The notes beneath the pieces are model-generated. The model did no database searches. It was not told the origin of the DNA and was given only the letters and a program-made list of their open reading frames with translations. A stretch of DNA of 64,000 nucleotides from Haloglomus salinum (lineage in GTDB: Archaea > Halobacteriota > Halobacteria > Halobacteriales > Haloarculaceae), in the NCBI RefSeq assembly GCF_024298825.1, contig NZ_CP101153.1:2480001-2544000 (forward strand), in the 5' to 3' direction. Positions 1 to 64,000 of the stretch are shown piece by piece (position 1 is the first letter of the stretch; the number at the start of each line of letters is the position of its first letter). Made by a program: the position numbers and the translations under genes.

Positions 1-1
1 G

Positions 2-1003
2 CTCGACGCGCACGACTCCATCACCTCCTACGCCGAGCGCGGCGTGGACGACGAGGCGTACTACGAGGCGATGGAGGCCGTCATCGGCCACGAGCCGACC
101 ATCACCGTCGACGACGGTGGGGACCTCGTCTTCCGCATCCACGAGGAGCACCCGCACCTCATCGAGAGCATCGTCGGCGGCTGCGAGGAGACGACCACCG
201 GCGTCCACCGGCTCCGCGCGATGGCCGAGGACGGCGCGCTCGACTACCCGATGTTCGCCGTCAACGACACGCCGATGAAGCGGCTGTTCGACAACGTCCA
301 CGGCACGGGCGAGGCCTCGCTGTCGAACATCTCGATGACGACGAACCTCTCGTTCGCCGGGAAGACGGTCGTCGTCGCCGGCTACGGCTACTGCGGCCGC
401 GGCGTCGCGAAGAAGGCCGCCGGACAGAACGCCCACGTCGTCGTCACGGAGGTCGACCCCCGGCGCGCGCTGGAGGCGCACATGGAGGGCTACGAGGTCC
501 TGCCGATGCGCGAGGCCGCCGCCGAGGGCGACATCTTCGTCACGACCACGGGCAACCGCGACGTCATCACTCGCGAGGACTTCCGGGAGATGCAGGACGG
601 CGTCGTGCTCGCCAACGCCGGGCACTTCGACGTGGAGATCAACCTCGACCAGCTCGAGGAGATGGCCGACTCGCACGAAGAGGTCCGCGACGGCGTCGAG
701 GCGTACCAGCTCCCCGACGGCCGGCACATCAACGTCCTCGCGGAGGGGCGACTCGTCAACCTCGCCTCGCCCATCGCGCTCGGGCACCCGGTCGAGGTGA
801 TGGACCAATCGTTCGGCGTACAGGCGGTCTGCGTGCGCGAACTCGTCGAGAACCCCGACGACTACGGCGCGGGCGTCCACGAGGTGCCCGATGACCTGGA
901 CCGCGAGGTCGCGGAGGTCAAACTCGACGCCGAGGGTATCGATATCGACGCGCTGAGCGCCGACCAGGAGGAGTACATGGGCTCCTGGGACCACGGGACC
1001 TGA
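2..1003 (+). CDS. ahcY: Adenosylhomocysteinase, C-terminal part (cut by window start)
   Basis: S-adenosylhomocysteine hydrolase: NAD-dependent cleavage of SAH to adenosine and homocysteine, which clears the product of methyltransferases. The frame is open from base 2, so the N-terminal part (roughly the first 90-100 residues) lies outside. Visible are the family block EETTTGVHRL, the substrate-domain stretch NDTPMKRLFDN, and the Rossmann motif GYGYCGRGVA that binds NAD. The C-terminus is of the shorter archaeal form, ending EEYMGSWDHGT. The family call is firm from these blocks. The gene ends 12 bases before a convergent membrane-protein gene. Confidence 0.95.
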   Translation, partial: LDAHDSITSYAERGVDDEAYYEAMEAVIGHEPTITVDDGGDLVFRIHEEHPHLIESIVGGCEETTTGVHRLRAMAEDGALDYPMFAVNDTPMKRLFDNVHGTGEASLSNISMTTNLSFAGKTVVVAGYGYCGRGVAKKAAGQNAHVVVTEVDPRRALEAHMEGYEVLPMREAAAEGDIFVTTTGNRDVITREDFREMQDGVVLANAGHFDVEINLDQLEEMADSHEEVRDGVEAYQLPDGRHINVLAEGRLVNLASPIALGHPVEVMDQSFGVQAVCVRELVENPDDYGAGVHEVPDDLDREVAEVKLDAEGIDIDALSADQEEYMGSWDHGT

Positions 1004-1015
1004 GAGTGGCCCACC

Positions 1016-1717
1016 CTATCCGGCACGTTCGACGGCCCGCCCACCCCGCACCAGGAGAACGGCTCCGCCGACCCAGCCCGCGTACCGGATACCGAGGACG
1101 ACGAGGAATCCGGGCTCCTTCCAGCCCCACCCGGTAATCCGGGTCCGTTCCGAGACGCGACGCACCTCGTACATCGTCCCGTTCTTCACGACGCCCATCC
1201 TGAGCGGGAGGGCCGACTCGGTCGGTCCAGGGTCCTCGGGCACGGGGACCGTCACGCTCCCCCTGTCGACGGCGGTCCGTGCCGTCTCGGGTGCCTCGTC
1301 GTAGGGGACCGCCAGTGCCCGCAGCACGGTCCCCCACTCGACCCGTTCGAGGTCGAGTACGACGCTCTCGTTCTCCAGCCGCTCGGTGGTCCGGTAGTAT
1401 CGGGTGGTCGTCCGGTCGGGTTGTAGCCGGACGTATTCCGTCCCGTCGAGCGGCGGGTCGAGGTCGGTGCCATCCCTGACCCGGATGGGGCCGTCGGCGG
1501 CGATGTGGCGCGCGACCGCACAGGTCCGTGTCTCCCCGGACCGGCAGTCCAGATAGGACGTGTCGCTCTCCCACCGTTCCGGGGACAGCGGTTCCTGTGC
1601 GGCCTCGTACTCGCGGACCTCCTGTCCGGACACCTCCTCGGGGTAGGCCCACGCGCCGTTGGCGAGCAGGGCGAGTCCGAGCAGCACCAGCAGCGCGGGA
1701 CGGGCGTACCGATGCAC
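1016..1717 (-). CDS. Hypothetical membrane protein with N- and C-terminal helices
   Basis: Not recognised. About 233 residues from a GTG start at 1717 (MHRYARPALLVLL...). This start puts the first hydrophobic helix at residues 6-24; the longer frame from 1843 would add a basic, unlikely N-terminus and run into the promoter of the next gene. A soluble middle domain of about 150 residues holds two cysteines (DCRSGETRTC) that could form a disulfide outside the cell. A second helix near the C-terminus (FLVVLGIRYAGWVGGAVLLV) is followed by a basic tail. The layout suggests an outward-facing domain held by two anchors. It is convergent with ahcY. Confidence 0.65.
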   Translation of the reverse strand: MHRYARPALLVLLGLALLANGAWAYPEEVSGQEVREYEAAQEPLSPERWESDTSYLDCRSGETRTCAVARHIAADGPIRVRDGTDLDPPLDGTEYVRLQPDRTTTRYYRTTERLENESVVLDLERVEWGTVLRALAVPYDEAPETARTAVDRGSVTVPVPEDPGPTESALPLRMGVVKNGTMYEVRRVSERTRITGWGWKEPGFLVVLGIRYAGWVGGAVLLVRGGRAVERAG

Positions 1718-1811
1718 GTCCCCGGCCAGTGACGCCGCTGGTAAGTGCCTTCTGCAGAGTCCCCAGTCGGCCCACCTCGCGCCGGGTTTCACTTCCGGTT
1801 CCCGGCGTTTC

Positions 1812-1818
1812 TTTAAAA
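1812..1818 (+). promoter_or_regulatory. TATA box for the DUF5790-like gene
   Basis: TTTAAAA centred 27 bases before the ATG at 1842. This is the spacing expected for an archaeal leaderless transcript, and it supports the chosen start. Confidence 0.6.
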
Positions 1819-1841
1819 CCCATCCGGGCCAACGCGGGGCC

Positions 1842-2294
1842 ATGAGTCAGTCCACCTTCGACGACGACGAGCTGTTCGATGAGGCGACGATGGAGATGCG
1901 CGAGGAGGTCGAGGCCGCCCTCGCCGAGGCCCGTGCCGCGCTCCCCGAGCCCGACAGCATCTGGGACGTGGAAGCCGACAACACGCTGGGCGTGCTGAAC
2001 GCGCTGAAGGGCGCGCTCGACCTCGGTGATGCCGAGGAGCACCTCCGCGAGGCGAAGAAGCAGTTCGTCCTCGGCCAGCGCGCCGACGCGTTCGAGGACG
2101 CCGACGACCTCGAGGACGAGATCGGCGAGCTGGAGGAGCTGTTCGGCGACATCGAGACCGCCCACGAGGAGGTCTCCGACCTCGCCTCCACGATTCCCGG
2201 CGTCCGTTCGGCACTGGAGGACGCCCACGAGGCCGCCGAGGCCGACCAAGAGGAAGAGGGAGAAGAGGAGGAAGAAGAGGAAGAGGAGGAGTGA
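1842..2294 (+). CDS. DUF5790-like acidic haloarchaeal protein
   Basis: 150 residues, very acidic, almost wholly helical with heptad-like spacing of hydrophobics, ending in a run of more than ten glutamates. The opening (MSQSTFDDDELFDEA) and the block WDVEADNTLGVLNALK match my memory of the haloarchaeal family DUF5790, whose function is unknown. The ATG at 1842 was chosen because a TATA box sits 27 bases upstream. No catalytic motif or membrane segment is seen; it is probably cytoplasmic. The poly-Glu tail is low complexity and may vary in length between strains. Confidence 0.8.
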   Translation: MSQSTFDDDELFDEATMEMREEVEAALAEARAALPEPDSIWDVEADNTLGVLNALKGALDLGDAEEHLREAKKQFVLGQRADAFEDADDLEDEIGELEELFGDIETAHEEVSDLASTIPGVRSALEDAHEAAEADQEEEGEEEEEEEEEE

Positions 2295-2416
2295 CCGCAC
2301 GGCCACCGCTGGTGCTCGCCCGGGAGTATTCGGTGGAACCGTAAGGGATAATCGGGGGACGGCAGTCGGGTTCGGTTGTGTCGAAGCAGAACACGACCGA
2401 CCCGGGGGGGTCATCG

Positions 2417-3283
2417 ATGCACCCGTCGAGTGTCACTCGGCGTCGCATGTTGACCGCGCTCGGAGCAGCCTCGATGCCGCTCGCCGCGGGGTGCTCCGGT
2501 CTCCTGGGTGACGGGACTACCGAGACTCCAACCGACACGGACAGTCCGACGAACACCCCTCCCGACACCGAGACCGATACGATGACCGAAACCCCACAGC
2601 CCGAGGCCGTCGACCCACGATTCGGCTACATCGGGACGACCGACGAGGAACCGCCCACGGAAGCCGACCACACCGTCGACCTGCTCATCCGCGAGCGCGA
2701 GAACGCCCCCATCCCGGAGTTCTACTTCGAGCCGACGGGGCTGTACGTCGAACCCGGCGACACCGTCCGGTTCAACCTCGCGACGCCGCATCACAACGTC
2801 AACGCCTACCACCCGGCCTTCGGCTACACCCAGCGCGTCCCCGACGAGGTGCCGCCGTACTCCTCGCCCATCCTCGGCGTGGGCGAGTACTGGCTCTACA
2901 CGTTCGAGCGAGAGGGGGTCCACAATCTCATGTGTGCCCCGCACGAACTGTTCGGGATGGTCGGCACCGTCGTCGTCGGGTCGGCCTCGGGTCCGGGCGC
3001 GAACCCGGTCGGCGAGGCGCCCGGCGGCGAGCGCGCGCGGCCGCCGGAGTTCACCGCTGCCCTGGTCCTCAGTGACCCCGCGATGGACCCCGAGAACATC
3101 GTCGAGCAGGGGAGCGTCTCCTGGGATGACCTCGCCGACGAGAGCAAGCGGCCGCTCCTCCGCCCGGTCGAGGAGGGTGGTGGCGGCGAGGAGACACCCA
3201 CGCCGACGGAGACCGCCACGTCGACCGAGACCGCGACGGACACGGCCACCTCAACTGCGACGCCGACCGACTCTTCGATGTAG
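2417..3283 (+). CDS. Halocyanin-like type 1 copper lipoprotein (Tat-exported)
   Basis: 288 residues from ATG 2417. N-terminus: twin-arginine motif TRRRMLTALG, then lipobox LAAGC with Cys26 as the likely lipid anchor, then a Thr/Asp/Pro-rich linker to about residue 65. A plastocyanin-like domain follows. The copper ligands appear to be His125 or His126 (TPHHN), Cys173, His176 and Met181 in MCAPHELFGM, the standard CxxHxxxxM layout. The C-terminal 30 residues are Thr-rich, probably an O-glycosylated or wall-associated tail. Likely role: electron carrier on the outer face of the membrane. Its redox partner is not in this window. The ATG fits the signal peptide better than the upstream GTG at 2378. 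Confidence 0.85.
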   Translation: MHPSSVTRRRMLTALGAASMPLAAGCSGLLGDGTTETPTDTDSPTNTPPDTETDTMTETPQPEAVDPRFGYIGTTDEEPPTEADHTVDLLIRERENAPIPEFYFEPTGLYVEPGDTVRFNLATPHHNVNAYHPAFGYTQRVPDEVPPYSSPILGVGEYWLYTFEREGVHNLMCAPHELFGMVGTVVVGSASGPGANPVGEAPGGERARPPEFTAALVLSDPAMDPENIVEQGSVSWDDLADESKRPLLRPVEEGGGGEETPTPTETATSTETATDTATSTATPTDSSM

Positions 3284-3298
3284 GGGCGCCGCGGCGAC

Positions 3299-4048
3299 TC
3301 ACTCGCCGTCCGCTTCTTTCGGCCACTCCCGCTCCTCGACAGCGGCCAGCACCCGCACGCAGGCGTCGGCCGACGACGCGAGCAGCCGCTCGCCCTCTTC
3401 GGCCGTCGCGGGCGTCGGGTCCGCGAGGTTGCCGCTCTCGGAGAACTCGTCGAAGTCGTAGGCGAGGTTGGTGCCGTCGACGAAGACGCCGAACTCGTGG
3501 CCCGCGCCCTCGGCGGCCTCCTCGTAGCGCTCCTCTCTGACGAGGTCGGGTGCGAGGTGGAGCATCAGGCTGGTCTCCGTCGGCCCACCGTGCCCGAGTT
3601 CGAACTCCGGCGCGACCACGTCGAACCAGGTGAACGGGACCGCGTAGCAGTCGCCGTCGCGGGTCAGGCGGCCGCAGACCTCCCGCAGCGCGCCCGTGTT
3701 GCCGCCGTGCCCGTTCACGACGACGACGCGGTCGAAGCCGTGGTGGGCCAGCGACCGGCAGACGTCGCCCACGTAGTCGCGGAAGGTGTCCTCCGTCACC
3801 CAGAGCGTCCCGTCGAAGGCGCGGTGCTCCTCGGCGACGCCGACGGGGACGGCGGGTGCCACGACGGGTTCCTCGCCGTGCTCCTCGGCGTAGCGCTCGG
3901 CCGCTTCCTCGGCGATGGCCTCCGCCGTCATGTGGTCGACCCCCAGCGGCGCATGCGGGCCGTGCTGCTCGGTGGAGCCGACGGGGACCAGTGCGAGGTC
4001 CGTCTCGGCGTCGCGGGCGTCCGTCCAGGTCTGCTCGGCGAGGTTCAT
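3299..4048 (-). CDS. Creatininase-family amidohydrolase
   Basis: 249 residues from ATG 4048; a GTG at 4069 in the same frame would add seven. Metal-binding motifs of the creatininase/ArfB family are present: STEQHGPHAPLGVD (Glu, His and Asp ligands), VVVNGHGGN and the late Glu in GGPTETS. Family members hydrolyse cyclic or formyl amides. In archaea one of them, ArfB, removes the formyl group of FAPy in riboflavin/F420 synthesis, so that role is possible here. No flavin-pathway gene is adjacent, so the substrate is left open. Convergent with the halocyanin gene and divergent from the flavin split-barrel gene. Confidence 0.85.
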   Translation of the reverse strand: MNLAEQTWTDARDAETDLALVPVGSTEQHGPHAPLGVDHMTAEAIAEEAAERYAEEHGEEPVVAPAVPVGVAEEHRAFDGTLWVTEDTFRDYVGDVCRSLAHHGFDRVVVVNGHGGNTGALREVCGRLTRDGDCYAVPFTWFDVVAPEFELGHGGPTETSLMLHLAPDLVREERYEEAAEGAGHEFGVFVDGTNLAYDFDEFSESGNLADPTPATAEEGERLLASSADACVRVLAAVEEREWPKEADGE

Positions 4049-4143
4049 GTCCGCTCGTGCGGAGGGCACGGGCTAATAGCCGGGTGGTCCGTGCGACTCC
4101 TCCCGGCCAAACCTTCATCCGTTCCTTCGCGGTAGCGGAGCGT

Positions 4144-4605
4144 ATGCCCGACCGCATCGGCTACCGGATGGTCCAGGATGATGTCCTCGCGCTCGTCAGG
4201 GAACAGGGACACGGCGTCCTCTCGCTGGCCAGCGGCAACCGTGCCTACGGGGTGCCCATCTCCTACGGGTACGATGCGGACGGCGAGCGGTTCGTCCTCG
4301 AGTTCGTCAGCACCGCCGACAGCAAGAAACGAGCGTTCGTAGCGGATTCGACGGAGGTCACGCTCACCATCCAGGATGTCCAGGGTCCCGACACCTGGCG
4401 GAGCGCCATCGCCACCGGGACGCTCCATCCGCTGACCGAGGACGACGTCTCCGACCGGCTCGCGGCGCTGTTCTTCTCCCAGGCGACCGATATCGCGAAG
4501 GAGGCCCGCTGGACGGAGTTCGAGGGCTTCCAGCGGGACTGGTACGAACTCCGCGTGACGGAGCTCTCCGGCCGGCAGGCGACCAAGGAGCCGGTCTCGC
4601 GGTAA
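4144..4605 (+). CDS. Pyridoxamine 5'-phosphate oxidase-like FMN split-barrel protein
   Basis: 153 residues. The fold is recognisable from GHGVLSLASGNRAYGVPISY followed by a beta strand, the central VTLTIQDV and a late WYELRV strand, as in the small haloarchaeal PNPOx-like proteins that bind FMN, F420 or haem. Substrate is unknown; true PLP synthesis is doubtful because the short archaeal members lack the full PdxH length. The start is the ATG at 4144. It is divergent from the creatininase gene (95-base gap) and convergent with the ABC exporter. Confidence 0.8.
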   Translation: MPDRIGYRMVQDDVLALVREQGHGVLSLASGNRAYGVPISYGYDADGERFVLEFVSTADSKKRAFVADSTEVTLTIQDVQGPDTWRSAIATGTLHPLTEDDVSDRLAALFFSQATDIAKEARWTEFEGFQRDWYELRVTELSGRQATKEPVSR

Positions 4606-4640
4606 CCCGGCCAGCGAGGGGGAGGTGGAGGGGGTACGAG

Positions 4641-6578
4641 TCAGTCGTCGCTCTCGACCGCCGCCCGCCGCTTCGCCGCGCGCTCGACGAACTCGTCGGG
4701 CAGCTCGTCTATCTCGCCGGCCTGCACGCCCCAGAGGTGGGCGTACAGTCCGTCGTCGTCGATGAGGTCCTCGTGGGTGCCGCGCTCGACGATGCGGCCG
4801 TCCTCGAGGACGACGATCTGGTCGGCGTCCTTGATCGTCGAGAGGCGGTGTGCGATGGCGAAGGTGGTCCGGTCCTCCGTCAGGCGGTCCAGCGAGCGCT
4901 GGATGAGCATCTCCGTCTCCGTGTCCACGTCGCTGGTGGCCTCGTCGAGTACCAGAATCTCGGGGTCCTTCAGGATGGCACGGGCGATGGCCAGCCGCTG
5001 GCGCTGGCCGCCCGACAGTTTGACCCCGCGCTCGCCGACCTCGGTGTCGTACCCGTCCGGAAGGTTGGTGATGAACTCGTGGGCTTCTGCGGCTTTGGCG
5101 GCCTCGACGATTTCCTCCTCCTCGGCGTCGAACGTGCCGTACGAGATGTTCTCGGCGACGGTGCCGTAGAACAGGAAGGTGTCCTGGGAGACGTAGCCGA
5201 CCCGCTCGCGCAGCGAGGTGATGGTCACGTCGCGGAGGTCCTGGCCGTCGATGGTGATACGGCCGTCGTCGACGTCGTACATCCGGAGCAGGAGCTTCAG
5301 GACGGTCGACTTGCCGGCACCCGTCGGCCCGACCAGGGCGAGTGTCTCGCCGCCCCCGACCTCGAAGGAGATATCCTCGACGATGGCCTCGTCGTCGTAG
5401 CCGAACGTCACGTCCTCGTAGGTCACGTCGCCGTCCGCGACGACGAGGTCGTCGGCGTCGGGGTTCTCGGCGATGCGCGAGGGTTCGTCCATCAGCCCGA
5501 AGATGCGGGCCGCGGAGGCGTACGCCCGCTGGTACATGTTGATAATCTGCCCGAACTGGGCCATCGGCCAGATGAACCGCTGGGAGAGCAGGATGAAGAT
5601 GACGAACTCGCCGGAGGTGAGCTCCCCCGTGAAGAACAGGGGTGCCCCGCCGGTCTGCTGATAGGTGAGCACCCAGACGCCGCCGAGGAGGAAGGTGGCG
5701 ACGAAGCCGACGCCGGCCATGATTCGCAGCCCCGGGAAGAACTTGATGCGGGTGTCGATGGCGTCCCAGTTGGCGTCGAAGTAGTCCTGGGAGACGTCCT
5801 CGACGCGGTCGGATTCGTAGTCCTCCGTGTTGGCGGACTTGATGACCTGGATGCCGCCGAGGTTGTTCTCCAGCCGCGAGTTCACCTGGCCGACCGACGA
5901 CCGCACGTCGGCGTACTTGGGCTGGATGGTCTGGATGAACCAGTAGGTGAACACCGCCAGCGCCGGGACCACGAACAGCGTCACGAGTGCGAGTTGCCAG
6001 TTGATCCACAGCAGGATGACCGCGATGCCGACGACCATCACGCCCAGCCGGAACGCGGCGTTCATCCCGTCGTTGAGGAACCGCTCAAGCCGGTTCACGT
6101 CGTTCGAGAGGATGGACATCATCTCGCCGGTCTGCTTGTCGGCGAAGAAATCCATGTTGAGCCGCTGCATCTTGTCGTACGTGTCGGTGCGGATCGCGTG
6201 CTGGATATGCTGGGCGAAGGAGTTCCAGCCCCAGTTCCGGGAGTAGTGGAAGGCCGCACCGCCGAAGAACGCGACGGCGATGAGGCCGACCGTCAGGTAG
6301 AGCTGGCCGGTCTTCGTGGCTGGGAGCCATGCGTCCGGGACGAACAGCAGGCTGTACTCGCGCTCGACGGTCTGTGCGAAGATGGCGTCGACGGCCAGTC
6401 CGAGCAGCAGCGGCGGCAGCAGGTCCAGCACCCGGGCGACGACGCTGGACAGCAGGCCGACGGTGAACGCGAACGTGTTGTCGGCGCCGTACTCGGTGAA
6501 CAGCCGGCGCATCGGGTTCTCCGCGTTCTCGCGCTGCTCCTCGAACGGGTCGTCCTCCTCGGCGGGAGCAACGTCCAT
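4641..6578 (-). CDS. ABC exporter, fused permease and ATPase (MsbA/MDR type)
   Basis: 645 residues. A six-helix exporter membrane domain occupies residues about 30-350, with the coupling-helix stretch DFFADKQTGEMMSILSNDVN. The nucleotide-binding domain (about 390-625) has Walker A GPTGAGKST, a Q-loop at VSQDTF, signature LSGGQRQRLAIARA, Walker B ILVLDEATS and the switch His in FAIAHRLST. All catalytic residues are present. It must work as a homodimer or with a partner elsewhere. Substrate (lipid, drug or peptide) cannot be told. The ATG at 6578 was chosen because a TATA-like element lies 27 bases upstream (6601-6609). Confidence 0.93.
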   Translation of the reverse strand: MDVAPAEEDDPFEEQRENAENPMRRLFTEYGADNTFAFTVGLLSSVVARVLDLLPPLLLGLAVDAIFAQTVEREYSLLFVPDAWLPATKTGQLYLTVGLIAVAFFGGAAFHYSRNWGWNSFAQHIQHAIRTDTYDKMQRLNMDFFADKQTGEMMSILSNDVNRLERFLNDGMNAAFRLGVMVVGIAVILLWINWQLALVTLFVVPALAVFTYWFIQTIQPKYADVRSSVGQVNSRLENNLGGIQVIKSANTEDYESDRVEDVSQDYFDANWDAIDTRIKFFPGLRIMAGVGFVATFLLGGVWVLTYQQTGGAPLFFTGELTSGEFVIFILLSQRFIWPMAQFGQIINMYQRAYASAARIFGLMDEPSRIAENPDADDLVVADGDVTYEDVTFGYDDEAIVEDISFEVGGGETLALVGPTGAGKSTVLKLLLRMYDVDDGRITIDGQDLRDVTITSLRERVGYVSQDTFLFYGTVAENISYGTFDAEEEEIVEAAKAAEAHEFITNLPDGYDTEVGERGVKLSGGQRQRLAIARAILKDPEILVLDEATSDVDTETEMLIQRSLDRLTEDRTTFAIAHRLSTIKDADQIVVLEDGRIVERGTHEDLIDDDGLYAHLWGVQAGEIDELPDEFVERAAKRRAAVESDD

Positions 6579-6600
6579 TGACCGAAAGTCAGGGTCTGAA

Positions 6601-6609
6601 TCGGATAAG
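6601..6609 (-). promoter_or_regulatory. TATA-like element of the ABC exporter gene
   Basis: CCTTATCCG on the minus strand, centred 27 bases before the ATG at 6578. This is the leaderless spacing seen repeatedly in this window. Confidence 0.45.
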
Positions 6610-6683
6610 GGTTCCCTGAAATCGCGCACACCTCCTGACGCCGGGGGCACCAGACCACCCGTGGGTGACGCCCCGGCTCCCCG

Positions 6684-7298
6684 TTATCGCTCGTACCCTT
6701 CGATGCGCACCTGGTCGCCGACGGTGACGTTGTGGCGGGTCGTCCAGTCGTAGTTCACCTCGAGGACGTACTGGCCGTAGCCGGGGTACTCGTAGTCGTT
6801 CCCGTCGGCCCCCTCCGGTGGCTCCTCGGCGTGGTGGATGCGCGTGATAGTGCCGTTGCCGGCGACGTAGACGATGTCGATACCGAAGCTCATCCCGCGC
6901 ATCACGTACGTGTGGTCGTCGTTCCCGTCGTAGGGGAACAGCATTCCGCGGTCCGGTGGGAGGTACGCCGTCTCGGAGAGCCCGGTGTACTTCTGCCGGT
7001 AGCTCTCGGCGACGGCCGCGCGGACGCGGCCGAGTTCAGTGTCGTTCTCGGCGTCCTCGACGACGACCGTCGCGTGCTGGTAGTCTGAGTTGACCGGCGT
7101 GGAGGTGCCCTGCGCGCCGGCGTTCCCGCCCGCGCTCGTGCCGTTACCCGCCGCAGGCGCGGCGGTCGAGTTCGGTGGGTGGTAGCCGTCCGTCGTCAGG
7201 AACGGTCCGACGAGCCCCTGGACGCCGACGGTCAGTACCGCTAGCAGCAGGCCACCGAGCACGACCGCCAGCGCCACGCGACGGGTCTCCATCACCAT
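6684..7298 (-). CDS. DUF192-domain membrane-anchored protein
   Basis: 204 residues. A signal anchor lies at residues 5-30, followed by an Ala/Gly/Asn/Thr linker with several NxT/S sites, then a DUF192 domain (about 80-200). The family signature is visible: RQKYTGLSETAYLPPDRGMLF, then MRGMSFGIDIVYV, then YGQYVLEVN. DUF192 proteins are small barrels of unknown function, often secreted. A second possible ATG lies two codons in (7292). The upstream 200 bases belong to the promoter of tRNA-Val on the other strand. Confidence 0.85.
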   Translation of the reverse strand: MVMETRRVALAVVLGGLLLAVLTVGVQGLVGPFLTTDGYHPPNSTAAPAAGNGTSAGGNAGAQGTSTPVNSDYQHATVVVEDAENDTELGRVRAAVAESYRQKYTGLSETAYLPPDRGMLFPYDGNDDHTYVMRGMSFGIDIVYVAGNGTITRIHHAEEPPEGADGNDYEYPGYGQYVLEVNYDWTTRHNVTVGDQVRIEGYER

Positions 7299-7421
7299 CC
7301 GGTAGGACGGAAGGGCGGCTAAGCGTTGTGGACGGGGACGGTACCGACCCTGTACTCGGAGGGTAATTACTCTAAATCGGTAATAATGGAAATATTCTCC
7401 AATAATATTAGATAGATTGGG

Positions 7422-7428
7422 TATATAT
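7422..7428 (+). promoter_or_regulatory. TATA box of the tRNA-Val transcript
   Basis: TATATAT inside an AT-rich island (7360-7435) that contrasts with the GC-rich surroundings. Transcription would start near 7452, giving a 5' leader of about 50 bases before the mature tRNA at 7502. The same island carries a small inverted motif (AATATT ... AATATT, 7391-7409) that could be a regulatory site. Confidence 0.5.
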
Positions 7429-7501
7429 CGTGAATGTTTCTGGTCCCCGTGCTCGCGCGGAAGGCAAGCGTTATTCCGGTCGCCCGTTCACTCGCGGATG
7501 C

Positions 7502-7574
7502 GGGGCCGTGGTCTAGTGGTTATGACGCTTCCCTTACAAGGAAGAGGTCGGTGGTTCAAATCCGCCCGGCCCCA
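7502..7574 (+). tRNA. tRNA-Val (anticodon TAC)
   Basis: A full cloverleaf can be folded by eye. The acceptor stem GGGGCCG pairs with CGGCCCC, the anticodon stem CTTCC with GGAAG around loop CTTACAA (anticodon TAC), and the T stem GGTGG with CCGCC (one G-C/T mismatch tolerated) around TTCAAAT. CCA is not encoded. The 3' half is repeated downstream (see repeat entries), so a tRNA finder may report partial hits there. Confidence 0.93.
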
Positions 7575-7654
7575 TCGAGGACCGCCGAACGCAGTGAGGC
7601 GTATCCGAGCCGTCCGGCGGTTTGAACCAGGGAGTGGAGTGAAGCGGAACGACC

Positions 7655-7706
7655 GTGGTTCAAATCCGCCCGGCCCCATCGAGGACCGCCGAACGCAGTG
7701 AGGCGT
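7655..7706 (+). repeat. Second copy of the tRNA-Val 3' end and its downstream flank
   Basis: 52 bases identical to 7551-7602: the T arm and 3' acceptor strand of tRNA-Val plus 28 bases of flank, at a period of 104. No 5' half of a tRNA accompanies it, so it cannot be a working tRNA. An inverted T-arm-like string (GGCGGTTTGAACC, 7616-7628) lies between the two copies. Confidence 0.9.
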
Positions 7707-7767
7707 GTCCGAGTCGTCCTGCGGTTTGAACCCCGTCACGAGCGACCTGCGGGAGCGAAGTGACGAC

Positions 7768-7789
7768 GGTTCAAATCCGCCCGGCCCCA
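7768..7789 (+). repeat. Third copy of the tRNA-Val 3' end
   Basis: 22 bases matching the T loop, T stem and acceptor 3' strand of tRNA-Val up to the discriminator A. Again preceded by an inverted T-arm-like string (GCGGTTTGAACC, 7721-7732). This completes a direct-inverted-direct-inverted-direct series. Confidence 0.88.
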
Positions 7790-7866
7790 CTCCGCCCGGC
7801 ACTGCTCGCCCGACTATCACCGGTCGATGACGACGATTTCGGGCTCTGAAGCTCCCCCGCTCACTA

Positions 7867-7873
7867 CTTATCC
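7867..7873 (+). promoter_or_regulatory. TATA-like element of the pilin gene
   Basis: CTTATCC about 30 bases before the ATG at 7901. It rules out the earlier in-frame start at 7874, which would lie on top of the element. Confidence 0.45.
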
Positions 7874-7900
7874 GTGGAGACCCCTCATCTGGACGAACGG

Positions 7901-8398
7901 ATGGACAAGCGCGCGGTATCCCCGGTCATCGCGGTGGTGCTGATGGTGGCGATAGTGGTGGTGCTGGCTGCTACCGTCGGCGCGCTCGCGTTCTCGTTCG
8001 GTGACTCGGCCCAGCCGCGTGAGCCGCAGATTCAGGTCTCGCACACCGTCACCGACGACGGTGACCCACTCATCGCCATCACGCACGAGTCCGGCGACGC
8101 CATCGCCGTGGACCAGCTCTACGTGACCGCGTCCACGAACGTCGATATCGGGAGCAAGTCAGTGGCCGACGACAAGCACGCCAGCGAGCGAGAGGCGTTC
8201 GCGGAGTCCAGCAGCGGCAACCCGCAGGTCGATGTCGGTGACACCTGGGATGCGGGCGAAACGGTGTATCTCGACCCCGACGGCGATGTCGAGGGGGTCA
8301 CGGTCCGCATCAACTGGAACACGCAACCGGTGCAGGACGTGAACCCGGGGAAGGTGGAGGGAGCGGACAGCTACGAACTGGTCGAGTTCACGGTCTGA
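7901..8398 (+). CDS. Archaeal type IV pilin N-terminal domain protein
   Basis: 165 residues. The class III signal sequence is clear: MDKRAVSPVIAVVLMVAIVV, with prepilin peptidase expected to cut after the Lys-Arg pair and before AVSPV. The hydrophobic stretch (about residues 6-30) would form the pilus core helix. The rest is an acidic beta-rich head with no cysteines. It is the haloarchaeal PilA-like family (formerly DUF1628). No pilus assembly ATPase is nearby, so it would use a general Pil machinery. The ATG at 7901 gives the normal signal length. Confidence 0.9.
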   Translation: MDKRAVSPVIAVVLMVAIVVVLAATVGALAFSFGDSAQPREPQIQVSHTVTDDGDPLIAITHESGDAIAVDQLYVTASTNVDIGSKSVADDKHASEREAFAESSSGNPQVDVGDTWDAGETVYLDPDGDVEGVTVRINWNTQPVQDVNPGKVEGADSYELVEFTV

Positions 8399-8469
8399 GG
8401 GGGCGACGCCCCTCGTCCGGTGCACGGCGTCGGCGCAAGGGGTTTGTCGGGGGCTCTCCAACGGGAGGT

Positions 8470-8595
8470 ATGTCAAGTCAGGCAGGGTCGGACTGTCCGG
8501 AGTGCGGCGGACAGCTCGTCTCCGACGACGGGATGGAGTACACGTGCCGGGAGTGCGGGCGCACGTTCGACTCGGCGGACGTGTTCCTGCTGTGA
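8470..8595 (+). CDS. 41-residue zinc-ribbon protein
   Basis: A small gene with a good ribosome-binding site (GGGAGG directly before the ATG). The protein has two CxxC knuckles, CPEC near residue 9 and CREC near residue 26, separated by a short beta hairpin, and ends DVFLL. The layout matches the very small haloarchaeal zinc-finger proteins, some of which affect biofilm and motility in Haloferax. Such genes are often missed by length cut-offs. Function here is unknown; nucleic-acid or protein binding is the usual guess. Confidence 0.85.
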   Translation: MSSQAGSDCPECGGQLVSDDGMEYTCRECGRTFDSADVFLL

Positions 8596-8705
8596 GCGCC
8601 CGGTGCGGCGGTGACCGGTCCGCTCCGGCGAGACCACGCGAGGGCAGCGTCCCCCACGGCGTTTCGACACCCTTTTGGTGGGAATCGTCCTTCGGTCGAA
8701 TGCAC

Positions 8706-8779
8706 GCCGCCTTAGCTCAGCCTGGGAGAGCACTCGACTGAAGATCGGGCTGTCCCCCGTTCAAATCGGGGAGGCGGCA
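8706..8779 (+). tRNA. tRNA-Phe (anticodon GAA)
   Basis: Acceptor GCCGCCT pairs with AGGCGGC, D arm GCTCAGCCTGGGAGAGC, anticodon stem CTCGA/TCGGG (one T-G pair) around loop CTGAAGA giving anticodon GAA, and T stem CCCCG/CGGGG around TTCAAAT. Discriminator A, no encoded CCA. Its 3' end is repeated 125 bases downstream. Confidence 0.95.
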
Positions 8780-8881
8780 TATTTCGAGACGGTGAGCGTA
8801 GCGAACCGTCGAGAAAACGACGCCGAGCCGATTTGAGCCTGGAAGTCGCAGCGCCGAGCGGAGCGGGGCGACCGTCTTCCT

Positions 8882-8903
8882 CCGTTCAAATCGGGGAGGC
8901 GGC
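8882..8903 (+). repeat. Extra copy of the tRNA-Phe 3' end
   Basis: 22 bases identical to 8757-8778 (T stem and loop plus 3' acceptor strand), 125 bases after the original. Between the two lie a hairpin (GACGGT 8788-8793 with ACCGTC 8805-8810) and an inverted T-arm-like string (GCCGATTTGAGCC, 8827-8839). The layout is the same as at the tRNA-Val locus. Confidence 0.9.
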
Positions 8904-9060
8904 CCGTTTCTGCGGTAGACCACGCGAACGAGCGTAGCGAGTGAGCCGCGTCGTCGGTGGTGCCGTCTCGCTGGACATGCGCCTGGCGGTTCGCGCGTCT
9001 GGAGAACGCGTCGGGAGCGCCCGGCGGAAACCATTACTCGCCGGCCCCGGACGAGATGGT

Positions 9061-9951
9061 ATGGCAGCCGACGAGCCGGTCGACGACACCGAGCCTGCGG
9101 ACGCGTTCGCGCTCGTGGGCAACGAGACCCGCGCCGAAATCCTCCGAGTGCTGGGCGAGGACCCGTGGTCGGGCCTCTCGTTCTCCGAACTCCGCTCGCG
9201 GGCCGCGCCCGATATGGACAGCGGGCAGTTCAATTACCACCTCCAGCAGCTGGTCGGGCAGTTCGTCCGGCAGACCGACGACGGCTACGAGATGCGCCCG
9301 GCCGGGGCGACCCTCTACCGGACCATCCGCGCGGGGACGTTCAACCGCCGCGCCAGCGTCGAGCCGTTCCCGGCTGGGTTCGACTGCTACTTCTGTGGCT
9401 CCGGCGTCGAGGCCAGCTACGACGACGGGATGTTCGACCTGTCCTGTTCGGGCTGTAGCCACGTCTACGCCCGCACGATGGCGCCTCCCAGCGCCGTCGA
9501 GGGGGTCGCCCCGGACGACCTGCTCGCCCGCATCGACCAGTACAACCGCCACAACATGCTGGCGTTCGCCCGCGGGGTGTGTCCCATCTGCGTGAGCGGG
9601 CTCGACAGCGAGTTCCTGCCCGGCGAGGAAGCCTGGACCGAGGGCGCCGAACGGTTCGACGTCTTCGTCCGCCACACCTGCGACCACTGTGGCAACACCC
9701 ACTACATGACGGTCGGGCTGGCGCTGCTGTACCGCCCGGAGCTGGTCTGCTTCTTCCACGAGCGCGGCCTCGACGTGACCAGCGTCCCACACTGGGAACT
9801 CCCCTTCCTCATGACCGACCGGGACGTGACCATCCGCGCCGCGGACCCGTGGGAGGTGGCCCTCGAGACGACCTACGACGGCGACCGCCTGGAACTCGTC
9901 GTCGACGAGGACCTGACGCTGGTCGAGCAGCGAGTTGTCGAGAACGTGTAG
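9061..9951 (+). CDS. ArsR-like winged-helix regulator with cysteine-rich zinc domain
   Basis: 296 residues from ATG 9061 (a TATA-like CATTACT lies about 26 bases upstream). Residues about 15-90 form an ArsR-type winged helix (ALVGNETRAEILRVLGEDP; SGQFNYHLQQLV as recognition helix). The C-terminal two thirds hold four Cys pairs, CYFC, CSGC, CPIC and CDHC, probably two treble-clef or ribbon zinc sites. This architecture is widespread in haloarchaea and uncharacterised. Target genes are unknown; neighbours give no clear hint. Confidence 0.85.
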   Translation: MAADEPVDDTEPADAFALVGNETRAEILRVLGEDPWSGLSFSELRSRAAPDMDSGQFNYHLQQLVGQFVRQTDDGYEMRPAGATLYRTIRAGTFNRRASVEPFPAGFDCYFCGSGVEASYDDGMFDLSCSGCSHVYARTMAPPSAVEGVAPDDLLARIDQYNRHNMLAFARGVCPICVSGLDSEFLPGEEAWTEGAERFDVFVRHTCDHCGNTHYMTVGLALLYRPELVCFFHERGLDVTSVPHWELPFLMTDRDVTIRAADPWEVALETTYDGDRLELVVDEDLTLVEQRVVENV

Positions 9952-10034
9952 CTCGCTATTCTCGAATAGTCTTGATACGTCTGTTATGTTTGTGCTATGT
10001 GGCGAACCTGTATCGAATTCCGGGGTGAACGGAG

Positions 10035-10784
10035 CTATCGCTGGTCCGTCGGCCGCACCATGAGTTCGTTGACGCTGACGTGACGTGGCTGGCCGACCGC
10101 GTAGAGGACGGCGGCGGCGATGTCGTCCGGCTGGAGCGCCTCCATCGACTCCACCCAGCCCTCGAGTCGCTCTTTCACCTCCTCGTCCGGGATGTGCTCC
10201 TGCAGTTCCGTGTCGACCGCGCCGGGTTCGACGATGGTCGTCCGGACGCCGTTCTCGGTCTCCTCCTTGCGAAGCGCGTCGGTGAATCCGTTGACGCCCC
10301 ATTTGGTCGCGTTGTAGCCCGCCGCGGTCTGACTGGTGGTGCGCCCGGCGACCGAGGAGACCTGCACGAGGTCGCCCCCGCCGCGGAGGTGCGGGAGCGC
10401 GGCCTTGCTCGCGTTCATCAGGCCGAGCAGGTTCACCTCGACCATCGTCCGCCAGTCGTCCGGGTCGGCGTCCGCGACCTGCTGGAGGAGCATCACACCC
10501 GCGTTGTTCACGAGCACGTCGAGGTCGCCGAACGCGTCGACCGTCTCCGCGACGAGGTCGTCGACGGCCTCGCGGTCGGTCACGTCCGTCGGGACGACCA
10601 GCGCCTCGCCGGGACTGCCATCGATGTCGGCGGCGAGCGATTCCAGCCGGTCCGCGCGCCGGGCCGCCAGCGCCACCGAGACCCCCTCCTCGCCGAGTGC
10701 TCGGGCGGTCGCCGCGCCGATGCCGGAGGAGGCCCCGGTCACGATGGCCACCTCCCCGTCCATGTCGCGTGTGAGCGAACGCAT
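10035..10784 (-). CDS. SDR family NAD(P)-dependent oxidoreductase
   Basis: 249 residues, the classical SDR length. Cofactor motif TGASSGIG, structural motif NNAG, catalytic Ser in VSSVAG and YNATK (YxxxK) are all present. An Arg pair after the second strand (AARRAD) suggests NADP(H). The sequence is closest in style to the YdfG/serine-dehydrogenase-like SDRs, but substrate cannot be told. Start at 10784; an inner ATG at 10763 (MDGEVAIVTG) is equally possible. Confidence 0.9.
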   Translation of the reverse strand: MRSLTRDMDGEVAIVTGASSGIGAATARALGEEGVSVALAARRADRLESLAADIDGSPGEALVVPTDVTDREAVDDLVAETVDAFGDLDVLVNNAGVMLLQQVADADPDDWRTMVEVNLLGLMNASKAALPHLRGGGDLVQVSSVAGRTTSQTAAGYNATKWGVNGFTDALRKEETENGVRTTIVEPGAVDTELQEHIPDEEVKERLEGWVESMEALQPDDIAAAVLYAVGQPRHVSVNELMVRPTDQR

Positions 10785-10877
10785 CGCTGGTCGAAGGGGT
10801 GGCTGGCGTATGAAGCTACGTGCGCCGGCGAGCCGGGCGGCGTTCCCGGCGCCGCGCGCGGCCGCTCGCTGGCCGGG

Positions 10878-11396
10878 TCAGTACCGGACCACGGCGTCGA
10901 CGATGCCGGCCGTCTGGCCGACGCCCACGAGGACGAGGCCGGCGACGAGCGCGCGCTGGCCGCCGGCGCCGAACAGCCCGCCGAAGTAGACGACCGCACC
11001 GGCCACGCAGAGGCCACCCGCCGCGAGGTAGACACTCCGTGGGCCGTCCTCGGTCATCTCGCGGCCGGTCTCCAGGAGGCCGACGGCCGGGAGCAGCATC
11101 CAGCCGCCGACGGCGAGCGAGAGGAACACCTGTTCGAGGGCAGGGACGCCGAGCCCGACGATTCCGGCCACCGTGACCGGGATGCCGGCGGCGACGACCA
11201 GCCACCAGACCGAGAGGATTCCCTCGCGCATCTCCTGGTAGGAGAGCGCCGCGAAGCCGACGAGGAGGACGGCCATCACGACGTGTGCGACGAGCAGCGT
11301 GCGCGTCGTCACGAGGTCGACGTGGGCAGCGATGACGACTGCCCACGCTGCTGGGACCAACAGCGCCGGGCCGTTCGCGCGAAGGCTACGGAACAC
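10878..11396 (-). CDS. Integral membrane protein, about five helices
   Basis: 172 residues from a GTG at 11396 (MFRSLRANGPALLVPAAW). Hydrophobic segments cover nearly the whole length with short loops, so probably five transmembrane helices. The frame continues upstream but becomes basic and low quality, and would overlap the cold-shock gene; the GTG gives a sensible end. No family recognised. It lies 93 bases downstream of the SDR start on the same strand. Confidence 0.7.
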   Translation of the reverse strand: MFRSLRANGPALLVPAAWAVVIAAHVDLVTTRTLLVAHVVMAVLLVGFAALSYQEMREGILSVWWLVVAAGIPVTVAGIVGLGVPALEQVFLSLAVGGWMLLPAVGLLETGREMTEDGPRSVYLAAGGLCVAGAVVYFGGLFGAGGQRALVAGLVLVGVGQTAGIVDAVVRY

Positions 11397-11654
11397 AGGT
11401 GGGGTTCGTGTCCGGGGCCAATCAATCCGCCCGGTCGTCGGTTCACCCGTTCGGGGTCCGCTGGACACAGCCGGGCTCGAACTACCGGCCCACCGACTCG
11501 ACAGTGAACGTCGGGTCCGGCTGGCACGGTTGTCGAGGTCGACGGCCACGTCCGCCGTCTCGTTGCCCCCGGTTTCCCGTCGTCGTCGGCCAGTCCCGTT
11601 ATTGCCTGTCTCACCGGGTGAGAACCCGTCTCGTGGGTGTCTCGTCCCGGAAGG

Positions 11655-11661
11655 ATTATAT
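11655..11661 (+). promoter_or_regulatory. TATA box of the cold-shock gene
   Basis: ATTATAT centred 27 bases before the ATG at 11685. It is one of the clearest leaderless promoters in the window. The 258 bases before it (11397-11654) show no gene. Confidence 0.6.
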
Positions 11662-11684
11662 GTGCGACTCTCCCCGGTGGTTGT

Positions 11685-11879
11685 ATGGCAACTGGCAAAG
11701 TTGATTTCTTCAACGACACCGGCGGCTACGGTTTCATCGAGACGGAAGACGCAGACGACGACGTGTTCGTCCACATGGACGACGTCGAGGGTCCGGACCT
11801 GGAGGAGGGCGAGGAGCTCGAATTCGACATCGTCGAGACGGACAAGGGCCCCCGCGCCCAGAACCCGCGCCGCGTCTGA
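11685..11879 (+). CDS. Cold-shock protein (CspA family)
   Basis: 64 residues, the full size of a single cold-shock domain. RNP1-like KVDFFNDTGGYGFIE and RNP2-like DVFVHMDDVEG are present, so it binds single-stranded RNA or DNA as an RNA chaperone. Compared with bacterial CspA it is more acidic and carries the haloarchaeal swap of Gly for Lys in the RNP1 region (TGGYGFI). Monocistronic with its own strong promoter. Confidence 0.95.
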   Translation: MATGKVDFFNDTGGYGFIETEDADDDVFVHMDDVEGPDLEEGEELEFDIVETDKGPRAQNPRRV

Positions 11880-11977
11880 AGCTGGACGACTCGGCCGCAC
11901 CGTAACCAAGACTTTCTCCGTATTTCACCGCGAACAGCGACAGCACCGGCACCGGTCTCGCGACCGACGGGACCCGC

Positions 11978-12808
11978 TCAGCTGCTACCCGTCGCCTCGT
12001 CCAGCCAGGGCGGGTCGTCGACGGTCGTGGAGCCGACGCCGGTGATGCTGTACGCCGACTCGAACGTCGCCGTCCCCCCATCGGCGGTCGTTCCGGTCCA
12101 GCCCCACGACTCGGAGCGGACCAGCCCATCGCCATCGACGAGGACCGTGTAGGTCCAGTCGACCTCCTCGAGTCGGTCCGGGTCGGCCCCGCCGGCGCTG
12201 CCGGCGCCGCCCGCGGCGAACCACGGAACGGTCGCACGCTCGGCCAGCTCGTAGCGCGTGACCTGCACGCCGTCGAACGTCTCCTGGCTCGTGGCGACCA
12301 GGTCGTCGGTGTCGGTCGCCGCGTAGAGGCCGCCGTACGCGAGACCGGTGGCCACGAGGTCGGTGTCACCGGGGGCACTGGCGTAGCCGGCCTCGTCCCC
12401 GGCACCGTATCGGGTGTACGTGACGCCGTCGACGTGGAACTGCTGCCAGCCCTCGGTCTCCGCGCCGTCGCTGGATTCCCAGGTGGTCAGCGAGCGCTCA
12501 CCGGCGAGGTCGACCGCGTGGGTCACGCTGAGTTCGCCGGTCTCGGCGTCGAGCCCCGTTCCGCCGTAGCGCCACGTCGCCGTGAAACTCCCCGCGTCGC
12601 GCAGCACCTGTTCCCGGTCCGCCGCCGCGAACCCATCGCCCGACGCGTCGCCGTCGGTGACGCCACCACCACCGTCGCCCCCGGGAGCGTCGCCACCGTT
12701 CCCGTCCGAATCACCGTCGCCGGGCGCGGCGGGACCGCCTATGTTCGTGCAGCCGGCGAGCAACACGAGCACCGCCACGCCCAGTACAGCCGCTCTCCTC
12801 GCAGTCAT
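11978..12808 (-). CDS. Haloarchaeal lipoprotein (DUF7537-like)
   Basis: 276 residues from ATG 12808 (MTARRAAVLGVAVLVLLAGC), which gives a normal signal peptide with lipobox LLAGC. A longer start at 12832 is in frame but would lie only a few bases from a TATA-like GGATAGG (minus strand, near 12842). A Gly/Asp-rich linker of 50 residues is followed by a beta-rich domain. I recall this general layout (tyrosine-rich strands, TYTVLVDGDGLVRS near the end) in haloarchaeal LppX/LolA-like lipoproteins. Possible lipid or membrane-stress role; not proven. Confidence 0.7.
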   Translation of the reverse strand: MTARRAAVLGVAVLVLLAGCTNIGGPAAPGDGDSDGNGGDAPGGDGGGGVTDGDASGDGFAAADREQVLRDAGSFTATWRYGGTGLDAETGELSVTHAVDLAGERSLTTWESSDGAETEGWQQFHVDGVTYTRYGAGDEAGYASAPGDTDLVATGLAYGGLYAATDTDDLVATSQETFDGVQVTRYELAERATVPWFAAGGAGSAGGADPDRLEEVDWTYTVLVDGDGLVRSESWGWTGTTADGGTATFESAYSITGVGSTTVDDPPWLDEATGSS

Positions 12809-12894
12809 GCGGCGGGTACGCCGTTCCTGCATATGAACCTATCCCGCGGTCGTTGACCGGATGTCGCGAGGCGCGCAGCGACCCACACGTCGCG

Positions 12895-14094
12895 TCACCG
12901 CTCCGGACCGACCTTCTCCGTGACGCGGAACCCCTCGGGCGGTGCGAGGACGCCCGCGATGGTCCCCATCGAGTGGACGACGGTGACGAGCGGCGCCAGC
13001 GGCACCGCGAGCGCCCACGTCAGCGAACTGCCGCCGTAGTAGACCGCGCCGCGGACGAACCAGAACGCGGTGGCGCCGGCCAGCCCCAGCGAGACCAGCA
13101 GGAACAGCCCACCGTACGCGACCGAGACGCCCAGCAGCGCCAGCGGCACCGCGACGAGGGTGACGACCGGCGAGAGCGCCCACGCGTAGTTGCGGACGCG
13201 GGTGAGCGCCTCGTACCGCGCCGGGAGCATCGAGGCGGCCTGCAGGTTCCCCGCGGCCCAGCGCCGGCGCTGCTGCATGATCTCGTACAGCGACGGCGGC
13301 GCCTCGTTACGGCAGGTCGCCTGTCCCAGTGCGAACGTCGGGTCGGCCTCGCGGAACGCCGCCCAGACGAACGCGGTGTCCTCGACGATGGTCTCGCGGT
13401 TCCACGTCACCTGGTCCTCCAGGTCCGCCCGGACCGCGATGCCGCCACCCCACGCGAACAGCGGGATGTCGAGCCGCGCGAACGCGCGCTGCTCGATCTG
13501 GACGCCCATCCGGTAGATGTCCGCCAGGTAGGGGAGGACGCCGCCGCTCCGGCGTGGTTTCTCGCGGAGTTGGACGACATCGGCATCGGGCAGCCCCTCG
13601 AACGACTCCACGACGCTGTCCTCGTCGAGGTACGCGACGAACTCGCGGTCGTGGTCGACGTTGCGGCGGGCCCACTCGATGGCGCGGCCCTTCCGGACGG
13701 CCTCGCAGTCGAACTCGTCCGGGACGACGTGGACCGTCGCGCCCGCCACGTCGATGGGCGCCTCCGCGACGACGTGGACGTCGTCGAACCGATCGGGAAG
13801 CGAGTCGACGGTGGCCTGTACCACGTCCTCGGCGTCGATGGTCAGAACCCGGACGTGGACCTCATCGGGGCCGTACTCGACCTCTGGTGGCTCGTATCCC
13901 GCCCCCACGACGTAGGTGAGGACGACCCAGACGAGGGCCGTCCCGCCGAAGAGGACCGTCGTGGTCCAGAGCGTCGCGTCGAGGAGCGTCCACCCCGGAG
14001 CCACACCGGGCAGCGCCAGCGGTGTGAGTGCCGCAGTCGCCACGAGCAGGAGCGCCCCGGCGACCGCGACCAGCGAGTAGCGTTCGGCGTTCAT
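12895..14094 (-). CDS. Membrane glycosyltransferase family 2 (processive type)
   Basis: 399 residues from ATG 14094. Two N-terminal helices are followed by a GT-A domain and then at least three C-terminal helices. Motifs of processive GT2 enzymes are visible: the acidic metal site in YLDEDSVVE, the general-base region VEDTAFVW, and QQRRRW (the QxxRW motif that binds the growing chain). Likely makes an exported polysaccharide or modifies a lipid-linked sugar. No other glycan genes adjoin it, so the product is unknown. Confidence 0.88.
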   Translation of the reverse strand: MNAERYSLVAVAGALLLVATAALTPLALPGVAPGWTLLDATLWTTTVLFGGTALVWVVLTYVVGAGYEPPEVEYGPDEVHVRVLTIDAEDVVQATVDSLPDRFDDVHVVAEAPIDVAGATVHVVPDEFDCEAVRKGRAIEWARRNVDHDREFVAYLDEDSVVESFEGLPDADVVQLREKPRRSGGVLPYLADIYRMGVQIEQRAFARLDIPLFAWGGGIAVRADLEDQVTWNRETIVEDTAFVWAAFREADPTFALGQATCRNEAPPSLYEIMQQRRRWAAGNLQAASMLPARYEALTRVRNYAWALSPVVTLVAVPLALLGVSVAYGGLFLLVSLGLAGATAFWFVRGAVYYGGSSLTWALAVPLAPLVTVVHSMGTIAGVLAPPEGFRVTEKVGPER

Positions 14095-14200
14095 GTCACT
14101 CGTGTCGAGTCGTCGGACACACTTCAACCGGGAACGCCGTTCGGGCGGTTCGTGGCCGTTCACGGGCGATGAACGGTCTGAACGGTCGGCCGTCGGGGGC

Positions 14201-14944
14201 CTACAGCGGCTCCTCGGCCCGGTAGTGGATGGCCATCGGGAGCCCCTCGGCGTCGGTCGGGGGGTCGGGCGGGAGCGAGCGCAACGTCGCCCGGCCGGGG
14301 CGGGCGGTGTAGGCGAGCGCCAGCGCGTCCAGTACGTCGTGGACGGTGACGCGGGCGTCGCCGGCGGCCTCGGCGGCCGACTGGACCGCGGGCGGGGCAT
14401 CGTGGTCGAACTCGGCGAGCGCGCGCATCCGCTCGGCGTAGCCGCCGGCCGTCGAGCGCGGGTGTTCGGGGGGATCGCCGGCGAACGCGGCGAAACAGAC
14501 CTCTGGATGGGACTCGGCCACGATGTCGCGGGCCTCGGGCACCTCGCTCAGGAGGTCGTCGAGCGCGGCGGCGGCGTCGGCCAGTTCGAAGGCGCGCTCG
14601 GCCAGCTCCCGGCCCGTCACGCGCTCGTGGACGCGCGCCGCGGCCGGGTAGCGACGCTTGCGCGCGGCCTCGCGAACGGGCGGGTCGACCACTACGTGTC
14701 CCCGCTCGCCGAGCACCTCGCGGGCCAGTTCGTCGCACCCGCGGGGGCTCCCGTCGCTCCCGACGGAGCCGATGGGCGCGCCGACGAGGATGCGGGCGGC
14801 CGTCTCCTCGTAGTGGGTCCAGCAGGCGCCGATGCCCTCGTGAGCACCGGCGCCGGCGAGCCCGTCGCCGTCGAACGCGGCCGCGAACCAGCCCTCGCCG
14901 TCGCTGGGCACCGCCCCGACGTACAGCGACCCGCCCACGGACAT
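14201..14944 (-). CDS. DUF429 family protein (predicted RNase H-like fold)
   Basis: 247 residues from ATG 14944. The start (MSVGGSLYVGAVPSDGEGW) and the pattern of a VGAPIGSVG strand, KRRYPAAARVHE and late HDVLDALALAYTA match DUF429, predicted to have an RNase H-like nuclease fold. Acidic residues at the expected strand ends (Asp and Glu) are partly present. Biological role is unknown. It lies 106 bases after the start of the glycosyltransferase gene. Confidence 0.75.
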   Translation of the reverse strand: MSVGGSLYVGAVPSDGEGWFAAAFDGDGLAGAGAHEGIGACWTHYEETAARILVGAPIGSVGSDGSPRGCDELAREVLGERGHVVVDPPVREAARKRRYPAAARVHERVTGRELAERAFELADAAAALDDLLSEVPEARDIVAESHPEVCFAAFAGDPPEHPRSTAGGYAERMRALAEFDHDAPPAVQSAAEAAGDARVTVHDVLDALALAYTARPGRATLRSLPPDPPTDAEGLPMAIHYRAEEPL

Positions 14945-15061
14945 GCCTCCGGTTCGGAGACCGGCCGAGGAAAACCCTCCGGCGCCGTCGGTCAGGCGTC
15001 GGACGCGCCCGGACGGGGACCGCCGTCGGGACGGTCGTCTGCCGGCCGTCTGACGCGGTTT

Positions 15062-15068
15062 GATATAC
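15062..15068 (+). promoter_or_regulatory. TATA box deciding the start at 15094
   Basis: GATATAC centred 29 bases before ATG 15094. The earlier ATG at 15070 is too close to the box to be used. Confidence 0.5.
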
Positions 15069-15093
15069 CATGACACGAAATCTTGCGGTCGCC

Positions 15094-15534
15094 ATGTCGA
15101 CCCGACGGGGCCCACCCGAGCCGCTCGTGGCCGGCTACAGCGGGCCGCTCGGCCGGCGGCTCCTCCGTGTCCGGCGGGGCTGCCGGCACGCGCGCGATTC
15201 CTGTCGCGCGGTGCTCCGCCGCCGCATCGGCTCGACGCGCACGTTCCCGCTCGACCCCTCGGACATGCGCCTCGCCTACGGCTACCAGCAGGTCCTCCTC
15301 ACCGTGCTGGTGGTGGCCGCGCTGTCGGGGCTCGGAATGCGCCTGTTCGCGACGGAGCTGTTCCGGGCGCTCGTCTCCCGTGACCTGCTGCTGGTCGTCG
15401 GGTTCAACGCCAGCATCAGCGCGGGTGGCGTCGTCACGGGGCTCGCTGCCCGGCGCTACTGGCGGTGGTCCCGCCGGGCGTCGGTCAGGTTCACGGCGCT
15501 CGTCCGCGCGACGTCGGAGACACGACGGCTCTGA
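15094..15534 (+). CDS. Hypothetical membrane protein with basic N-terminus
   Basis: 146 residues. The first 65 are Arg-rich and hydrophilic with two Cys; two membrane helices follow (about 73-92 and 100-122) and then an Arg-rich tail. Positive charges on both sides would place both ends inside the cell. No family recognised. The TATA box supports a real gene despite the unusually basic composition for a haloarchaeon. Confidence 0.55.
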   Translation: MSTRRGPPEPLVAGYSGPLGRRLLRVRRGCRHARDSCRAVLRRRIGSTRTFPLDPSDMRLAYGYQQVLLTVLVVAALSGLGMRLFATELFRALVSRDLLLVVGFNASISAGGVVTGLAARRYWRWSRRASVRFTALVRATSETRRL

Positions 15535-15548
15535 CCCGGGAGGACCGT

Positions 15549-16886
15549 TCAGTCGCCCAGCATCGTGGCCATCTCCTCGACGAGCCACTCGATACGGTCC
15601 GCGTACGTCTGCATGAACCGGTCGGCCCCGTCCGAATCGAACTGCGTCCGGAGGTAGCGCCCGAAGATCCGCACCTGCCCGTCCAGCGACGCCACCCCCA
15701 GCCCGACCGGCGACCCCCGCCACGACGGCGGGGTGAAGAACGGCCGCTCCTCGGTGTCCGTCCCCACCGAGGGGTAGGTCGGGATGTTCCCGAGATTGGT
15801 CAGGATGATGGTGTCGGTCAGGCGCATCCCCGGCCCCCGGAGGAGTTCGGGGAGTTCCTGCCGGAGCCCGATGGGGAGCTCGTCGGGGAGTAGCGCGAGC
15901 GCCTTGTAGAGCGCGGCGGCGCGGTCGCGCTCCTTGATGCGGGTCGTCTGGAAGGAGACGTGGTCGAGGAGGTCCGCGGCATCGCGCCGGTCGCCCCGGC
16001 CGCTCCGGACCGACTCGAACATGGAGTACATCGCCATCACCTGGTGGAACCACTCCTTCGGCCGGAGGTTGACCGGCATCATCACGCTCAGGCGCCCGGT
16101 CACCTTCCCGTGGGCGTCGTTCCAGTCGGCCATCGCGAGGTGGAGTGCCGACAGCAGCACGTCGTTGACCGAGATGTCGTCCGGACGGTCGCGGACGAGG
16201 CGGGTGGTCAGCTCCTGGCTCAGGTCGTACCGGGCGTATCCCCACCCGTCAACGTCGCGGCCGCCGTCCGTCGCGAGGCTCGTGGGGCGCGTGATGGATT
16301 CGCGGGCGCGTCGGGCCAGCGAGTCCATCGCCTGCACCGCGTCGGCGATGCGGCTCGGCTCGATATCCTGGAGGAACGACCGTGACTCCTGCAGCGTGAC
16401 CGGGTCCCGCATCGGCTCGTTGCCCTTGTACGCCTCCCAGACCGCCTGCGAGTACCGGAGCGTGCCCAGGCCGTCGCCCGCGACGTGGCTGGTCGACTGG
16501 AGGACACGGTCACCGCCGTCGAGGCCACCGCCGCGGTAGATGCAGATGCGGACCGGCGGCTCCTCGGTCAGGTCGAAGCGCTCCCCGTAGATGCGGTTCC
16601 GGACGGCCTCGAGTGCCGTCTCGTCGCTGTCCACCTCGATGATGTCGAGCGGCTCCGGGTCGTCCGGGACGACCCACTCGTACCGGGTGTCGGTGAGGCT
16701 GGACGGGCGGCGGCGGGCGCTCGCGAGCGGGTGGTAGTCCATCGCCGTGGCGGTCGCCTCCCGGAGCTGCGGGATGTCGACAGTTCCCGTCGACTCGATC
16801 TCCCCCTGCATGTTCCACGGCTCGAACGTCTGGTCCATGTGATGGGTCATCTCCTCGAGCGGAGTGAACGGGAGCGTCTCTGTCAT
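15549..16886 (-). CDS. Condensation-domain-like acyltransferase
   Basis: 445 residues, the length of a single condensation/WS-DGAT domain. The catalytic HxxxDG motif is present as SHVAGDG (His134, Asp138), and the late DFGWG-like region appears as GLGVASLDGQVRIFG. The opening motif EEMTHHMDQTFEPWNM fits the donor-side start of the PapA/wax-ester-synthase branch. Such enzymes join an acyl-thioester to an alcohol or amine. No carrier protein or NRPS lies nearby, so it is a free-standing enzyme, perhaps for a polyketide-like or acylated glycolipid. Substrate is inference only. Confidence 0.75.
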   Translation of the reverse strand: MTETLPFTPLEEMTHHMDQTFEPWNMQGEIESTGTVDIPQLREATATAMDYHPLASARRRPSSLTDTRYEWVVPDDPEPLDIIEVDSDETALEAVRNRIYGERFDLTEEPPVRICIYRGGGLDGGDRVLQSTSHVAGDGLGTLRYSQAVWEAYKGNEPMRDPVTLQESRSFLQDIEPSRIADAVQAMDSLARRARESITRPTSLATDGGRDVDGWGYARYDLSQELTTRLVRDRPDDISVNDVLLSALHLAMADWNDAHGKVTGRLSVMMPVNLRPKEWFHQVMAMYSMFESVRSGRGDRRDAADLLDHVSFQTTRIKERDRAAALYKALALLPDELPIGLRQELPELLRGPGMRLTDTIILTNLGNIPTYPSVGTDTEERPFFTPPSWRGSPVGLGVASLDGQVRIFGRYLRTQFDSDGADRFMQTYADRIEWLVEEMATMLGD

Positions 16887-16935
16887 GGGGATACGCGACC
16901 TGCCGGCGCGGGCAGGTTAAGTGTGGCTCCGGGTC

Positions 16936-17883
16936 TCAGCCATCGGGACCACCCCCGCCGAAGCGCCAGTCGTCGGTCAGCGCGTCGAGCGCCTCGTGAT
17001 GGCTGATGCCGTGCGGGGCCGTCAGTGGCGTCACCGACACGTCGCCGGCGAGGATGGCGTGACGGTCTGATTCCTCGGGGTACTGTGCGGGGTCGTGCGC
17101 GGGGAGGTGGGGCGGGTTGTCCAGGCCGAGGTCAGCCTCGATGCCGGCAGAGGCCCAGAACGTGTTGTTGAACCTGATGGTGTCGCCGTCGCGTTCGATG
17201 CGGGTGTCGTAGTCGGTCAGCGGGCTCGTGACGCGCATCTCGGCGCCGGACTGGGGCGCGATGGCGGGCGCGTTCACGTTGAGGAAGCCGACGCGCTCGC
17301 CCGCCCGCTCGCTCGTGGCCTTGCGTCCGGCGGCCGCACCGAACCCCTCGAAGCCGTCGAAGACGGCCGTTTCCAGCGCGCCCGTGACGAGGTGGCGGGT
17401 CGCGGCCGCCGGCAGGGCGTAGTCCTCCGGGTCGTCCGGGTCCGGGAGGAAGCCGGTCGGGTCGTACGCGGAGACGGCGATGGCGGGCGTCCCGAGGAAG
17501 GCCGCCTCGACGGCGGCCGCGACGGTGCCCGAGTGCCCGAGGATGTACGCGTCGAAGTTCGGCCCGACGTTACACCCCGCGACGACCAGGTCCGGGCGGT
17601 CCTCCAGCCCACGCAGGCCGAACGCGGTACAGTCCGCCGGCGTCCCGTCGACCGCGTAGACATCGTCGTCGCGCCGGGTCACCTCGACGGTGTCCGAACG
17701 CGCGCGGCCGACGCCGCTGTGGTCCGTGGTCGGCGCGGCGACCGTCACCCGTGCCTGCTCGGCGAGCGCCGTCCGGAGGGCTTCGAGCCCGGGGCTGTCG
17801 ATGCCGTCGTCGTTCGTGAGGAGGACGTGCGGGCGCTCGTCGGCGTCGGCGGGACCGCCGGCCTCGCTGGGGGTCGCGTCCAC
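16936..17883 (-). CDS. surE: 5'/3'-nucleotidase SurE
   Basis: 315 residues from a GTG at 17883. SurE signature: LLTNDDGIDSPG (metal-binding Asp pair), the Ser in TTDHSGVGRA and the NVGPNFDAYILGHSGTVAAA block. Dephosphorylates nucleoside monophosphates. The chain is longer than bacterial SurE (about 250) because of a C-terminal extension and an insert after GTPAIAVSAYDP, as is common in haloarchaea. About 15 extra residues precede the core, so the start is not fully certain. Confidence 0.92.
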   Translation of the reverse strand: MDATPSEAGGPADADERPHVLLTNDDGIDSPGLEALRTALAEQARVTVAAPTTDHSGVGRARSDTVEVTRRDDDVYAVDGTPADCTAFGLRGLEDRPDLVVAGCNVGPNFDAYILGHSGTVAAAVEAAFLGTPAIAVSAYDPTGFLPDPDDPEDYALPAAATRHLVTGALETAVFDGFEGFGAAAGRKATSERAGERVGFLNVNAPAIAPQSGAEMRVTSPLTDYDTRIERDGDTIRFNNTFWASAGIEADLGLDNPPHLPAHDPAQYPEESDRHAILAGDVSVTPLTAPHGISHHEALDALTDDWRFGGGGPDG

Positions 17884-17962
17884 ATCGGGAGAGGGAGCGC
17901 CCCGGCCTTGAACCCGCCGGCTGTGGCGGTGTTCGGAGGCCGGGGTTGGAATCTCGTGGGGG

Positions 17963-18280
17963 TCATCGAGCTGTCTCGTATCGACGTGCCCCACGGACCA
18001 TCCGGACGGTCAACAGTACGACACCGAGGAGATAGGGGAGCCATATCACCCGGTATCTCTCGAGTGGTTGTACGTACTCCGTGATGGCGACGACCATCGA
18101 AGCGACTGCGATGTAGAGGGTGTTCGTTCCGATGAAATCCGCCAGTCCCTCCCTGTCGGTGACTCGCTCCGGGTCGTAGCCGGCAATCAGGTTGAGCATC
18201 CCGCGATACTTTATCAGTATCCCGAGGGTCGCGACGAAGCCGGCTGCGAGGAAGAGCGAGATCGCTGTCTCCGTACCCAT
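17963..18280 (-). CDS. DUF3784-like small membrane protein
   Basis: 105 residues from ATG 18280. Three hydrophobic helices are seen. The block LIKYRGMLNLIAGYDPERV followed by GLADFIG is the recognisable core of DUF3784-type membrane proteins. Function unknown. Lies upstream of surE on the same strand (79-base gap) and may be co-transcribed. Confidence 0.8.
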   Translation of the reverse strand: MGTETAISLFLAAGFVATLGILIKYRGMLNLIAGYDPERVTDREGLADFIGTNTLYIAVASMVVAITEYVQPLERYRVIWLPYLLGVVLLTVRMVRGARRYETAR

Positions 18281-18498
18281 GGCCGACGGATGCTCCTGTA
18301 CGCCCAAAAATTCCCTTCCCGGAGTGTGGCGAGAGGGCCGAGCCTGTCGGGCATCGCTGGATTCGGCCGCCGACCCGGCGATGCCGCTCCCGACGAACGA
18401 GGGGTACTGCTGGGCTGTCCCAGTCGGTGTTCTCTCTCCGCCCGGTCCTCCGTCCGTGGCGCCCGGCTTGAAGTGGGGTCCCCCCCACGACTCCAACG

Positions 18499-19083
18499 AT
18501 GGGTGTGCGCGAGGTGGCCGGCCAGGCGTATCGCGAGGCGCTGCCGGCGCTCGCCGCGTCGGCCGTCGGCGGGCTCCTCGCCGGCCTGGTTCTCGGCGGG
18601 ATGCGCGCGGACCTCGGGAACGTGGAGGGGCTGCTGGTCCTTATCCCGGCGCTGCTCGCGACCCGCGGGAACGTCTACGGTTCGCTGGGCGCCCGCATCG
18701 CTACCGGCCTCCATCAGGGGCTCGTCGAGCCTCGCGTGACGGCGGGCGACGAGCGCCTCCGCGCCGCCGTCGCCGCCGCCATCGGGAACGGCCTGCTCGC
18801 GAGCCTGTTCGCCGCGACCGTCGCCTTCCTCATCCTGACGCTGCTCGGGGGGTCGCCCGCGCCGCTGCCCGTCCTGGTCGGCATCGCGCTCATCTCCGGG
18901 CTGCTCTCGGGCATCGCCCTCTCGACCGTCGTCGTGGTCGTCGTCTTCGCCGGCTACCGGCGCGGCCGCGACCCCGATACGCTGGTCGGGCCGATCGTCA
19001 CGACCGCGGGCGACGTGTTCGGGCTGACCTTCCTGCTGCTGGCGGTTCGTATCGTCGTCGGCGCGCCCGGAGGTGGGGTGTAG
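18499..19083 (+). CDS. MgtE/SLC41-type membrane half, first subunit
   Basis: 194 residues, about five helices. The conserved pore block of MgtE/SLC41 transporters, LATRGNVYGSLGARIATGLH, is present together with the acidic residue near the end in TTAGDVFGLTFL. There is no cytosolic N or CBS domain. The stop codon TAG is followed at once by the ATG of the second half, so the two are translationally coupled and presumably form a heterodimeric Mg2+ (or other divalent cation) channel. Confidence 0.85.
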   Translation: MGVREVAGQAYREALPALAASAVGGLLAGLVLGGMRADLGNVEGLLVLIPALLATRGNVYGSLGARIATGLHQGLVEPRVTAGDERLRAAVAAAIGNGLLASLFAATVAFLILTLLGGSPAPLPVLVGIALISGLLSGIALSTVVVVVVFAGYRRGRDPDTLVGPIVTTAGDVFGLTFLLLAVRIVVGAPGGGV

Positions 19084-19644
19084 ATGCCCACCGAGTGGAC
19101 CGTCCGCGCCATCACTCGCGCCACGCTCCCCGTCCTGCTGGGACTCACCCTCGTTGAACTCGTCAGTGGCCTCGTCCTCGGCTCCTTCGAGGCGACGCTG
19201 CTGCAGTACCCCTCGCTGCTGGTCCTCGTGCCTGTCACCATCGGGACCGCCGGGAACCTCGGGAGCGTACTCGCCTCGCGGCTCTCGACGGCGTTCCACC
19301 TGGGGACGCTCTCGTTCGCACCGGACGACGACCGGCTGGCCGGGAACGCGCTCGCGACCGTCCTGCTGGCGCTGACCCTGTTCCCGTTCGTCGGCGGCGG
19401 TGCGTGGGTCCTCCAGTCACTCGTCGGCGGGACGGAACTTCCGTTCCTCAGAGTCGTGCTGGTCGCGCTCGTCAGCGGTGCGGCCCTCGCTGTCCTCGCC
19501 GTCTTCGTGACCCTCGTCGCGACCTACGTCGCCTACCGCCAGGGCCTGGACCCCGACGACGTGGTCATCCCCGTCGTCACGAACGTCTGCGACGTGCTGG
19601 GTGTCGTCGTGCTGTTCCTGGCTGTCGTGCTGCTGGTTCCATAG
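19084..19644 (+). CDS. MgtE/SLC41-type membrane half, second subunit
   Basis: 186 residues, about five helices, a paralog of the preceding gene. Its pore block reads TIGTAGNLGSVLASRLSTAF and the late motif is TNVCDVLGVVVLF. Fusing this gene to its neighbour would recreate the two-repeat SLC41 layout. A 7-bp stem-loop (19671-19687) lies 26 bases after the stop and may end the transcript. Confidence 0.85.
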   Translation: MPTEWTVRAITRATLPVLLGLTLVELVSGLVLGSFEATLLQYPSLLVLVPVTIGTAGNLGSVLASRLSTAFHLGTLSFAPDDDRLAGNALATVLLALTLFPFVGGGAWVLQSLVGGTELPFLRVVLVALVSGAALAVLAVFVTLVATYVAYRQGLDPDDVVIPVVTNVCDVLGVVVLFLAVVLLVP

Positions 19645-19670
19645 TGGTCGTCCAGTCGAGATATTGCAAT

Positions 19671-19687
19671 CGGGGGTCGAACCCCCG
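19671..19687 (+). terminator. Stem-loop after the MgtE-like pair
   Basis: Seven-base stem CGGGGGT/ACCCCCG with a 3-base loop, 26 bases after the stop. No T-run follows. It also resembles a tRNA T arm missing one base, so it could instead be a remnant of that kind. Confidence 0.35.
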
Positions 19688-19736
19688 GGTACTGGGGGAA
19701 TAGCGAGAATGCTCGTGGCTGATGTCGCCGCCGCAC

Positions 19737-19901
19737 TCACCGCGCGTCCGGTTCGATGTCGGCGAGCAGGTCGAGCGCGAGCTCCGGTGCCCCCCGGTCG
19801 GCCAGTTCCTCCAGCTCGACGGCCTGCGAGTCCGTGAGCAGGTCCCGCCGGTAGTACGAGTCGACCAGTTCCTTCGTGGCGCGCGTATCCCAGGGGGTCA
19901 T
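19737..19901 (-). CDS. 54-residue acidic hypothetical protein
   Basis: A complete small gene: MTPWDTRATKELVDSYYRRD at the start, then an amphipathic helical protein rich in Leu and Glu, ending DIEPDAR. Codon use and acidity match the neighbouring genes. I do not recognise a family. The pattern of two or three helices could be a small protein-binding module. It lies 104 bases upstream, in reading direction, of nothing else on the strand except the small membrane gene at 20006. Confidence 0.65.
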   Translation of the reverse strand: MTPWDTRATKELVDSYYRRDLLTDSQAVELEELADRGAPELALDLLADIEPDAR

Positions 19902-20005
19902 ACGTTGTATCGTACTCCGTGCGGCGTGGTCGCCGGAGCGGTCCAGTTGGAGGGTGGCGGCCGAGACGTGTAGCGGTGGCGCTGGTTCCCGGATTGCGAG
20001 AACTG

Positions 20006-20188
20006 CTACTCCGTGCCGCGTGTCTCGAGGAACTCGACGACGGAGAGCGACCCGACGAACAGCGCCAGCGGGGCGACGTAGAGGCCGGCCTCCGCGAGCG
20101 GGGCCAGGGACCCGGCCGGCCAGAGGGCGACGACGAGACTCACCACCAGCAGGAGCACGACGTGGTCGCGGCGCAGTGTGAGATGCAT
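20006..20188 (-). CDS. 60-residue membrane protein, two helices
   Basis: Start ATG 20188. Basic opening MHLTLRRDHVV, then two hydrophobic segments (about 9-25 and 31-52) joined by a short loop, ending FLETRGTE. The size and helix pair fit small haloarchaeal membrane proteins of unknown role. It may share a transcript with the small acidic gene that follows (104-base gap). Confidence 0.7.
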   Translation of the reverse strand: MHLTLRRDHVVLLLVVSLVVALWPAGSLAPLAEAGLYVAPLALFVGSLSVVEFLETRGTE

Positions 20189-20354
20189 ACCCGCTCGTTC
20201 GGGCACGCGGAGCCTATCTCCCCGTACCACCCCACCGTGCGAGACGGTGGCCGGGGCCTGCCGGCTGTTGAAGTGATTCGGTCGGTAGCGCGGCTGCCAG
20301 CCACGCCTGCGCACACCCAACAGCATTAGTACGGTCGCGCCACCACCACCGGCA

Positions 20355-23345
20355 GTGAATCGGCGGGGGCTGCTGTCGCTGGTGCTGGTCGGCGTGTGCG
20401 TCGTGAGTCTCGTCGCCGCGGTGCCGCTGCTCGACCAGTCCGGGAACCCCGCCGTGCGGACGTTGCTGGGCGTGGAGGGGACGCCGACGCCGTCCGAGGG
20501 GCCGACGAAGCCGACCGTCGGCGCCGTCGAGCGCCCGTACTGGCGGTCGATGTCGTACGACCGGTACACCGGCAACGGCTGGGAACGCACCGGGAACGCG
20601 ACGGCGTACGACGGCCCGCTGTCGGGGCCCGCGGGCGACGCCGGGCGCGTGACACTCCGCCTTCGCACGGGGAGTGCGGTCCAGACGCTCCCGGCGCCGT
20701 GGAAACCCGTCCGCGTGGGGCGGAGTGTTGCCGACGAGACGCGAGTCTACGACGCCGGCCTCCAGCCGGCCGACGAGTTCCGCTCGGGCCGGGCGTTCAC
20801 GGTCACCAGCCGGGTACCGAACTGGACGGTCGCGGACCTCCGGGCCGCCGGCACCGACTATCCCGCGGCAATCGAGGAGCGCTACACCCAGCTCCCGGCC
20901 GAGACGCCGGCGCGGGTCCGACGGCTGGCCGGCAACGTCACGGCGGGCGCGGAGACGCCGTACGCGAAGGCCGTCGCCGTCGAGCGGTGGCTGGAGACGA
21001 ACAAGCGCTACTCGCTGGATGCCCGCCGGCCCGCCGACGGGTTCGCCGACACCTTCCTCTTCGAGATGGAAGCGGGTTACTGCCAGTACTTCGCCACGGG
21101 GATGGTGGCGATGCTCCGCGCCGAGGGGGTGCCAGCGCGCTACGTCTCGGGCTACTCGCCGTACGAGCAGACCGACTTCGGGACCTACACCATCCGCGGC
21201 AAGTACGCCCACACGTGGGTCGAGGTCTACTTCCCGGGTGAGGGCTGGGTGACGTTCGACCCGACGCCCGCCGCGGCGCGGGCCGCCGCGCGCGGGAGCG
21301 TCGAGGCGGACCTCGGTGGGCAGCGTGCCGCCGCCCGCCGCGCGGCTGCCGCCCGGACCCCCGGACAGGCGGGCGCCGGCGGGCCGCCGCTCGCGACCCT
21401 CCAGAGCGACACGGAGTACGTCCGCGTGAACGCCGAGGTTGACGTCGCCGGGCGTCTCGTCCCGGGGAACGAGGTGACCGTGGCCGCGCGCGCCCCCGAC
21501 ACGGGCGACCCCCTGGTCGACCATCAGGTCCGGTTCAACGGCGACCCCGTCGGCGTGACCAACGGCTCCGGGCAGGTGACCGCCAGGGTCCCGTACGCGG
21601 ACGCGCTCCGGGTGAGCGTCCACCGCCCGGTCGAGGCCACGGCGACGGGTGGCGATGACGGTGGCGGTGGCGACGACTTCCCGATAGCGACGCCGACGTC
21701 CGAGGCGGGAACGCCCGGCGGCGGCGCGGACGGCGGCGATGGCGGCACGGCTCGACCCCGCCAGCCCCGGACCGTCCAGGACCTCCGATACAGCGGCCGT
21801 TCGGTGACGCTCGGCGGCCCCATCCAGAACCTCTCGGACGAGGTCCTGTTCACCGTCACCGTCGTCGAAGGTGCCGGACGGTTCACCCCCGGGACCGGCG
21901 GCGTCCGGACGGCCACCGCAACCTCGGTCCCTGCCGGGACGGCGGCACCCGACGCGTCGGCACTCCACGCTACCCCCCGGCGGGTGACGAGCGTCCGTGC
22001 GCTGGGCGCGGCGCCCCGCGCAGCGACACGTCCGTCCGTCCGCCCGGAGAACACCACCTTCGACCTGAACACCTCCATCGACGTGGCGCTCGCCCCGCGG
22101 GCCGCTGCCGCGCCCGGCCGCGAGGTGACCGTCACGGCCGCCATCCAGGGCGTTCCGGTCGCGGACGCGACGGTTTCGGTCGCCGGAGAGACCTACACGA
22201 CCGACGCCGCCGGCCGCGCCACGTTCCCGGCGCCGTTCAGACCGCGGGCGAACGTCACCGTCCGCCGGGACGCGGCGACGGGGGCCGCGATGCTCGCGGT
22301 CCGGACCGACGAGCGGACCCTCGCCTTCGCGAGCGACCCGCGTCCCGGCGGGAACGTCAGCCTGCGCGGGTCCGTCGCGGGCGTCCCGCTCTCGGCGGCG
22401 ACGGTGACGGTGAACGAGCGCCGCGTCGCTGTGACCGACGACCGTGGGCGGGCGACGGTCCCGGTGCCGTACGCCGAACGGCTGAACGTGACTGTCCGGC
22501 GCGACCGGGTTGCCGTGAACGCCTCGCGCGACCTGTCGACCCGGCTTCGGGTCCGGCCGCGCGGCCTCGTCTATCCGGGCGGGAGCGTCGAGACGCGCGT
22601 CACGCTGGCCCGGGAGCCGGTGGCGAACGCGACCGTCTTCGTCGGCAGCGAGCCGGTCGGCCGGACGGCCGCGGACGGGTCCGTGACCGTGGACCTCCCC
22701 GTCTCGCTCGGGACGAGCGTCGGCGCCCGACGCGGCGCGGCGACCGGCGTCCACCGGGTGACACTGTGGCCGTGGTGGTTCGCCGGGCTCGCGCTGCTCG
22801 GCGCGGGCCTCGCCCTCGTCGCGTCTCGGGGCCTCGCGGCGGCCGACATCGACCTCGCCGTCGACCGGTCGCTCCTGACGCGCCCTCGCGAGCTGTTGCG
22901 GCTGCTCCGGCTGGGGGTGTTGCTGGCGGGACTGGTCGTGCTCCGGGCCGTCGCGCGCCGGCTCGGCGGCCCCGATGTCGACGTGCCCGACTTCGACGAG
23001 GACGAGCCGGCGCCCCCCGACGTGCCGGCGCCCGACGCCGACGAGAACGCCGTCTACCGGACGTGGGCGCGCTTCGCCGACGCGTTCGGCATGGCCGACC
23101 GCGCGCCCGGCGAGGTGGCTGACGAGGCGGCGCGCCGGGGGCTACCCGCCGAATCGGTCGCGCGGCTGCGCGAGGCGTTCGAGGCGGTCCGCTACGGCAG
23201 CCGCGACCCGGCGGCGACCGAGGACACGGCCCGCGAAGCGTTCCGCGAGGTCGAACGCGCCGGCCGCGAGGTGAACGCCGACGCCCGCGACGAGTCGCGC
23301 CACGGACACGACGGCGCCGGTACGAACCGGGGTGATGGCCGATGA
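20355..23345 (+). CDS. Large membrane transglutaminase-like protein
   Basis: 996 residues from GTG 20355. N-terminal anchor (5-25), then a beta domain, then a transglutaminase-like core (about 195-305) with a full catalytic triad: Cys243 in GYCQYF, His286 in YAHTWVE and Asp302 in VTFDPTP. After it come several Ig/CNA-B-like beta repeats (about 350-780) with the recurring GR.TVPVPY-type ending, two further helices (about 800-860) and a cytoplasmic DUF4129-like tail rich in acid and Arg. This is the TgpA-like plan with the catalytic domain outside the cell. First gene of a four-gene operon. Likely crosslinks or trims cell-surface protein; substrate unknown. Confidence 0.88.
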   Translation: MNRRGLLSLVLVGVCVVSLVAAVPLLDQSGNPAVRTLLGVEGTPTPSEGPTKPTVGAVERPYWRSMSYDRYTGNGWERTGNATAYDGPLSGPAGDAGRVTLRLRTGSAVQTLPAPWKPVRVGRSVADETRVYDAGLQPADEFRSGRAFTVTSRVPNWTVADLRAAGTDYPAAIEERYTQLPAETPARVRRLAGNVTAGAETPYAKAVAVERWLETNKRYSLDARRPADGFADTFLFEMEAGYCQYFATGMVAMLRAEGVPARYVSGYSPYEQTDFGTYTIRGKYAHTWVEVYFPGEGWVTFDPTPAAARAAARGSVEADLGGQRAAARRAAAARTPGQAGAGGPPLATLQSDTEYVRVNAEVDVAGRLVPGNEVTVAARAPDTGDPLVDHQVRFNGDPVGVTNGSGQVTARVPYADALRVSVHRPVEATATGGDDGGGGDDFPIATPTSEAGTPGGGADGGDGGTARPRQPRTVQDLRYSGRSVTLGGPIQNLSDEVLFTVTVVEGAGRFTPGTGGVRTATATSVPAGTAAPDASALHATPRRVTSVRALGAAPRAATRPSVRPENTTFDLNTSIDVALAPRAAAAPGREVTVTAAIQGVPVADATVSVAGETYTTDAAGRATFPAPFRPRANVTVRRDAATGAAMLAVRTDERTLAFASDPRPGGNVSLRGSVAGVPLSAATVTVNERRVAVTDDRGRATVPVPYAERLNVTVRRDRVAVNASRDLSTRLRVRPRGLVYPGGSVETRVTLAREPVANATVFVGSEPVGRTAADGSVTVDLPVSLGTSVGARRGAATGVHRVTLWPWWFAGLALLGAGLALVASRGLAAADIDLAVDRSLLTRPRELLRLLRLGVLLAGLVVLRAVARRLGGPDVDVPDFDEDEPAPPDVPAPDADENAVYRTWARFADAFGMADRAPGEVADEAARRGLPAESVARLREAFEAVRYGSRDPAATEDTAREAFREVERAGREVNADARDESRHGHDGAGTNRGDGR

Positions 23346-24019
23346 AGCGACGCGCACTGGCGGCACTGGCGGTAGCGCTGGCGGCGCTGGGTCTGCTCGC
23401 CCGCTCGGGGTCGGTACTGCCGCCGGGACTCACCGCGACCCTCGCTGCTGCCGGCCGCGCCGCCACGCCGGTCGCGGCTGGCGCCCTCGCGCTCGGCACG
23501 GCCGTCGGCGCGGCGGCCCTCGTCCGGGGACGGCTCGGCACGACGGCCGCCGACCCGGCCGCATCGTTCCGGGCCACACGGACGCCCCGTGACGACTACC
23601 CGCTGCTGGGTGCCGACGTAACTGCGGCGCTCGACCGGGTGGCGCGCGAGGGCCCCGGCGCCGACCCCGACGACCGGGCGACCGTCCAGGCGGCCGTCGA
23701 GCGTGCGGGGATGACGGTTCTCTCGCAGACCGAGGGGCTCGACGCGGAGACGGCCCGGCGCCGCTTCCGCCGCGGCGAGTGGACCCGCGACCCGGCGGTC
23801 GCGGCGTTCTGCGGGGCCGACGTACAGGTGCCGCTCCGGCGGCGACTCGACGAGGTGCTCGCACCCGACCCCCGGTTCGTCCAGCGTGCCCGCCTGACGG
23901 TCGACGCGCTGGCGACGGTCGCCGAGACTCCCTCGAACGCGGGTGCTGTCGGGGCCGCGGGCAGTGTTCGGCACGGCACGGACACGGCCACCGACCGGCC
24001 GGGGGGTGAGCGAGCGTGA
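23342..24019 (+). CDS. Membrane protein of the DUF58/transglutaminase operon (DUF7269-like)
   Basis: 225 residues. Two helices in the first 62 residues, then a soluble Ala/Arg/Asp-rich helical domain. ATG overlaps the stop of the transglutaminase gene (ATGA), and its own stop overlaps the GTG of the DUF58 gene, so the three are translationally coupled. I recall the position and layout as those of the haloarchaeal DUF7269 family; function unknown. Confidence 0.75.
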   Translation: MKRRALAALAVALAALGLLARSGSVLPPGLTATLAAAGRAATPVAAGALALGTAVGAAALVRGRLGTTAADPAASFRATRTPRDDYPLLGADVTAALDRVAREGPGADPDDRATVQAAVERAGMTVLSQTEGLDAETARRRFRRGEWTRDPAVAAFCGADVQVPLRRRLDEVLAPDPRFVQRARLTVDALATVAETPSNAGAVGAAGSVRHGTDTATDRPGGERA

Positions 24020-25614
24020 GCGACCGCGACGTCTCCCCCGATGGCGAGTCGGCGGCGGCCGACCCTCCCTCGCCGGTCTCCAGTGGGCGCTGGGCGGTCG
24101 CGGCGGGTATCGCGGTCCTCGCGCTCGGACTGGGCGTGGTGACACAGAACCGCGCGGTGCTGGTGGCTGCGGCGGTCCCGCTGGCCTTCGTCGCGTACGG
24201 TCGGCTCTCGACCACGCCGACGCCCGAGCTGGAGGCCCGGCGCTCGTTCGACCCCGCCCAGCCCGCGGTCGGCGAGCGCGTCGCGGTGACCGTCACCGTT
24301 CGCAACCGGGGACCGGCACTCCGGGACTGTCGGCTCGCGGACGCCGTCCCGGCGGCACTCGGCGTCGTCGAGGGGGTTGCCGCGTCCGCGACGACGCTCC
24401 GCCCCGGCGAGGAGACCTCGTTCACCTATCGAGTGTGCGCGCGCCGCGGCGACCACGAGTTCGGACCGGTCCGGGCAGCGGCCGTCGGCGCGGGCGCGAA
24501 CGCCGAAACCGTCGCCCTCTCGACCGAGTCACGGCTTCGCTGCCGGGCCACGGGAACGGGAGACGCGACGACCGCGCCGAACGTGAGCAGTGTCGACGGC
24601 GCCGCCGACTCGAAGGGCGGCGGCGTCGAGTTCCACGCCGTCCGCGAGTACCAGCGCTCGGACCCGCTCTCACGGGTCGACTGGCGCCGTTTCGCCCGGA
24701 CGGGCGAACTGGCGACCGTCGAGTTCCGCGAGCACCGCTCCGCGACCGTCGCCATCGTGGTCGACGCCACGGCGCCGACCTTCCAGCGGGCGGGCGACTC
24801 GGCGCCGACCGCCATCGAGTACACGCTGTTCGCCGCCGAGGGGGCGTTCGAGGCACTGCTGGAGCGTGACGCCACGGTGGCCCTCGGGTTCGTCCCGGAC
24901 GCGCCGGCCGCCCTCGGCCCGGGGAGGGGCGTCGACCACCGGACGCTGGGGCGGCGTGCGTTCGACGCCTACGGCCCCGGCGCAACCCGCCCCTCTGCCG
25001 AGGTACCCGTCGCGCTCGGTGCGGCCGGCGACCCGGCACGGCGCGACGGGGGGTCCCCCGGAGGGAACGAGCGGGACGGGCCGAGCGGACCGTCGACGGG
25101 CGCCGAGGCGGCCGATGGTAGCGGGTACGGCGGGCGCTCGACCGTCCGCTCCGACGGCGGCGACCCGTTCGGCGACGCCTTCGAACCGGCCGACGAAGCG
25201 TCCGGGGCGTCGGACGACGAGCGCCCACCCGCCGACACGGAGCCGGGTGTGTACGACCCCGACCTCGATGCCGTCTTCGGCGGCGTGCCCCGCGACACGC
25301 CGGGTGAGAACGGGGGCGATGCGGCCGACCCGGTCACGGCGCTGCGGGCGGCGCTCCCGTCGGGCGCGCGAGTGCTGTTCTGCTCGCCGCTCCTCGACGA
25401 CGAGGCGGCGTCGCTCGTGCGGACGCTCCGGGCCGACGAACACGATGTCCGGGTGCTGTCCCCGGCCCTGGATGCGCCGACGCCGGCCGCGCAACTGTCG
25501 GGGTTCGAGCGGGCGGCCCGGGTGACCGAACTCCGGGGCGAGGGTGTCGGCGTCGTGGACTGGACGGACGAACCGTTGCGCGAGGCGCTCGCTCGCACGC
25601 TCCGGGAGTGGTGA
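24016..25614 (+). CDS. DUF58 domain membrane protein
   Basis: 532 residues. Two N-terminal helices (27-62), a CARDB-like beta domain (about 75-170), then the DUF58 core with its signature EFHAVREYQRSDPLSRVDWR (about 205-225) and a von Willebrand-A-like half with IVVDA and the late VLFCSPLLDD. Between these halves sits a disordered Gly/Asp/Ser insert of about 110 residues (335-445) that standard family members lack. DUF58 proteins work with MoxR ATPases in envelope maturation. GTG start overlapping the previous stop. Confidence 0.88.
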   Translation: MSDRDVSPDGESAAADPPSPVSSGRWAVAAGIAVLALGLGVVTQNRAVLVAAAVPLAFVAYGRLSTTPTPELEARRSFDPAQPAVGERVAVTVTVRNRGPALRDCRLADAVPAALGVVEGVAASATTLRPGEETSFTYRVCARRGDHEFGPVRAAAVGAGANAETVALSTESRLRCRATGTGDATTAPNVSSVDGAADSKGGGVEFHAVREYQRSDPLSRVDWRRFARTGELATVEFREHRSATVAIVVDATAPTFQRAGDSAPTAIEYTLFAAEGAFEALLERDATVALGFVPDAPAALGPGRGVDHRTLGRRAFDAYGPGATRPSAEVPVALGAAGDPARRDGGSPGGNERDGPSGPSTGAEAADGSGYGGRSTVRSDGGDPFGDAFEPADEASGASDDERPPADTEPGVYDPDLDAVFGGVPRDTPGENGGDAADPVTALRAALPSGARVLFCSPLLDDEAASLVRTLRADEHDVRVLSPALDAPTPAAQLSGFERAARVTELRGEGVGVVDWTDEPLREALARTLREW

Positions 25615-27158
25615 CCGTGGCACGAAGGACCACCGAACGACCGGACGAACGGGACGACGCCGGCGCCCGCGAGTCGGCTGGAACCGGTCCGGCCGGAGTC
25701 GACTCGACCCGGCGACGTCCCACGCCGACGAGCGGCGCACTGGCGGCCGTTGCGGCGATACTGGCGGCCGGAGTCGTGCTCGCTGGCGTCGCGACCGTCG
25801 GGGCCGTCGCGGTCGTCGCCGAGGGGGCGGTAGCGATGGGCGCCGCGACGCTCCTGCTGGGTCGGTCGCGCCCGCCCGCGCTGGCGGCAGGGGCGTTCCT
25901 CGCGGGGGGCGGCGGCCTCCTGCTGGCCGGGGGCGTCGCGGTCACCGCCGCCGGGTCGCCGCCGGTCGTGGGGCTCTCGGCGGCGCTCGCGGCCGGTGGG
26001 GTGCTCGTCCTCGTCCCGGTCCTGCTCGGAGCGCCACCGAATCGCCTGGCAGCCGGGGTCGGATTGCCGGGCTGTCTCGCGCTGGCCGGGTTCGGCCTGG
26101 CCGTGGCGGCCACCGTCCGCGGGAACCCCATCGCCGCCGCCTCGCTCACCAGCACGCTGGAGGCACTGGCTCCCGGCGTTCTCCGGCCGGCGGCGCCGCT
26201 CGCCGAGGCCGGCGTCGTTCTCGGGCTGTCGTGGCTGTGGGCCCGGCGCGCCGTCGCCGACGGCCTCGCGGCGCCAGCCGGGTCGGTCGCCGCCGTCCGT
26301 CCGTGGCTCCTGCGCGGGACGGTCGCCCTGTTCGCGGCGACGCTCGTTGCCCCCGCGCTGGGCCCGGGGCTGGCGAGTGCAGCCCGTGACGGGGCCACAC
26401 ACGCGACGCTGGGTGGCCTCGCTGCAGTCACGACCGCGGGATACGCCGCGACGGTCCTGCTCGGTGCGGCCGGCGTCCCCGCGTCGCGCCGGCCGGCGGG
26501 GTGGCTGGCGGTCGCCGTCGGCTCCGGGGGGGTCCTGCTCGGGGCGCTCCTCGCCCCGTCGGCGGTCGGCGCGGCCACGCGCGCGCTCGTCGGCGTCGTT
26601 CCCGGGTTCGTGCGTGCGGCTGGGTTCCTCACCGACGCCGCCGGGTCGGCCGGCGCCGTCCGGGGCGTGGTGACGCCGCTGGTGGTGTTGCTGGCTATCG
26701 CACCGGCGTTCGTCCTGCTCGCGGCGCTGACGGGGGCTGAACGTGTGGGCCTCCTCCGGGGGGAGCGGGGACTCGGCGCGGTGGCTGCGGGCCTCCTGGC
26801 GGCCGGCACGCTGGGGTCGGCGGTCCTGACCCGGGACCCTGCGCGGACGGTCGCCGCGGTGGCACTGGCGGTGCTGGTCTGGGACTTCACGGAGTTCGGG
26901 CTGTCGATGGACGGGCTCGTCGGCCGGGGAGAAGCGGACAGTACGGCGGATACCGCCGCGCGTTCCGGCCGGCAGTCGGCCGTCGAGCGCGGGCACGCGA
27001 CGACGAGCCTGGCGGTCGCCGGGGTCGCCATCGCGGCCGGCGTCGGGCTCGGGTCCGTTGCCGACGCCGCCTCGGTGGCCGGACCGGGCGAGGGAGCGGC
27101 GGTTGCGTTGCTACTGGGTGCGGCGGCGACGGCGCTCGTCGCCCTCCGCGGTGACTGA
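25608..27158 (+). CDS. Polytopic membrane protein of the same operon (DUF7519-like)
   Basis: 516 residues, about 12-14 hydrophobic helices separated by short loops, with a hydrophilic Arg/Asp/Thr N-terminus of about 40 residues. Several GTG codons at the start (25608, 25611, 25617) overlap the end of the DUF58 gene. Position and composition match the membrane protein that closes this operon in other haloarchaea (recalled as DUF7519). Function unknown. Ends one base before the convergent tetR stop. Confidence 0.75.
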   Translation: MVTVARRTTERPDERDDAGARESAGTGPAGVDSTRRRPTPTSGALAAVAAILAAGVVLAGVATVGAVAVVAEGAVAMGAATLLLGRSRPPALAAGAFLAGGGGLLLAGGVAVTAAGSPPVVGLSAALAAGGVLVLVPVLLGAPPNRLAAGVGLPGCLALAGFGLAVAATVRGNPIAAASLTSTLEALAPGVLRPAAPLAEAGVVLGLSWLWARRAVADGLAAPAGSVAAVRPWLLRGTVALFAATLVAPALGPGLASAARDGATHATLGGLAAVTTAGYAATVLLGAAGVPASRRPAGWLAVAVGSGGVLLGALLAPSAVGAATRALVGVVPGFVRAAGFLTDAAGSAGAVRGVVTPLVVLLAIAPAFVLLAALTGAERVGLLRGERGLGAVAAGLLAAGTLGSAVLTRDPARTVAAVALAVLVWDFTEFGLSMDGLVGRGEADSTADTAARSGRQSAVERGHATTSLAVAGVAIAAGVGLGSVADAASVAGPGEGAAVALLLGAAATALVALRGD

Positions 27159-27159
27159 T

Positions 27160-27765
27160 TCAGGCACGGAGTCGGTCGATGACGTCGTCCAGGCCACGCT
27201 GGGCGCTCTCGCCGTCGTAGTCGGTGGTCAGCCGGCGGACGGTCGTCCCCGTCGCCAGCGAGTAGAGGGTGTCGGCCACGAACTCGGCGTCCACGTCGCG
27301 GAATCGGTCGCGGGCGATTCCCTCGCGGACCGCGGCCGCGAACTCCGCCTGCACGCGCTCGTCGAGCGCGTCGAACCGCTTTGCGAACCGCTCGTCGCGT
27401 GGCGCGCGCATCCGTAGCTCGAGGAGCGACAGCCGGATGCCCTCGGACCCGTCGTCCTCGGGGACGAGCATCTCGAAGAGGTCGCGCACGCGGTCCTCCG
27501 GGTTGCCGGCCGGGTCGGCGCCGACCTCGGAGGCGAACTCCTCGACGAGCCAGTCGAGGAAGTCGACGAGCAGGTCGTCCTTCGCGTCGTAGTGGTAGTA
27601 CAGCAGCGACTTCGACTTCGAGAACTCGTCGGCGATGGTCTGGATGGTCAGGTCCGCGTACCCGTGTTTCCCCAGCGCCGTGTAGGTGGCGTCCATGATT
27701 TCCGCTCGAGTGCCCTGTTCGGTGGGTCGGTGCGAATCTCCGCCGCTTGCGGTCTGTCCGGTCAT
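27160..27765 (-). CDS. TetR/AcrR family transcriptional regulator
   Basis: 201 residues from ATG 27765. The N-terminal HTH (about residues 18-64) is typical: RAEIMDATYTALGKHGYADL, then IADEFSKSKSLLYYHYDAKDDLL. The C-terminal domain is helical and would bind a ligand and form a dimer. No drug or MMPL exporter adjoins it; the divergent neighbour is the hendecad-repeat regulator. A 13-base palindrome just upstream of the start may be its own operator. Confidence 0.92.
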   Translation of the reverse strand: MTGQTASGGDSHRPTEQGTRAEIMDATYTALGKHGYADLTIQTIADEFSKSKSLLYYHYDAKDDLLVDFLDWLVEEFASEVGADPAGNPEDRVRDLFEMLVPEDDGSEGIRLSLLELRMRAPRDERFAKRFDALDERVQAEFAAAVREGIARDRFRDVDAEFVADTLYSLATGTTVRRLTTDYDGESAQRGLDDVIDRLRA

Positions 27766-27775
27766 TGTCTGGTCG

Positions 27776-27788
27776 TGGAACCGTTCCA
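27776..27788. promoter_or_regulatory. Candidate TetR operator palindrome
   Basis: TGGAACCGTTCCA: six-base arms with one central base, 11 bases before the tetR start and about 170 bases before the divergent gene. Placement between divergent genes and over the tetR start region fits autorepression. The link to this TetR is inference. Confidence 0.4.
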
Positions 27789-27924
27789 CTTGACCGAACG
27801 AACAGTCCGGGTACAAAAGGGGGTTGTGACGAATCCATCCAAACGTATGCTCTGGGGTCTAACACGTCCGATTTTTCTAGGTGTGGCGTGGCGTTCGGGG
27901 GTACACTCGCCCGATTGACCCGGC

Positions 27925-27932
27925 AATTTAAG
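27925..27932 (+). promoter_or_regulatory. TATA box of the membrane wHTH regulator
   Basis: AATTTAAG about 33 bases before ATG 27961. It excludes the in-frame ATG at 27937, which would precede the transcript start. Confidence 0.5.
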
Positions 27933-27960
27933 TCCGATGAGCCCCCCGATAGGAACGAGC

Positions 27961-29610
27961 ATGTCCCCCAGCGACGAGTCCGGCGGTAGCCGGCTCTTCG
28001 CCGTCGTGGTCACCGCGTGGCTCCTCTTCGGGGCCGTCGCAGGCGTTCCGCTCGTGGCGGCGAGCGACGCCACGGCCACACCGCTGGGGGACGACGACGG
28101 TCTTCTCAACGAGACCCTCGACTCGACGACGGACACCGTCGACAGCACGGTCGGCGGAACGGCTTCGACGGTGGAGACGACGGTGGACTCGACGACGGAT
28201 GCGGTGGACGAGACGACCGATTCGACGACCAGTGCCGTCGACGGCACGGTCGAATCCACCGGTGAGACCCTCGACACCGCCACCGGCGGGGCCACCGACG
28301 ACACCACGGATGCGGTCACGGTCGCGACCGACGGGGTCACCGATGCCACGGACACGACGACCGGAGAGGTGACGGAGACGGTCGGCGTGACCGCCTCGAC
28401 GGTGAACGCGACGGCCGACGACACGACGAACGTGGTGTCGTCGACCACCGACGGTGACCTGGAGGGTGCGACCGGGTCGCTGACCGACGCGACGGGCGAG
28501 GTCACCGACCTCACGACCGACCGGGTGACCTCGCTGGCCGAGACGACGGAGACACTGACGAGTGACCTCTCCGCGGGGACGACCGGCGCAGTCGACGAGC
28601 TGACCGGCGACGGTACGCTGGTGTCGACCGATGGGGCGACCGAGGAACTGACCAACACCACGGGAGGGGCGCTCTCGACCGGTTCGGACGGCGGGCTCTC
28701 GTCGAGCGAACGGGTGGCTCGGCTCGACGACGGGTCCGATGATTTCGGTGGCGGCGCTGCCGAGGGCGGCAGCGGTGACGGGGACGACGACGCACCCGTC
28801 GGTGCTTCGGACGGTGAGCGTTCGCTCGCGGCGGGGTCGGGCGCTCCGACCGCTTTCGGTGGCTGGGAGAACCTGCCCGTCTCCGAGGAGGAGGCGACCG
28901 GCCTCGGTCTCGGCGCGCTGCTGGTCGGTGGGGCCGGGGTCGCGGTCCGGCAGGCATCGATGACGGGCGGTACCGGCGCCGGGACTACGGCCGCGCGGGC
29001 GAGCGCGACCGCACTCGCGGCCGGCGATGGGCCGCTCTCGCGGCTCGCCCGGATGCTGTCGCTGTTCCGGTACTCCCGGTACGACGACTCGGACCCGCTG
29101 GAGCTCGACGCGCGGCGGCACGTCTACGAGGCAATCTCCGACCAGCCCGGCGAGCCGATCACGGCGGTCAGCGACCGGGCGGACGTGAACCTCTCGACTG
29201 CCCGGCACCACGTGAAGGTGCTCGAGCGCGAGGGGCTGGTCGCGACCGGGCGAGTCCGCAACTGCGAGCGGTTCTACCCCGCCGGCACGGACGACCTCGA
29301 ACTGGCGGCGGCGATGGCCGACGAGAGTACCGCGGATATCCTCGACGCGCTCGTCCGTCTGGAGCCGGCGTCGGTCAGCGGCCTGGCCGAGGAGGTCGAC
29401 CGCTCGCCCTCCACCGTGACGCATCACCTCCAGAAGCTCGAGGACGACGACATCGTCGTCCGCGAACGCAACGGCCGGGCGGTCGAGAACAAGCTCTCCG
29501 AGGCGGCTCGCGCCGCCCTCGACCCCGAGACCGAGCGCCGCCAGCACGCCGCCGAACGGCAGCTCGAGGCCGACCGGGCCGACGCGGCTTCCGGGGCCAG
29601 CGCGGACTGA
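27961..29610 (+). CDS. Membrane-anchored two-wHTH regulator with 11-residue-repeat ectodomain
   Basis: 549 residues. Signal helix at 11-33. Residues about 56-219 are a Thr/Asp/Val tract with a strict 11-residue period (units such as TTDAVDETTDS, TTSAVDGTVES, TASTVNATADD, about 15 in a row). A Gly/Asp/Ser linker follows, then one membrane helix at about 313-330. The cytoplasmic part holds two winged helices: about 385-442 (VNLSTARHHVKVLEREGLV) and about 450-515 (RSPSTVTHHLQKLEDDDIV). The C-terminus is a charged helix. This is a one-piece outside-to-DNA sensor layout. The wHTH pair is of the type seen in many haloarchaeal membrane regulators; the repeat ectodomain is not one I recognise. Confidence 0.85.
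   Translation: MSPSDESGGSRLFAVVVTAWLLFGAVAGVPLVAASDATATPLGDDDGLLNETLDSTTDTVDSTVGGTASTVETTVDSTTDAVDETTDSTTSAVDGTVESTGETLDTATGGATDDTTDAVTVATDGVTDATDTTTGEVTETVGVTASTVNATADDTTNVVSSTTDGDLEGATGSLTDATGEVTDLTTDRVTSLAETTETLTSDLSAGTTGAVDELTGDGTLVSTDGATEELTNTTGGALSTGSDGGLSSSERVARLDDGSDDFGGGAAEGGSGDGDDDAPVGASDGERSLAAGSGAPTAFGGWENLPVSEEEATGLGLGALLVGGAGVAVRQASMTGGTGAGTTAARASATALAAGDGPLSRLARMLSLFRYSRYDDSDPLELDARRHVYEAISDQPGEPITAVSDRADVNLSTARHHVKVLEREGLVATGRVRNCERFYPAGTDDLELAAAMADESTADILDALVRLEPASVSGLAEEVDRSPSTVTHHLQKLEDDDIVVRERNGRAVENKLSEAARAALDPETERRQHAAERQLEADRADAASGASAD
28126..28617 (+). repeat. Tract of degenerate 33-base repeats coding for hendecads
   Basis: About 15 tandem units of 33 bases within the gene above, rich in GACGACG/ACGACC words. 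The DNA copies have diverged but the protein pattern T-T-x-x-V-x-x-T-V-x-S is kept, which argues for selection at protein level. Confidence 0.75.
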
Positions 29611-29611
29611 C

Positions 29612-30694
29612 CTACTCCTCCAGCCCGCTGGCGAAGATGGCGACCCACTCGCCGAGTTCACGGCGGCGCGTCACGCGGACCGACTCCACCCACTTCACCC
29701 ACTGGAAGCCGCGGCGCTGGGGGGCGACCAGCCGGAGCGGGAAGCCGTGGCCGTGTGAGAGCGTCTCCCCGTCGACCGCCGTCGCGAGGAGCGCGCCGCG
29801 GGCCTCGTCCAGCGGGAGCGACCAGCGATAGCCCGTCACCGAGCGGAACTGCACCCAGCGGGCGTCCTCGGCGACGCCCACCCGGTCGAGCAGGTCGCCG
29901 ACCCGAAGACCCTGCCACGCGTGCTCGGAGTACCAGCCGCTCGTGCAGTCGATGACCGCGGTGCGCTGGGCGCCGGTCGGCAGCGCGTCGTAGTCGAGCG
30001 CGAACGGCTCCTCGACGGTGCCGTCGACCGAGAGCGACCACGTCGCCGCGTCAACGATGGAGGGGTCATCGGCGACCCACATCGTGACGGGGAAGCGGTT
30101 GCCGTCGCCGGAGCCACGCTCGCGCGAGCCGGTGAACCGGCGGTCCGCGCTGTCGGTCCCGAGCGCGCGGTTGACGGTCTTCTGTGCGCGCCACGCGACC
30201 GCGCCGACGCCGACGAGCCCTGCGTAGCGGAGCGCGTCCCGGCGGTCGCCGCCCGCGAGGGCGTCGGCCGGCGAGTGCAGGCGGTCGCGGAGGTGGAGCC
30301 ACAGGACGGGGACGACCGCCAGCCCGAGCAGGACGTGGATGACGAGCAGCGCTAGCGGGCCGAGGAAGAGCGGGCCGCCGAGGACGAACCAGAGGCCCGT
30401 CCCGAGTGCGCCTACGACGAGGGCCGCGAGCAGGAGCGAGAGCCCGACCGTCCCGGAGCGTGCGCGGACGCCGGCCCGGACGCGGCCACGGACCCGGTAC
30501 AGTTTCACCCCGACCAGCGCGACCAGCGACAGCCCCGCCACACCGTGGACGACGAAGAGCCACGCGTCGCCGAGGCTGCCGGCGAACGCCGTCGCTAGCC
30601 CCGTCGCCACGAGGACGACGACGGCCGCGAACAGCGACCAGTCCACCAGCGTCGAGGGGGGCGTCAGGCGCCCGAGCCGGTCGGCGAGCGACAC
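29612..30694 (-). CDS. Molybdopterin (sulfite-oxidase-type) domain fused to a membrane b-type domain
   Basis: 360 residues. The first 135 form four helices with His residues in helices 2 and 4 (FVVHGVAG, VIHVLLG, LWLHLRD), like a haem b561/YedZ membrane module. The rest is a sulfite-oxidase-type Moco domain, with the Mo-binding Cys250 in VIDCTSGWYSEHAWQG and SHGHGFPLRLVAP near the end. The family includes MsrP and other Moco oxidoreductases facing outward. There is no Tat signal, so the fused anchor must set topology. A role in repairing oxidised methionine or reducing S/N-oxides is possible; substrate not shown. Confidence 0.85.
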   Translation of the reverse strand: MSLADRLGRLTPPSTLVDWSLFAAVVVLVATGLATAFAGSLGDAWLFVVHGVAGLSLVALVGVKLYRVRGRVRAGVRARSGTVGLSLLLAALVVGALGTGLWFVLGGPLFLGPLALLVIHVLLGLAVVPVLWLHLRDRLHSPADALAGGDRRDALRYAGLVGVGAVAWRAQKTVNRALGTDSADRRFTGSRERGSGDGNRFPVTMWVADDPSIVDAATWSLSVDGTVEEPFALDYDALPTGAQRTAVIDCTSGWYSEHAWQGLRVGDLLDRVGVAEDARWVQFRSVTGYRWSLPLDEARGALLATAVDGETLSHGHGFPLRLVAPQRRGFQWVKWVESVRVTRRRELGEWVAIFASGLEE

Positions 30695-30852
30695 GCCGGC
30701 GCTACGGGCGCGAGCGACTTAGCCGTCCGGTCGCCTGTGTCGCTCCCGGAGCGACGCGCTGCCGGGCCGGGCCGCTGCTGTCGGCGAACATTCGACGGAA
30801 TCGGCCGCAGGAACTATGCACACCCCCTCGAACGTTGGCGTGGGGGAGTGAT

Positions 30853-31146
30853 ATGGGGGTCAGACACGTAATCGGACTCTGTCTCGCGGCCGCTGGACTC
30901 GCGGTCATCGTCGCCGCCTCGGCGACCGCGCCGATAGCGGGCTGTCCGTCGGCAACCGCGGATTCGGCGGCCATCACGCTCACCGACGGCATGACCGTCG
31001 ACTACTGCGCCGGGAACGTGCCGGCCGAGGACGCCTTCGGGTGGTTCTTCCTCCTGAACGGTGTCGGTCTCGTCTCCTTCCTCGGCGGACTGGGGCTCCT
31101 CTCCTTCCAGCGACTCGTCGACATCCAGCAGCAGCTGGCGGGCTGA
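30853..31146 (+). CDS. Small hypothetical membrane protein, two helices
   Basis: 97 residues from ATG 30853, with a purine-rich GGGGGAGTG just before it. N-terminal helix (about 5-25), an outward loop with two Cys (about residues 31 and 51, possible disulfide), and a C-terminal helix (about 60-85) ending in IQQQLAG. No family recognised. Confidence 0.65.
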   Translation: MGVRHVIGLCLAAAGLAVIVAASATAPIAGCPSATADSAAITLTDGMTVDYCAGNVPAEDAFGWFFLLNGVGLVSFLGGLGLLSFQRLVDIQQQLAG

Positions 31147-31168
31147 ACGAGCGTGGAACAGAGTGCGG

Positions 31169-31399
31169 TCAGTTCTCCTCGAGCTGTGCGGCGTTCTCCT
31201 CGTCGCAGGTGTTGCGGAGCCGGCGGGTACAGAACGGGTCGAAGGTTCGCGGCGCACGCGCGGTCGCGAAGGGGTCGTCGGTCTCGGCGGTGGTCCAGGA
31301 CTCGGTTCGGGTCGCGCTCGGGGCGCCGGCGCGGGGCTGGTCGTCGGTCGGGGCGGTCGGTGTCGCGTCGCGTGTGGCGGGTGAGGGTTCGGTGCTCAT
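31169..31399 (-). CDS. Hypothetical acidic protein with Cys pair
   Basis: 76 residues from ATG 31399. A Thr/Ala/Pro/Asp-rich disordered first half is followed by FDPFCTRRLRNTCDEEN. The frame stays open upstream and an ATG at 31495 would add 32 low-complexity residues, so the start is unsure. No family recognised; coding status itself is moderately sure, based on acidity and codon pattern. Confidence 0.45.
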   Translation of the reverse strand: MSTEPSPATRDATPTAPTDDQPRAGAPSATRTESWTTAETDDPFATARAPRTFDPFCTRRLRNTCDEENAAQLEEN

Positions 31400-31739
31400 C
31401 TGTCGTGTTGGGTGTGGGTCGCGGGTCGCAGGGTGGTCGTCGTCGGTACGGTCGGATGGAGAAGGGTCAGCGTACCCGTACGCGTACGACGCCATGGGAG
31501 GTGCCACGGGACGAGGCTCGATAGACGGACGAACCGGATCTATCGGGAGTGGTCAGCATCTACCTCTACCGAGCAGGCGAACCATAATGAAAGTTCCTGT
31601 TACAGGCGACGGGCACGGCCGCTCCGACCGCCCCCGCTGGCTGCTCATTCTGACCAAAATGCGGTCGTAGTCCTCGAACGGTGCTGGTATCGTACCAAAC
31701 AGCGAAATAGTTATGTAATCGCGCCGTGTGGGTTGGCGT
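31400..31739. other. 340-base region without a convincing gene
   Basis: Holds a short GTACG-rich repeat (CGTACCCGTACGCGTACGAC, 31471-31490), possibly the upstream part of the previous gene, and the promoter of the next gene (TATA box GTTATGT at 31710-31716). Nothing else is seen. Confidence 0.5.
31710..31716 (+). promoter_or_regulatory. TATA box for gene at 31740
   Basis: GTTATGT centred 27 bases before ATG 31740; leaderless spacing. Confidence 0.55.
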
Positions 31740-32045
31740 ATGGCAACGTTCACAGTCGAAGGCGAGTCCATGGACGAGATCGGCGACGCACTGAAAGAAG
31801 AGGGTGTCATCGGCCCGACGGACCCCCGGTTCGAGGAGATGACCGATGACTTCGCGAAGCTCATCGAGGCCGTCGAGGACGCCACCCAGCGCACGAACGG
31901 GCGCGGGAACCAGCAGTCGAAGATCGCCGAGTACGCCGGTCTCCACAACCGCTACTCCTCCGAGCAGGTCGGCGACATGCTGGATGTCCTCTCGTACTTC
32001 GGTCACGTCGAGAAGGTCGACCGGCGCTACCGCAGCCCGCAGTAA
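31740..32045 (+). CDS. Hypothetical haloarchaeal protein, possible small HTH
   Basis: 101 residues. Two acidic N-terminal helices (MDEIGDALKEEGVIG; MTDDFAKLIEAVEDA) are followed by a basic-acidic C-terminal half, KIAEYAGLHNRYSSEQVGDM then VLSYFGHVEKVDRRYR, which has the rhythm of a small helix-turn-helix with a wing. No family recognised. A strong leaderless promoter supports it as a real, probably well expressed gene. Confidence 0.75.
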   Translation: MATFTVEGESMDEIGDALKEEGVIGPTDPRFEEMTDDFAKLIEAVEDATQRTNGRGNQQSKIAEYAGLHNRYSSEQVGDMLDVLSYFGHVEKVDRRYRSPQ

Positions 32046-32311
32046 CACCCACGAACTTCTCCGTTCTTTCACTCGTCCGCCAGCGACGCGTGGGTCCCCG
32101 ACTCGGACTCGGCCGTTCGACAGCAGCTCCGGCGTTTCTCCCCCACGCTCTCTCGGACACCCGATAGCGACGGACCTGTCGTCGAACGGCAGTTCCAGCC
32201 CCCGGCTGTTCCACAGACCCGACGGCTCGTTCGCTGTCCGTCGGAGAGTCATCGCTCTCGGTGTGGTACTCGACGAGCATCCTGGAGAGGTGACGGACGT
32301 CAGTGGTTCGA

Positions 32312-33352
32312 CTACAGGCCCGGTAGCGGCGCGTACAGCACCACCGCGACCGCCAGTGCGATCCAGACCACCTTCAGCGCCGTGTTCACGACGACCACTC
32401 TGGTGCCGAACTCGGCGCCCCAGATGCCGTACTGGAACGGGATGGAGCGCTTGAACGTGGAGACGGCGAACGAGACGATGCCGCCGATGAGCATCGTCGC
32501 GACCGCAGCCCGCACCCCGAAGGTGCCGTCACGGACCAGTGGCGCCAGCACCAGCGCACCGTTGGTGGTGTCGATGGCGTAGACGGCGATGACGGGCACC
32601 GAAGCGCCCGGGAGCCCCGTCGCGTCCGAGAGTGGACCGGCCAGCGACGTGAGGTTCGCGGGGTCGTAGAACCGCGTGAAGAGGACGACGAGCGCGTAGA
32701 CCAGCGCCAGCCGGGGCAGGATATCGCGGACCTTCTCGGCGCCCGTCCACGCCGCGCCGAGCAGCCGGTCGCGGGTCGTCTCCGGGGGCTCCGACGCGGC
32801 CGCGGGACCGCCGCCGCCGTCCGCCTCGACGGTCTCGGACGCGGCAGTGTCGGCGACGACAGCCTCGGCCGCGGGCGCGGGCGGGTCAAGCAGGAGCGCC
32901 CCTGCGACGACGCCGGTGAGCGTGATGGCCAGCGCCACGAGCGCCCGGGCGGTCACGTACGCCAGGCCCACCCGGAGGCCGAGGATGGGGATGAGGACGG
33001 GCGCGTAGAACGTCGGGATGTGCTGGACGAAGCCGAAGAACGTGTTGATGGTGACGGCGACGAGCGTCGCGCGGTCGTCCATGCGCCCCTCGTCGCGGTA
33101 CTCGGCGAGCATCCCGTAGCCCGCGGTCGTGGAGGCGGCGGTGGTGACGATGGCGGTGCCGGCCTCGTCGGGGAGATTGGCGGGTCCGGTGAGCCGGCGT
33201 GAGAGCCCCGTCACCTTCTCCAGCAGGCCGAACGAGACCAGCAGGTCGGCCAGCGCGACGCCCAGTCCGATGAACAGCCCGATCTTCGCGACCCGTGGCA
33301 GGACCGTGGCGAGGACGTCCCACACGAGCGCGAGGGACAGGGACGGCTCCAT
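32312..33352 (-). CDS. Nucleoside-recognition (Gate) domain membrane protein
   Basis: 346 residues from ATG 33352, about eight helices. Two Gate-domain halves are visible: residues about 8-150 with TTAASTTAGYGMLAEY and FFGFVQHIPTFY, and a second after an Ala/Glu-rich linker with AIDTTNGALVLAPLV. The family includes SpmA/SpmB-like and nucleoside-gate proteins of unsure transport role. The linker (about 185-225) is charged and probably cytoplasmic. No transport partner adjoins it. Confidence 0.8.
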   Translation of the reverse strand: MEPSLSLALVWDVLATVLPRVAKIGLFIGLGVALADLLVSFGLLEKVTGLSRRLTGPANLPDEAGTAIVTTAASTTAGYGMLAEYRDEGRMDDRATLVAVTINTFFGFVQHIPTFYAPVLIPILGLRVGLAYVTARALVALAITLTGVVAGALLLDPPAPAAEAVVADTAASETVEADGGGGPAAASEPPETTRDRLLGAAWTGAEKVRDILPRLALVYALVVLFTRFYDPANLTSLAGPLSDATGLPGASVPVIAVYAIDTTNGALVLAPLVRDGTFGVRAAVATMLIGGIVSFAVSTFKRSIPFQYGIWGAEFGTRVVVVNTALKVVWIALAVAVVLYAPLPGL

Positions 33353-33791
33353 CGACCGGAGACACGGGCGCGACCGACAAGTCGCTGGCCATCCGGCCTG
33401 CGGATGCTCTCGGCGGCCTGCGTGACTGTACGGGCTGTAGAAGCGCTGAGTCCGCTGGGAACCATACAATGGTCTGCTGTGCATATCCGCAGGTGGTTCC
33501 CTCCCCCAGCGAGGTACGGTCCGAGAGAGGCGACCTACCGCCAGTGTGCGGGAGTCGGCCAGCGGCGGCACCGAAGTGCGTACGCTCGGGCGGCGGTGCA
33601 TCCGGTCGGTCGCCGTCGAACGCGGGCACGGCCCGGGGGTCGCTCCGACTCCGAGTGTCGAGTCACCCGTCGACTCACGATTCGATACGCGCCGTGTTCT
33701 GAAGTGCAGAAGTAGAGTGACCCGACCGTTCAAATATCAGGATTCGGGTAGAGCAACCGTTCAAACCCCGTCCCGTGGTATCCTCGTGTAC
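33353..33791. other. 439-base region without a gene
   Basis: Open frames here are Arg/Pro-rich shadows. Near its right end a 10-base direct repeat ACCGTTCAAA occurs at 33725-33734 and 33756-33765; the second copy lies about 30 bases before ATG 33792 and may serve as its promoter element. Nothing else is seen. Confidence 0.5.
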
Positions 33792-34208
33792 ATGCTCGGA
33801 TGGTTCCTGTTGTCGGTGGGCGGGGCGGCCCGGGCGGCCGTCGTGTGGCTCCTCCCGGGGTGGGTATCGGTGCGGCGCTGGACCGGTCGGCTGCTCGCGG
33901 TCGGAGGGCTGGCGGTGGCGCTCGGACTCGAGAGTATCGCCGACATCCCCAGCGCCGGTCCCGATGCCGTGGGGCCGTTCTATCCCGGCGCCGCGGCCAT
34001 CGGCTTCGTCTGTCTCGCGCTCGCGCTCGTCGTCCCCGTCGTCTACTGGGCCGTCGCGCTCGGCACGGCCACGGGGTCGCTGCTCGGGCGCCGGGTGGTC
34101 GCGCTTGGCCGGGCGCTGGTCCCCGGCCGTCGCACACCAGATAGCACCGGTCGCTCCCGTCGAGACCATGGGGGGCGCGGGTGTGACCGACGGAGCCGCC
34201 CGCGGTGA
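33792..34208 (+). CDS. Small membrane protein, first of a tandem paralog pair
   Basis: 138 residues, three hydrophobic helices (about 5-20, 35-50 and 68-95), then a basic Arg-rich tail. Shares the core LESIADI..AG.....GP.Y...AAIGF and TATGSL.GRRVVA with the next gene. The family is not known to me. The C-terminal 25 residues look less conserved than the core. Confidence 0.65.
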   Translation: MLGWFLLSVGGAARAAVVWLLPGWVSVRRWTGRLLAVGGLAVALGLESIADIPSAGPDAVGPFYPGAAAIGFVCLALALVVPVVYWAVALGTATGSLLGRRVVALGRALVPGRRTPDSTGRSRRDHGGRGCDRRSRPR

Positions 34209-34298
34209 GAGCACGTTCGTCACCGCGGTCGTCGTCTGCCGCGCGTCTTGCGGATTCGTCCCACGATTGAAGTAGTGTGGGTTGGTACCTGGTGTCAC

Positions 34299-34679
34299 AT
34301 GGTCGGACGCCTGCTGCTCGCTGCCGGCGGCGGTGTACGCCGGGTGGTCGTCTCCGTGCTCCCGTCGTGGGACACCGTCCGCGGACTGACGTGGCGTCTG
34401 TTCGCGCTCGGTCTGCTACTCGCGGGCATCGGTCTGGAGAGTATCGCTGATATCGCACGGGCCGGAACCATCGCCACGGGACCGGTGTACTCCGGCTACG
34501 CGGCTATCGGGTTCGCCTGTCTCTCGCTCGCGGTGCTCGTCCCGGCCACCTACCTGGCGGTCGTCTTCGTCACTGCCACCGGCTCGCTGGTCGGCCGCCG
34601 CGTGGTCGCCATGGGACGGGCCGTGTCGGCCGTCGGTCGGCGGCGAGCCGGCCTGCGACGCCGGACCCGCCCGCGGTGA
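34299..34679 (+). CDS. Small membrane protein, second of the tandem pair
   Basis: 126 residues from ATG 34299. Same three-helix plan and core words as the gene before (LESIADIARAG, YSGYAAIGFACLSLAVLVP, TATGSLVGRRVVAMGRA). The pair arose by tandem duplication. Function unknown. Confidence 0.7.
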   Translation: MVGRLLLAAGGGVRRVVVSVLPSWDTVRGLTWRLFALGLLLAGIGLESIADIARAGTIATGPVYSGYAAIGFACLSLAVLVPATYLAVVFVTATGSLVGRRVVAMGRAVSAVGRRRAGLRRRTRPR

Positions 34680-34779
34680 GCGCGGTTCGATTGCGCCCCC
34701 GGCGCTGGGAACTGGATGTGCCTCCGCGGACCGGCATCGAATCGGAGGGGCTACCCGTCGGCCGCCGCGACCGTGAGGC

Positions 34780-35673
34780 GTGCTCGGGTCGCTCCCTGCG
34801 GGTGTCGCGCTCGCCGTTGCGGCCGCACTCGCGTTCGGCGCCTACCTCTTCGGCTACAAGCTGGCGGTCGCCCACCTCCCGGCGACGGTCTACGTCGCCG
34901 CGAACGAACTCGCCGCGCTGGGCTGGTACACCCTCATCGCCGCGGCCACGTGGCCCGCGGGCGAGCCGCTGGTCCCGCCCGGCTTCGGGCTCCGTGACGG
35001 GCTGCTTATCACGGGTGTGGGGCTCGCGGCCGGCGCGGCCACGCTCGTCTCGGTCCGCGCGTTCAAACTGGGCGAGGTCTCCTACGTCGCGCCGCTGAAC
35101 AAGCTCGTCCCGGTGTTCGTCCTCCCGCTCGAGCTCGTCCTGCTGAGCGAGCGGCTCGGCCCGCTCCAGCTCGGCGGCGTGCTGGTCGCGACCGCCGCCA
35201 TCTACGTGGCCAACTACGAGGGCGGCGGCCTCCTCGCTCCCTTCCGGCGGGCGGCCGCGTACACGCCTGCGCGGCTCGCGCTCGCCGGCGCCGTGCTGTT
35301 CGCGGTCGCGGACGTTGGGACGCGCGCGGCGCTCTCGACGACCGCTCTCACGCCACAGGCGGTCGCCCTCGCCACCTTCGTCGGTGTCACGGTTGTCTCG
35401 CTCCCGCTCGCGCTCCCTCGTGCCCGCGTCGATGACCTCCGCGAGGCGCTTCCGGAACTGGTCGCGCTTGCGGCCCTCTTCGCCGTCGCCGTCCACCTCA
35501 CCGTCCTCGCCTTCGACGCGGCCCCGGCCAGTGTCGTCTCGCCGGTCGTGAACACGCAGGCTGTCGTCGCCGTGGTCCTGGGTGGTGTCCTGCTCGGTGA
35601 GCGTGGCTTCGGCCGGCGACTGCTGGCTGCGGCCCTCGCCGTAGCCGGGGTGGCGCTCATCGCGGTTGGGTAG
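34780..35673 (+). CDS. EamA/DMT-family transporter
   Basis: 297 residues, ten predicted helices in two EamA repeats of about 140 residues each (first ends LLSERLGPLQLGGVLVATAAIYV, second ends LLGERGFGRRLLAAALAVAGVAL). The S/GER-at-helix-9 type words are diagnostic. Exports or exchanges a small metabolite; substrate unknown. GTG start at 34780. Confidence 0.88.
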   Translation: MLGSLPAGVALAVAAALAFGAYLFGYKLAVAHLPATVYVAANELAALGWYTLIAAATWPAGEPLVPPGFGLRDGLLITGVGLAAGAATLVSVRAFKLGEVSYVAPLNKLVPVFVLPLELVLLSERLGPLQLGGVLVATAAIYVANYEGGGLLAPFRRAAAYTPARLALAGAVLFAVADVGTRAALSTTALTPQAVALATFVGVTVVSLPLALPRARVDDLREALPELVALAALFAVAVHLTVLAFDAAPASVVSPVVNTQAVVAVVLGGVLLGERGFGRRLLAAALAVAGVALIAVG

Positions 35674-35692
35674 CTGCCGGAATCGTCGGTAT

Positions 35693-35700
35693 TGTTAACA
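35693..35700 (+). promoter_or_regulatory. TATA box for the DsrE-like gene
   Basis: TGTTAACA, itself palindromic, centred 27 bases before ATG 35723. Confidence 0.5.
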
Positions 35701-35722
35701 GGGTACAAGCCCGGGGCGCTGT

Positions 35723-36076
35723 ATGGCGGACGTGGCCATCATCATCCTGGCGGGCATCGAGACGGAAGCTGACTATGCACGCATGTACAACGGGCTCGAC
35801 GCCGCTGTCTCGCTCTCGCAGAGCGTGACCGACAACGTGCGGCTGATATTCGACGGCGCCGGGACGAGGTGGATTCCACGGCTCGAAGAGTCGGCCCACG
35901 AGTTCCACGACCTGTACCGGGAGGTCGCGGACATCGCGGCCTGCGAGGACTGCGCGAAGACCCTCGGGGTCGACGAGGCGCTGGACGCGGAGGGGGTCAC
36001 CGTCCTGCGCACCCGTGACGACTACACGAGCGTGCTCTCACTCGTTCGCGACGACTACGAGGTCATCACCTTCTGA
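35723..36076 (+). CDS. DsrE/DsrF-like protein
   Basis: 117 residues, the length of a single DsrE-like domain. Strand-helix pattern MADVAIIILAG, then NVRLIFDGAG, then a CEDC pair (about residues 73-76), then VTVLRTRDD. Family members relay sulfur or act as small redox proteins; the CxxC could be the active site. The substrate and partner are unknown. Leaderless promoter upstream; convergent with moxR. Confidence 0.65.
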   Translation: MADVAIIILAGIETEADYARMYNGLDAAVSLSQSVTDNVRLIFDGAGTRWIPRLEESAHEFHDLYREVADIAACEDCAKTLGVDEALDAEGVTVLRTRDDYTSVLSLVRDDYEVITF

Positions 36077-36116
36077 GCCGCCTGCCCCGGCCGGCCGTGA
36101 TTCCGACCGGCCACAG

Positions 36117-37070
36117 CTACCGCCGGACTGTCGGGACGGGTACCTCGTCGAGCACCTCGTCGACGATGCTGGCCCGTGAGATGTCGTTGACGCGGGCGTC
36201 GGCGGTCAGCACGAGCCGGTGGGCCAGCGTCGGCTGGGCCACCTCGCGCACGTCGTCGGGGGTGGTGTAATCCCGCCCCTGGACCACGGCGTGGGCGCGC
36301 GATAGCTCGAACAGCCGCTGTGTGCCGCGTGGGGAGACGCCCACGTCGACCTGCGGGTGCTGTCGGGTCGCCTGCGCGAGCCGCGTCATGTACGTCCGGA
36401 GGTCGGGGTCGACGGTGACCCGCTCGGGGACGGCCTGCAACTCGCGGACGTCGTCCGGCGTCAGGACCTGCCACGCCGTCGGCGTGTCGTCGTCGCGCTC
36501 GGCCCGCCGGTCGAGAATCTCCACCTCCCGGTCGGGGTCCGGGTAGCCGATGCTCGACTTGAGGTGGAAGCGGTCGATCTGTGCCTCCGGGAGCGGGAAG
36601 GTCCCCTCCTGTTCGATGGGGTTCATCGTCGCGATGACGAGGAAGGGGTCCGGGAGGTCGTGGGTCTCGCCGTCGACGGTGACCTGCCCCTCCTCCATCG
36701 CTTCGAGCAGTGCGGCCTGGGTCTTCGGTGGCGCGCGGTTGATCTCGTCGGCGAGCACGACGTTGCCGAAGACGGGGCCGGGATTGAACTCGAACTCGCG
36801 GTCGCGCTCGTTGAACACGTACGAACCGGTCACGTCCGCGGGCAGGAGGTCCGGCGTGAACTGGACCCGCGAGAACTCCAGTCCGAGCGCCGTCGCCAGC
36901 GCCCGCGCGGTCAGGGTCTTGCCCGTTCCGGGCACGTCCTCCAGCAGGACGTGCCCGCCGGCGACGACGCCCGTCACCACCGTCTCCACGAACGGCTGGC
37001 GCGTGACCACCACGTCCGAGACCGACTCGACGACCTCGGTCGCGCGCTGGCTCGCGTCCGCGAAGTCCAT
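36117..37070 (-). CDS. MoxR family AAA+ ATPase
   Basis: 317 residues. Walker A EDVPGTGKT, Walker B VVLADEINRAPPKTQAAL, sensor 1 IATMNPIEQEG, and the Arg-finger region PEAQIDRFHLK. Complete. MoxR ATPases act as chaperones for DUF58/VWA membrane complexes; here the matching operon lies 9 kb upstream on the other strand, so it is probably a separate transcript serving that complex. Confidence 0.95.
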   Translation of the reverse strand: MDFADASQRATEVVESVSDVVVTRQPFVETVVTGVVAGGHVLLEDVPGTGKTLTARALATALGLEFSRVQFTPDLLPADVTGSYVFNERDREFEFNPGPVFGNVVLADEINRAPPKTQAALLEAMEEGQVTVDGETHDLPDPFLVIATMNPIEQEGTFPLPEAQIDRFHLKSSIGYPDPDREVEILDRRAERDDDTPTAWQVLTPDDVRELQAVPERVTVDPDLRTYMTRLAQATRQHPQVDVGVSPRGTQRLFELSRAHAVVQGRDYTTPDDVREVAQPTLAHRLVLTADARVNDISRASIVDEVLDEVPVPTVRR

Positions 37071-37217
37071 ATGGCCTGGCTGTCGTGGTGCGGTGGTTTA
37101 GGCGTGCCGCTAGATGGTTCGTACGTTACCGGTCGTGCCGCCCGGGGCGATGGGGGGCTGCTGGATGTCTCCCACTTGTCCCGACATCCTTTCCCGCTCG
37201 CCCGCGCACCCCCGGAT

Positions 37218-37661
37218 ATGCGCAGAACCACCATCGTGCGGGGCGACGCCGACGAGCCGGCGGTGGCAAACGGCGTCGTCACGCACCACCCGGACCACGA
37301 CCGCGTCCGGCTGTCGGGGATGACCTGGCCCGAGGGGACCCCCTCTGAACAGACCCGTCATCTCCTCGCGTACGTCGAGACGCTCCTGGAGCGCGAGTGC
37401 GACGGCGAGATGGCCGATGTGACCTATCTCCGGTTCTTCCTTCGGGGGGAACACGCGACCGAGGAGACGAAGACAGCCATCGAGCGTGTCGCGCGAGAGT
37501 TCTTCGAGGCGCCCGCCCTGCCGGGGACGACGATGGTCGGCGTCGCGGACCTGCTCGTCGAGGAGGCGGCGTTCGAGCTGGAGGTCGAGGCGATGGTTCC
37601 GACGCGCGACCGCGAGGTCGAGCTACGGCGGCTCTCGCCGGGTAGCGACGGGGGTGCCTGA
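37218..37661 (+). CDS. RidA/YjgF-superfamily protein, catalytic Arg apparently missing
   Basis: 147 residues from ATG 37218. Superfamily blocks: VRLSGMTWPEGTPSEQTRH, VTYLRFFLRG and FEAPALPGTTMVGVADLLV followed by FELEVEAMVPT. In standard RidA the last block has Arg just before the T.V.V strand (PART-type); here the aligned residue is Thr/Gly, so imine hydrolysis by the usual mechanism is doubtful. One base separates it from the ornithine cyclodeaminase-like gene, so both are one operon. Confidence 0.7.
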   Translation: MRRTTIVRGDADEPAVANGVVTHHPDHDRVRLSGMTWPEGTPSEQTRHLLAYVETLLERECDGEMADVTYLRFFLRGEHATEETKTAIERVAREFFEAPALPGTTMVGVADLLVEEAAFELEVEAMVPTRDREVELRRLSPGSDGGA

Positions 37662-37662
37662 G

Positions 37663-38598
37663 ATGGCGCGCATCGTCACCGACGATGTCATCCGCGACGC
37701 CCTCCCGATGCGCGAGGTCGTGAAGACGATGCGGATGGCCTGTCGCGAGCAGGCCCACGGCTCGCTGTACGCGCCGCCGCGGTGGTCGCTGGACGTGCCG
37801 GACGGCTCGCTCGTCCTGACCGCGGGCGCGGCGATGGGCGTCGGGACGATGGGCTTCCGCGCGTACGAGACGCTCGGGCGGGGCCCGGGCCACGAGGGGC
37901 TCGTCGCCGTCTGGAACGCCGAGGCCGGCTACTTCGACGGCTGCATCGTCGGGAACCGGGTCGGCCTCCTGCGGACGGCCGGCCTCAACGGCGTCGCCGC
38001 GGACGCGCTCGCCCGTGCGGACGCGACCACGCTCGCGGTCCTGGGCACGGGCCCGCAGGCGCGCCAGGGCGCGCGGGCGGTGTGTGCCGTGCGTGATGTC
38101 GACGCGGTGCGCGTGTTCTCGCCGACCGCCGAGCATCGGGAGACGTTCGCCGAGCGGATGCCCGAGAAGCTGGGGCTCGACGGCGACGCCGTGACGGCCC
38201 ACGACGGCCCGGAGGCGGTGGTCCGGGGTGCGGATGTGGTGTACGTTGCGACCGACAGCGAGACGCCCGTGCTGGAGCCCGAGTGGCTCGACGCCGGTAC
38301 GCACGTCCACACGCTTGGGCCGAAGTGGGCCGACGGGAACGAGCTGCCGACAGCCGTCTTCGACCGCGCGGACGTGGTGGCGACGGACTCGCTGAACCAG
38401 GTCGCGGCGTACGAGGGCGAGGGCGGGTTCGTGGTCGACGACTGGGAGGAACGCGTCGTCGAACTCGGCCCCCTCGTGGTGGAGGGCGTCGAGCGGGACC
38501 CCGACGCCGTCACGGTGTTCTGCTCGGTCGGGCTGGCCGGGACGGAGGTGGTGCTGGCGGATCGATATCTGCGTGAACTGGAGCGGAAAGAGGAATAA
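37663..38598 (+). CDS. Ornithine cyclodeaminase / mu-crystallin family dehydrogenase
   Basis: 311 residues. Rossmann motif LGTGPQARQGARAV, substrate-side TMGFRAYETLG, GLLRTAGLNGVAADALAR (the family block around the AATSALA site), and TLGPKWADGNELP near the end. Members include ornithine cyclodeaminase, alanine dehydrogenase and ketimine reductase; which one cannot be settled. All produce or reduce imines, which fits the RidA-like partner directly upstream. Confidence 0.85.
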   Translation: MARIVTDDVIRDALPMREVVKTMRMACREQAHGSLYAPPRWSLDVPDGSLVLTAGAAMGVGTMGFRAYETLGRGPGHEGLVAVWNAEAGYFDGCIVGNRVGLLRTAGLNGVAADALARADATTLAVLGTGPQARQGARAVCAVRDVDAVRVFSPTAEHRETFAERMPEKLGLDGDAVTAHDGPEAVVRGADVVYVATDSETPVLEPEWLDAGTHVHTLGPKWADGNELPTAVFDRADVVATDSLNQVAAYEGEGGFVVDDWEERVVELGPLVVEGVERDPDAVTVFCSVGLAGTEVVLADRYLRELERKEE

Positions 38599-38792
38599 CG
38601 TTATAGATTTTGGCTTATATTATTTAATGTCTGGGTTACAAACTCATCGGCTATTGCAAAGTCTTATCGGTTCGATAAACTCGTAATTCGGTCTCACGAC
38701 GACAGCGACCGCGGAGCCGCCTGCGAAGCCCTCGCGCTCTCGGGGTGCCGGGAGTCGCTGCGCTCCTCGGCCTCGCTTCGCTCGGCCTGCGG

Positions 38793-38913
38793 TGCTAGCT
38801 TCCTCCGGGCACCGCCGAGAGCGCTCGCCCTTCGATTCCGCCAGGAATCCCCTGACCGGCCGAGCGTTCGCGCGTGGTGGTTCCGGGCTAGCAGGGTGTC
38901 CCCACACCTCCCC
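38793..38913 (+). repeat. Left arm of a long imperfect inverted repeat
   Basis: Shares, in order, TGCTAGCTTCCTCCGGGC (16 of 18 with the other arm), TCGCCCTTC, TTCCGCCAGGA and CACACCTCCCC with the reverse complement of 39187-39284. Followed inward by a perfect 12-bp inverted repeat (38913-38924 with 38976-38987). Confidence 0.75.
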
Positions 38914-39186
38914 GCCCGCTCGCCGGGGCGGTTCGACCCCTCGCCCGCAAGGGGCTCGGGCGTCTCACCGGCAGAGGCGAGCGGGCGCTTCCTGGTTCCG
39001 GAACCGGCCGGGCGATTCAGCCGCTCGGCTGGTGCGTGCTCCCCTGTCAGTCGAACCGGCGCGCGCTGGCGAGCGGCAGCCGGCTCTCGTGAGCGGCCTC
39101 GTGCCGCGAGCAACCACGCCGGCTGCCGCGTACCTCTAAGCGCGCGAGGGCTGAGAAGCGCAGCGCAGCGAGCATCGCAGGCGGCT

Positions 39187-39284
39187 GGGGAGGTGTGAGG
39201 CCCACGGACCCGACTGACGAATCCGCGGTCCTGGCGGAAAGTCTGAAGGGCGAACCCGCTCCGGAGGCCCCGAGGAAGCAAGCA
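39187..39284 (-). repeat. Right arm of the long imperfect inverted repeat
   Basis: Read on the minus strand it gives TGCTTGCTTCCTCGGGGC, TCGCCCTTC, TTCCGCCAGGA and CACACCTCCCC in the same order as the left arm. Followed inward by a perfect 11-bp inverted repeat (39074-39084 with 39118-39128). The two arms point towards each other. Confidence 0.75.
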
Positions 39285-39373
39285 CTGCACCACATGCCCG
39301 GAACGGCGGGTGAGGGCTTCAGCAGCCGTCCCGATTCCGCCGAACGCACCCGGTCAACGATTCTCCCTGTCCC

Positions 39374-40555
39374 CTAGTTCGCCGTCGAGACGATCTTGAT
39401 GACGTCACCCTCGCTCAACTCGTGGTCCTCGCTGATGCGGCGGTTCTCCCGGGCGTCGATGGCGTGCAGATATCCGTCGCCGATATCCGAGTGAACCGCG
39501 TATGAGAGGTCCTTCGGGGTCGAGCCGTCGGGCAGCAGGAAGGCGTCGGGCAGCATGTTCCCCTGCCCGTCGGTCCAGTGGGTCTCGTTCTGGACCGGGT
39601 AGGCGGTGAAGTGGTCGAGCAGGTCGTAGACCGCGTAGTTGAGCGCGGTCTGGACGCCCGTGCCGCCGAACTCGTCCATCACGCCGCGAATCTGCTCCAG
39701 ACCCTGCTGCTGGGCGTCGCTCAGGTCGGCCACGATGTCGAAGTCCGCGTCGCCGGGGTCGTAGTCGACGGCACCCTTCTCGGCCGCCCTGCGGAGCGCG
39801 AGTTCCCCCTCGGCGGTCGCCGGAATCACGTGGTCGGCCGCGTCCTGCAGGCGCTCGATGTTGTCGTCGGGGGCGATGTCGGCCTTGTTCGCGATGACGA
39901 CGAGTGGTTTCGTCTGCGCGCGCAGGTCCCGCGCGAGGCGCTCGCGGTCCGCGTCGTCCCAGGAGAACGGGTCGTCCGGGTACTCCATGTTCCGGAGCAC
40001 CATCATCACGTCGTACTCCGTGGCGCCGACGCCGGTCAGCATCTCCGTCAGGGCCGCCTCCTGGTCGAAGTCGGGGGAGCGGGACTTGCGCTGGATGGAC
40101 TCCCAGTTCTTCTCGACGATGCTGGCCAGCCACAGGTCCAGTTCCTCCTGGATGAACTCCACGTCCTCGACGGGGTCGTACTCGCCGACCTCTACCGGTT
40201 CGCCCTCCGCATTGGTGCCGCCGGAGGCGTCGACGACGTTGAGGATGACGTCCGCGCCGGTGAGCGCATCGAGGAACTGGTTGCCCAGGCCGCGTCCCTC
40301 GTGGGCGCCCGGGACGAGCCCGGCCACGTCGAGCAGTTCGACCGGGACGTAGCGCTTCCCGTCGTGGCAGTGTTCGTCGCCACACCGCTCCTCGCGGTCG
40401 AGACAGGGACACTCCGTGCGGACGTGGGTCACCCCCCGGTTCGGGTCGATGGTGGTGAACGGGTAGTTGCCGACATCGACGTCCGCGAGCGTCGCCGCCG
40501 TGTAGAACGTGGACTTGCCCGCGTTGGGCTTGCCCGCCAGCGCGACCGAGAGCAT
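39374..40555 (-). CDS. ychF: YchF/OBG-type GTPase (redox-regulated ATPase YchF-like)
   Basis: 393 residues from ATG 40555. G1 AGKPNAGKST, G3 LLDVAGLVPG (DxxG), G4 NKAD, and a C-terminal TGS domain ending LSEGDVIKIVSTAN. An archaeal Cys/His insert (ECPCLDREERCGDEHCH) between G1 and G3 may bind zinc. Ribosome-associated GTPase/ATPase of the OBG-HflX superfamily. Upstream it is divergent from the HAD gene. Confidence 0.93.
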   Translation of the reverse strand: MLSVALAGKPNAGKSTFYTAATLADVDVGNYPFTTIDPNRGVTHVRTECPCLDREERCGDEHCHDGKRYVPVELLDVAGLVPGAHEGRGLGNQFLDALTGADVILNVVDASGGTNAEGEPVEVGEYDPVEDVEFIQEELDLWLASIVEKNWESIQRKSRSPDFDQEAALTEMLTGVGATEYDVMMVLRNMEYPDDPFSWDDADRERLARDLRAQTKPLVVIANKADIAPDDNIERLQDAADHVIPATAEGELALRRAAEKGAVDYDPGDADFDIVADLSDAQQQGLEQIRGVMDEFGGTGVQTALNYAVYDLLDHFTAYPVQNETHWTDGQGNMLPDAFLLPDGSTPKDLSYAVHSDIGDGYLHAIDARENRRISEDHELSEGDVIKIVSTAN

Positions 40556-40644
40556 ACCCCACCCACCCGGGCGGGCGGGTTGGCGCTTTCGGTCCTGCCG
40601 GGCCGTCACAACACACATGACCGGCGGGAGCAACAGCTACGCCA

Positions 40645-41307
40645 GTGACCACTGCCGTCCACTTCGACCTCGACGGGACCCTGCTCCAGTTCACCCGTCC
40701 GTACGGGACCTTCGTCGCGGAGGTGCTGGACACGCACCTCGGGCGGGCCCCGGACGAGCTGGTCGAGGCCTACGACGAGGCGTTCTACGAGCGGTTCGTG
40801 TCGATGGAGCCGGCACCCGTCCGCGGGGCGATGCGGGCCGTCGTCGAGCAGGCCCAGGAGGCGGGCTACCCGGTGGGCGAGCCGGACGTCGACGAGATGG
40901 TGGCGACGCTCTCGCGGGCGGAGTACGCCGGCACCCGCGTGAGCGAGGGCGTGCCGGGCCTGCTGGACCGGCTCGACGCGGCGGGCTGCCGACTGGGGGT
41001 CCTCACGAACGGGCTCCCGGAGTGGCAGACCGGCAAACTCGACACGCACGGGCTCACCGACCGCTTCGAGGCCGTCGTCACCTCCTACGGGGCCGGAGCG
41101 CACAAGCCGGACGCCGTCATCTTCGACGAGGCCGCCGAACGAATCCCCGCCGACCGGCACGTGATGGTCGGTGACGACTTCGAGCCGGACGTGCAGGGCG
41201 CCCGCGACGCCGGCTGGGCGGCCATCCACCTCGACGGCATCACCGGCGCCCGTGCGGGCTCCATCGGGGACCTGAAAGCGATGCTCGCGCTGCTCGGTGG
41301 GGAGTGA
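40645..41307 (+). CDS. HAD family hydrolase (phosphatase)
   Basis: 220 residues from GTG 40645. HAD motifs I FDLDGTL, II VLTNG, III with the Lys in GAHKPDAVIF, and IV GDDFEPDVQGA are complete. The helical C1 cap (about 15-90) is of the phosphoglycolate phosphatase/YjjG type. A substrate such as phosphoglycolate or a nucleotide is likely but not shown. Confidence 0.92.
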   Translation: MTTAVHFDLDGTLLQFTRPYGTFVAEVLDTHLGRAPDELVEAYDEAFYERFVSMEPAPVRGAMRAVVEQAQEAGYPVGEPDVDEMVATLSRAEYAGTRVSEGVPGLLDRLDAAGCRLGVLTNGLPEWQTGKLDTHGLTDRFEAVVTSYGAGAHKPDAVIFDEAAERIPADRHVMVGDDFEPDVQGARDAGWAAIHLDGITGARAGSIGDLKAMLALLGGE

Positions 41308-41323
41308 CCGGTTGCAGCCGGGA

Positions 41324-41695
41324 CTACGTCCGGTTGCGCTCGTCGAAGACGAGCTCCGACAGATGCGAGGCGAGCGCCCGGGCCTCGCGCTCGGTGGGCT
41401 GGTGGACCTCGCCGGAGACGGGGCCCACGTCGCCACCGATGCGCTCGGTCTGGGAGTGCCCGTCGGCACGGCGCTCCAGCCGGCGGAAGTCGAGCACGCG
41501 GTCACGGAGGCGCTGGAGCGTCTCGTCGGACAGTTCGCGGCGCAGGTGCTGCAGGTCGTAACGGACGATCCAGCCCCGGCTGGCGTCGCGCACGGCGACG
41601 ACGGCCTGGTCCCGGTCGGCACAGCGGTTCCAGACCGCGCGCTGTTCGTCGGGGGTCTCGTAGACGGGGACGTGCCCCGCGGCGAGGTGGTCCAT
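41324..41695 (-). CDS. Hypothetical soluble haloarchaeal protein
   Basis: 123 residues from ATG 41695. Highly charged and helical, with WNRCADRDQAVVAVRDASRG and VDRYDL-like words that suggest a small alpha/beta domain with one Cys. No family recognised and no signal or membrane helix. Ends close to the HAD gene (convergent). The 206 bases upstream (41696-41901) hold no gene. Confidence 0.65.
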   Translation of the reverse strand: MDHLAAGHVPVYETPDEQRAVWNRCADRDQAVVAVRDASRGWIVRYDLQHLRRELSDETLQRLRDRVLDFRRLERRADGHSQTERIGGDVGPVSGEVHQPTEREARALASHLSELVFDERNRT

Positions 41696-41901
41696 GCTCC
41701 CGTTCCGGGTCGAGCGGGTATCAGTTCCCCGCCCCCGGCGACCGCCGTCCGGCCCGACGCGGAACAGCGGCGGACCCGGCTGGGTGGCCGTCGCATCCGG
41801 GTCGTGTCGACCGGCGGATACCCGACCCGACTGGACCGGACCGATCGCCCGTGTTCCGCCGGGACGGTCGCCACGAACCGCGACCCGGCTCCGCTGGTCG
41901 G

Positions 41902-43683
41902 TCAGTCGACGCGGAACGTGTCGAACCGCCGTGCCGCGTTGCGGTAGCCGCGATACCCCAGCAGCGCGACCAGGACGAGCGGGCCGGCGTAGCCGACTCC
42001 CCGCACGAGGCCGATGTCCAGGGCACGGACGGGGTCGCCGAAGCCGGCGACCGTCGCCGCGGCCTCGGCGGTGGGGAGTCCCTGGCTCGCGAGCAGTGAG
42101 AGGACCAGCGCGGGGAGGTCGCCGACCAGCGCGGCGACCAGCCCACGCGTGAGCGCCGGTGCGAGCAGCGACAGTGCCGCGACCCCGCCGGTCAGTCCGA
42201 CGACAAGCGAGTAGACCGCCACCGCCGACAGTGCCGGCGGGATGACCTCCTTCGACCGGCCGGCGCTCACCGCGTCGAACCGGGGGTATCGCGTCCCGAC
42301 GCCGGGCGCCAGCCCGAGCGCGGCGATAGACAGGACGAGCGCCAGGACGACCAGCCCGGTGCCGTCCACCGGGCCGTACCCGGTGGCGACAGCCGCGGCC
42401 GCCGTGCCCAGCACCGCCAGCGGAACCCCGACCAGTGCCCCTGGCAGCGAGAGCCCGCGGACGAAGCGGTGCCCGCCGACCGTCGAGAGGAGCGTCCCCG
42501 GGAGCACCGGGCCCTCGTCGCCCAGCGGGTTGAGCGAGAAGGTAGCGCCAGCCAGCCACGCCACCGCGAGCGGGAGGACCGCCGGGACAGAGCCGGGGGC
42601 CAGCGCCCCCGACCCCGCACCCAGCAGGCTCAGCAGCATCGACCCCACGATGGCCAGCGGTGCCAGGAGGAAGGAGAGACGCGCCGGATTGCGGCGGGTC
42701 CGCAGGAGGGACAGCTGTGCGACCCGCCGGGTCGGCCGGGCGGCGACCGCGGGCACCGAGACGGGCGCGATGGCCGACGCGAGGGCGTCACGGCCGGCAC
42801 CAGCCCGCTCGGGCGTGGCGCCGTCCGTGGTTCCGGCCCCGTCGCCGTCGTCGGTCGGGTCGACCGCGTCGGTGTACCAGTAGGCCGTCGCGACCCGCAC
42901 CGCGACGGCGGTGAGTCCGGCGACCGCGAGTGGTCCTCCGACCAGGACCGCCGCGACCCGTGCGAGCGAGCCGTCGACCGGTGACCCGACCACGAACAGG
43001 TCCACGACCCAGCCCGGTGGCAGGAGTCCGAGCATCCCGATGTCGAGGGGAAGCCCGGTGGGCGCCAGCTGGAACGCCATGTAGGCGCCGAAGAACACCA
43101 GAACGAGGACGGTCCCGAGGGCGGTCTTGTTGCGCGCGACGAACGGGACCCTGGCGACGAGCAGCGCGGCGGTCCACCCCAGCGCGGCACCGACAGCCAC
43201 CGCGCTGGCGAGGAACAGGCCGACGGCGACCGGCACCGCGACCACCGCAGCGACGGCCCCCGTCGCGTAGACGAACGCACCCGTCAGCACCAGCGTCGGC
43301 ACCGCGACGACGGTCACCGCCCGGAGCGTCTCGGCGACGAGGAGCCCGACCGCGGTGGTCCGGGTCGAGACCGTCGTCAGCACGAGCGCCTCGGCACCCA
43401 CCCGGTCGTACAGCGAGACGGCCCGCTGCCCGACCATGAACCCGAGGAACAGCCACAGCAGGGACAGGTTTCCGCGGATGCCGTCGGTCACGCGTAGCCC
43501 CGACGCGTCGTCGAGCAGGAAGACGATGGCCGCCGCACTCCCGACGAGGAACAGCAGCCCGAAGAGGGCACTCAGTGCGTAGATGACGAGCTTCGACGAG
43601 TCGGCCCGTGTCGCCCGGACCGACCGCCGCCACTCGACGACCCCCATCCGGAGCGCGTGGCGGAGCCAGCCCGACTCAGCCAT
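41902..43683 (-). CDS. ABC transporter permease (ABC-2-like), large
   Basis: 593 residues, about 12-14 helices in two halves separated by a charged loop (about 275-330). The start region WRRSVRATRADSSKLVIYALS is the cytoplasmic coupling end. Its frame overlaps the end of the ATPase gene by 8 bases, so they are co-translated. Likely an efflux or multi-copper/Nos-type export permease; substrate unknown. Confidence 0.85.
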   Translation of the reverse strand: MAESGWLRHALRMGVVEWRRSVRATRADSSKLVIYALSALFGLLFLVGSAAAIVFLLDDASGLRVTDGIRGNLSLLWLFLGFMVGQRAVSLYDRVGAEALVLTTVSTRTTAVGLLVAETLRAVTVVAVPTLVLTGAFVYATGAVAAVVAVPVAVGLFLASAVAVGAALGWTAALLVARVPFVARNKTALGTVLVLVFFGAYMAFQLAPTGLPLDIGMLGLLPPGWVVDLFVVGSPVDGSLARVAAVLVGGPLAVAGLTAVAVRVATAYWYTDAVDPTDDGDGAGTTDGATPERAGAGRDALASAIAPVSVPAVAARPTRRVAQLSLLRTRRNPARLSFLLAPLAIVGSMLLSLLGAGSGALAPGSVPAVLPLAVAWLAGATFSLNPLGDEGPVLPGTLLSTVGGHRFVRGLSLPGALVGVPLAVLGTAAAAVATGYGPVDGTGLVVLALVLSIAALGLAPGVGTRYPRFDAVSAGRSKEVIPPALSAVAVYSLVVGLTGGVAALSLLAPALTRGLVAALVGDLPALVLSLLASQGLPTAEAAATVAGFGDPVRALDIGLVRGVGYAGPLVLVALLGYRGYRNAARRFDTFRVD

Positions 43684-44479
43684 CCGCCGGCCCCTCCGCT
43701 GCCGTCGCCGCCCGTTCCCGGTCGTCGGCTGCCGCGGGGTCCTCGGCGGTCACCTCGAGGAACACCTCCTCCAGCGTCCGGTCCCCGGCACCGTCGCCTT
43801 CGACGCGGCGTTTCAGCTCGGACGGCGGCCCCTCGGCCACCAGGCGACCGTCCGCCAGCACGCCCACCGTGTCGGCGTGCTCGTCGACCACCGGAAGGAC
43901 GTGTGTCGAGAGGAACACTGTGGTCCCCTCGTCGGCGAGTCGGTCGAGCGTGTCCCGGAGCGTCCGGGCCGCCCGCGGGTCCAGCCCGTTGGTCGGCTCG
44001 TCGAGGAAGAGGACGGACGGCTCGTGCAGCACCGCCTGGATGAACCCCAGTTTTCGGCGCATCCCGCTGGAGTAGCCCTCGACCCGCCGGTCCAGCGCGT
44101 CGAGGTCGAGCAGTCCGGCCAGTTCGGCCACCCGCTCGCGGACGCGCTCGCCGGGGAGGTCCCGCAGGCCGGCGACGTAGGTGAGCTGCTCGCGCCCGGT
44201 CAGCTCGTCGTACAGGGGCGGTTCCTCGGGCAGGTAGCCGATGCGCGCGGCGACCGCGTCGCGGTCGGTGATTTCGGCCTCCGCGACCCGGGCCGTCCCG
44301 CTCGTCGGCTCGGAGAGCGTCGTCAGCAGGCGCATCGTGGTCGTCTTCCCGGCGCCGTTCGGCCCGAGGAACCCGTACACGGTCCCCTCGGGGACGGACA
44401 GCGATAGCGACTCTACGGCGGTCACCGACCCGTACCGCTTGGTGAGGTCGGTGGCCTCGATGGCGATGTCGGAGGGCAT
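43676..44479 (-). CDS. ABC transporter ATP-binding protein
   Basis: 267 residues from ATG 44479. Walker A GPNGAGKTT, Q-loop YLPEEPPLYDELT, signature YSSGMRRKLGFIQA, Walker B VLFLDEPTNGLDP and switch His LSTHVLP are all present. The signature SSGM is typical for ABC-2 exporters of the NatA/CcmA type. Operon partner of the permease that follows. A longer frame from 44509 is possible but less likely. Confidence 0.92.
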   Translation of the reverse strand: MPSDIAIEATDLTKRYGSVTAVESLSLSVPEGTVYGFLGPNGAGKTTTMRLLTTLSEPTSGTARVAEAEITDRDAVAARIGYLPEEPPLYDELTGREQLTYVAGLRDLPGERVRERVAELAGLLDLDALDRRVEGYSSGMRRKLGFIQAVLHEPSVLFLDEPTNGLDPRAARTLRDTLDRLADEGTTVFLSTHVLPVVDEHADTVGVLADGRLVAEGPPSELKRRVEGDGAGDRTLEEVFLEVTAEDPAAADDRERAATAAEGPADG

Positions 44480-44586
44480 CGTTCCCGTCGGGGTTGAACG
44501 AACATTCACCTAAAGCCCGTGGCTCGTGTCGATACCCCTCCCGCCGAAGCGACAGGTCTACCCCCGTGTACTCCCCACGCCGAAGC

Positions 44587-45162
44587 ATGCAGGGTTTCTC
44601 GGAGGTGGCGGTCCTCCGACTCGGGCACCGCCCGGGGCGGGACGACCGGATGACCACCCACGTCGGGCTGACGGCACGGGCGCTGGGGGCCGACCGCGTC
44701 ATCCTCCCGGACGAGGCGACCGGGCCGGCCGGGACCATCCGGGACATCACGGGCCGCTTCGGCGGCCCCTTCGAGGTTGAGGTCCGGGAGGACTGGCGGC
44801 CCGTCCTCCGGGACTGGCCCGGCGTCGTCGTCCACCTCACGATGTACGGCCTCCCCGTGCAGGACGTGGAGACGGCGGTGCGCGCGGACCTCGATGAGGG
44901 GCCCGTCCTCGTCGTGCTGGGCGCCGAGAAGGTCCCGTTCGAGGTGTACGACCGCGCGGACTACAACGTCGGCGTCACGAACCAGCCCCATTCGGAGGTC
45001 GCGGGGCTGGCCGTCTTTCTCGACCGACTGTTCGATGGCCGCGAGCTCGACCGCGAGTGGGCCGACGCGGACCGGCAGGTGGTGCCGAAGGAGACCGGCA
45101 AGAAGGTCGTTCCGCTGGACGAGGACGGCGTTCCCGATGAGTCAGCTGATGCCGAGGAGTAA
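44587..45162 (+). CDS. trm56: tRNA (cytidine(56)-2'-O)-methyltransferase, aTrm56
   Basis: 191 residues from ATG 44587. SPOUT-fold enzyme found only in archaea; methylates the ribose of C56 in the T loop. Signature RLGHRPGRDDRMTTHVGLTARALGA at the start, VVVHLTMYG, VVLGAEKVPFEVY (knot motif), and NVGVTNQPHSEVAGLAVFL near the end. Acts on nearly all tRNAs, including both tRNAs in this window. Confidence 0.92.
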   Translation: MQGFSEVAVLRLGHRPGRDDRMTTHVGLTARALGADRVILPDEATGPAGTIRDITGRFGGPFEVEVREDWRPVLRDWPGVVVHLTMYGLPVQDVETAVRADLDEGPVLVVLGAEKVPFEVYDRADYNVGVTNQPHSEVAGLAVFLDRLFDGRELDREWADADRQVVPKETGKKVVPLDEDGVPDESADAEE

Positions 45163-45294
45163 CCGAACTTACCGATCTGAATCCCGACGAACGTGACGAT
45201 GGCACCCAGAACGAACCGGGACTCCTGATATTCCGTACGTGCGAGCGGAGCGAGCGCGTTTCACCGGCATTTTTCCTGAACGTTCTTTGGCGTC

Positions 45295-45317
45295 ATCAGA
45301 ACGCTTCGCGTTCTGAT
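45295..45317. repeat. Perfect hairpin, 9-bp stem
   Basis: ATCAGAACG/CGTTCTGAT with loop CTTCG, between trm56 and the convergent cyclophilin gene. It may stop transcription from both sides. Confidence 0.5.
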
Positions 45318-45322
45318 TGCCC

Positions 45323-45345
45323 GTGGAATCGCTCAGCGATTCCAC
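45323..45345. repeat. Perfect hairpin, 10-bp stem
   Basis: GTGGAATCGC/GCGATTCCAC with loop TCA, five bases after the previous hairpin. A pair of strong adjacent hairpins between convergent genes fits a bidirectional terminator or a repeated extragenic palindrome. Confidence 0.5.
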
Positions 45346-45384
45346 GACGCCGAGTGGTACCCGAGGCGTCAAAAAAGCTCGAGG

Positions 45385-45957
45385 CTACTCCTCGACGGTG
45401 ACGTCCTCGATCTTCGCCTCGACCTGCGGCTGGTCGTTGCGGCCGGTCGGCACGGAGCCGAGGTCCTCCACGACGTCCATCCCGTCGACGACGTGGCCGA
45501 AGACGGCGTGCTTGCCGTCGAGGTGGGGCTGGGCGTCGAGCGTGATGAAGAACTGCGAGCCGTTCGTGTTCGGCCCGGAGTTGGCCATCGACAGGATGCC
45601 CGGGCCGGAGTGGGTGAGGTCGTCGTGGAACTCGTCGTCGAACTGGTAGCCGGGGCCACCGCGGCCGGTCCCCTCGGGGTCCCCGCCCTGGATCATGAAG
45701 CCGCCGATGATGCGGTGGAACTCGGCGCCGGCGTACAGCGAGTCACCCCGGACCTCGTCGGTCTCGGGGTCCGCCCACGTGTTCGTGTCGCGTGCGGGGT
45801 CGGCGTCCGCGGCCGGGTCGTGGCGCGCGAGGCCGAGGAAGTTCTCGACCGTCTTCGGCGCGCGGTCGGCGAACAGCTCGATAGTGATGTCGCCGTGGGT
45901 CGTGTGGAGGGTCACCTGCGGGTTGTCCGGGTCCGTGACGTCGTAGTCGTCTGCCAT
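45385..45957 (-). CDS. Peptidyl-prolyl cis-trans isomerase, cyclophilin type
   Basis: 190 residues from ATG 45957. Cyclophilin active-site blocks: FHRIIGGFMIQGGDPEGTG (Arg and Phe/Met contacts), SMANSGPNTNGSQFFITL, and LDGKHAVFGHVVDGMDVVE (His of the active site). Cytoplasmic, no signal. A loop of about 25 Asp/Pro-rich residues (DPAADADPARDTNTW) lies before the active site, an insertion common in haloarchaeal members. Confidence 0.95.
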   Translation of the reverse strand: MADDYDVTDPDNPQVTLHTTHGDITIELFADRAPKTVENFLGLARHDPAADADPARDTNTWADPETDEVRGDSLYAGAEFHRIIGGFMIQGGDPEGTGRGGPGYQFDDEFHDDLTHSGPGILSMANSGPNTNGSQFFITLDAQPHLDGKHAVFGHVVDGMDVVEDLGSVPTGRNDQPQVEAKIEDVTVEE

Positions 45958-46024
45958 ATCCGGGTGGAGAACCGCCTGGCCGATAGGTGTGTGGGTCCTG
46001 GGACGGCGAGGCCGGGCGCTCGGG

Positions 46025-46681
46025 CTACCGAAGCTCGCGCGTCTCGTCGACGCGGACGCCGTCGTCGAAGGCGAGCGCGAGTGGGTTCGGCGGGATGGAC
46101 CCCCGGCGGCACTTCTTGACCACCAGCTTCCAGGAGACGCGGTCCTCGACGAGCATCCGGAGGTCGAGCACCACGTCGGCAAGCCCCAGCGTCAGGTCGC
46201 GGCCCGCGGGCGTGTCGGGGACGGTGTGGGCGTTGAGGACGCCGATGCCGCCGGCCGTTCGCAGGCCCGCGACGAGACCGTCGAGGAAGGTGCGGTAGTC
46301 GTCGCGGTCGGCTCGCTCCAGCGTGTTCACCGGGTCGACGACGACCGTCTCGCCGGCCGACAGGCTCGCGAACCGGTCGCTGGGGCCTGTCAGCAGGTCC
46401 CCGCGACGGACGTCCTGGACCCGGGTCGGACTATCCTCCTCGTCTCGGAAGTCGAACTCGTCGACGCCGGCCGAGGAGGCGGCCATCGCCTCGTCCACGG
46501 CGCCGCCCGGCCGCAGTGTCGAGTAGTACCGGGCGGGATGCGCGTCGGCGAAGGCGTACGGGATTCGTTCGGCCGGCGAGTCCGCCTCCGCGGTCACGAC
46601 CACGAGGCTGCCCGGCGGCACGCCACCGTCGAGTGCCCGGTCCAGCCCCCCGATTCCTGTCGACAGGCGTTCGTCGCTCAC
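46025..46681 (-). CDS. RadA/KaiC-like protein without a P-loop (first of a pair)
   Basis: 218 residues from a GTG at 46681 that aligns with the start of its paralog; a GTG at 46705 is also in frame. The opening LSTGIGGLDRALDGGVPPGSLVV is the standard start of KaiC/RAD55-type ATPases, but the next stretch, where GxxGxGKT should be, reads AEADSPAER. The Walker B-like strand is GETVVVDPVN. So it keeps the fold and probably not ATP binding. Function unknown; perhaps a scaffold or signal adaptor. Confidence 0.75.
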   Translation of the reverse strand: MSDERLSTGIGGLDRALDGGVPPGSLVVVTAEADSPAERIPYAFADAHPARYYSTLRPGGAVDEAMAASSAGVDEFDFRDEEDSPTRVQDVRRGDLLTGPSDRFASLSAGETVVVDPVNTLERADRDDYRTFLDGLVAGLRTAGGIGVLNAHTVPDTPAGRDLTLGLADVVLDLRMLVEDRVSWKLVVKKCRRGSIPPNPLALAFDDGVRVDETRELR

Positions 46682-46769
46682 GTCCGTTCGGGAGAGGCTG
46701 ACCACCAAGTCAGTTCCGCCGTGTGTACCCGGGCCCCTTTCCGGCGTTCCCGCCCGCGATCCCGAGCGC

Positions 46770-47414
46770 TCAGACGCCCCATCCGTCCAGCGTGGTGGGA
46801 CTCCGCCGCAGGTCGACCGGAATCGGCTCTGCCGGCGGGAGCCCGTGGCGGAACTTCCCCACGTCGAGGTAGCTCCGGCTCCCCTCGGAGTCGACCTCGC
46901 GGTGGAGGACCAGCGTCGTGTCCGCTCGCGCGAGCGTGAGGTCGCGCCGGAGCGTGCGGGGCGTCGTTCGCGGACAGTGCAGCACCGCGACGCTCTCGGT
47001 CGTCCGGCAGTGGCGCTTCAGGTCGTCGAGGAACGACCGGTAGCGGTCCTCGCCCGCCCGCTCAAGCTCCGTGGCTGGGTCCACGACCACGACCGAGCCC
47101 GCGTCGAGGCCCGAGAGATGGTCCGCGGGGTCATCCAGCAGGCCGTCGCCGTCGACCTGGCGGACATCCACCGCTCCCTCCGGCAGGTCGACGGCAGCCA
47201 TGGCGCCGCGGACCTCCGCGGGCGGCCGGAGCGTCGAGAGATAGCGCGTCGGGTTCCCGACCGCGGAGGCGTACAGCAGGCGCTCGGCCCCGGAGGTGGG
47301 CGGTGCGACCAGCGCGACGAGGTCGCCGGCCGGGAGTCCACCGCCCAGGGCCTCGTCGAGGCCGTCGACGCCGGTCGCGAGCCGCTCGCGGTCGGCCCCG
47401 TCTCGCTCGCTCAT
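46770..47414 (-). CDS. RadA/KaiC-like protein without a P-loop (second of a pair)
   Basis: 214 residues from ATG 47414. Paralog of the preceding entry: LATGVDGLDEALGGGLPAGDL, then APPTSGAER in place of the P-loop (Gly-Lys-Thr lost), then GSVVVVDPATELERAG. Same shared middle (DRYRSFLDDL) and C-terminal strand layout. Lies 89 bases upstream of the other copy on the same strand, so probably co-transcribed. A 142-base gap separates it from the TrpD2-like gene. Confidence 0.75.
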   Translation of the reverse strand: MSERDGADRERLATGVDGLDEALGGGLPAGDLVALVAPPTSGAERLLYASAVGNPTRYLSTLRPPAEVRGAMAAVDLPEGAVDVRQVDGDGLLDDPADHLSGLDAGSVVVVDPATELERAGEDRYRSFLDDLKRHCRTTESVAVLHCPRTTPRTLRRDLTLARADTTLVLHREVDSEGSRSYLDVGKFRHGLPPAEPIPVDLRRSPTTLDGWGV

Positions 47415-47556
47415 ACCCGGCTCTCGGCCCGCCCCCGAGGAAACGTTTCGGGTGGCGTGGCGGCTGCCCGAGACGGCCATCGACGGCCCGCCCCTGCGGA
47501 TTGCTCCGGAGTCGGCGAGCTGATCTACAGATGTCCGTGTTGACTCTCGGACCCTG

Positions 47557-48636
47557 TCAGAAGTCCTGAAGCTCCTCCAGCGTCGCGGCGGCCGCCCCGG
47601 AGTCCAGCGCCTCGCGGGCGGCCTCGAGGCCGGCGTCGATGTCGTCGGCGTCGCCGCGGGCGTAGATACGGAGCGCGGCGTTCAGCGCGACGGCGTCGGC
47701 GAAGCGGTCCGTCCGGTCGCCGTGCAGGACGGCCTCCGTGATGGCTGTGGAGTCGCCGGCGATGTCGTCGACCTGCAGGTCCTCGCTCTCGAAGTCCATC
47801 CCGTACTCGGGGGTCTCGATGTCGAAGTCCTCCACGTCGTCGTCGCCAGCATTCCAGACGGCGACCTTGGTGCTGCCCGGGCGGATGTCGTCGTATCCCT
47901 CGAGCCCCTGGAACATCACGACCCGGTCCATATCGGCCGTCTCGGCCTGCTGGAACGTCTCGATGATGCGGACGGCGTAGGGGAGGTGGTAGAACGAGCC
48001 CAGGTGGACGCCGGCGTCGGCGGGGTTCGCGAGCGTCTCGATGGTGTTGACGAACGTGCGGACGCCCATCTCGTCGCGGCGGCCGAACAGGTCGGTCACG
48101 CCCGGGTTGAAGTTGGGCTGGAAGTAGTAGCCGAAGCCGACCTCGTCGGTCATCGCCGCCGAGGCCTCCGGGTCGAGGTCCGTCTCGACGCCGAGTTCGT
48201 CGAGGACCTGCTTGTACGAGTCCTGCTTCTGGGTGGGGACGCGGTCACCCGAGTGGGCCACGACGGGCGTGCCCGCGGCCGCGGCCGTGACGCCCGCGGC
48301 GACGCCCAGCAGCGCGGTCCGGCCCTTGCCGTCGTAGTTGGCGCCGCAGTCGACCGGGTCACAGTCCGGCGCGTGCTGGACGACCGATTCCTCGGCCATC
48401 ACATCGACGTAGGCACCCAGCTCTTCGGGCGTGTTGCGCTTCCAGCGATTGGCCAGCCAGAACGCACCCAGCGTGGTCGGGTCGGGTTCGCCCGCGAGGA
48501 TGCGCGCGAACGCGTCGCGGGCCTGCTCGCGAGTCATGTCGTCGGCGGACTTGTGTCCCGAGCCGACGACCTCCGTCATGAGTCGCTTCAGCGGCCACTC
48601 CCCGAACTCGCCCTCGCGTCCGGTCGCTTTCGACAT
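47557..48636 (-). CDS. Anthranilate phosphoribosyltransferase-like protein (TrpD2 type)
   Basis: 359 residues from ATG 48636. The N-terminal helical domain (TREQARDAFARILAGEPDP) and overall size match TrpD, but the GTGGD loop is replaced by CGANYDGKGRTAL and the KHGN region by AHSGDRVPTQ. That places it with the TrpD2/YbiB branch, some of whose members bind nucleic acid and make no anthranilate conjugate. No trp genes are nearby. True TrpD activity is therefore unlikely. Confidence 0.8.
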   Translation of the reverse strand: MSKATGREGEFGEWPLKRLMTEVVGSGHKSADDMTREQARDAFARILAGEPDPTTLGAFWLANRWKRNTPEELGAYVDVMAEESVVQHAPDCDPVDCGANYDGKGRTALLGVAAGVTAAAAGTPVVAHSGDRVPTQKQDSYKQVLDELGVETDLDPEASAAMTDEVGFGYYFQPNFNPGVTDLFGRRDEMGVRTFVNTIETLANPADAGVHLGSFYHLPYAVRIIETFQQAETADMDRVVMFQGLEGYDDIRPGSTKVAVWNAGDDDVEDFDIETPEYGMDFESEDLQVDDIAGDSTAITEAVLHGDRTDRFADAVALNAALRIYARGDADDIDAGLEAAREALDSGAAAATLEELQDF

Positions 48637-48729
48637 GGACGGTGGTCCGGGCGCCGGCGGCAAAAACACCCCGTTCGTCCCCACGTTCTGGGCACGTGTC
48701 CGGTCGCCGCCGCAGCGGGTGGTTCCCCG

Positions 48730-49980
48730 CTACGCCCCGTCGCCGGCGTCGGCCTTGATGCGCTGGGCCTTCGAGGGGCCGATGCCGCCGACCGTGGTCA
48801 GGTCGCCGACGGTGGCCGCGCGCACGTCGGCCACCGACTCGAAGCCGGCCTCCCGGAGTGCCTCGGCGGTCGTCGGTCCCACGCCGTCCAGGTCCGTCAG
48901 GTCGCGCTCGTCCGGCGCCGCTCCGGTGTCGGTCACCTCGACCTGGACCGTGTCTCCCTCGTCGGCCTGCTCCCGGTCGTCATCGCCAGTGGCCTCGTCG
49001 GCGGTGGCCTCGTTCATCCCCTCGTCGGCGCTCGCGTCGGTCACGTCGATGCGGACGCCTCGCGAGGCGCGGCCGTCGGGCTCGGCGTCGCGGGTCGCCG
49101 CCCCCTCCGGTAGCTCCGGCTCGACGCCCGCGAGGTCGGCGGTCAGGTCCCAGAGGTCGCGGGCCAGGCGGTCGTTCTTCGCGCTCACCGCCGGGTCGGT
49201 CAGCTCTCGCTTGTCGAAGTACTCGCCGGTGATGCCCGTGACCGCCTCGGCGGCTGCGAGGTAGGCCAGCGCGCGGCCGCCGTCCTCGATGCTGTCGGTC
49301 ACGCCCGGGATGTCGGGGAGCTTCGAGACGAGGTCGACCCCCAGCGACAGCGGGAACGGCACGTCCCGGGCGAAGTTGCTCCCGGGGATGTTGCCGGGGT
49401 GGAAGCAGTTGGCCGTCGCGGTCCCGAGCCGCCGCGCGAGTTCGCGCGTGAACAGCACGTTGCACAGCTTCGACTCGCAGTAGCGCTCGACCGCCGGCCC
49501 CGTCAGCGCCCGCTTGCGCTCGACCATGTCGAGGTCGAGCTGGGCGAAGCGGTGCGCGACCGACGCCGTGTTCACCACGCGCGCGTCCGCGCTCAGGTGG
49601 TCAGCCAGCTCGTGCGTGAGGACGAACGGCGCGACGTGGTTGACGCCGAACAGCATCCCGAACCCCTGCTCGGTGCGACCCCGGTAGGTCGTGTAGAGGC
49701 CGGCGTTGTTGTAGAGAACGTCCAGCCCGTCGGTCGCCCCTTTCACCGCGTCGGCGAGGGCGCGGACCTCCTCGAGGTCCGTGAAGTCGGCCGGGTGGAA
49801 CGACGCGTCGCCGCCCGCGTCCTCGATGGCGTCGACGGTCGCCTGCCCACGCTCCTCGTCGCGGCCGTGAACCAGGACGCGTGCCCCGCGTGCGCCCAGC
49901 CGGATGGCGCCGTCCCGCCCCACGCCGCTGGTCGCCCCTGTCACGAGTATCGTGCGTCCGGAGAGGTCCGGTAGCTCCAT
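48730..49980 (-). CDS. SDR oxidoreductase fused to a C-terminal helix-hairpin-helix domain
   Basis: 416 residues. SDR part (about 1-285): TGATSGVG, NNAG, TASVAHRF with YCESK (YxxxK), and CFHPGNIPG, the retinol-dehydrogenase-like branch. An Asp/Glu/Thr-rich linker (about 290-360) leads to an HhH region (about 360-416): LTDLDGVGPTTAEALREAGF and LTTVGGIGPSKAQRIKAD, the paired hairpins used by DNA-binding or ruler domains. Such a fusion is unexpected for an SDR. The preceding gene on the strand is a closely similar SDR without the tail. Confidence 0.88.
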   Translation of the reverse strand: MELPDLSGRTILVTGATSGVGRDGAIRLGARGARVLVHGRDEERGQATVDAIEDAGGDASFHPADFTDLEEVRALADAVKGATDGLDVLYNNAGLYTTYRGRTEQGFGMLFGVNHVAPFVLTHELADHLSADARVVNTASVAHRFAQLDLDMVERKRALTGPAVERYCESKLCNVLFTRELARRLGTATANCFHPGNIPGSNFARDVPFPLSLGVDLVSKLPDIPGVTDSIEDGGRALAYLAAAEAVTGITGEYFDKRELTDPAVSAKNDRLARDLWDLTADLAGVEPELPEGAATRDAEPDGRASRGVRIDVTDASADEGMNEATADEATGDDDREQADEGDTVQVEVTDTGAAPDERDLTDLDGVGPTTAEALREAGFESVADVRAATVGDLTTVGGIGPSKAQRIKADAGDGA

Positions 49981-50116
49981 ACGGCGGGTACGGTCGCGAG
50001 CCTAATGCCAGTTCCCGCGGTCATGGATGGGGGTTCTTTGCCCGGATTCGGACGCGCCAGCGGGTGCCGGCGTGCCGTCGGGGACGTGGCGGTCCGCCGT
50101 GGTTCGGCCGCCCGGC

Positions 50117-51043
50117 TCAGGGCCAGTTCGGGTCCACGTCGACGAGGTCGGCCGACAGCGCCCACAGCCGGGTCGCCCGGTCCTCGTCGCGGGCGCTGGG
50201 TGAGGCGCGGGCCTTCCGTCGCTTGTTGAAGTACGCGCCGGTCACGGTCACGTTCGGGTCGGCGGCGAGTTTCACCATCGCCCTCCCGCCGTCCTCGACG
50301 GTGTCGCTCACGCCGGGGACGAGGTCCAGGCTCTCCCACAGCAGCGAGCCGGGGAAGGCGAGGTCTCGGCCGACGCCGCTGCCCGGGATGATGCCGGGAT
50401 GGAAGCAGTTGCACTGCTGGTCCTCGCCGAGCCGACGCGCGAGCTCCTTCGTGAACAGCACGTTGCAGAGCTTGGAGTTGGAGTAGAACGCGAAGCCGTT
50501 GAGTCCGGTCCGTTCGGTCACACCGGTCGCCTGGCCGAGCTTCCGCAGGGGAGCCAGCTCCTTCGCGCCCGTGATACCGGGGACGCCGGTCCGGCCGCTC
50601 TCGCGGATCTCCTCGAAGTCGAGGTCACCGTTGCGGTGTGCGACCGACGCCGTGTTGACGACCCGGCCGTCGTCGGCCAGCAGGTCGACGAGTTCGTGGG
50701 TGAGGAGGTAGCCCGCGAGGTGGTTGACGGCGAAGTGGAGCTCGAAGCCCTGCTCGCTCTCGCGGAACTCGTTGATGGCGAGTCCGGCGTTGTTACAGAG
50801 GGCGTCGAGTTCGTCGACAGCCTCGCGCACCTCGTCGGCGAAGTCCCGGATGGCGTCGAGGTCGGCAAAGTCAGCGGCGTGGAATGAGGCCTCGCCACCG
50901 GCGTCCTCGACCTGTGCGACCGTCTCGGCGCCGGCCTCGGCGTCGCGGCCGTGGACCAGCACGTGCCAGCCCTGTTCGCCGAGCCGTCGTGCGGCGTCCC
51001 GGCCGATTCCGCTCGTGGCGCCAGTGATGAGTGCCGTCGGCAT
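50117..51043 (-). CDS. SDR family oxidoreductase (retinol-dehydrogenase-like)
   Basis: 308 residues from ATG 51043. TGATSGIG, CNNAG, TASVAHRN and YSNSK (YxxxK), plus CFHPGIIPG, all as in the gene that follows it on the strand; they are tandem paralogs. Differs by a 35-residue insert before YSNSK (GVPGITGAKELAPL region) and by lacking the HhH tail. Substrate unknown. Divergent from the siroheme decarboxylase gene. Confidence 0.9.
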   Translation of the reverse strand: MPTALITGATSGIGRDAARRLGEQGWHVLVHGRDAEAGAETVAQVEDAGGEASFHAADFADLDAIRDFADEVREAVDELDALCNNAGLAINEFRESEQGFELHFAVNHLAGYLLTHELVDLLADDGRVVNTASVAHRNGDLDFEEIRESGRTGVPGITGAKELAPLRKLGQATGVTERTGLNGFAFYSNSKLCNVLFTKELARRLGEDQQCNCFHPGIIPGSGVGRDLAFPGSLLWESLDLVPGVSDTVEDGGRAMVKLAADPNVTVTGAYFNKRRKARASPSARDEDRATRLWALSADLVDVDPNWP

Positions 51044-51210
51044 GCCTGTCCGCTCGACCGTCCGTGGCTTCACCCTTTGGAGGCAGGCAGTATTGATGCG
51101 GACCGGTGTCTCGACCACCGGTACGCCCCCATCAGCCGCGGGTGCCTCGATACCGGAACCGCCCGCCCGCGACCGACGGAGGCAAGTCACCCCGACTCCA
51201 AGTTGGGGCA

Positions 51211-52269
51211 ATGAGTTCGCTGGGGGCTGGCGGGAGCGACGAGGACTGGCGCGCCGGGCTCGACGATGTGGACGCGGCGCTGGTCGACGGCTACCAGTCC
51301 GGTTTCCCCGTCGTCGAGGAGCCGTTCCGGGTCGTCGCCACGGACCTCGGTGTCGAGGAGGCCGAGGCGCTCGAACGGGTGCGGACGCTCCGCGAGCGCG
51401 GCGTCTTCCGCCGCTTCGGGGCCGTGCTCAATCCGCCCGTCATCGGCTCCTCGACGCTGGCGGCCGTCAGCGCTCCCGAGGACCGGTTCGAGGAGGTCGC
51501 GGAGGTCATCAATGGCTACCGGCAGGTGAACCACAACTACCGCCGCAGCCACGAGTGGAACATGTGGTTCGTCGTCACTGCCGGGAGCCGGGAGACCCGC
51601 GACCGCATCCTCGAGGAGATCGAGGCACGGACGGGCTGTGAGGTGCTCGTGCTGCCGATGCTGACGGACTTCTACATCGACCTGGAGTTCCCCGTCGTCA
51701 ACGGGGACCGGTTCGCCCGGGAATCACTCTCCGAGACCGAGGTCGACGCGACCCGCATCTCCGAGGAGGCAACCGCCGACTTCAGCGACCTCGAACGGCG
51801 GCTCCTGCTGGAGATCCAGGATGGCTTCCCGCTGACCCGGACACCGTACCGCGACGTGGCCGACGCCATCGACGCGCCCGTCGACGACGTGCTTGCCGCG
51901 GTGAAGCGGCTCCGAGACAACGGCTGCATCAAGCGCATCGGCTGTGTCGTCAACCACCTCGTCACGGGCTTCGACGCCAACTGCATGGTCGTCTGGGACG
52001 TACCCGACGAGGAACTGGACGAACGTGGCGAGGCGGTGGGGGCGCTCCCGTACGTGACCCTCTGCTATCACCGGCCCCGTCGGCCGGAGCAGGACTGGCC
52101 GTACAACCTGTTCACGATGGTCCACGGTCGTGAGGCCGCTGCCGTCGACGCGAAGGTGGACGAACTCGCCGGGGAACACCTCCCATTCGAACACGAGCGG
52201 CTGTTCTCGACGGAGACGCTGAAGCAGACAGGCGCGCGATACGACGACATCGTCGGCGGCGAGGAGTGA
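51211..52269 (+). CDS. Siroheme decarboxylase, AhbA-AhbB fusion
   Basis: 352 residues holding two AsnC/Lrp-like units. The first (about 15-165) includes LVDGYQSGFPVVEEPFRVVA and NYRRSHEWNMWFV; the second (about 185-350) includes LLLEIQDGFPLTRTPYRDVA, IKRIGCVVNHLVTGFDANCM and LCYHRPRRPEQDWPYNLF. These are the AhbA and AhbB patterns (also NirD/L-like), which remove two acetate side chains of siroheme on the archaeal route to haem. Usually they are separate chains; here they are joined. Often mislabelled as Lrp-type regulators. Confidence 0.85.
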   Translation: MSSLGAGGSDEDWRAGLDDVDAALVDGYQSGFPVVEEPFRVVATDLGVEEAEALERVRTLRERGVFRRFGAVLNPPVIGSSTLAAVSAPEDRFEEVAEVINGYRQVNHNYRRSHEWNMWFVVTAGSRETRDRILEEIEARTGCEVLVLPMLTDFYIDLEFPVVNGDRFARESLSETEVDATRISEEATADFSDLERRLLLEIQDGFPLTRTPYRDVADAIDAPVDDVLAAVKRLRDNGCIKRIGCVVNHLVTGFDANCMVVWDVPDEELDERGEAVGALPYVTLCYHRPRRPEQDWPYNLFTMVHGREAAAVDAKVDELAGEHLPFEHERLFSTETLKQTGARYDDIVGGEE

Positions 52270-52392
52270 GTGGGCAGCGTTCGGATGGCTCTGATGATCT
52301 GGTGATAGTCGACGGCTGAACGGAATGTTTCGGAGGGTCGTGGTGGGGCCATCGATGACCCGTCACGACCGTCCCTGCCGCACCCGCGACGG

Positions 52393-52551
52393 CTACCGCC
52401 AGCCCTCGAGGTCGAGGGCCTCCGCGGCCTGCATCGAAAGCCAGGCGCCGTCGCGACAGATGGCCGCGATGACGAACCGGTCATCGTCGACGGAGCCCAT
52501 CACCTCACAGTCGAGCGCCAATCCGGACGCCCGCGCGGTGTCGGGTGTCAT
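52393..52551 (-). CDS. 52-residue haloarchaeal protein (DUF7556-like)
   Basis: Start ATG 52551. Pattern EVMGSVDDDRFVIAAI then DGAWLSMQAAEALDLEGWR, a small beta hairpin-plus-helix protein that I recall, without certainty, as the haloarchaeal DUF7556 family. One or two Cys. A TATA-like GTTTATG (minus strand, centred near 52578) lies 27 bases upstream, supporting a leaderless transcript. Confidence 0.75.
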   Translation of the reverse strand: MTPDTARASGLALDCEVMGSVDDDRFVIAAICRDGAWLSMQAAEALDLEGWR

Positions 52552-52572
52552 ACTATGATAGTAAGTGACAAT

Positions 52573-52583
52573 CCAACATAAAC
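52573..52583 (-). promoter_or_regulatory. TATA box of the 52-residue gene
   Basis: GTTTATGTTGG on the minus strand. Between it and the start lies a near-palindrome TACTATGATAGTA (52551-52563). A related word occurs before the peptide-transport operon (52711-52720). Confidence 0.5.
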
Positions 52584-52727
52584 GTGCCGGATATCGACGC
52601 CGATTCGGCCTCTCTGTGGCCGGGAATCCCCGGCACGGGGTGAACGAACGGTCGGTTATCTGCGGTGCATGCGTCCGCATACCACCGTTAGTGAAATCGT
52701 GATTTCAGCATACGATAGTTACTTGCG

Positions 52728-52734
52728 TATATAT
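52728..52734 (+). promoter_or_regulatory. TATA box of the peptide-transport operon
   Basis: TATATAT, about 100 bases before ATG 52832, giving a leader of about 74 bases that carries a 6-bp hairpin (CGCGTC/GACGCG, 52789-52803). Unlike most genes here this transcript is not leaderless. Confidence 0.5.
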
Positions 52735-52831
52735 CGATACGTTCGGCTGTATGGCACGCGGACACGGTGAATCGACGTTCGGCCACGGCGCGTCGGAGAC
52801 GCGTCGGTACTCCTGACACAATACACGATAC

Positions 52832-54691
52832 ATGACCGAGAACGACCTTTCGCGTCGTAGTTTCCTGAAAGCGACTGGCGGTGCCGCAGCGGCCGCGACC
52901 GTAGCTGGCTGTACCGGCGACGGTGACGACGGCGGCGACGGCGACGGTGGCGACGGTGGCAGCGGCGGTGTCGAGTGGTATCCCGTCCCCGAGCCCAGCG
53001 AGGGCGACACGGGCGGAACCCTCCAGCTCATCAACTCTACCATCACGACCTTCGACCCCATCCAGAACACGGACACCGCCGGCGGTGTCGTCATCCGGCA
53101 GCTGTTCGAGGGGCTGACGAAGTACCCCAACGGGGAGCCGAAGACGGAGAACTCGCTGGCCAGCGACATCAGCGTCAGTGAGGACTTCACCACGTACACG
53201 GTCACGCTCAAGGACGGCGTCACGTACCACGACGGGTCGGAGCTGACCGCGTCGGACGTGGTGTACTCGTGGGAGCGGCTGGCCCAGTCCGAGAACTCCA
53301 ATCGGCAGTACTTCATCCTCGACAGCCTCGGCGTCGCACACGAGACCCAGGACGGGAGCTACGTGCCCGGGAGCATCGAGGTGGAGGCCACGAGCGACTC
53401 CGAGCTGACGATCCAGCTCTCCGAGCCGTTCCACTCCTCGCTGGAGATGCTGGCCTACTCCTCGTTCGCGGTGATTCCGGAGGGTGCCGTCGGGGATATC
53501 GAGGGGTACGAGGGCGAGATGAGCCAGTCCGAGTTCGCCACCTCCAACCCCATCGGCACCGGGCCGTTCCAGTTCGTCGAGTGGACGGAGGGCGACCACG
53601 CCGAGATCGAGGCCTACGGCGACTACCACGTCGACGGCCGCCCCTACCTCGACGGCATCTACTGGGCCATCATCGAGGAGGACCAGGCGTCCTACACCTA
53701 CTCGACCAACAAGAACTCCGACTTCCTCATCATCCCCACCTCGAAGTACGACAAGGGGCAGGTGACGGTCCAGCAGGAGACCGACGACGGCAAGAAACTG
53801 GGCAAGTACGGCCCGCTGGGCTCCGGTGAGGCCAGTGGCGAGGAGGTTCGCTACTCCCAGTCGCCGACACTGCTGACCTACTACATCGCGTTCAACGCCA
53901 AGCAGGCGCCCAAGCCGGTCCGGCAGGCCGCTGCCTACGTCCTCAACCGCGAGGAGGTCAACCAGTCCGTCTTCAAGGAGCGGTTCCAGCCGGGGTACAA
54001 CCTGACGCCGCCGGGCATCTACCCGGGCGGCGCGAGCGCCTACAACAGCGACGTCGAGGAGAACTACCCGTACGGTATCGGCGAGACCCGTATCGACGAC
54101 GCCAAGCAGGTCATGGAGGACGCCGGCTACGGCGAGGACGACCGGTTCGACCTGACCATCAACGCGTACAACTCGGGGGCGTTCCAGCAACTCGCCCAGG
54201 GACTGCGCGACAAGCTCTCCTCGGCGTACATCGACGTCACCGTGGAGCCGACGGACTTCTCGACCATCATCGAGAAGGGGAACAACGGGAACCTGCAGTG
54301 TTACACGCTGGGGTGGATCGCCGACTGGCCCGCGCCGGACAACTTCCTCCAGCTGATGGCGCCGGCACTCACCGACGTCGACGAGCTGGGGTCGGCCGCG
54401 ACGACCTACACGGACTGGGACGACGCCGACACCCAGGCCAGCGAGGACGCACAGGCCGCCTGGGAGAAGATACAGACCAATCAGGCACCGACCGACGAGG
54501 CCCAGCAGGCCCGCGACGAGGCCGCCGTGACGATGGAGCAGGCCAACTGGGAGGACGTCATCCTCCTGAACGTCATCCACGCCTCCGACGAGCGGTTCTG
54601 GTACCCGAACACGAACGTCCAGCCGTTCGGTTCGATGGGTCCGTCGCGGCAGATGCACGACACCACCTGGATGGACGGCGGCGGCAACTGA
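52832..54691 (+). CDS. ABC transporter substrate-binding protein, peptide/nickel (DppA/OppA) family
   Basis: 619 residues. Tat signal SRRSFLKATG with lipobox VAGC; a Gly/Asp-rich linker; then the SBP_bac_5 domain. Recognisable are GGTLQLINSTITTFDPI, YTVTLKDGVTYHDGSELTA, NPIGTGPFQFVEWTEGD and LLTYYIAFNAKQAP. Anchored by lipid on the outer membrane face and hands oligopeptide or a similar ligand to the permeases. First of five genes. The WNTD/AWDVND pocket words cannot be used to name the ligand. Confidence 0.93.
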   Translation: MTENDLSRRSFLKATGGAAAAATVAGCTGDGDDGGDGDGGDGGSGGVEWYPVPEPSEGDTGGTLQLINSTITTFDPIQNTDTAGGVVIRQLFEGLTKYPNGEPKTENSLASDISVSEDFTTYTVTLKDGVTYHDGSELTASDVVYSWERLAQSENSNRQYFILDSLGVAHETQDGSYVPGSIEVEATSDSELTIQLSEPFHSSLEMLAYSSFAVIPEGAVGDIEGYEGEMSQSEFATSNPIGTGPFQFVEWTEGDHAEIEAYGDYHVDGRPYLDGIYWAIIEEDQASYTYSTNKNSDFLIIPTSKYDKGQVTVQQETDDGKKLGKYGPLGSGEASGEEVRYSQSPTLLTYYIAFNAKQAPKPVRQAAAYVLNREEVNQSVFKERFQPGYNLTPPGIYPGGASAYNSDVEENYPYGIGETRIDDAKQVMEDAGYGEDDRFDLTINAYNSGAFQQLAQGLRDKLSSAYIDVTVEPTDFSTIIEKGNNGNLQCYTLGWIADWPAPDNFLQLMAPALTDVDELGSAATTYTDWDDADTQASEDAQAAWEKIQTNQAPTDEAQQARDEAAVTMEQANWEDVILLNVIHASDERFWYPNTNVQPFGSMGPSRQMHDTTWMDGGGN

Positions 54692-54816
54692 GGCCGCCGA
54701 CCGGCCTCGCCGCTGGGCGGACCGCGGATGATGCGGTGGTGTGACGCCGCCGCGTCATCACTCGTGAGTCCCGTCCAGCGGTCTCAGCTCGCGTATCGAG
54801 CGGCCAACACCAAAGG

Positions 54817-54823
54817 GTATATT
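54817..54823 (+). promoter_or_regulatory. Possible internal TATA box before the permease genes
   Basis: GTATATT about 70 bases before ATG 54893, in the 201-base gap after the binding-protein gene. It could let the permease and ATPase genes be made at a separate level from the binding protein. Confidence 0.4.
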
Positions 54824-54892
54824 CACGCCCGACGTTAGCATTTCAGCGTATCGAATCATGCGAAGTTCGCTCCAACAGGACCGTTCGGAACG

Positions 54893-55972
54893 ATGAGCAG
54901 GTGGCGCTACTTCGGTCGGCGGGTCGCTCTGTCGATCCCCATCCTGTTGTTCGCCATGTCGATGGTGTTCCTCATCACGCGGGCCGGGCCAGCGGACCCG
55001 GTCCGTAGCATCATCGGCCCGACCAGCGGGGCCGGCGACTACCACCGCATCGCGGTCCGGCTCGGTATCGAGCGACAGGTGATGGTCAACGGGGAGGTCA
55101 GGTACGTGGACGTGCCGCTGTGGCAGCAGTACCTCGACTTCATGACCCAGCTGCTGACGTTCGACCTGGGGGAGTCCTGGGTGCTCAGTCCGGCGACCTC
55201 CGTCATCGAACTGGTCGCGGTGCGGGCCCCCCGGACGATCTGGCTCGGCTTCTGGTCGGTCCTCATCGCCCTGTTCGTCGGCATTCCGCTCGGGTTCTAC
55301 GCGGGACTCAATCCCAACACCCGGAGTGACTATCTCGCATCCTTCGGCGGTATCGTCTGGCGCGCGATGCCGAACTTCTGGCTGGCGGTCATCCTGCTGC
55401 AGGTGCTATCGAACAGTCAGAAGCTGTTCGGCTTCTCCTGGCAGGACCTCGGTGTCGAGACGACCATCGTCCGGGCACCGGACCTGGCGTTCTTCGCCGA
55501 TCCGACGATGTTCGTCACCGCGCCCGCGGCGGCGCTCACCGGACTGTTCGCCGCCATCAAGGTGGTGTTCCCGGCGGCGCTGGTACTGGGTTCGTCGTCG
55601 ATGGGCAACGAGATGCGTATCGGACGGACCGCCGTGCTCGAGACCATCAACTCGAACTACGTGGAGACGGCCCGGGCGAAGGGGCTGAGCGAGCGCGCCA
55701 TCGTCTGGAAGCACGTCTTCCGGAACGCGCTCATCCCGCTGGTGCCCATCATCACCGGCGAGGCGTTCCTCCTCATCGGCGGCTCCATCATCGTCGAGTC
55801 CGTCTTCTCGTACAACGGACTGGGCCAGCTGTTCTTCTCGGCGGCGCTGGCGGGTGACCTCCCGCTCGTCGGTGCGCTGTCGTTCATCTTCATCCTGCTC
55901 ACGCTGGTGCTGAACATCATCCAGGACCTACTGTACACCATCATCGATCCCCGAGTGGGGTACGAGGAATAA
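54893..55972 (+). CDS. Peptide ABC transporter permease (DppB type)
   Basis: 359 residues, six helices. N-terminal RRVALSIPILLFAMSMVF is the family start. EAA coupling motif TARAKGLSERAIVWKHVFRNA near residue 255-275. Extended outer loop (about 40-95) as in haloarchaeal members. The stop overlaps the next ATG (TAATG). Confidence 0.93.
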   Translation: MSRWRYFGRRVALSIPILLFAMSMVFLITRAGPADPVRSIIGPTSGAGDYHRIAVRLGIERQVMVNGEVRYVDVPLWQQYLDFMTQLLTFDLGESWVLSPATSVIELVAVRAPRTIWLGFWSVLIALFVGIPLGFYAGLNPNTRSDYLASFGGIVWRAMPNFWLAVILLQVLSNSQKLFGFSWQDLGVETTIVRAPDLAFFADPTMFVTAPAAALTGLFAAIKVVFPAALVLGSSSMGNEMRIGRTAVLETINSNYVETARAKGLSERAIVWKHVFRNALIPLVPIITGEAFLLIGGSIIVESVFSYNGLGQLFFSAALAGDLPLVGALSFIFILLTLVLNIIQDLLYTIIDPRVGYEE

Positions 55973-57468
55973 TGAGCAACGAAACCATCCTTCCGGGCGT
56001 ATCGGACGACGAGACGACGATTCCACGGGACGCCAGTCTGTTCGAGCGCATCGCGGCCAACCCCCGGCCGGCGGCCATCTGGGCCGGGGTCCTGGCGGTT
56101 CTGGTCCTGCTGGAGGCGGGGGCGATTGCCAGCCTGCTCGCCTCGTTCCTTCGGGGGGCCGTGGCAGCGGCACCCGGCGTGACCCCCTCCGCCTACGGAC
56201 TCGATGCGATGGTCCAGAGTGCCAGCGAGATTCCGACGCTTCTCTCGCGTGACATCATCCCCAACCAGGGGTACGACGTGAACGGCGGCAACGACGGCCC
56301 GTGGGCGTCGACCTTCCTCGGGCTTCCGCCAGCGTTCGCCTGGTTCATCCGGTTCGTGCTGGTCTACGTCTACGCCGCGGCGCTGTTCGGGTGGCTCGCC
56401 AACGGCTACCGGGTCTTCCGCCGGCACTACCGCTACGCCGACTGGACGCCCCGCGACGACGTGGTCAACCGGTTCAGCGGCCACACCTGGGGCCAGTTCG
56501 GGGCCGTGGTCGTGCTGGCGTTCATCGTGATGGCGTTGTTCGCGCCGGCACTCTCGCCCACCACCGTCGAGCGCAACATCGAGCAGCCGTACAGCTACGA
56601 GATCTCCTACTTCGACGAGGAGGCCGGCGGTGTCGAGCAGACCTTCGTCGGCGCGGCCAACGGCGACTCCCGGTCGCAGGGCGGTGGCGACTCGAACTAC
56701 GGCCTGCTGAGCTACGACGACTACGGCAGGTTCCATCCGTTCGGAACGCTCGACTCCGGGAAGGACCTGTTCACGTTCATGATGTACGGGTCGCGGGTCT
56801 CGCTGTTCGTCGGCCTGATGGCCATCGGGCTCTCCGGGCTCATCGCCACCGTCGCGGCGATGCTGACGGCCTACTACAAGGGACTGGTCGACCTCGCGAC
56901 GGTCGTCGTCGGAGACTCCATCATCTCCATCCCGCAGTTGCTGTTGCTCCTCATGGCGGTTGCGGTCTTCCGGGGGCACCCCATCGCGGCCATCTACAAC
57001 CGCGGGTTCCTCATCGCGCTCATCTTCGCGTTCACCGGCTGGCCGCTGCTGTGGCGCGCCATCCGTGGGCCCGCGTTGCAGGTGTCGAACCAGGAGTGGA
57101 TCGACGCCGCTCGCTCGTACGGGCAGAAGCCGTCGGCGACGATGCGCAAGCACATGCTGCCCTACGTGGTCGGCTACCTGCTGGTGTACGCCTCGATGAC
57201 GCTTGGCGGCATCATCATCTCGACGGCGGCGCTGTCGTTCCTCGGACTCGGTATCACCACGCCCACCCCCGAGTGGGGCCGGGCGGTGGCCATCGGGGAG
57301 CCGTACATCGCCACCCAGTCCTGGCACATCGGGACCATCCCCGGTATCATGATCGTCGTCGTCGTGACCGCGTTCAACGCACTGGGTGACGGCATCCGTG
57401 ACGCCATCGACCCACAGAGCGAGGGCGGCGAGAGTACCGAGGGCGCCATGGCGGGTGGTGGCGCATGA
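55972..57468 (+). CDS. Peptide ABC transporter permease (DppC type)
   Basis: 498 residues, longer than the usual 300 because of an N-terminal block of two extra helices (about 40-60 and 120-145) and a long outer loop. The core has GTDSxGKDLFTFMMYG-like LDSGKDLFTFMMYGSRVSLF, then the EAA loop DAARSYGQKPSATMRKHML and LGLGITTPTPEWG. ATG overlaps the previous stop. Confidence 0.92.
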   Translation: MSNETILPGVSDDETTIPRDASLFERIAANPRPAAIWAGVLAVLVLLEAGAIASLLASFLRGAVAAAPGVTPSAYGLDAMVQSASEIPTLLSRDIIPNQGYDVNGGNDGPWASTFLGLPPAFAWFIRFVLVYVYAAALFGWLANGYRVFRRHYRYADWTPRDDVVNRFSGHTWGQFGAVVVLAFIVMALFAPALSPTTVERNIEQPYSYEISYFDEEAGGVEQTFVGAANGDSRSQGGGDSNYGLLSYDDYGRFHPFGTLDSGKDLFTFMMYGSRVSLFVGLMAIGLSGLIATVAAMLTAYYKGLVDLATVVVGDSIISIPQLLLLLMAVAVFRGHPIAAIYNRGFLIALIFAFTGWPLLWRAIRGPALQVSNQEWIDAARSYGQKPSATMRKHMLPYVVGYLLVYASMTLGGIIISTAALSFLGLGITTPTPEWGRAVAIGEPYIATQSWHIGTIPGIMIVVVVTAFNALGDGIRDAIDPQSEGGESTEGAMAGGGA

Positions 57469-58589
57469 GCGCCGAACCCACCCTGGCCGTCGAGGACCTC
57501 CGGACGGCCTTCTTCACCGACAAGGAGGTCATCCGTGCGGTCGACGGCGCCTCGTTCACCATCGGGCCGGGCGAGACCGTCGGTATCGTCGGTGAATCCG
57601 GTTCGGGCAAGTCCGTCACCGCCCGCTCCATCATGGGGCTGGTGGACTCGCCCGGCCGCATCCTGGAGGGGTCGTCCATCGAGTATCGCGGCGAGGAGCT
57701 GGTCGGCAAGAGCGAGAAGGCCTACCGGAATATCCGGGGCGGCGACATCGCGATGGTCTTCCAGGACCCGCTCACGTCGCTCAATCCGGTGTACACCGTC
57801 GGCAACCAGATCCGCGAGGCCATCCGGCTCCACCGCGGGCTGGAGGGCGCCGAGGCCCGGGAGCTGGCGGTCGAACTGCTCGAATCGGTGAGCATCCCGG
57901 ACGCCCGCCGCCGTATCACCGAGTACCCCCACCAGTTCTCGGGCGGGATGCGCCAGCGGGCCGTCATCGCGATGGCGCTGGCCTGTGACCCGGAGCTGCT
58001 CATCTGCGACGAACCGACCACCGCGCTCGACGTGACCATCCAGGCACAGATCCTGGAGCTGCTGCAGGACCTGCAGGACGAGCGGGACCTCTCCATCATG
58101 TTCATCACCCACGACATGGGCGTCATCGCGGAGATCGCCGACCGCGTCAACGTGATGTACGCGGGCGAGATCGTCGAGTCGGCGCCCGTCGGGGACCTGT
58201 TCGACAACCCCAAGCACCCGTACACGCAGGGGCTCCTCGAGTCCATCCCCGGCCGGCACCCGGACGAGGATCGACTCCGAACCATCGAGGGCGACGTGCC
58301 GACCGCGAACGAGCCGGCCCGTGACTGCCGGTTCGCGCCGCGCTGTCCGGAGGCGTTCGACGCCTGCGAGGCGGTCCATCCGGTCCCGGTCGACGTCGGG
58401 CAGGACCACACGGACCACGCCGCAGCCTGTCTGCTGTATCCGGAGGGCTCGACCGAGGAGGAGCGCGTCGAGCGCCACCGCCAGCTCGGCAACGCCGCCG
58501 AGCGGGTCATCGGCGGTGAGACGGATACGACCCCCGACGGCGAGGAGCCACAGACCGCGGCCGACGGCTCCGGAGGTGAGCACCGATGA
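57465..58589 (+). CDS. Peptide ABC transporter ATPase (DppD type)
   Basis: 374 residues. Walker [10 protein letters not shown]-loop [13 protein letters not shown], signature [15 protein letters not shown], Walker [13 protein letters not shown], switch His FITHDM, and the oligopeptide-type C-terminal Cys cluster ([14 protein letters not shown]) that can bind an Fe-S cluster. Start ATG overlaps the stop of the permease gene. Confidence 0.94.
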
Positions 58590-60217
58590 GCACCGATACG
58601 CCGGCCGACGGTGAGGGGTCCGAGAGCGGCACCGACGCCGACGCCGACGCGGACGGTCGGGGTGCCGACCCGCTCGTGCAGGTGAACGAGCTGAAGACCT
58701 ACTACGATACGGACAACCTGCTCGGCGGGAATCCGGTCAAGGCCGTCGACGGCGTCTCGTTCGATATCGAGCGCGGGGAGACGCTCGGGCTCGTCGGCGA
58801 GTCCGGCTGCGGGAAGACCACGCTCGGCCGGACGCTCGTCCAGCTCGAGGACGCCACCGCCGGCGAGGTGCTGTTCGACGGGACGGACATCACGGAGCTC
58901 TCGGGGAGCGACCTGAAGCAGTGGCGCCGGAACGCCCAGATCGTCTTCCAGGACCCCGAATCGTCGCTCAACGACCGGATGACGGTCGGGGAGATCGTCC
59001 GCGAGCCGCTGGAGGTCCACGGCTGGCCGCACCTGTCGGTCCGGCTCACCGGGAGCGGCGCCGACGCGGCGACGGTGCAGGGCAAGAAGGTCACGCGGGC
59101 ACCGGCCGACGCCACCGGTCGCGACGTGGATATCACGGTCCACCTCGACGGCCCCTCGGTCGATATCCGCGAGGCTCTGCCGCTCTCCGAGGACGACCTC
59201 GGCGTCTCGGTCGAGGGGAACACGGTCGCGATAGACGTGATTCCGACGCGGGCACAGCTCCAGCGAGCGCACGTCCGGGAGCTGCTCTCGACGGTCGGCC
59301 TGCAGGAAGCTCACTACTACCGCTATCCCCACCAGTTCTCCGGCGGCCAGCGCCAGCGAATCGGTATCGCCCGGGCGCTCGCCCTGGAGCCGGAGTTCGT
59401 CGTGCTGGACGAGCCGGTGAGCGCGCTGGACGTCTCCGTACAGGCGAAGATCCTCAACCTGCTCGACGACCTGCAGGACGAGTTCGACCTCACCTACCTC
59501 TTCATCGCGCACGACCTGAGCGTCGTCCGGCACATCTGCGACCGCGTCGCCGTGATGTACCTCGGCAACATCATGGAACTGGGCCCGACCGAAGAGATGT
59601 TCGATGCGCCGGCGAACCCGTACACCTTCTCGCTGCTATCGGCGATTCCCGAGCCCGACCCCTCCGTCGAGAAGGACCGGGTCACCCTGCGCGGGACGCC
59701 GCCGTCACCACGCTACCCGCCGTCGGGCTGTCCCTTCTCGACGCGATGTCCGGTGAAGATCCGGCCCGAGGAGTACCAGCACCTCGACGACGACACCTGG
59801 CGTGCCATCGAGACGTTCCAGGAGATCCTCCGCGAGCGTGACCGCGCCGAACGGTCGCTCCGCGAGATCGCGAAGGAACTGCTCGGCCTCGAGACGCGGT
59901 TCTCCGATATCACCGAGATCAACGAGGAGGTGTTCGCCGACATCGAGCTGCCGGGAAGCGTCCGTGAGACCGTCGAGGAGGCCGAATCGCTCGTCCAGTC
60001 CCGGAGCGAGTCCGCCGCCCTCGATCTGCTGCACGAGGAGTTCGGCGGTGTCTGTAGCGCCGAGCGCCCCGACCTCCGAATCGTCGGGTCCCGGGGCCGG
60101 GAGTCGCTGTGTCACCGCCATCGCGACGAACACGCCGAGCCACACGAGGAGTTCGGCGACGTGTTCGCCGCCGCCAGCGGCATCGGGAACCGGCGCAACG
60201 TCGCCGACGACGACTGA
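58586..60217 (+). CDS. Peptide ABC transporter ATPase (DppF type) with insert and long tail
   Basis: 543 residues, against about 330 for standard DppF. Walker [11 protein letters not shown]-loop [11 protein letters not shown] near residue 121, signature [15 protein letters not shown] near 249, Walker [12 protein letters not shown]. About 128 residues separate Q-loop and signature instead of about 55: the insert (about 150-225) reads as a small beta domain ([21 protein letters not shown]). A helical C-terminal extension of about 120 residues follows the Cys motif CPFSTRCP and ends with extra Cys and His. Start overlaps the previous stop (ATGA). Confidence 0.9.
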
Positions 60218-60275
60218 CGGCGTACGCGGCGGTGACACTCGTTCTGCGATGCCTTCGCCTCTTCGTGGAGAACTC

Positions 60276-60290
60276 TCCCCGAAACGGGGA
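60276..60290 (+). terminator. Stem-loop after the peptide-transport operon
   Basis: TCCCCG/CGGGGA with loop AAA, about 60 bases after the dppF-like stop. A 210-base gap (60218-60427) to the convergent SIMPL gene holds no gene. Weak: no T-run. Confidence 0.3.
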
Positions 60291-60427
60291 TATGAATCGA
60301 ATATTCGCGCCCGTCTGCCGGATGTCGGCCACGAGTCGATATCAGTGCGGAGCCGTCTCCGTCGTCGACGGAGGCGGCCGGGCAGTTCCGCTCGCCGTTC
60401 GGGGAGGCGACTCCCTGTCGGGCGCCG

Positions 60428-61240
60428 TCAGTTGGCGCTCGTGGCGTTGTAGGTGACCAGCGCCTGTGCGCGGACGGTCACGGTGCCGCCCTCGAAGGAG
60501 GTGCTGGCGCCACCGCTGTCGCCAGCCGCGGCGAAGGCGGCCGTCTCCTCGACGCGGTACGGTCGGACGCTGGTCTCGGCGGTCTCGACCGAGGTGACGC
60601 CCGTGATGTCGAGGCTGGTGCCGTCGGCGGCCGTCTCGGCCTGCGTGCGGCCGGCATCGACGGCCTCGGCGAGCGCCTCGTTCCGGAGTTCACGGCGCGT
60701 CTCCTCCGTGAGGGTGAACTCGATGCCCTCGACGCGGTTGGCGCCGTTCTCCAGTGCCGACACGACCGTCGGCCCCGCACGGGAGGTGTTGTTCAGCGTG
60801 ATGGCGAACGCGTGTTGCCCCTGGTACCGGGGCTGGTCGGGGTTGCGTTCGGGGTCGTAGCGGTAGTTCTGCCGGATGTCGTACCGGGTGGTGACGACCT
60901 GGTCGGCCTCGATACCGGCCTCGGTGAGCGCCTCGCGCATCGCCGTGGCGTTCTCCGCGAGCCGGTCGCGGATGACGGAGATGTCGTCCGACCGGGCGAC
61001 GACCGCCACGCGGACGACCGCGCGGTCGGGTTCAGCCTCGGCGGTACCGCTGGCGGCGACCTGGATGGTTCGGTCGGCGCCGTTGGGCGCCATCTCCGGC
61101 TGGCTCTCGGGGCCGTCACCGGAGTCGGCAGGGTTCTGGTTCACCCCATCGCTGGGGGCACCGGTCAATCCGAGCGGGGCGCTACACCCGGCGGTCACGA
61201 GCAGGACCGCCAGGCTCAGCGCGGCAACACTGTGTCGCAT
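60428..61240 (-). CDS. SIMPL (DUF541) domain lipoprotein
   Basis: 270 residues from ATG 61240. Signal helix and lipobox VTAGC (Cys at about 19), Asp/Pro-rich linker to about 50, then the SIMPL domain: TIQVAASGTAEAEPDRAVV, the helical VIRDRLAENATAMREALTEAG, YDIRQNYRYDPE, and repeated ALAEAVDAGRTQAE. SIMPL proteins form oligomeric barrels on the outer face; function unclear. Confidence 0.88.
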   Translation of the reverse strand: MRHSVAALSLAVLLVTAGCSAPLGLTGAPSDGVNQNPADSGDGPESQPEMAPNGADRTIQVAASGTAEAEPDRAVVRVAVVARSDDISVIRDRLAENATAMREALTEAGIEADQVVTTRYDIRQNYRYDPERNPDQPRYQGQHAFAITLNNTSRAGPTVVSALENGANRVEGIEFTLTEETRRELRNEALAEAVDAGRTQAETAADGTSLDITGVTSVETAETSVRPYRVEETAAFAAAGDSGGASTSFEGGTVTVRAQALVTYNATSAN

Positions 61241-61284
61241 GCACCCCGTGCTGCGACGGGGTGGGAAAAGTGTCTCCTCGAATG

Positions 61285-62670
61285 TCAAACGGCCCTTTGA
61301 GCGTCGGTCGTCGGGGCCGGCGCCGCCACAGCCAGCGTCGTCGCCCCCGGGGTCCCCACTCCCCGCGCCGTCGGTGCGAGCCGCTCGGCGTGCTCGACGG
61401 TGACGAACCGGACCTCGACGCGCACGTCGTGTCCGACGGCCTCGTCGATGCGCGCGTCGAGCGTCGACACCAGGCCCGCCGTCTCCCCATCCGGCGGGAC
61501 CCCGACCGTGACGACGACGCCGGTGGGCCGCTGCATGACCAGCAGGCGTTGTTCGTACTCGACGGTGGTGTCGAGCCGGTCGACCGAGCCGTAGTCGGCA
61601 GCCAGCGCGTCGTCGATGGCCGCCTCGATGGCGTCCTCGGTCTGTGACTGCTGGTAGGAGTCGTAGGTGACCCCTCCGAGGAACACCGAGAGGACGGCGA
61701 TGCCGACGAACAGGGCGCCGACGCGCTTGACCGTCGCCATGCGTGCGCCCTTCGCCCGGAGGAACCCCTCCGGCGTGTAGCCGGCGTAGTAGAGGACGAC
61801 CAGTGCCGCGAGTTCGATGGAGAGCAGGTTGACGAGCGTGAGGACGCCGGCCGACAGGGCGACCGTCTCCAGCCCGTAGGCGATACCGATGCCGACGGTG
61901 GCGGCGGGCGGGATGAGTGCGACGGCGATCATGACGCCGACGAGTGCGGTCGAGACGCCGGTGGTGAGTGAGACGGCACCGGCGGTCCCCGCGCCGAGTG
62001 CGACCGCGAGCGAGAGGAAGTCGGGGGCGAGGCGCTCACGGACCTGCTCGATGGCCCGGGGGTCGGTCACCTGGACGAGGTTGGTCGACTCGACGAGGAA
62101 GGCGAAGGCCGTCGCCGCCAGCACCGAGAGGACGACGCCGAGCGCCTGGAACTTCACGCCCCGGCGGAACAGGTCGCCGTCGTCGATGACGGTCCCGACG
62201 GCGGCGGCCATCGCCGGCCCGATGAGCGGGGCGATGACCATCGACCCGACGACCGTTGCGGGGGAGTCGAGCAACAGCCCGGCGGTCGCGACGACCGCGC
62301 TCACGACGGTCAGCGTGACGTACGTCGACGGTGTCGAGGCGAGGCTCTCGGCCGTCTCCCGGAGCTCGACCTGCGCGATGCGGTCCTCGCTCGCTTCCTC
62401 CTCGGCGAACCGTGCCTCCAGTTCCTCGAACTGTCTCGAGGAGACTGCCTGGGCTTCCGTCACCACCGTGACCGCGTCCTCGTCGACGCCGACCTCCGCG
62501 AGCGACGTGAGAACCGGCTCGACGGCGTTCGTCGGGAGCGGGAACGTCACGACGTGCGTGTAGCGGTCGCTGGTCTCCTCGGTGACCGTGTAGTCGATGC
62601 CCTCCTCCTCGAGGAGGGCGACGACCTTCCCGTACGTCCCCGGCGGGAGCGAGGCGTGGACGAGTCGCAC
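61285..62670 (-). CDS. DUF389 (TIGR00341-like) membrane protein
   Basis: 461 residues from a GTG at 62670. The cytosolic N-terminal domain (about 1-120) resembles an ACT-like module (MRLVHASLPPGTYGKVVALL; YTHVVTFPLP). The DUF389 core follows with six to seven helices: VVATAGLLLDSPATVVGSMVIAPLIGP and LIPPAATVGIGIAYG are diagnostic. A C-terminal soluble domain (about 345-461) completes it. Transport role unproven. 44 bases upstream of the SIMPL gene on the same strand, probably one operon. Confidence 0.88.
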   Translation of the reverse strand: MRLVHASLPPGTYGKVVALLEEEGIDYTVTEETSDRYTHVVTFPLPTNAVEPVLTSLAEVGVDEDAVTVVTEAQAVSSRQFEELEARFAEEEASEDRIAQVELRETAESLASTPSTYVTLTVVSAVVATAGLLLDSPATVVGSMVIAPLIGPAMAAAVGTVIDDGDLFRRGVKFQALGVVLSVLAATAFAFLVESTNLVQVTDPRAIEQVRERLAPDFLSLAVALGAGTAGAVSLTTGVSTALVGVMIAVALIPPAATVGIGIAYGLETVALSAGVLTLVNLLSIELAALVVLYYAGYTPEGFLRAKGARMATVKRVGALFVGIAVLSVFLGGVTYDSYQQSQTEDAIEAAIDDALAADYGSVDRLDTTVEYEQRLLVMQRPTGVVVTVGVPPDGETAGLVSTLDARIDEAVGHDVRVEVRFVTVEHAERLAPTARGVGTPGATTLAVAAPAPTTDAQRAV

Positions 62671-62765
62671 GGCCGGGGTTGTGGCGGGCCCGGAGATAAG
62701 TGGTCGTGGTTCGGCCGGTCCCCGTCGCCCGAAACGCCTTCCCCGGTCGGCCGCGAGGGGGCGGT

Positions 62766-63662
62766 ATGCGCATCGCGGTACCCAACAAGGGACGCCTCCA
62801 CGAGCCGACGCTCTCCCTGCTCGAACGCGCCGGACTCCACGTCGAGAACGGGAGCGACCGGAAGCTGTACGCCGACACGGTCGACCCGGACGTACAGGTG
62901 CTGTTCGCTCGGGCGGCCGACATCCCCGCCTACGTGGCCGACGGCGCTGCCGCGGTCGGCGTGACCGGCCGCGACCAGGTCCACGAACACGAACACGGCG
63001 CGGACCTCGAGGAACTGCTGGACCTGGAGTTCGGACGATGCCGGCTCGTTCTCGCGTCGCCCGAGGACGGCCCCATCCGCGAGACGGCCGACCTCGAGGG
63101 CGGGACCGTCGCCACGGAGTTCCCGAACGTCACACGGACCTTCTTCGAGGGGACCGAGGTGAGCCCCGACATCGTCGAGGTCTCGGGGGCCACCGAACTC
63201 ACCCCGCACGTCGACATGGCCGACGCCATCGTCGACATCACCTCGACGGGGACCACCCTCCGGATGAACCGGCTCGCCATCGTCGACGAGGTGCTCCAGT
63301 CGTCCGTGCGGCTGTACGCCCATCCCGACCGGGTCGACGACGAGAAGGTCCGGCAGGTCGAGACCGCGCTCGCGAGCGTCCTCGCCGCCGAAGGGAAACG
63401 TTACCTGATGATGAACGTCCCGAGCGACTCGCTGGCCGATGTCGAGGACGTCATCCCCGGGATGGGCGGGCCGACGGTGATGGAGGTTGACAGCCGGGCG
63501 TCGGAGACGCCCGGTGAGGACGGCGAAGCCGCCGACGGACAGGACGCCGTCGCGGTCCACGTCGTGGTCGACGAGCGCGAGGTGTTCGAGACCATCACCC
63601 GCCTGAAGGAGGCCGGCGCCCGGGACGTCCTCGTGACCGAAATCGAGCGCCTGGTGGAGTGA
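62766..63662 (+). CDS. hisG: ATP phosphoribosyltransferase, long (HisG-L) form
   Basis: 298 residues from ATG 62766. First step of histidine synthesis: ATP + PRPP to phosphoribosyl-ATP. [19 protein letters not shown] at the start, [23 protein letters not shown], and the PRPP loop [16 protein letters not shown]-terminal ACT-like regulatory domain (about 210-298) for feedback by histidine is present, so no HisZ is needed. An Asp/Glu/Gly-rich loop ([10 protein letters not shown]) is inserted in that domain. No other his gene adjoins it, as is usual in haloarchaea. Confidence 0.96.
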
Positions 63663-63682
63663 GAGCGCACGAGGAGGGAAGG

Positions 63683-63690
63683 CTTACAAG
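63683..63690 (+). promoter_or_regulatory. TATA box of the last gene
   Basis: CTTACAAG centred 28 bases before ATG 63714; leaderless spacing. Confidence 0.5.
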
Positions 63691-63713
63691 CGCATGGACC
63701 GCACACTCGGGTG

Positions 63714-64000
63714 ATGGACGACGAGGGGTCGGACCGGCGGTCGTCGGACGAAACCGACGAGCCGGCCGAGGACGCGTCCGAAGCCGTCGACGAATCCGAG
63801 AGCGACGGCTCCGGCGACGAGGACCCTCACGAGGAACTCTCTGACTCCGAGGACAGCTCCACGGACGAGGTCCACTCCGAACCAGATGATGCCGACGAGG
63901 GAGCCTACGAGCTGGAAGACGGCCCCACGGACGAGGTCGGCGACCACTCCCCCTCGTCCGAGGCTGACCCGGCCGCGGCAGCGGACGAGGCCGTCAGCGA
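63714..64000 (+). CDS. Very acidic protein, N-terminal part (cut by window end)
   Basis: The frame is open from ATG 63714 to the last base, 95 residues so far, made almost only of Asp, Glu, Ser and Ala with no hydrophobic core. This is a disordered acidic N-terminus; the functional domain must lie beyond the window. No family can be assigned. A promoter box supports the start. Confidence 0.6.
   Translation, partial: MDDEGSDRRSSDETDEPAEDASEAVDESESDGSGDEDPHEELSDSEDSSTDEVHSEPDDADEGAYELEDGPTDEVGDHSPSSEADPAAAADEAVS

Follow-up and report, generated by a model that had tools for sequence, protein, structure and literature searches.

In enterobacteria, the REP and BIME sequences associated with RAYT, a single-copy Y1 transposase whose gene the repeats flank, are intergenic imperfect palindromes, often arranged as head-to-head pairs, for which recognition as single-strand DNA is presumed. 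REP sequences are 20-40 bp long (PMC3733652). The palindrome-associated transposable elements (PATEs) of Haloquadratum walsbyi (Dyall-Smith et al., 2011, PMC3119063) are non-coding, occur in dozens of copies, and carry near-terminal palindromes, e.g., of 22 bp, which are related to those of an IS605-type transposon; they lack inverted terminal repeats, insert after a short target oligonucleotide without target duplication, undergo internal deletion between repeats, and can be replaced by a variant at the same site. Two other kinds of short, transposase-free, dispersed sequences in haloarchaea are MITEs, whose terminal repeats are common to a known transposon and whose target is often duplicated, and small mobile repeats (SMRs), whose copies are commonly more than 95% alike and among which SMR-A, of about 110 bp, produces no target duplication and has an unknown mover (PMC3119063).

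Here, we describe a block of Haloglomus salinum DNA that is one copy of a large dispersed family and is probably a non-autonomous, palindrome-ended mobile DNA element that works in folded single-stranded form, in the manner of PATEs. As in PATEs, the copies number in the dozens, no coding capacity was found (no Pfam family above cut-off, and a length too short for a transposase), palindromes lie near both ends in the subfamily with defined ends, no target duplication was detected, internal deletions occur between repeats, and a given site appears to have had one variant replaced by another; the preference for a short oligonucleotide before the insertion is a similarity confined to the type-B subfamily. 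In contrast, the arms are facing hairpins of ~127 nt, the family is spread over an order whereas PATEs were described in one species, and the three Y1 loci of the host revealed no connection with an IS605-type transposon. Since IS605-related palindromes define PATEs, the element is likened to PATEs in its mode of action and is not classified among them. Neither terminal inverted repeats from a parent transposon nor target duplication, both expected of a MITE, was seen, and the left-end pattern of type-B retrieved 14 copies in four genomes, all non-coding. The length of SMR-A is close to that of one arm, whereas copies within a genome are typically 70-80% alike and hence more divergent than SMRs. 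With REP/BIME and IS200/IS605 the family shares imperfect palindromes between genes, often in head-to-head pairs, conserved unpaired bases in covarying stems, a presumed recognition as single-strand DNA and a tetranucleotide-type target, but its arms are archaeal and exceed REPs three- to sixfold in length, and no dedicated RAYT was found in the host genome, where none of the three Y1 genes adjoins an arm. The long structured facing arms and the order-wide spread set the family apart from the published descriptions of PATEs, MITEs and SMRs (PMC3119063). No description of it, or of its exact inner motif GGGACTGAAAGGGGC, was found in the open-access literature searched, and the family has apparently not been catalogued before.

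The stretch of DNA analysed (the window, 64,000 nucleotides) corresponds to positions 2,480,001-2,544,000 of the 4.19-Mb H. salinum chromosome (G000), and the element occupies a 775-bp gap between two genes that converge on it. An earlier note on this sequence had described the neighbours as housekeeping-type genes, and Pfam agrees, identifying an ornithine cyclodeaminase/mu-crystallin family gene on the plus strand (37663-38598; PF02423, E=7e-33; codon-score gene call) and a YchF/YGR210-like GTPase gene on the minus strand (39374-40555; PF08438, E=3e-34, with PF01926 and TGS). The same note had recognised a long inverted repeat with two related elements facing each other, and both features were recovered: self-BLAST aligned 38788-38846 with 39229-39289 on opposite strands (79% identity over 62 bp, E=2e-8), and a repeat search paired 38900-38919 with 39181-39200 (85% complementary). 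However, the unit extends farther outward than had been noted, and each arm also forms an imperfect hairpin of its own, a feature that had been missed. The left arm is full-length and spans 38722-38848 on the plus strand (131.9 bits with arm model R1, and supported by covariation), with the outer end GAAGCCCTCG and the inner tail GCCCTTCGATTCCGCCAGG. The right arm, in inverse orientation at 39230-39320 on the minus strand and delimited by self-BLAST, arm lists and orthologue alignment, is degraded, with ~75 bp missing between two ACCCGC repeats in comparison with the copy at the same site in H. halophilum. Between the arms lies a non-coding core of ~380 bp (38849-39229, from a three-species alignment) with two inner perfect hairpins, both already noted, the first at 38913-38987 (12-bp arms 38913-38924/38976-38987) and the second at 39073-39129, whose arms (39073-39084/39118-39129) are of 12 bp and not 11 bp. 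Comparison of the outer flanks of 79 arms also delimited, with an inferred left limit, a plus-strand flank outside the left arm (38685-38721, TCGGTCTCACGACGACAGCGACCGCGGAGCCGCCTGC), which matches the spacer tandemly repeated in 50-58-bp units outside the arm in other copies.

Searches for further copies gave 88 matching stretches in the host chromosome by BLAST, which also retrieved fragments from many further genera of the order, and 108 arms at 74 places with a covariance model of the arm, so that the possibility raised beforehand of arms occurring nowhere else does not hold. The 74 host clusters comprise 30 facing pairs, two reverse pairs, one triple and 41 single arms, and the inner distances of the facing pairs are 61-63 bp (n=7), 255-317 bp (n=20) or longer (n=3). 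According to an alignment of 40 copies, what is conserved is the two facing arms, GAAGCCCTCG...CCGCCAGG and the reverse complement of this sequence, whereas the core that they enclose is variable. All 41 copies examined are intergenic. The similarity of only 70-80% between most copies indicates that they are old and, therefore, that movement is rare, a point against the mobile-element reading. Among 393 genomes, the arm model matched 69 of the 81 sampled from the host's order and none of the 312 from elsewhere in the phylum; eight candidates were scored per genome, so a missing match in the remaining 12 genomes of the order does not establish absence. A 32-base arm pattern gave at least 120 matches in 84,980 species genomes, all haloarchaeal among the matches listed, which include Halorubrum, Haloarcula, Halosimplex, Halonotius, Halobacterium and Halorussus. 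The family is thus class-wide in occurrence yet order-restricted. Plasmid records contained four weak matches to the element, phage records none, and the exact arm pattern was absent from viral contigs; this scarcity on plasmids and absence from viruses counts against a mobile element.

Traces of movement were found by comparing Haloglomus species. At 1,385 kb of the H. salinum chromosome (L068), a unit of ~471 bp is present where G001, G003 and H. halophilum (G002) contain 26-36 bp or some other short stretch instead, and no target duplication accompanies this filled/empty site. The inserted unit is 94% identical to the H. salinum copy at 708 kb, which in turn shares 98.5% identity over 468 bp with a relative located at a different site (2,594 kb) in H. 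halophilum. Loss was also observed, since a full two-arm element of H. halophilum (2,785 kb) corresponds in H. salinum to the scar CACCTACGAGGGCTTCG, in which the two outer ends are fused, and to no trace at all in G003. Hairpin tips have been lost between species as well, leaving, for example, GAAGCCCTCGCGCGCTCGCCCTTC. The element beside ychF is shared by three Haloglomus species (H. salinum, G001 and H. halophilum), whereas no arm was found within 1.5 kb of the ychF end in G003, the fourth Haloglomus, or in 13 genomes of other genera, which implies arrival within the genus and inheritance since. The window copy is therefore a gain within Haloglomus that has been vertically inherited and whose right arm is now decaying. 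In a separate case, the loci at 840 kb of H. halophilum (L310) and 886 kb of H. salinum (L313) have the same flanks and different variants, as if one copy had replaced another.

Sharp ends and a target rule were established for the type-B subfamily only, the window copy being of type-A. The 14 type-B copies, of the subfamily to which the unit at 1,385 kb belongs, begin with AGGG and finish with GCAC, extreme ends that are not inverted repeats, yet one arm is an inverted copy of the other, and the arms start ~55 bp inside the left end and ~65-85 bp inside the right end. The four bases preceding the left end at nine independent type-B sites are CTGT (four sites), GTGT (two), TTGC (two) and GGAG (one), that is, (C/G/T)TG(T/C) at eight of the nine, and none of these sites shows a target duplication. 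Dispersal, gain of a site, loss with a scar, the sharp ends of one subfamily and covarying stems are thus demonstrated here, while the lack of target duplication, the short motif before the left end and the palindromes inside both ends point to a transposase supplied in trans and acting on folded single strands. Most simply, a single-strand (HUH/IS200-IS605-like) transposase would recognise the folded arms and copy or move the unit to intergenic sites, after which copies would decay as hairpin tips flanked by short repeats are deleted, as whole units shrink to their outer ends and as copies exchange sequence with one another. The Y1 loci of the host were considered as the autonomous partner and discarded, as their three transposase genes are associated with different, short palindromes and no arm was seen beside any of them. 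That no transposase was found, and that sharp ends are confined to type-B, weighs against the mobile-element reading. A vague likeness was observed between GAAAGCCC...TTCAGTC and one IS200-type palindrome. A family of this kind accounts for many of the long GC-rich gaps that look 'empty', and of the spurious open frames, in the genomes of haloarchaea, and its filled, empty and decayed sites form a natural series in which to study the movement and loss of folded DNA.

The unexpected conservation of some cores between species is at odds with this interpretation and raises the testable question of why some copies are almost frozen. In the three-species alignment, the window core (38851-39221) is 98.1% identical to that of H. 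halophilum and 84.2% identical to that of G001, and the corresponding identities of H. salinum ychF at third codon positions are 0.832 and 0.784. Of 25 orthologous sites of H. salinum and H. halophilum, 13 reach 96.5-100% identity over the most similar 200 bp of the gap, and the flanking genes are 0.78-0.94 identical at third codon positions (median 0.844). G001, an equally distant third species, is only 74-84% alike at the same sites; in the L061 gap, for instance, identity is 93.9% with H. halophilum vs. 73.9% with G001. Core identities of 97-100% beside normally diverged flanks are contrary to the prediction of neutral decay and count against the mobile-element reading. General homologous recombination was rejected as the cause, because silent sites adjoining the elements are not raised (0.877 near vs. 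0.867 far), except at L078; third codon positions right next to the elements are 73-100% identical (0.88 when pooled). At L078 (~2,451 kb in H. salinum), compared with L116 of H. halophilum, near-identity reaches the gene ends and third positions are 1.00 identical near the element and 0.725 far from it, so that this tract, unlike the other sites, is likely the product of recombination. Either the two species have recently exchanged elements, or the cores are constrained and those of G001 have been replaced by conversion from other copies. Exchange between species that is limited to the elements, or constraint on individual elements, is a tentative proposal that we consider doubtful; it would address the contrast between cores of 97-100% identity in the two species, adjacent silent sites that differ by 6-25% and copies within one genome that differ by 20-30%. 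If true, allelic copying between species (homing-like) or essential locus-specific work would be new behaviour for a small palindromic repeat.

The same cores are an argument for a functional chromosomal DNA site that was spread by transposition and is kept for host use. REP/BIME-like DNA sites have binding, supercoiling, recombination or transcript-end roles between genes, and a comparable host function would fit the 97-100% identity between H. salinum and H. halophilum at about half of the 25 orthologous sites. Some excess of convergent gaps (15 of 41 vs. 52 of 242) points in the same direction, although it is suggestive only. Nevertheless, the similarity of only 74-84% in the third species indicates that constraint is not uniform, 12 of the 81 genomes of the order gave no match with eight candidates scored in each, and copies get lost. 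Altogether, retention for a host function appears unlikely.

The structure of the arms bears on whether selection acts on DNA or on RNA. In a full-length alignment of 60 arms from Haloglomus and other genera, RNAalifold predicted 24 pairs, and at 19 of these both bases have been exchanged in part of the sequences; the lowest stem position, for example, is G-C in 32 arms and C-G in 27. Covariance modelling had been proposed beforehand as a check, and a covariance model is what recovers the host arms. Fixed unpaired stretches persist in the internal loops and the tail, which suggests, as an inference, that a protein recognises the folded strand. Correction of quasi-palindromes as the sole source of covariation was set aside, because these conserved unpaired stretches persist on both sides of the stems. 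Strong covariation together with unpaired stretches conserved across the order, and the intergenic position of all copies examined, would also be expected of a structured non-coding RNA family, in which each arm would be an RNA hairpin and a pair would represent either a single large RNA or two RNA genes that converge. However, among 3060 pair cells from 132 arms, 2870 are Watson-Crick, 40 are G-T (1.3%) and 56 are A-C, whereas G-U pairs amount to 217 of 1861 (11.7%) in haloarchaeal tRNA stems of the same loci, a control in which the drawing tool leaves A-C pairs unmarked. A strand selected as RNA should show G-U clearly above A-C mismatches, and the counts favour neither strand, in contrast to the strand-specific pairing of an RNA family; it therefore seems to be as palindromic DNA that the arms are selected, or maintained. 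Rfam returned only tRNAs for the window at gathering scores, and a single chance-level match (E=0.24) for the block itself. The dozens of copies, their gain and loss between close species and the deletion of hairpin tips are also hard to reconcile with an RNA gene, and we regard this alternative as quite improbable. Convergent structured RNAs and a mobile palindromic element had both been put forward in the earlier note: covariation that is almost free of G-U and without strand preference, and the lack of an Rfam match, disfavour the former, while filled and empty sites, copies with defined ends, scars left by decay and dispersal in dozens of copies support the latter. A decayed protein gene or transposon remnant, such as the 199-aa frame at 38694-39293 on the minus strand, has in its favour the long open frames, which are present by composition, but is highly improbable, since that composition is basic and non-haloarchaeal, the stems covary whatever the frame, and Pfam found no family above cut-off in the frames tested; the earlier note had seen no open frame of normal composition in the block.

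Several minor features accompany the arms of the PATE-like element. A hairpin-rich insert of ~60-100 bp, CCGGCAGAGCTTGCTCTGCCGAC...GTTCGCCTCGCT...GGCTCAC, with short CTTC-type repeats on both sides, was seen at the base of some arms, as in L155 (~1,979.4 kb in H. salinum) compared with L287 of H. halophilum, and also in L061, L069 and L099. Its appearance is that of another small mobile element, one with the palindrome as its target, and the ~100-bp insert that distinguishes L155 from L287 behaves like SMR-A entering palindromes (PMC3119063). Outside many arms, the outer 17 arm bases and a spacer of ~34-40 bp form tandem units of ~50-58 bp that are near-identical within a locus (e.g., L100:8393, L075:3528, L083:3008 and L074:4353). 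Finally, an expanded tandem array of ~850 bp, built from the 16-bp unit ACTCGCTGCGCTCCTC / ACTCGCTTCGCTCCTC, lies inside one arm at L074:2990-3870 (~2,021.2-2,022.1 kb in H. salinum).
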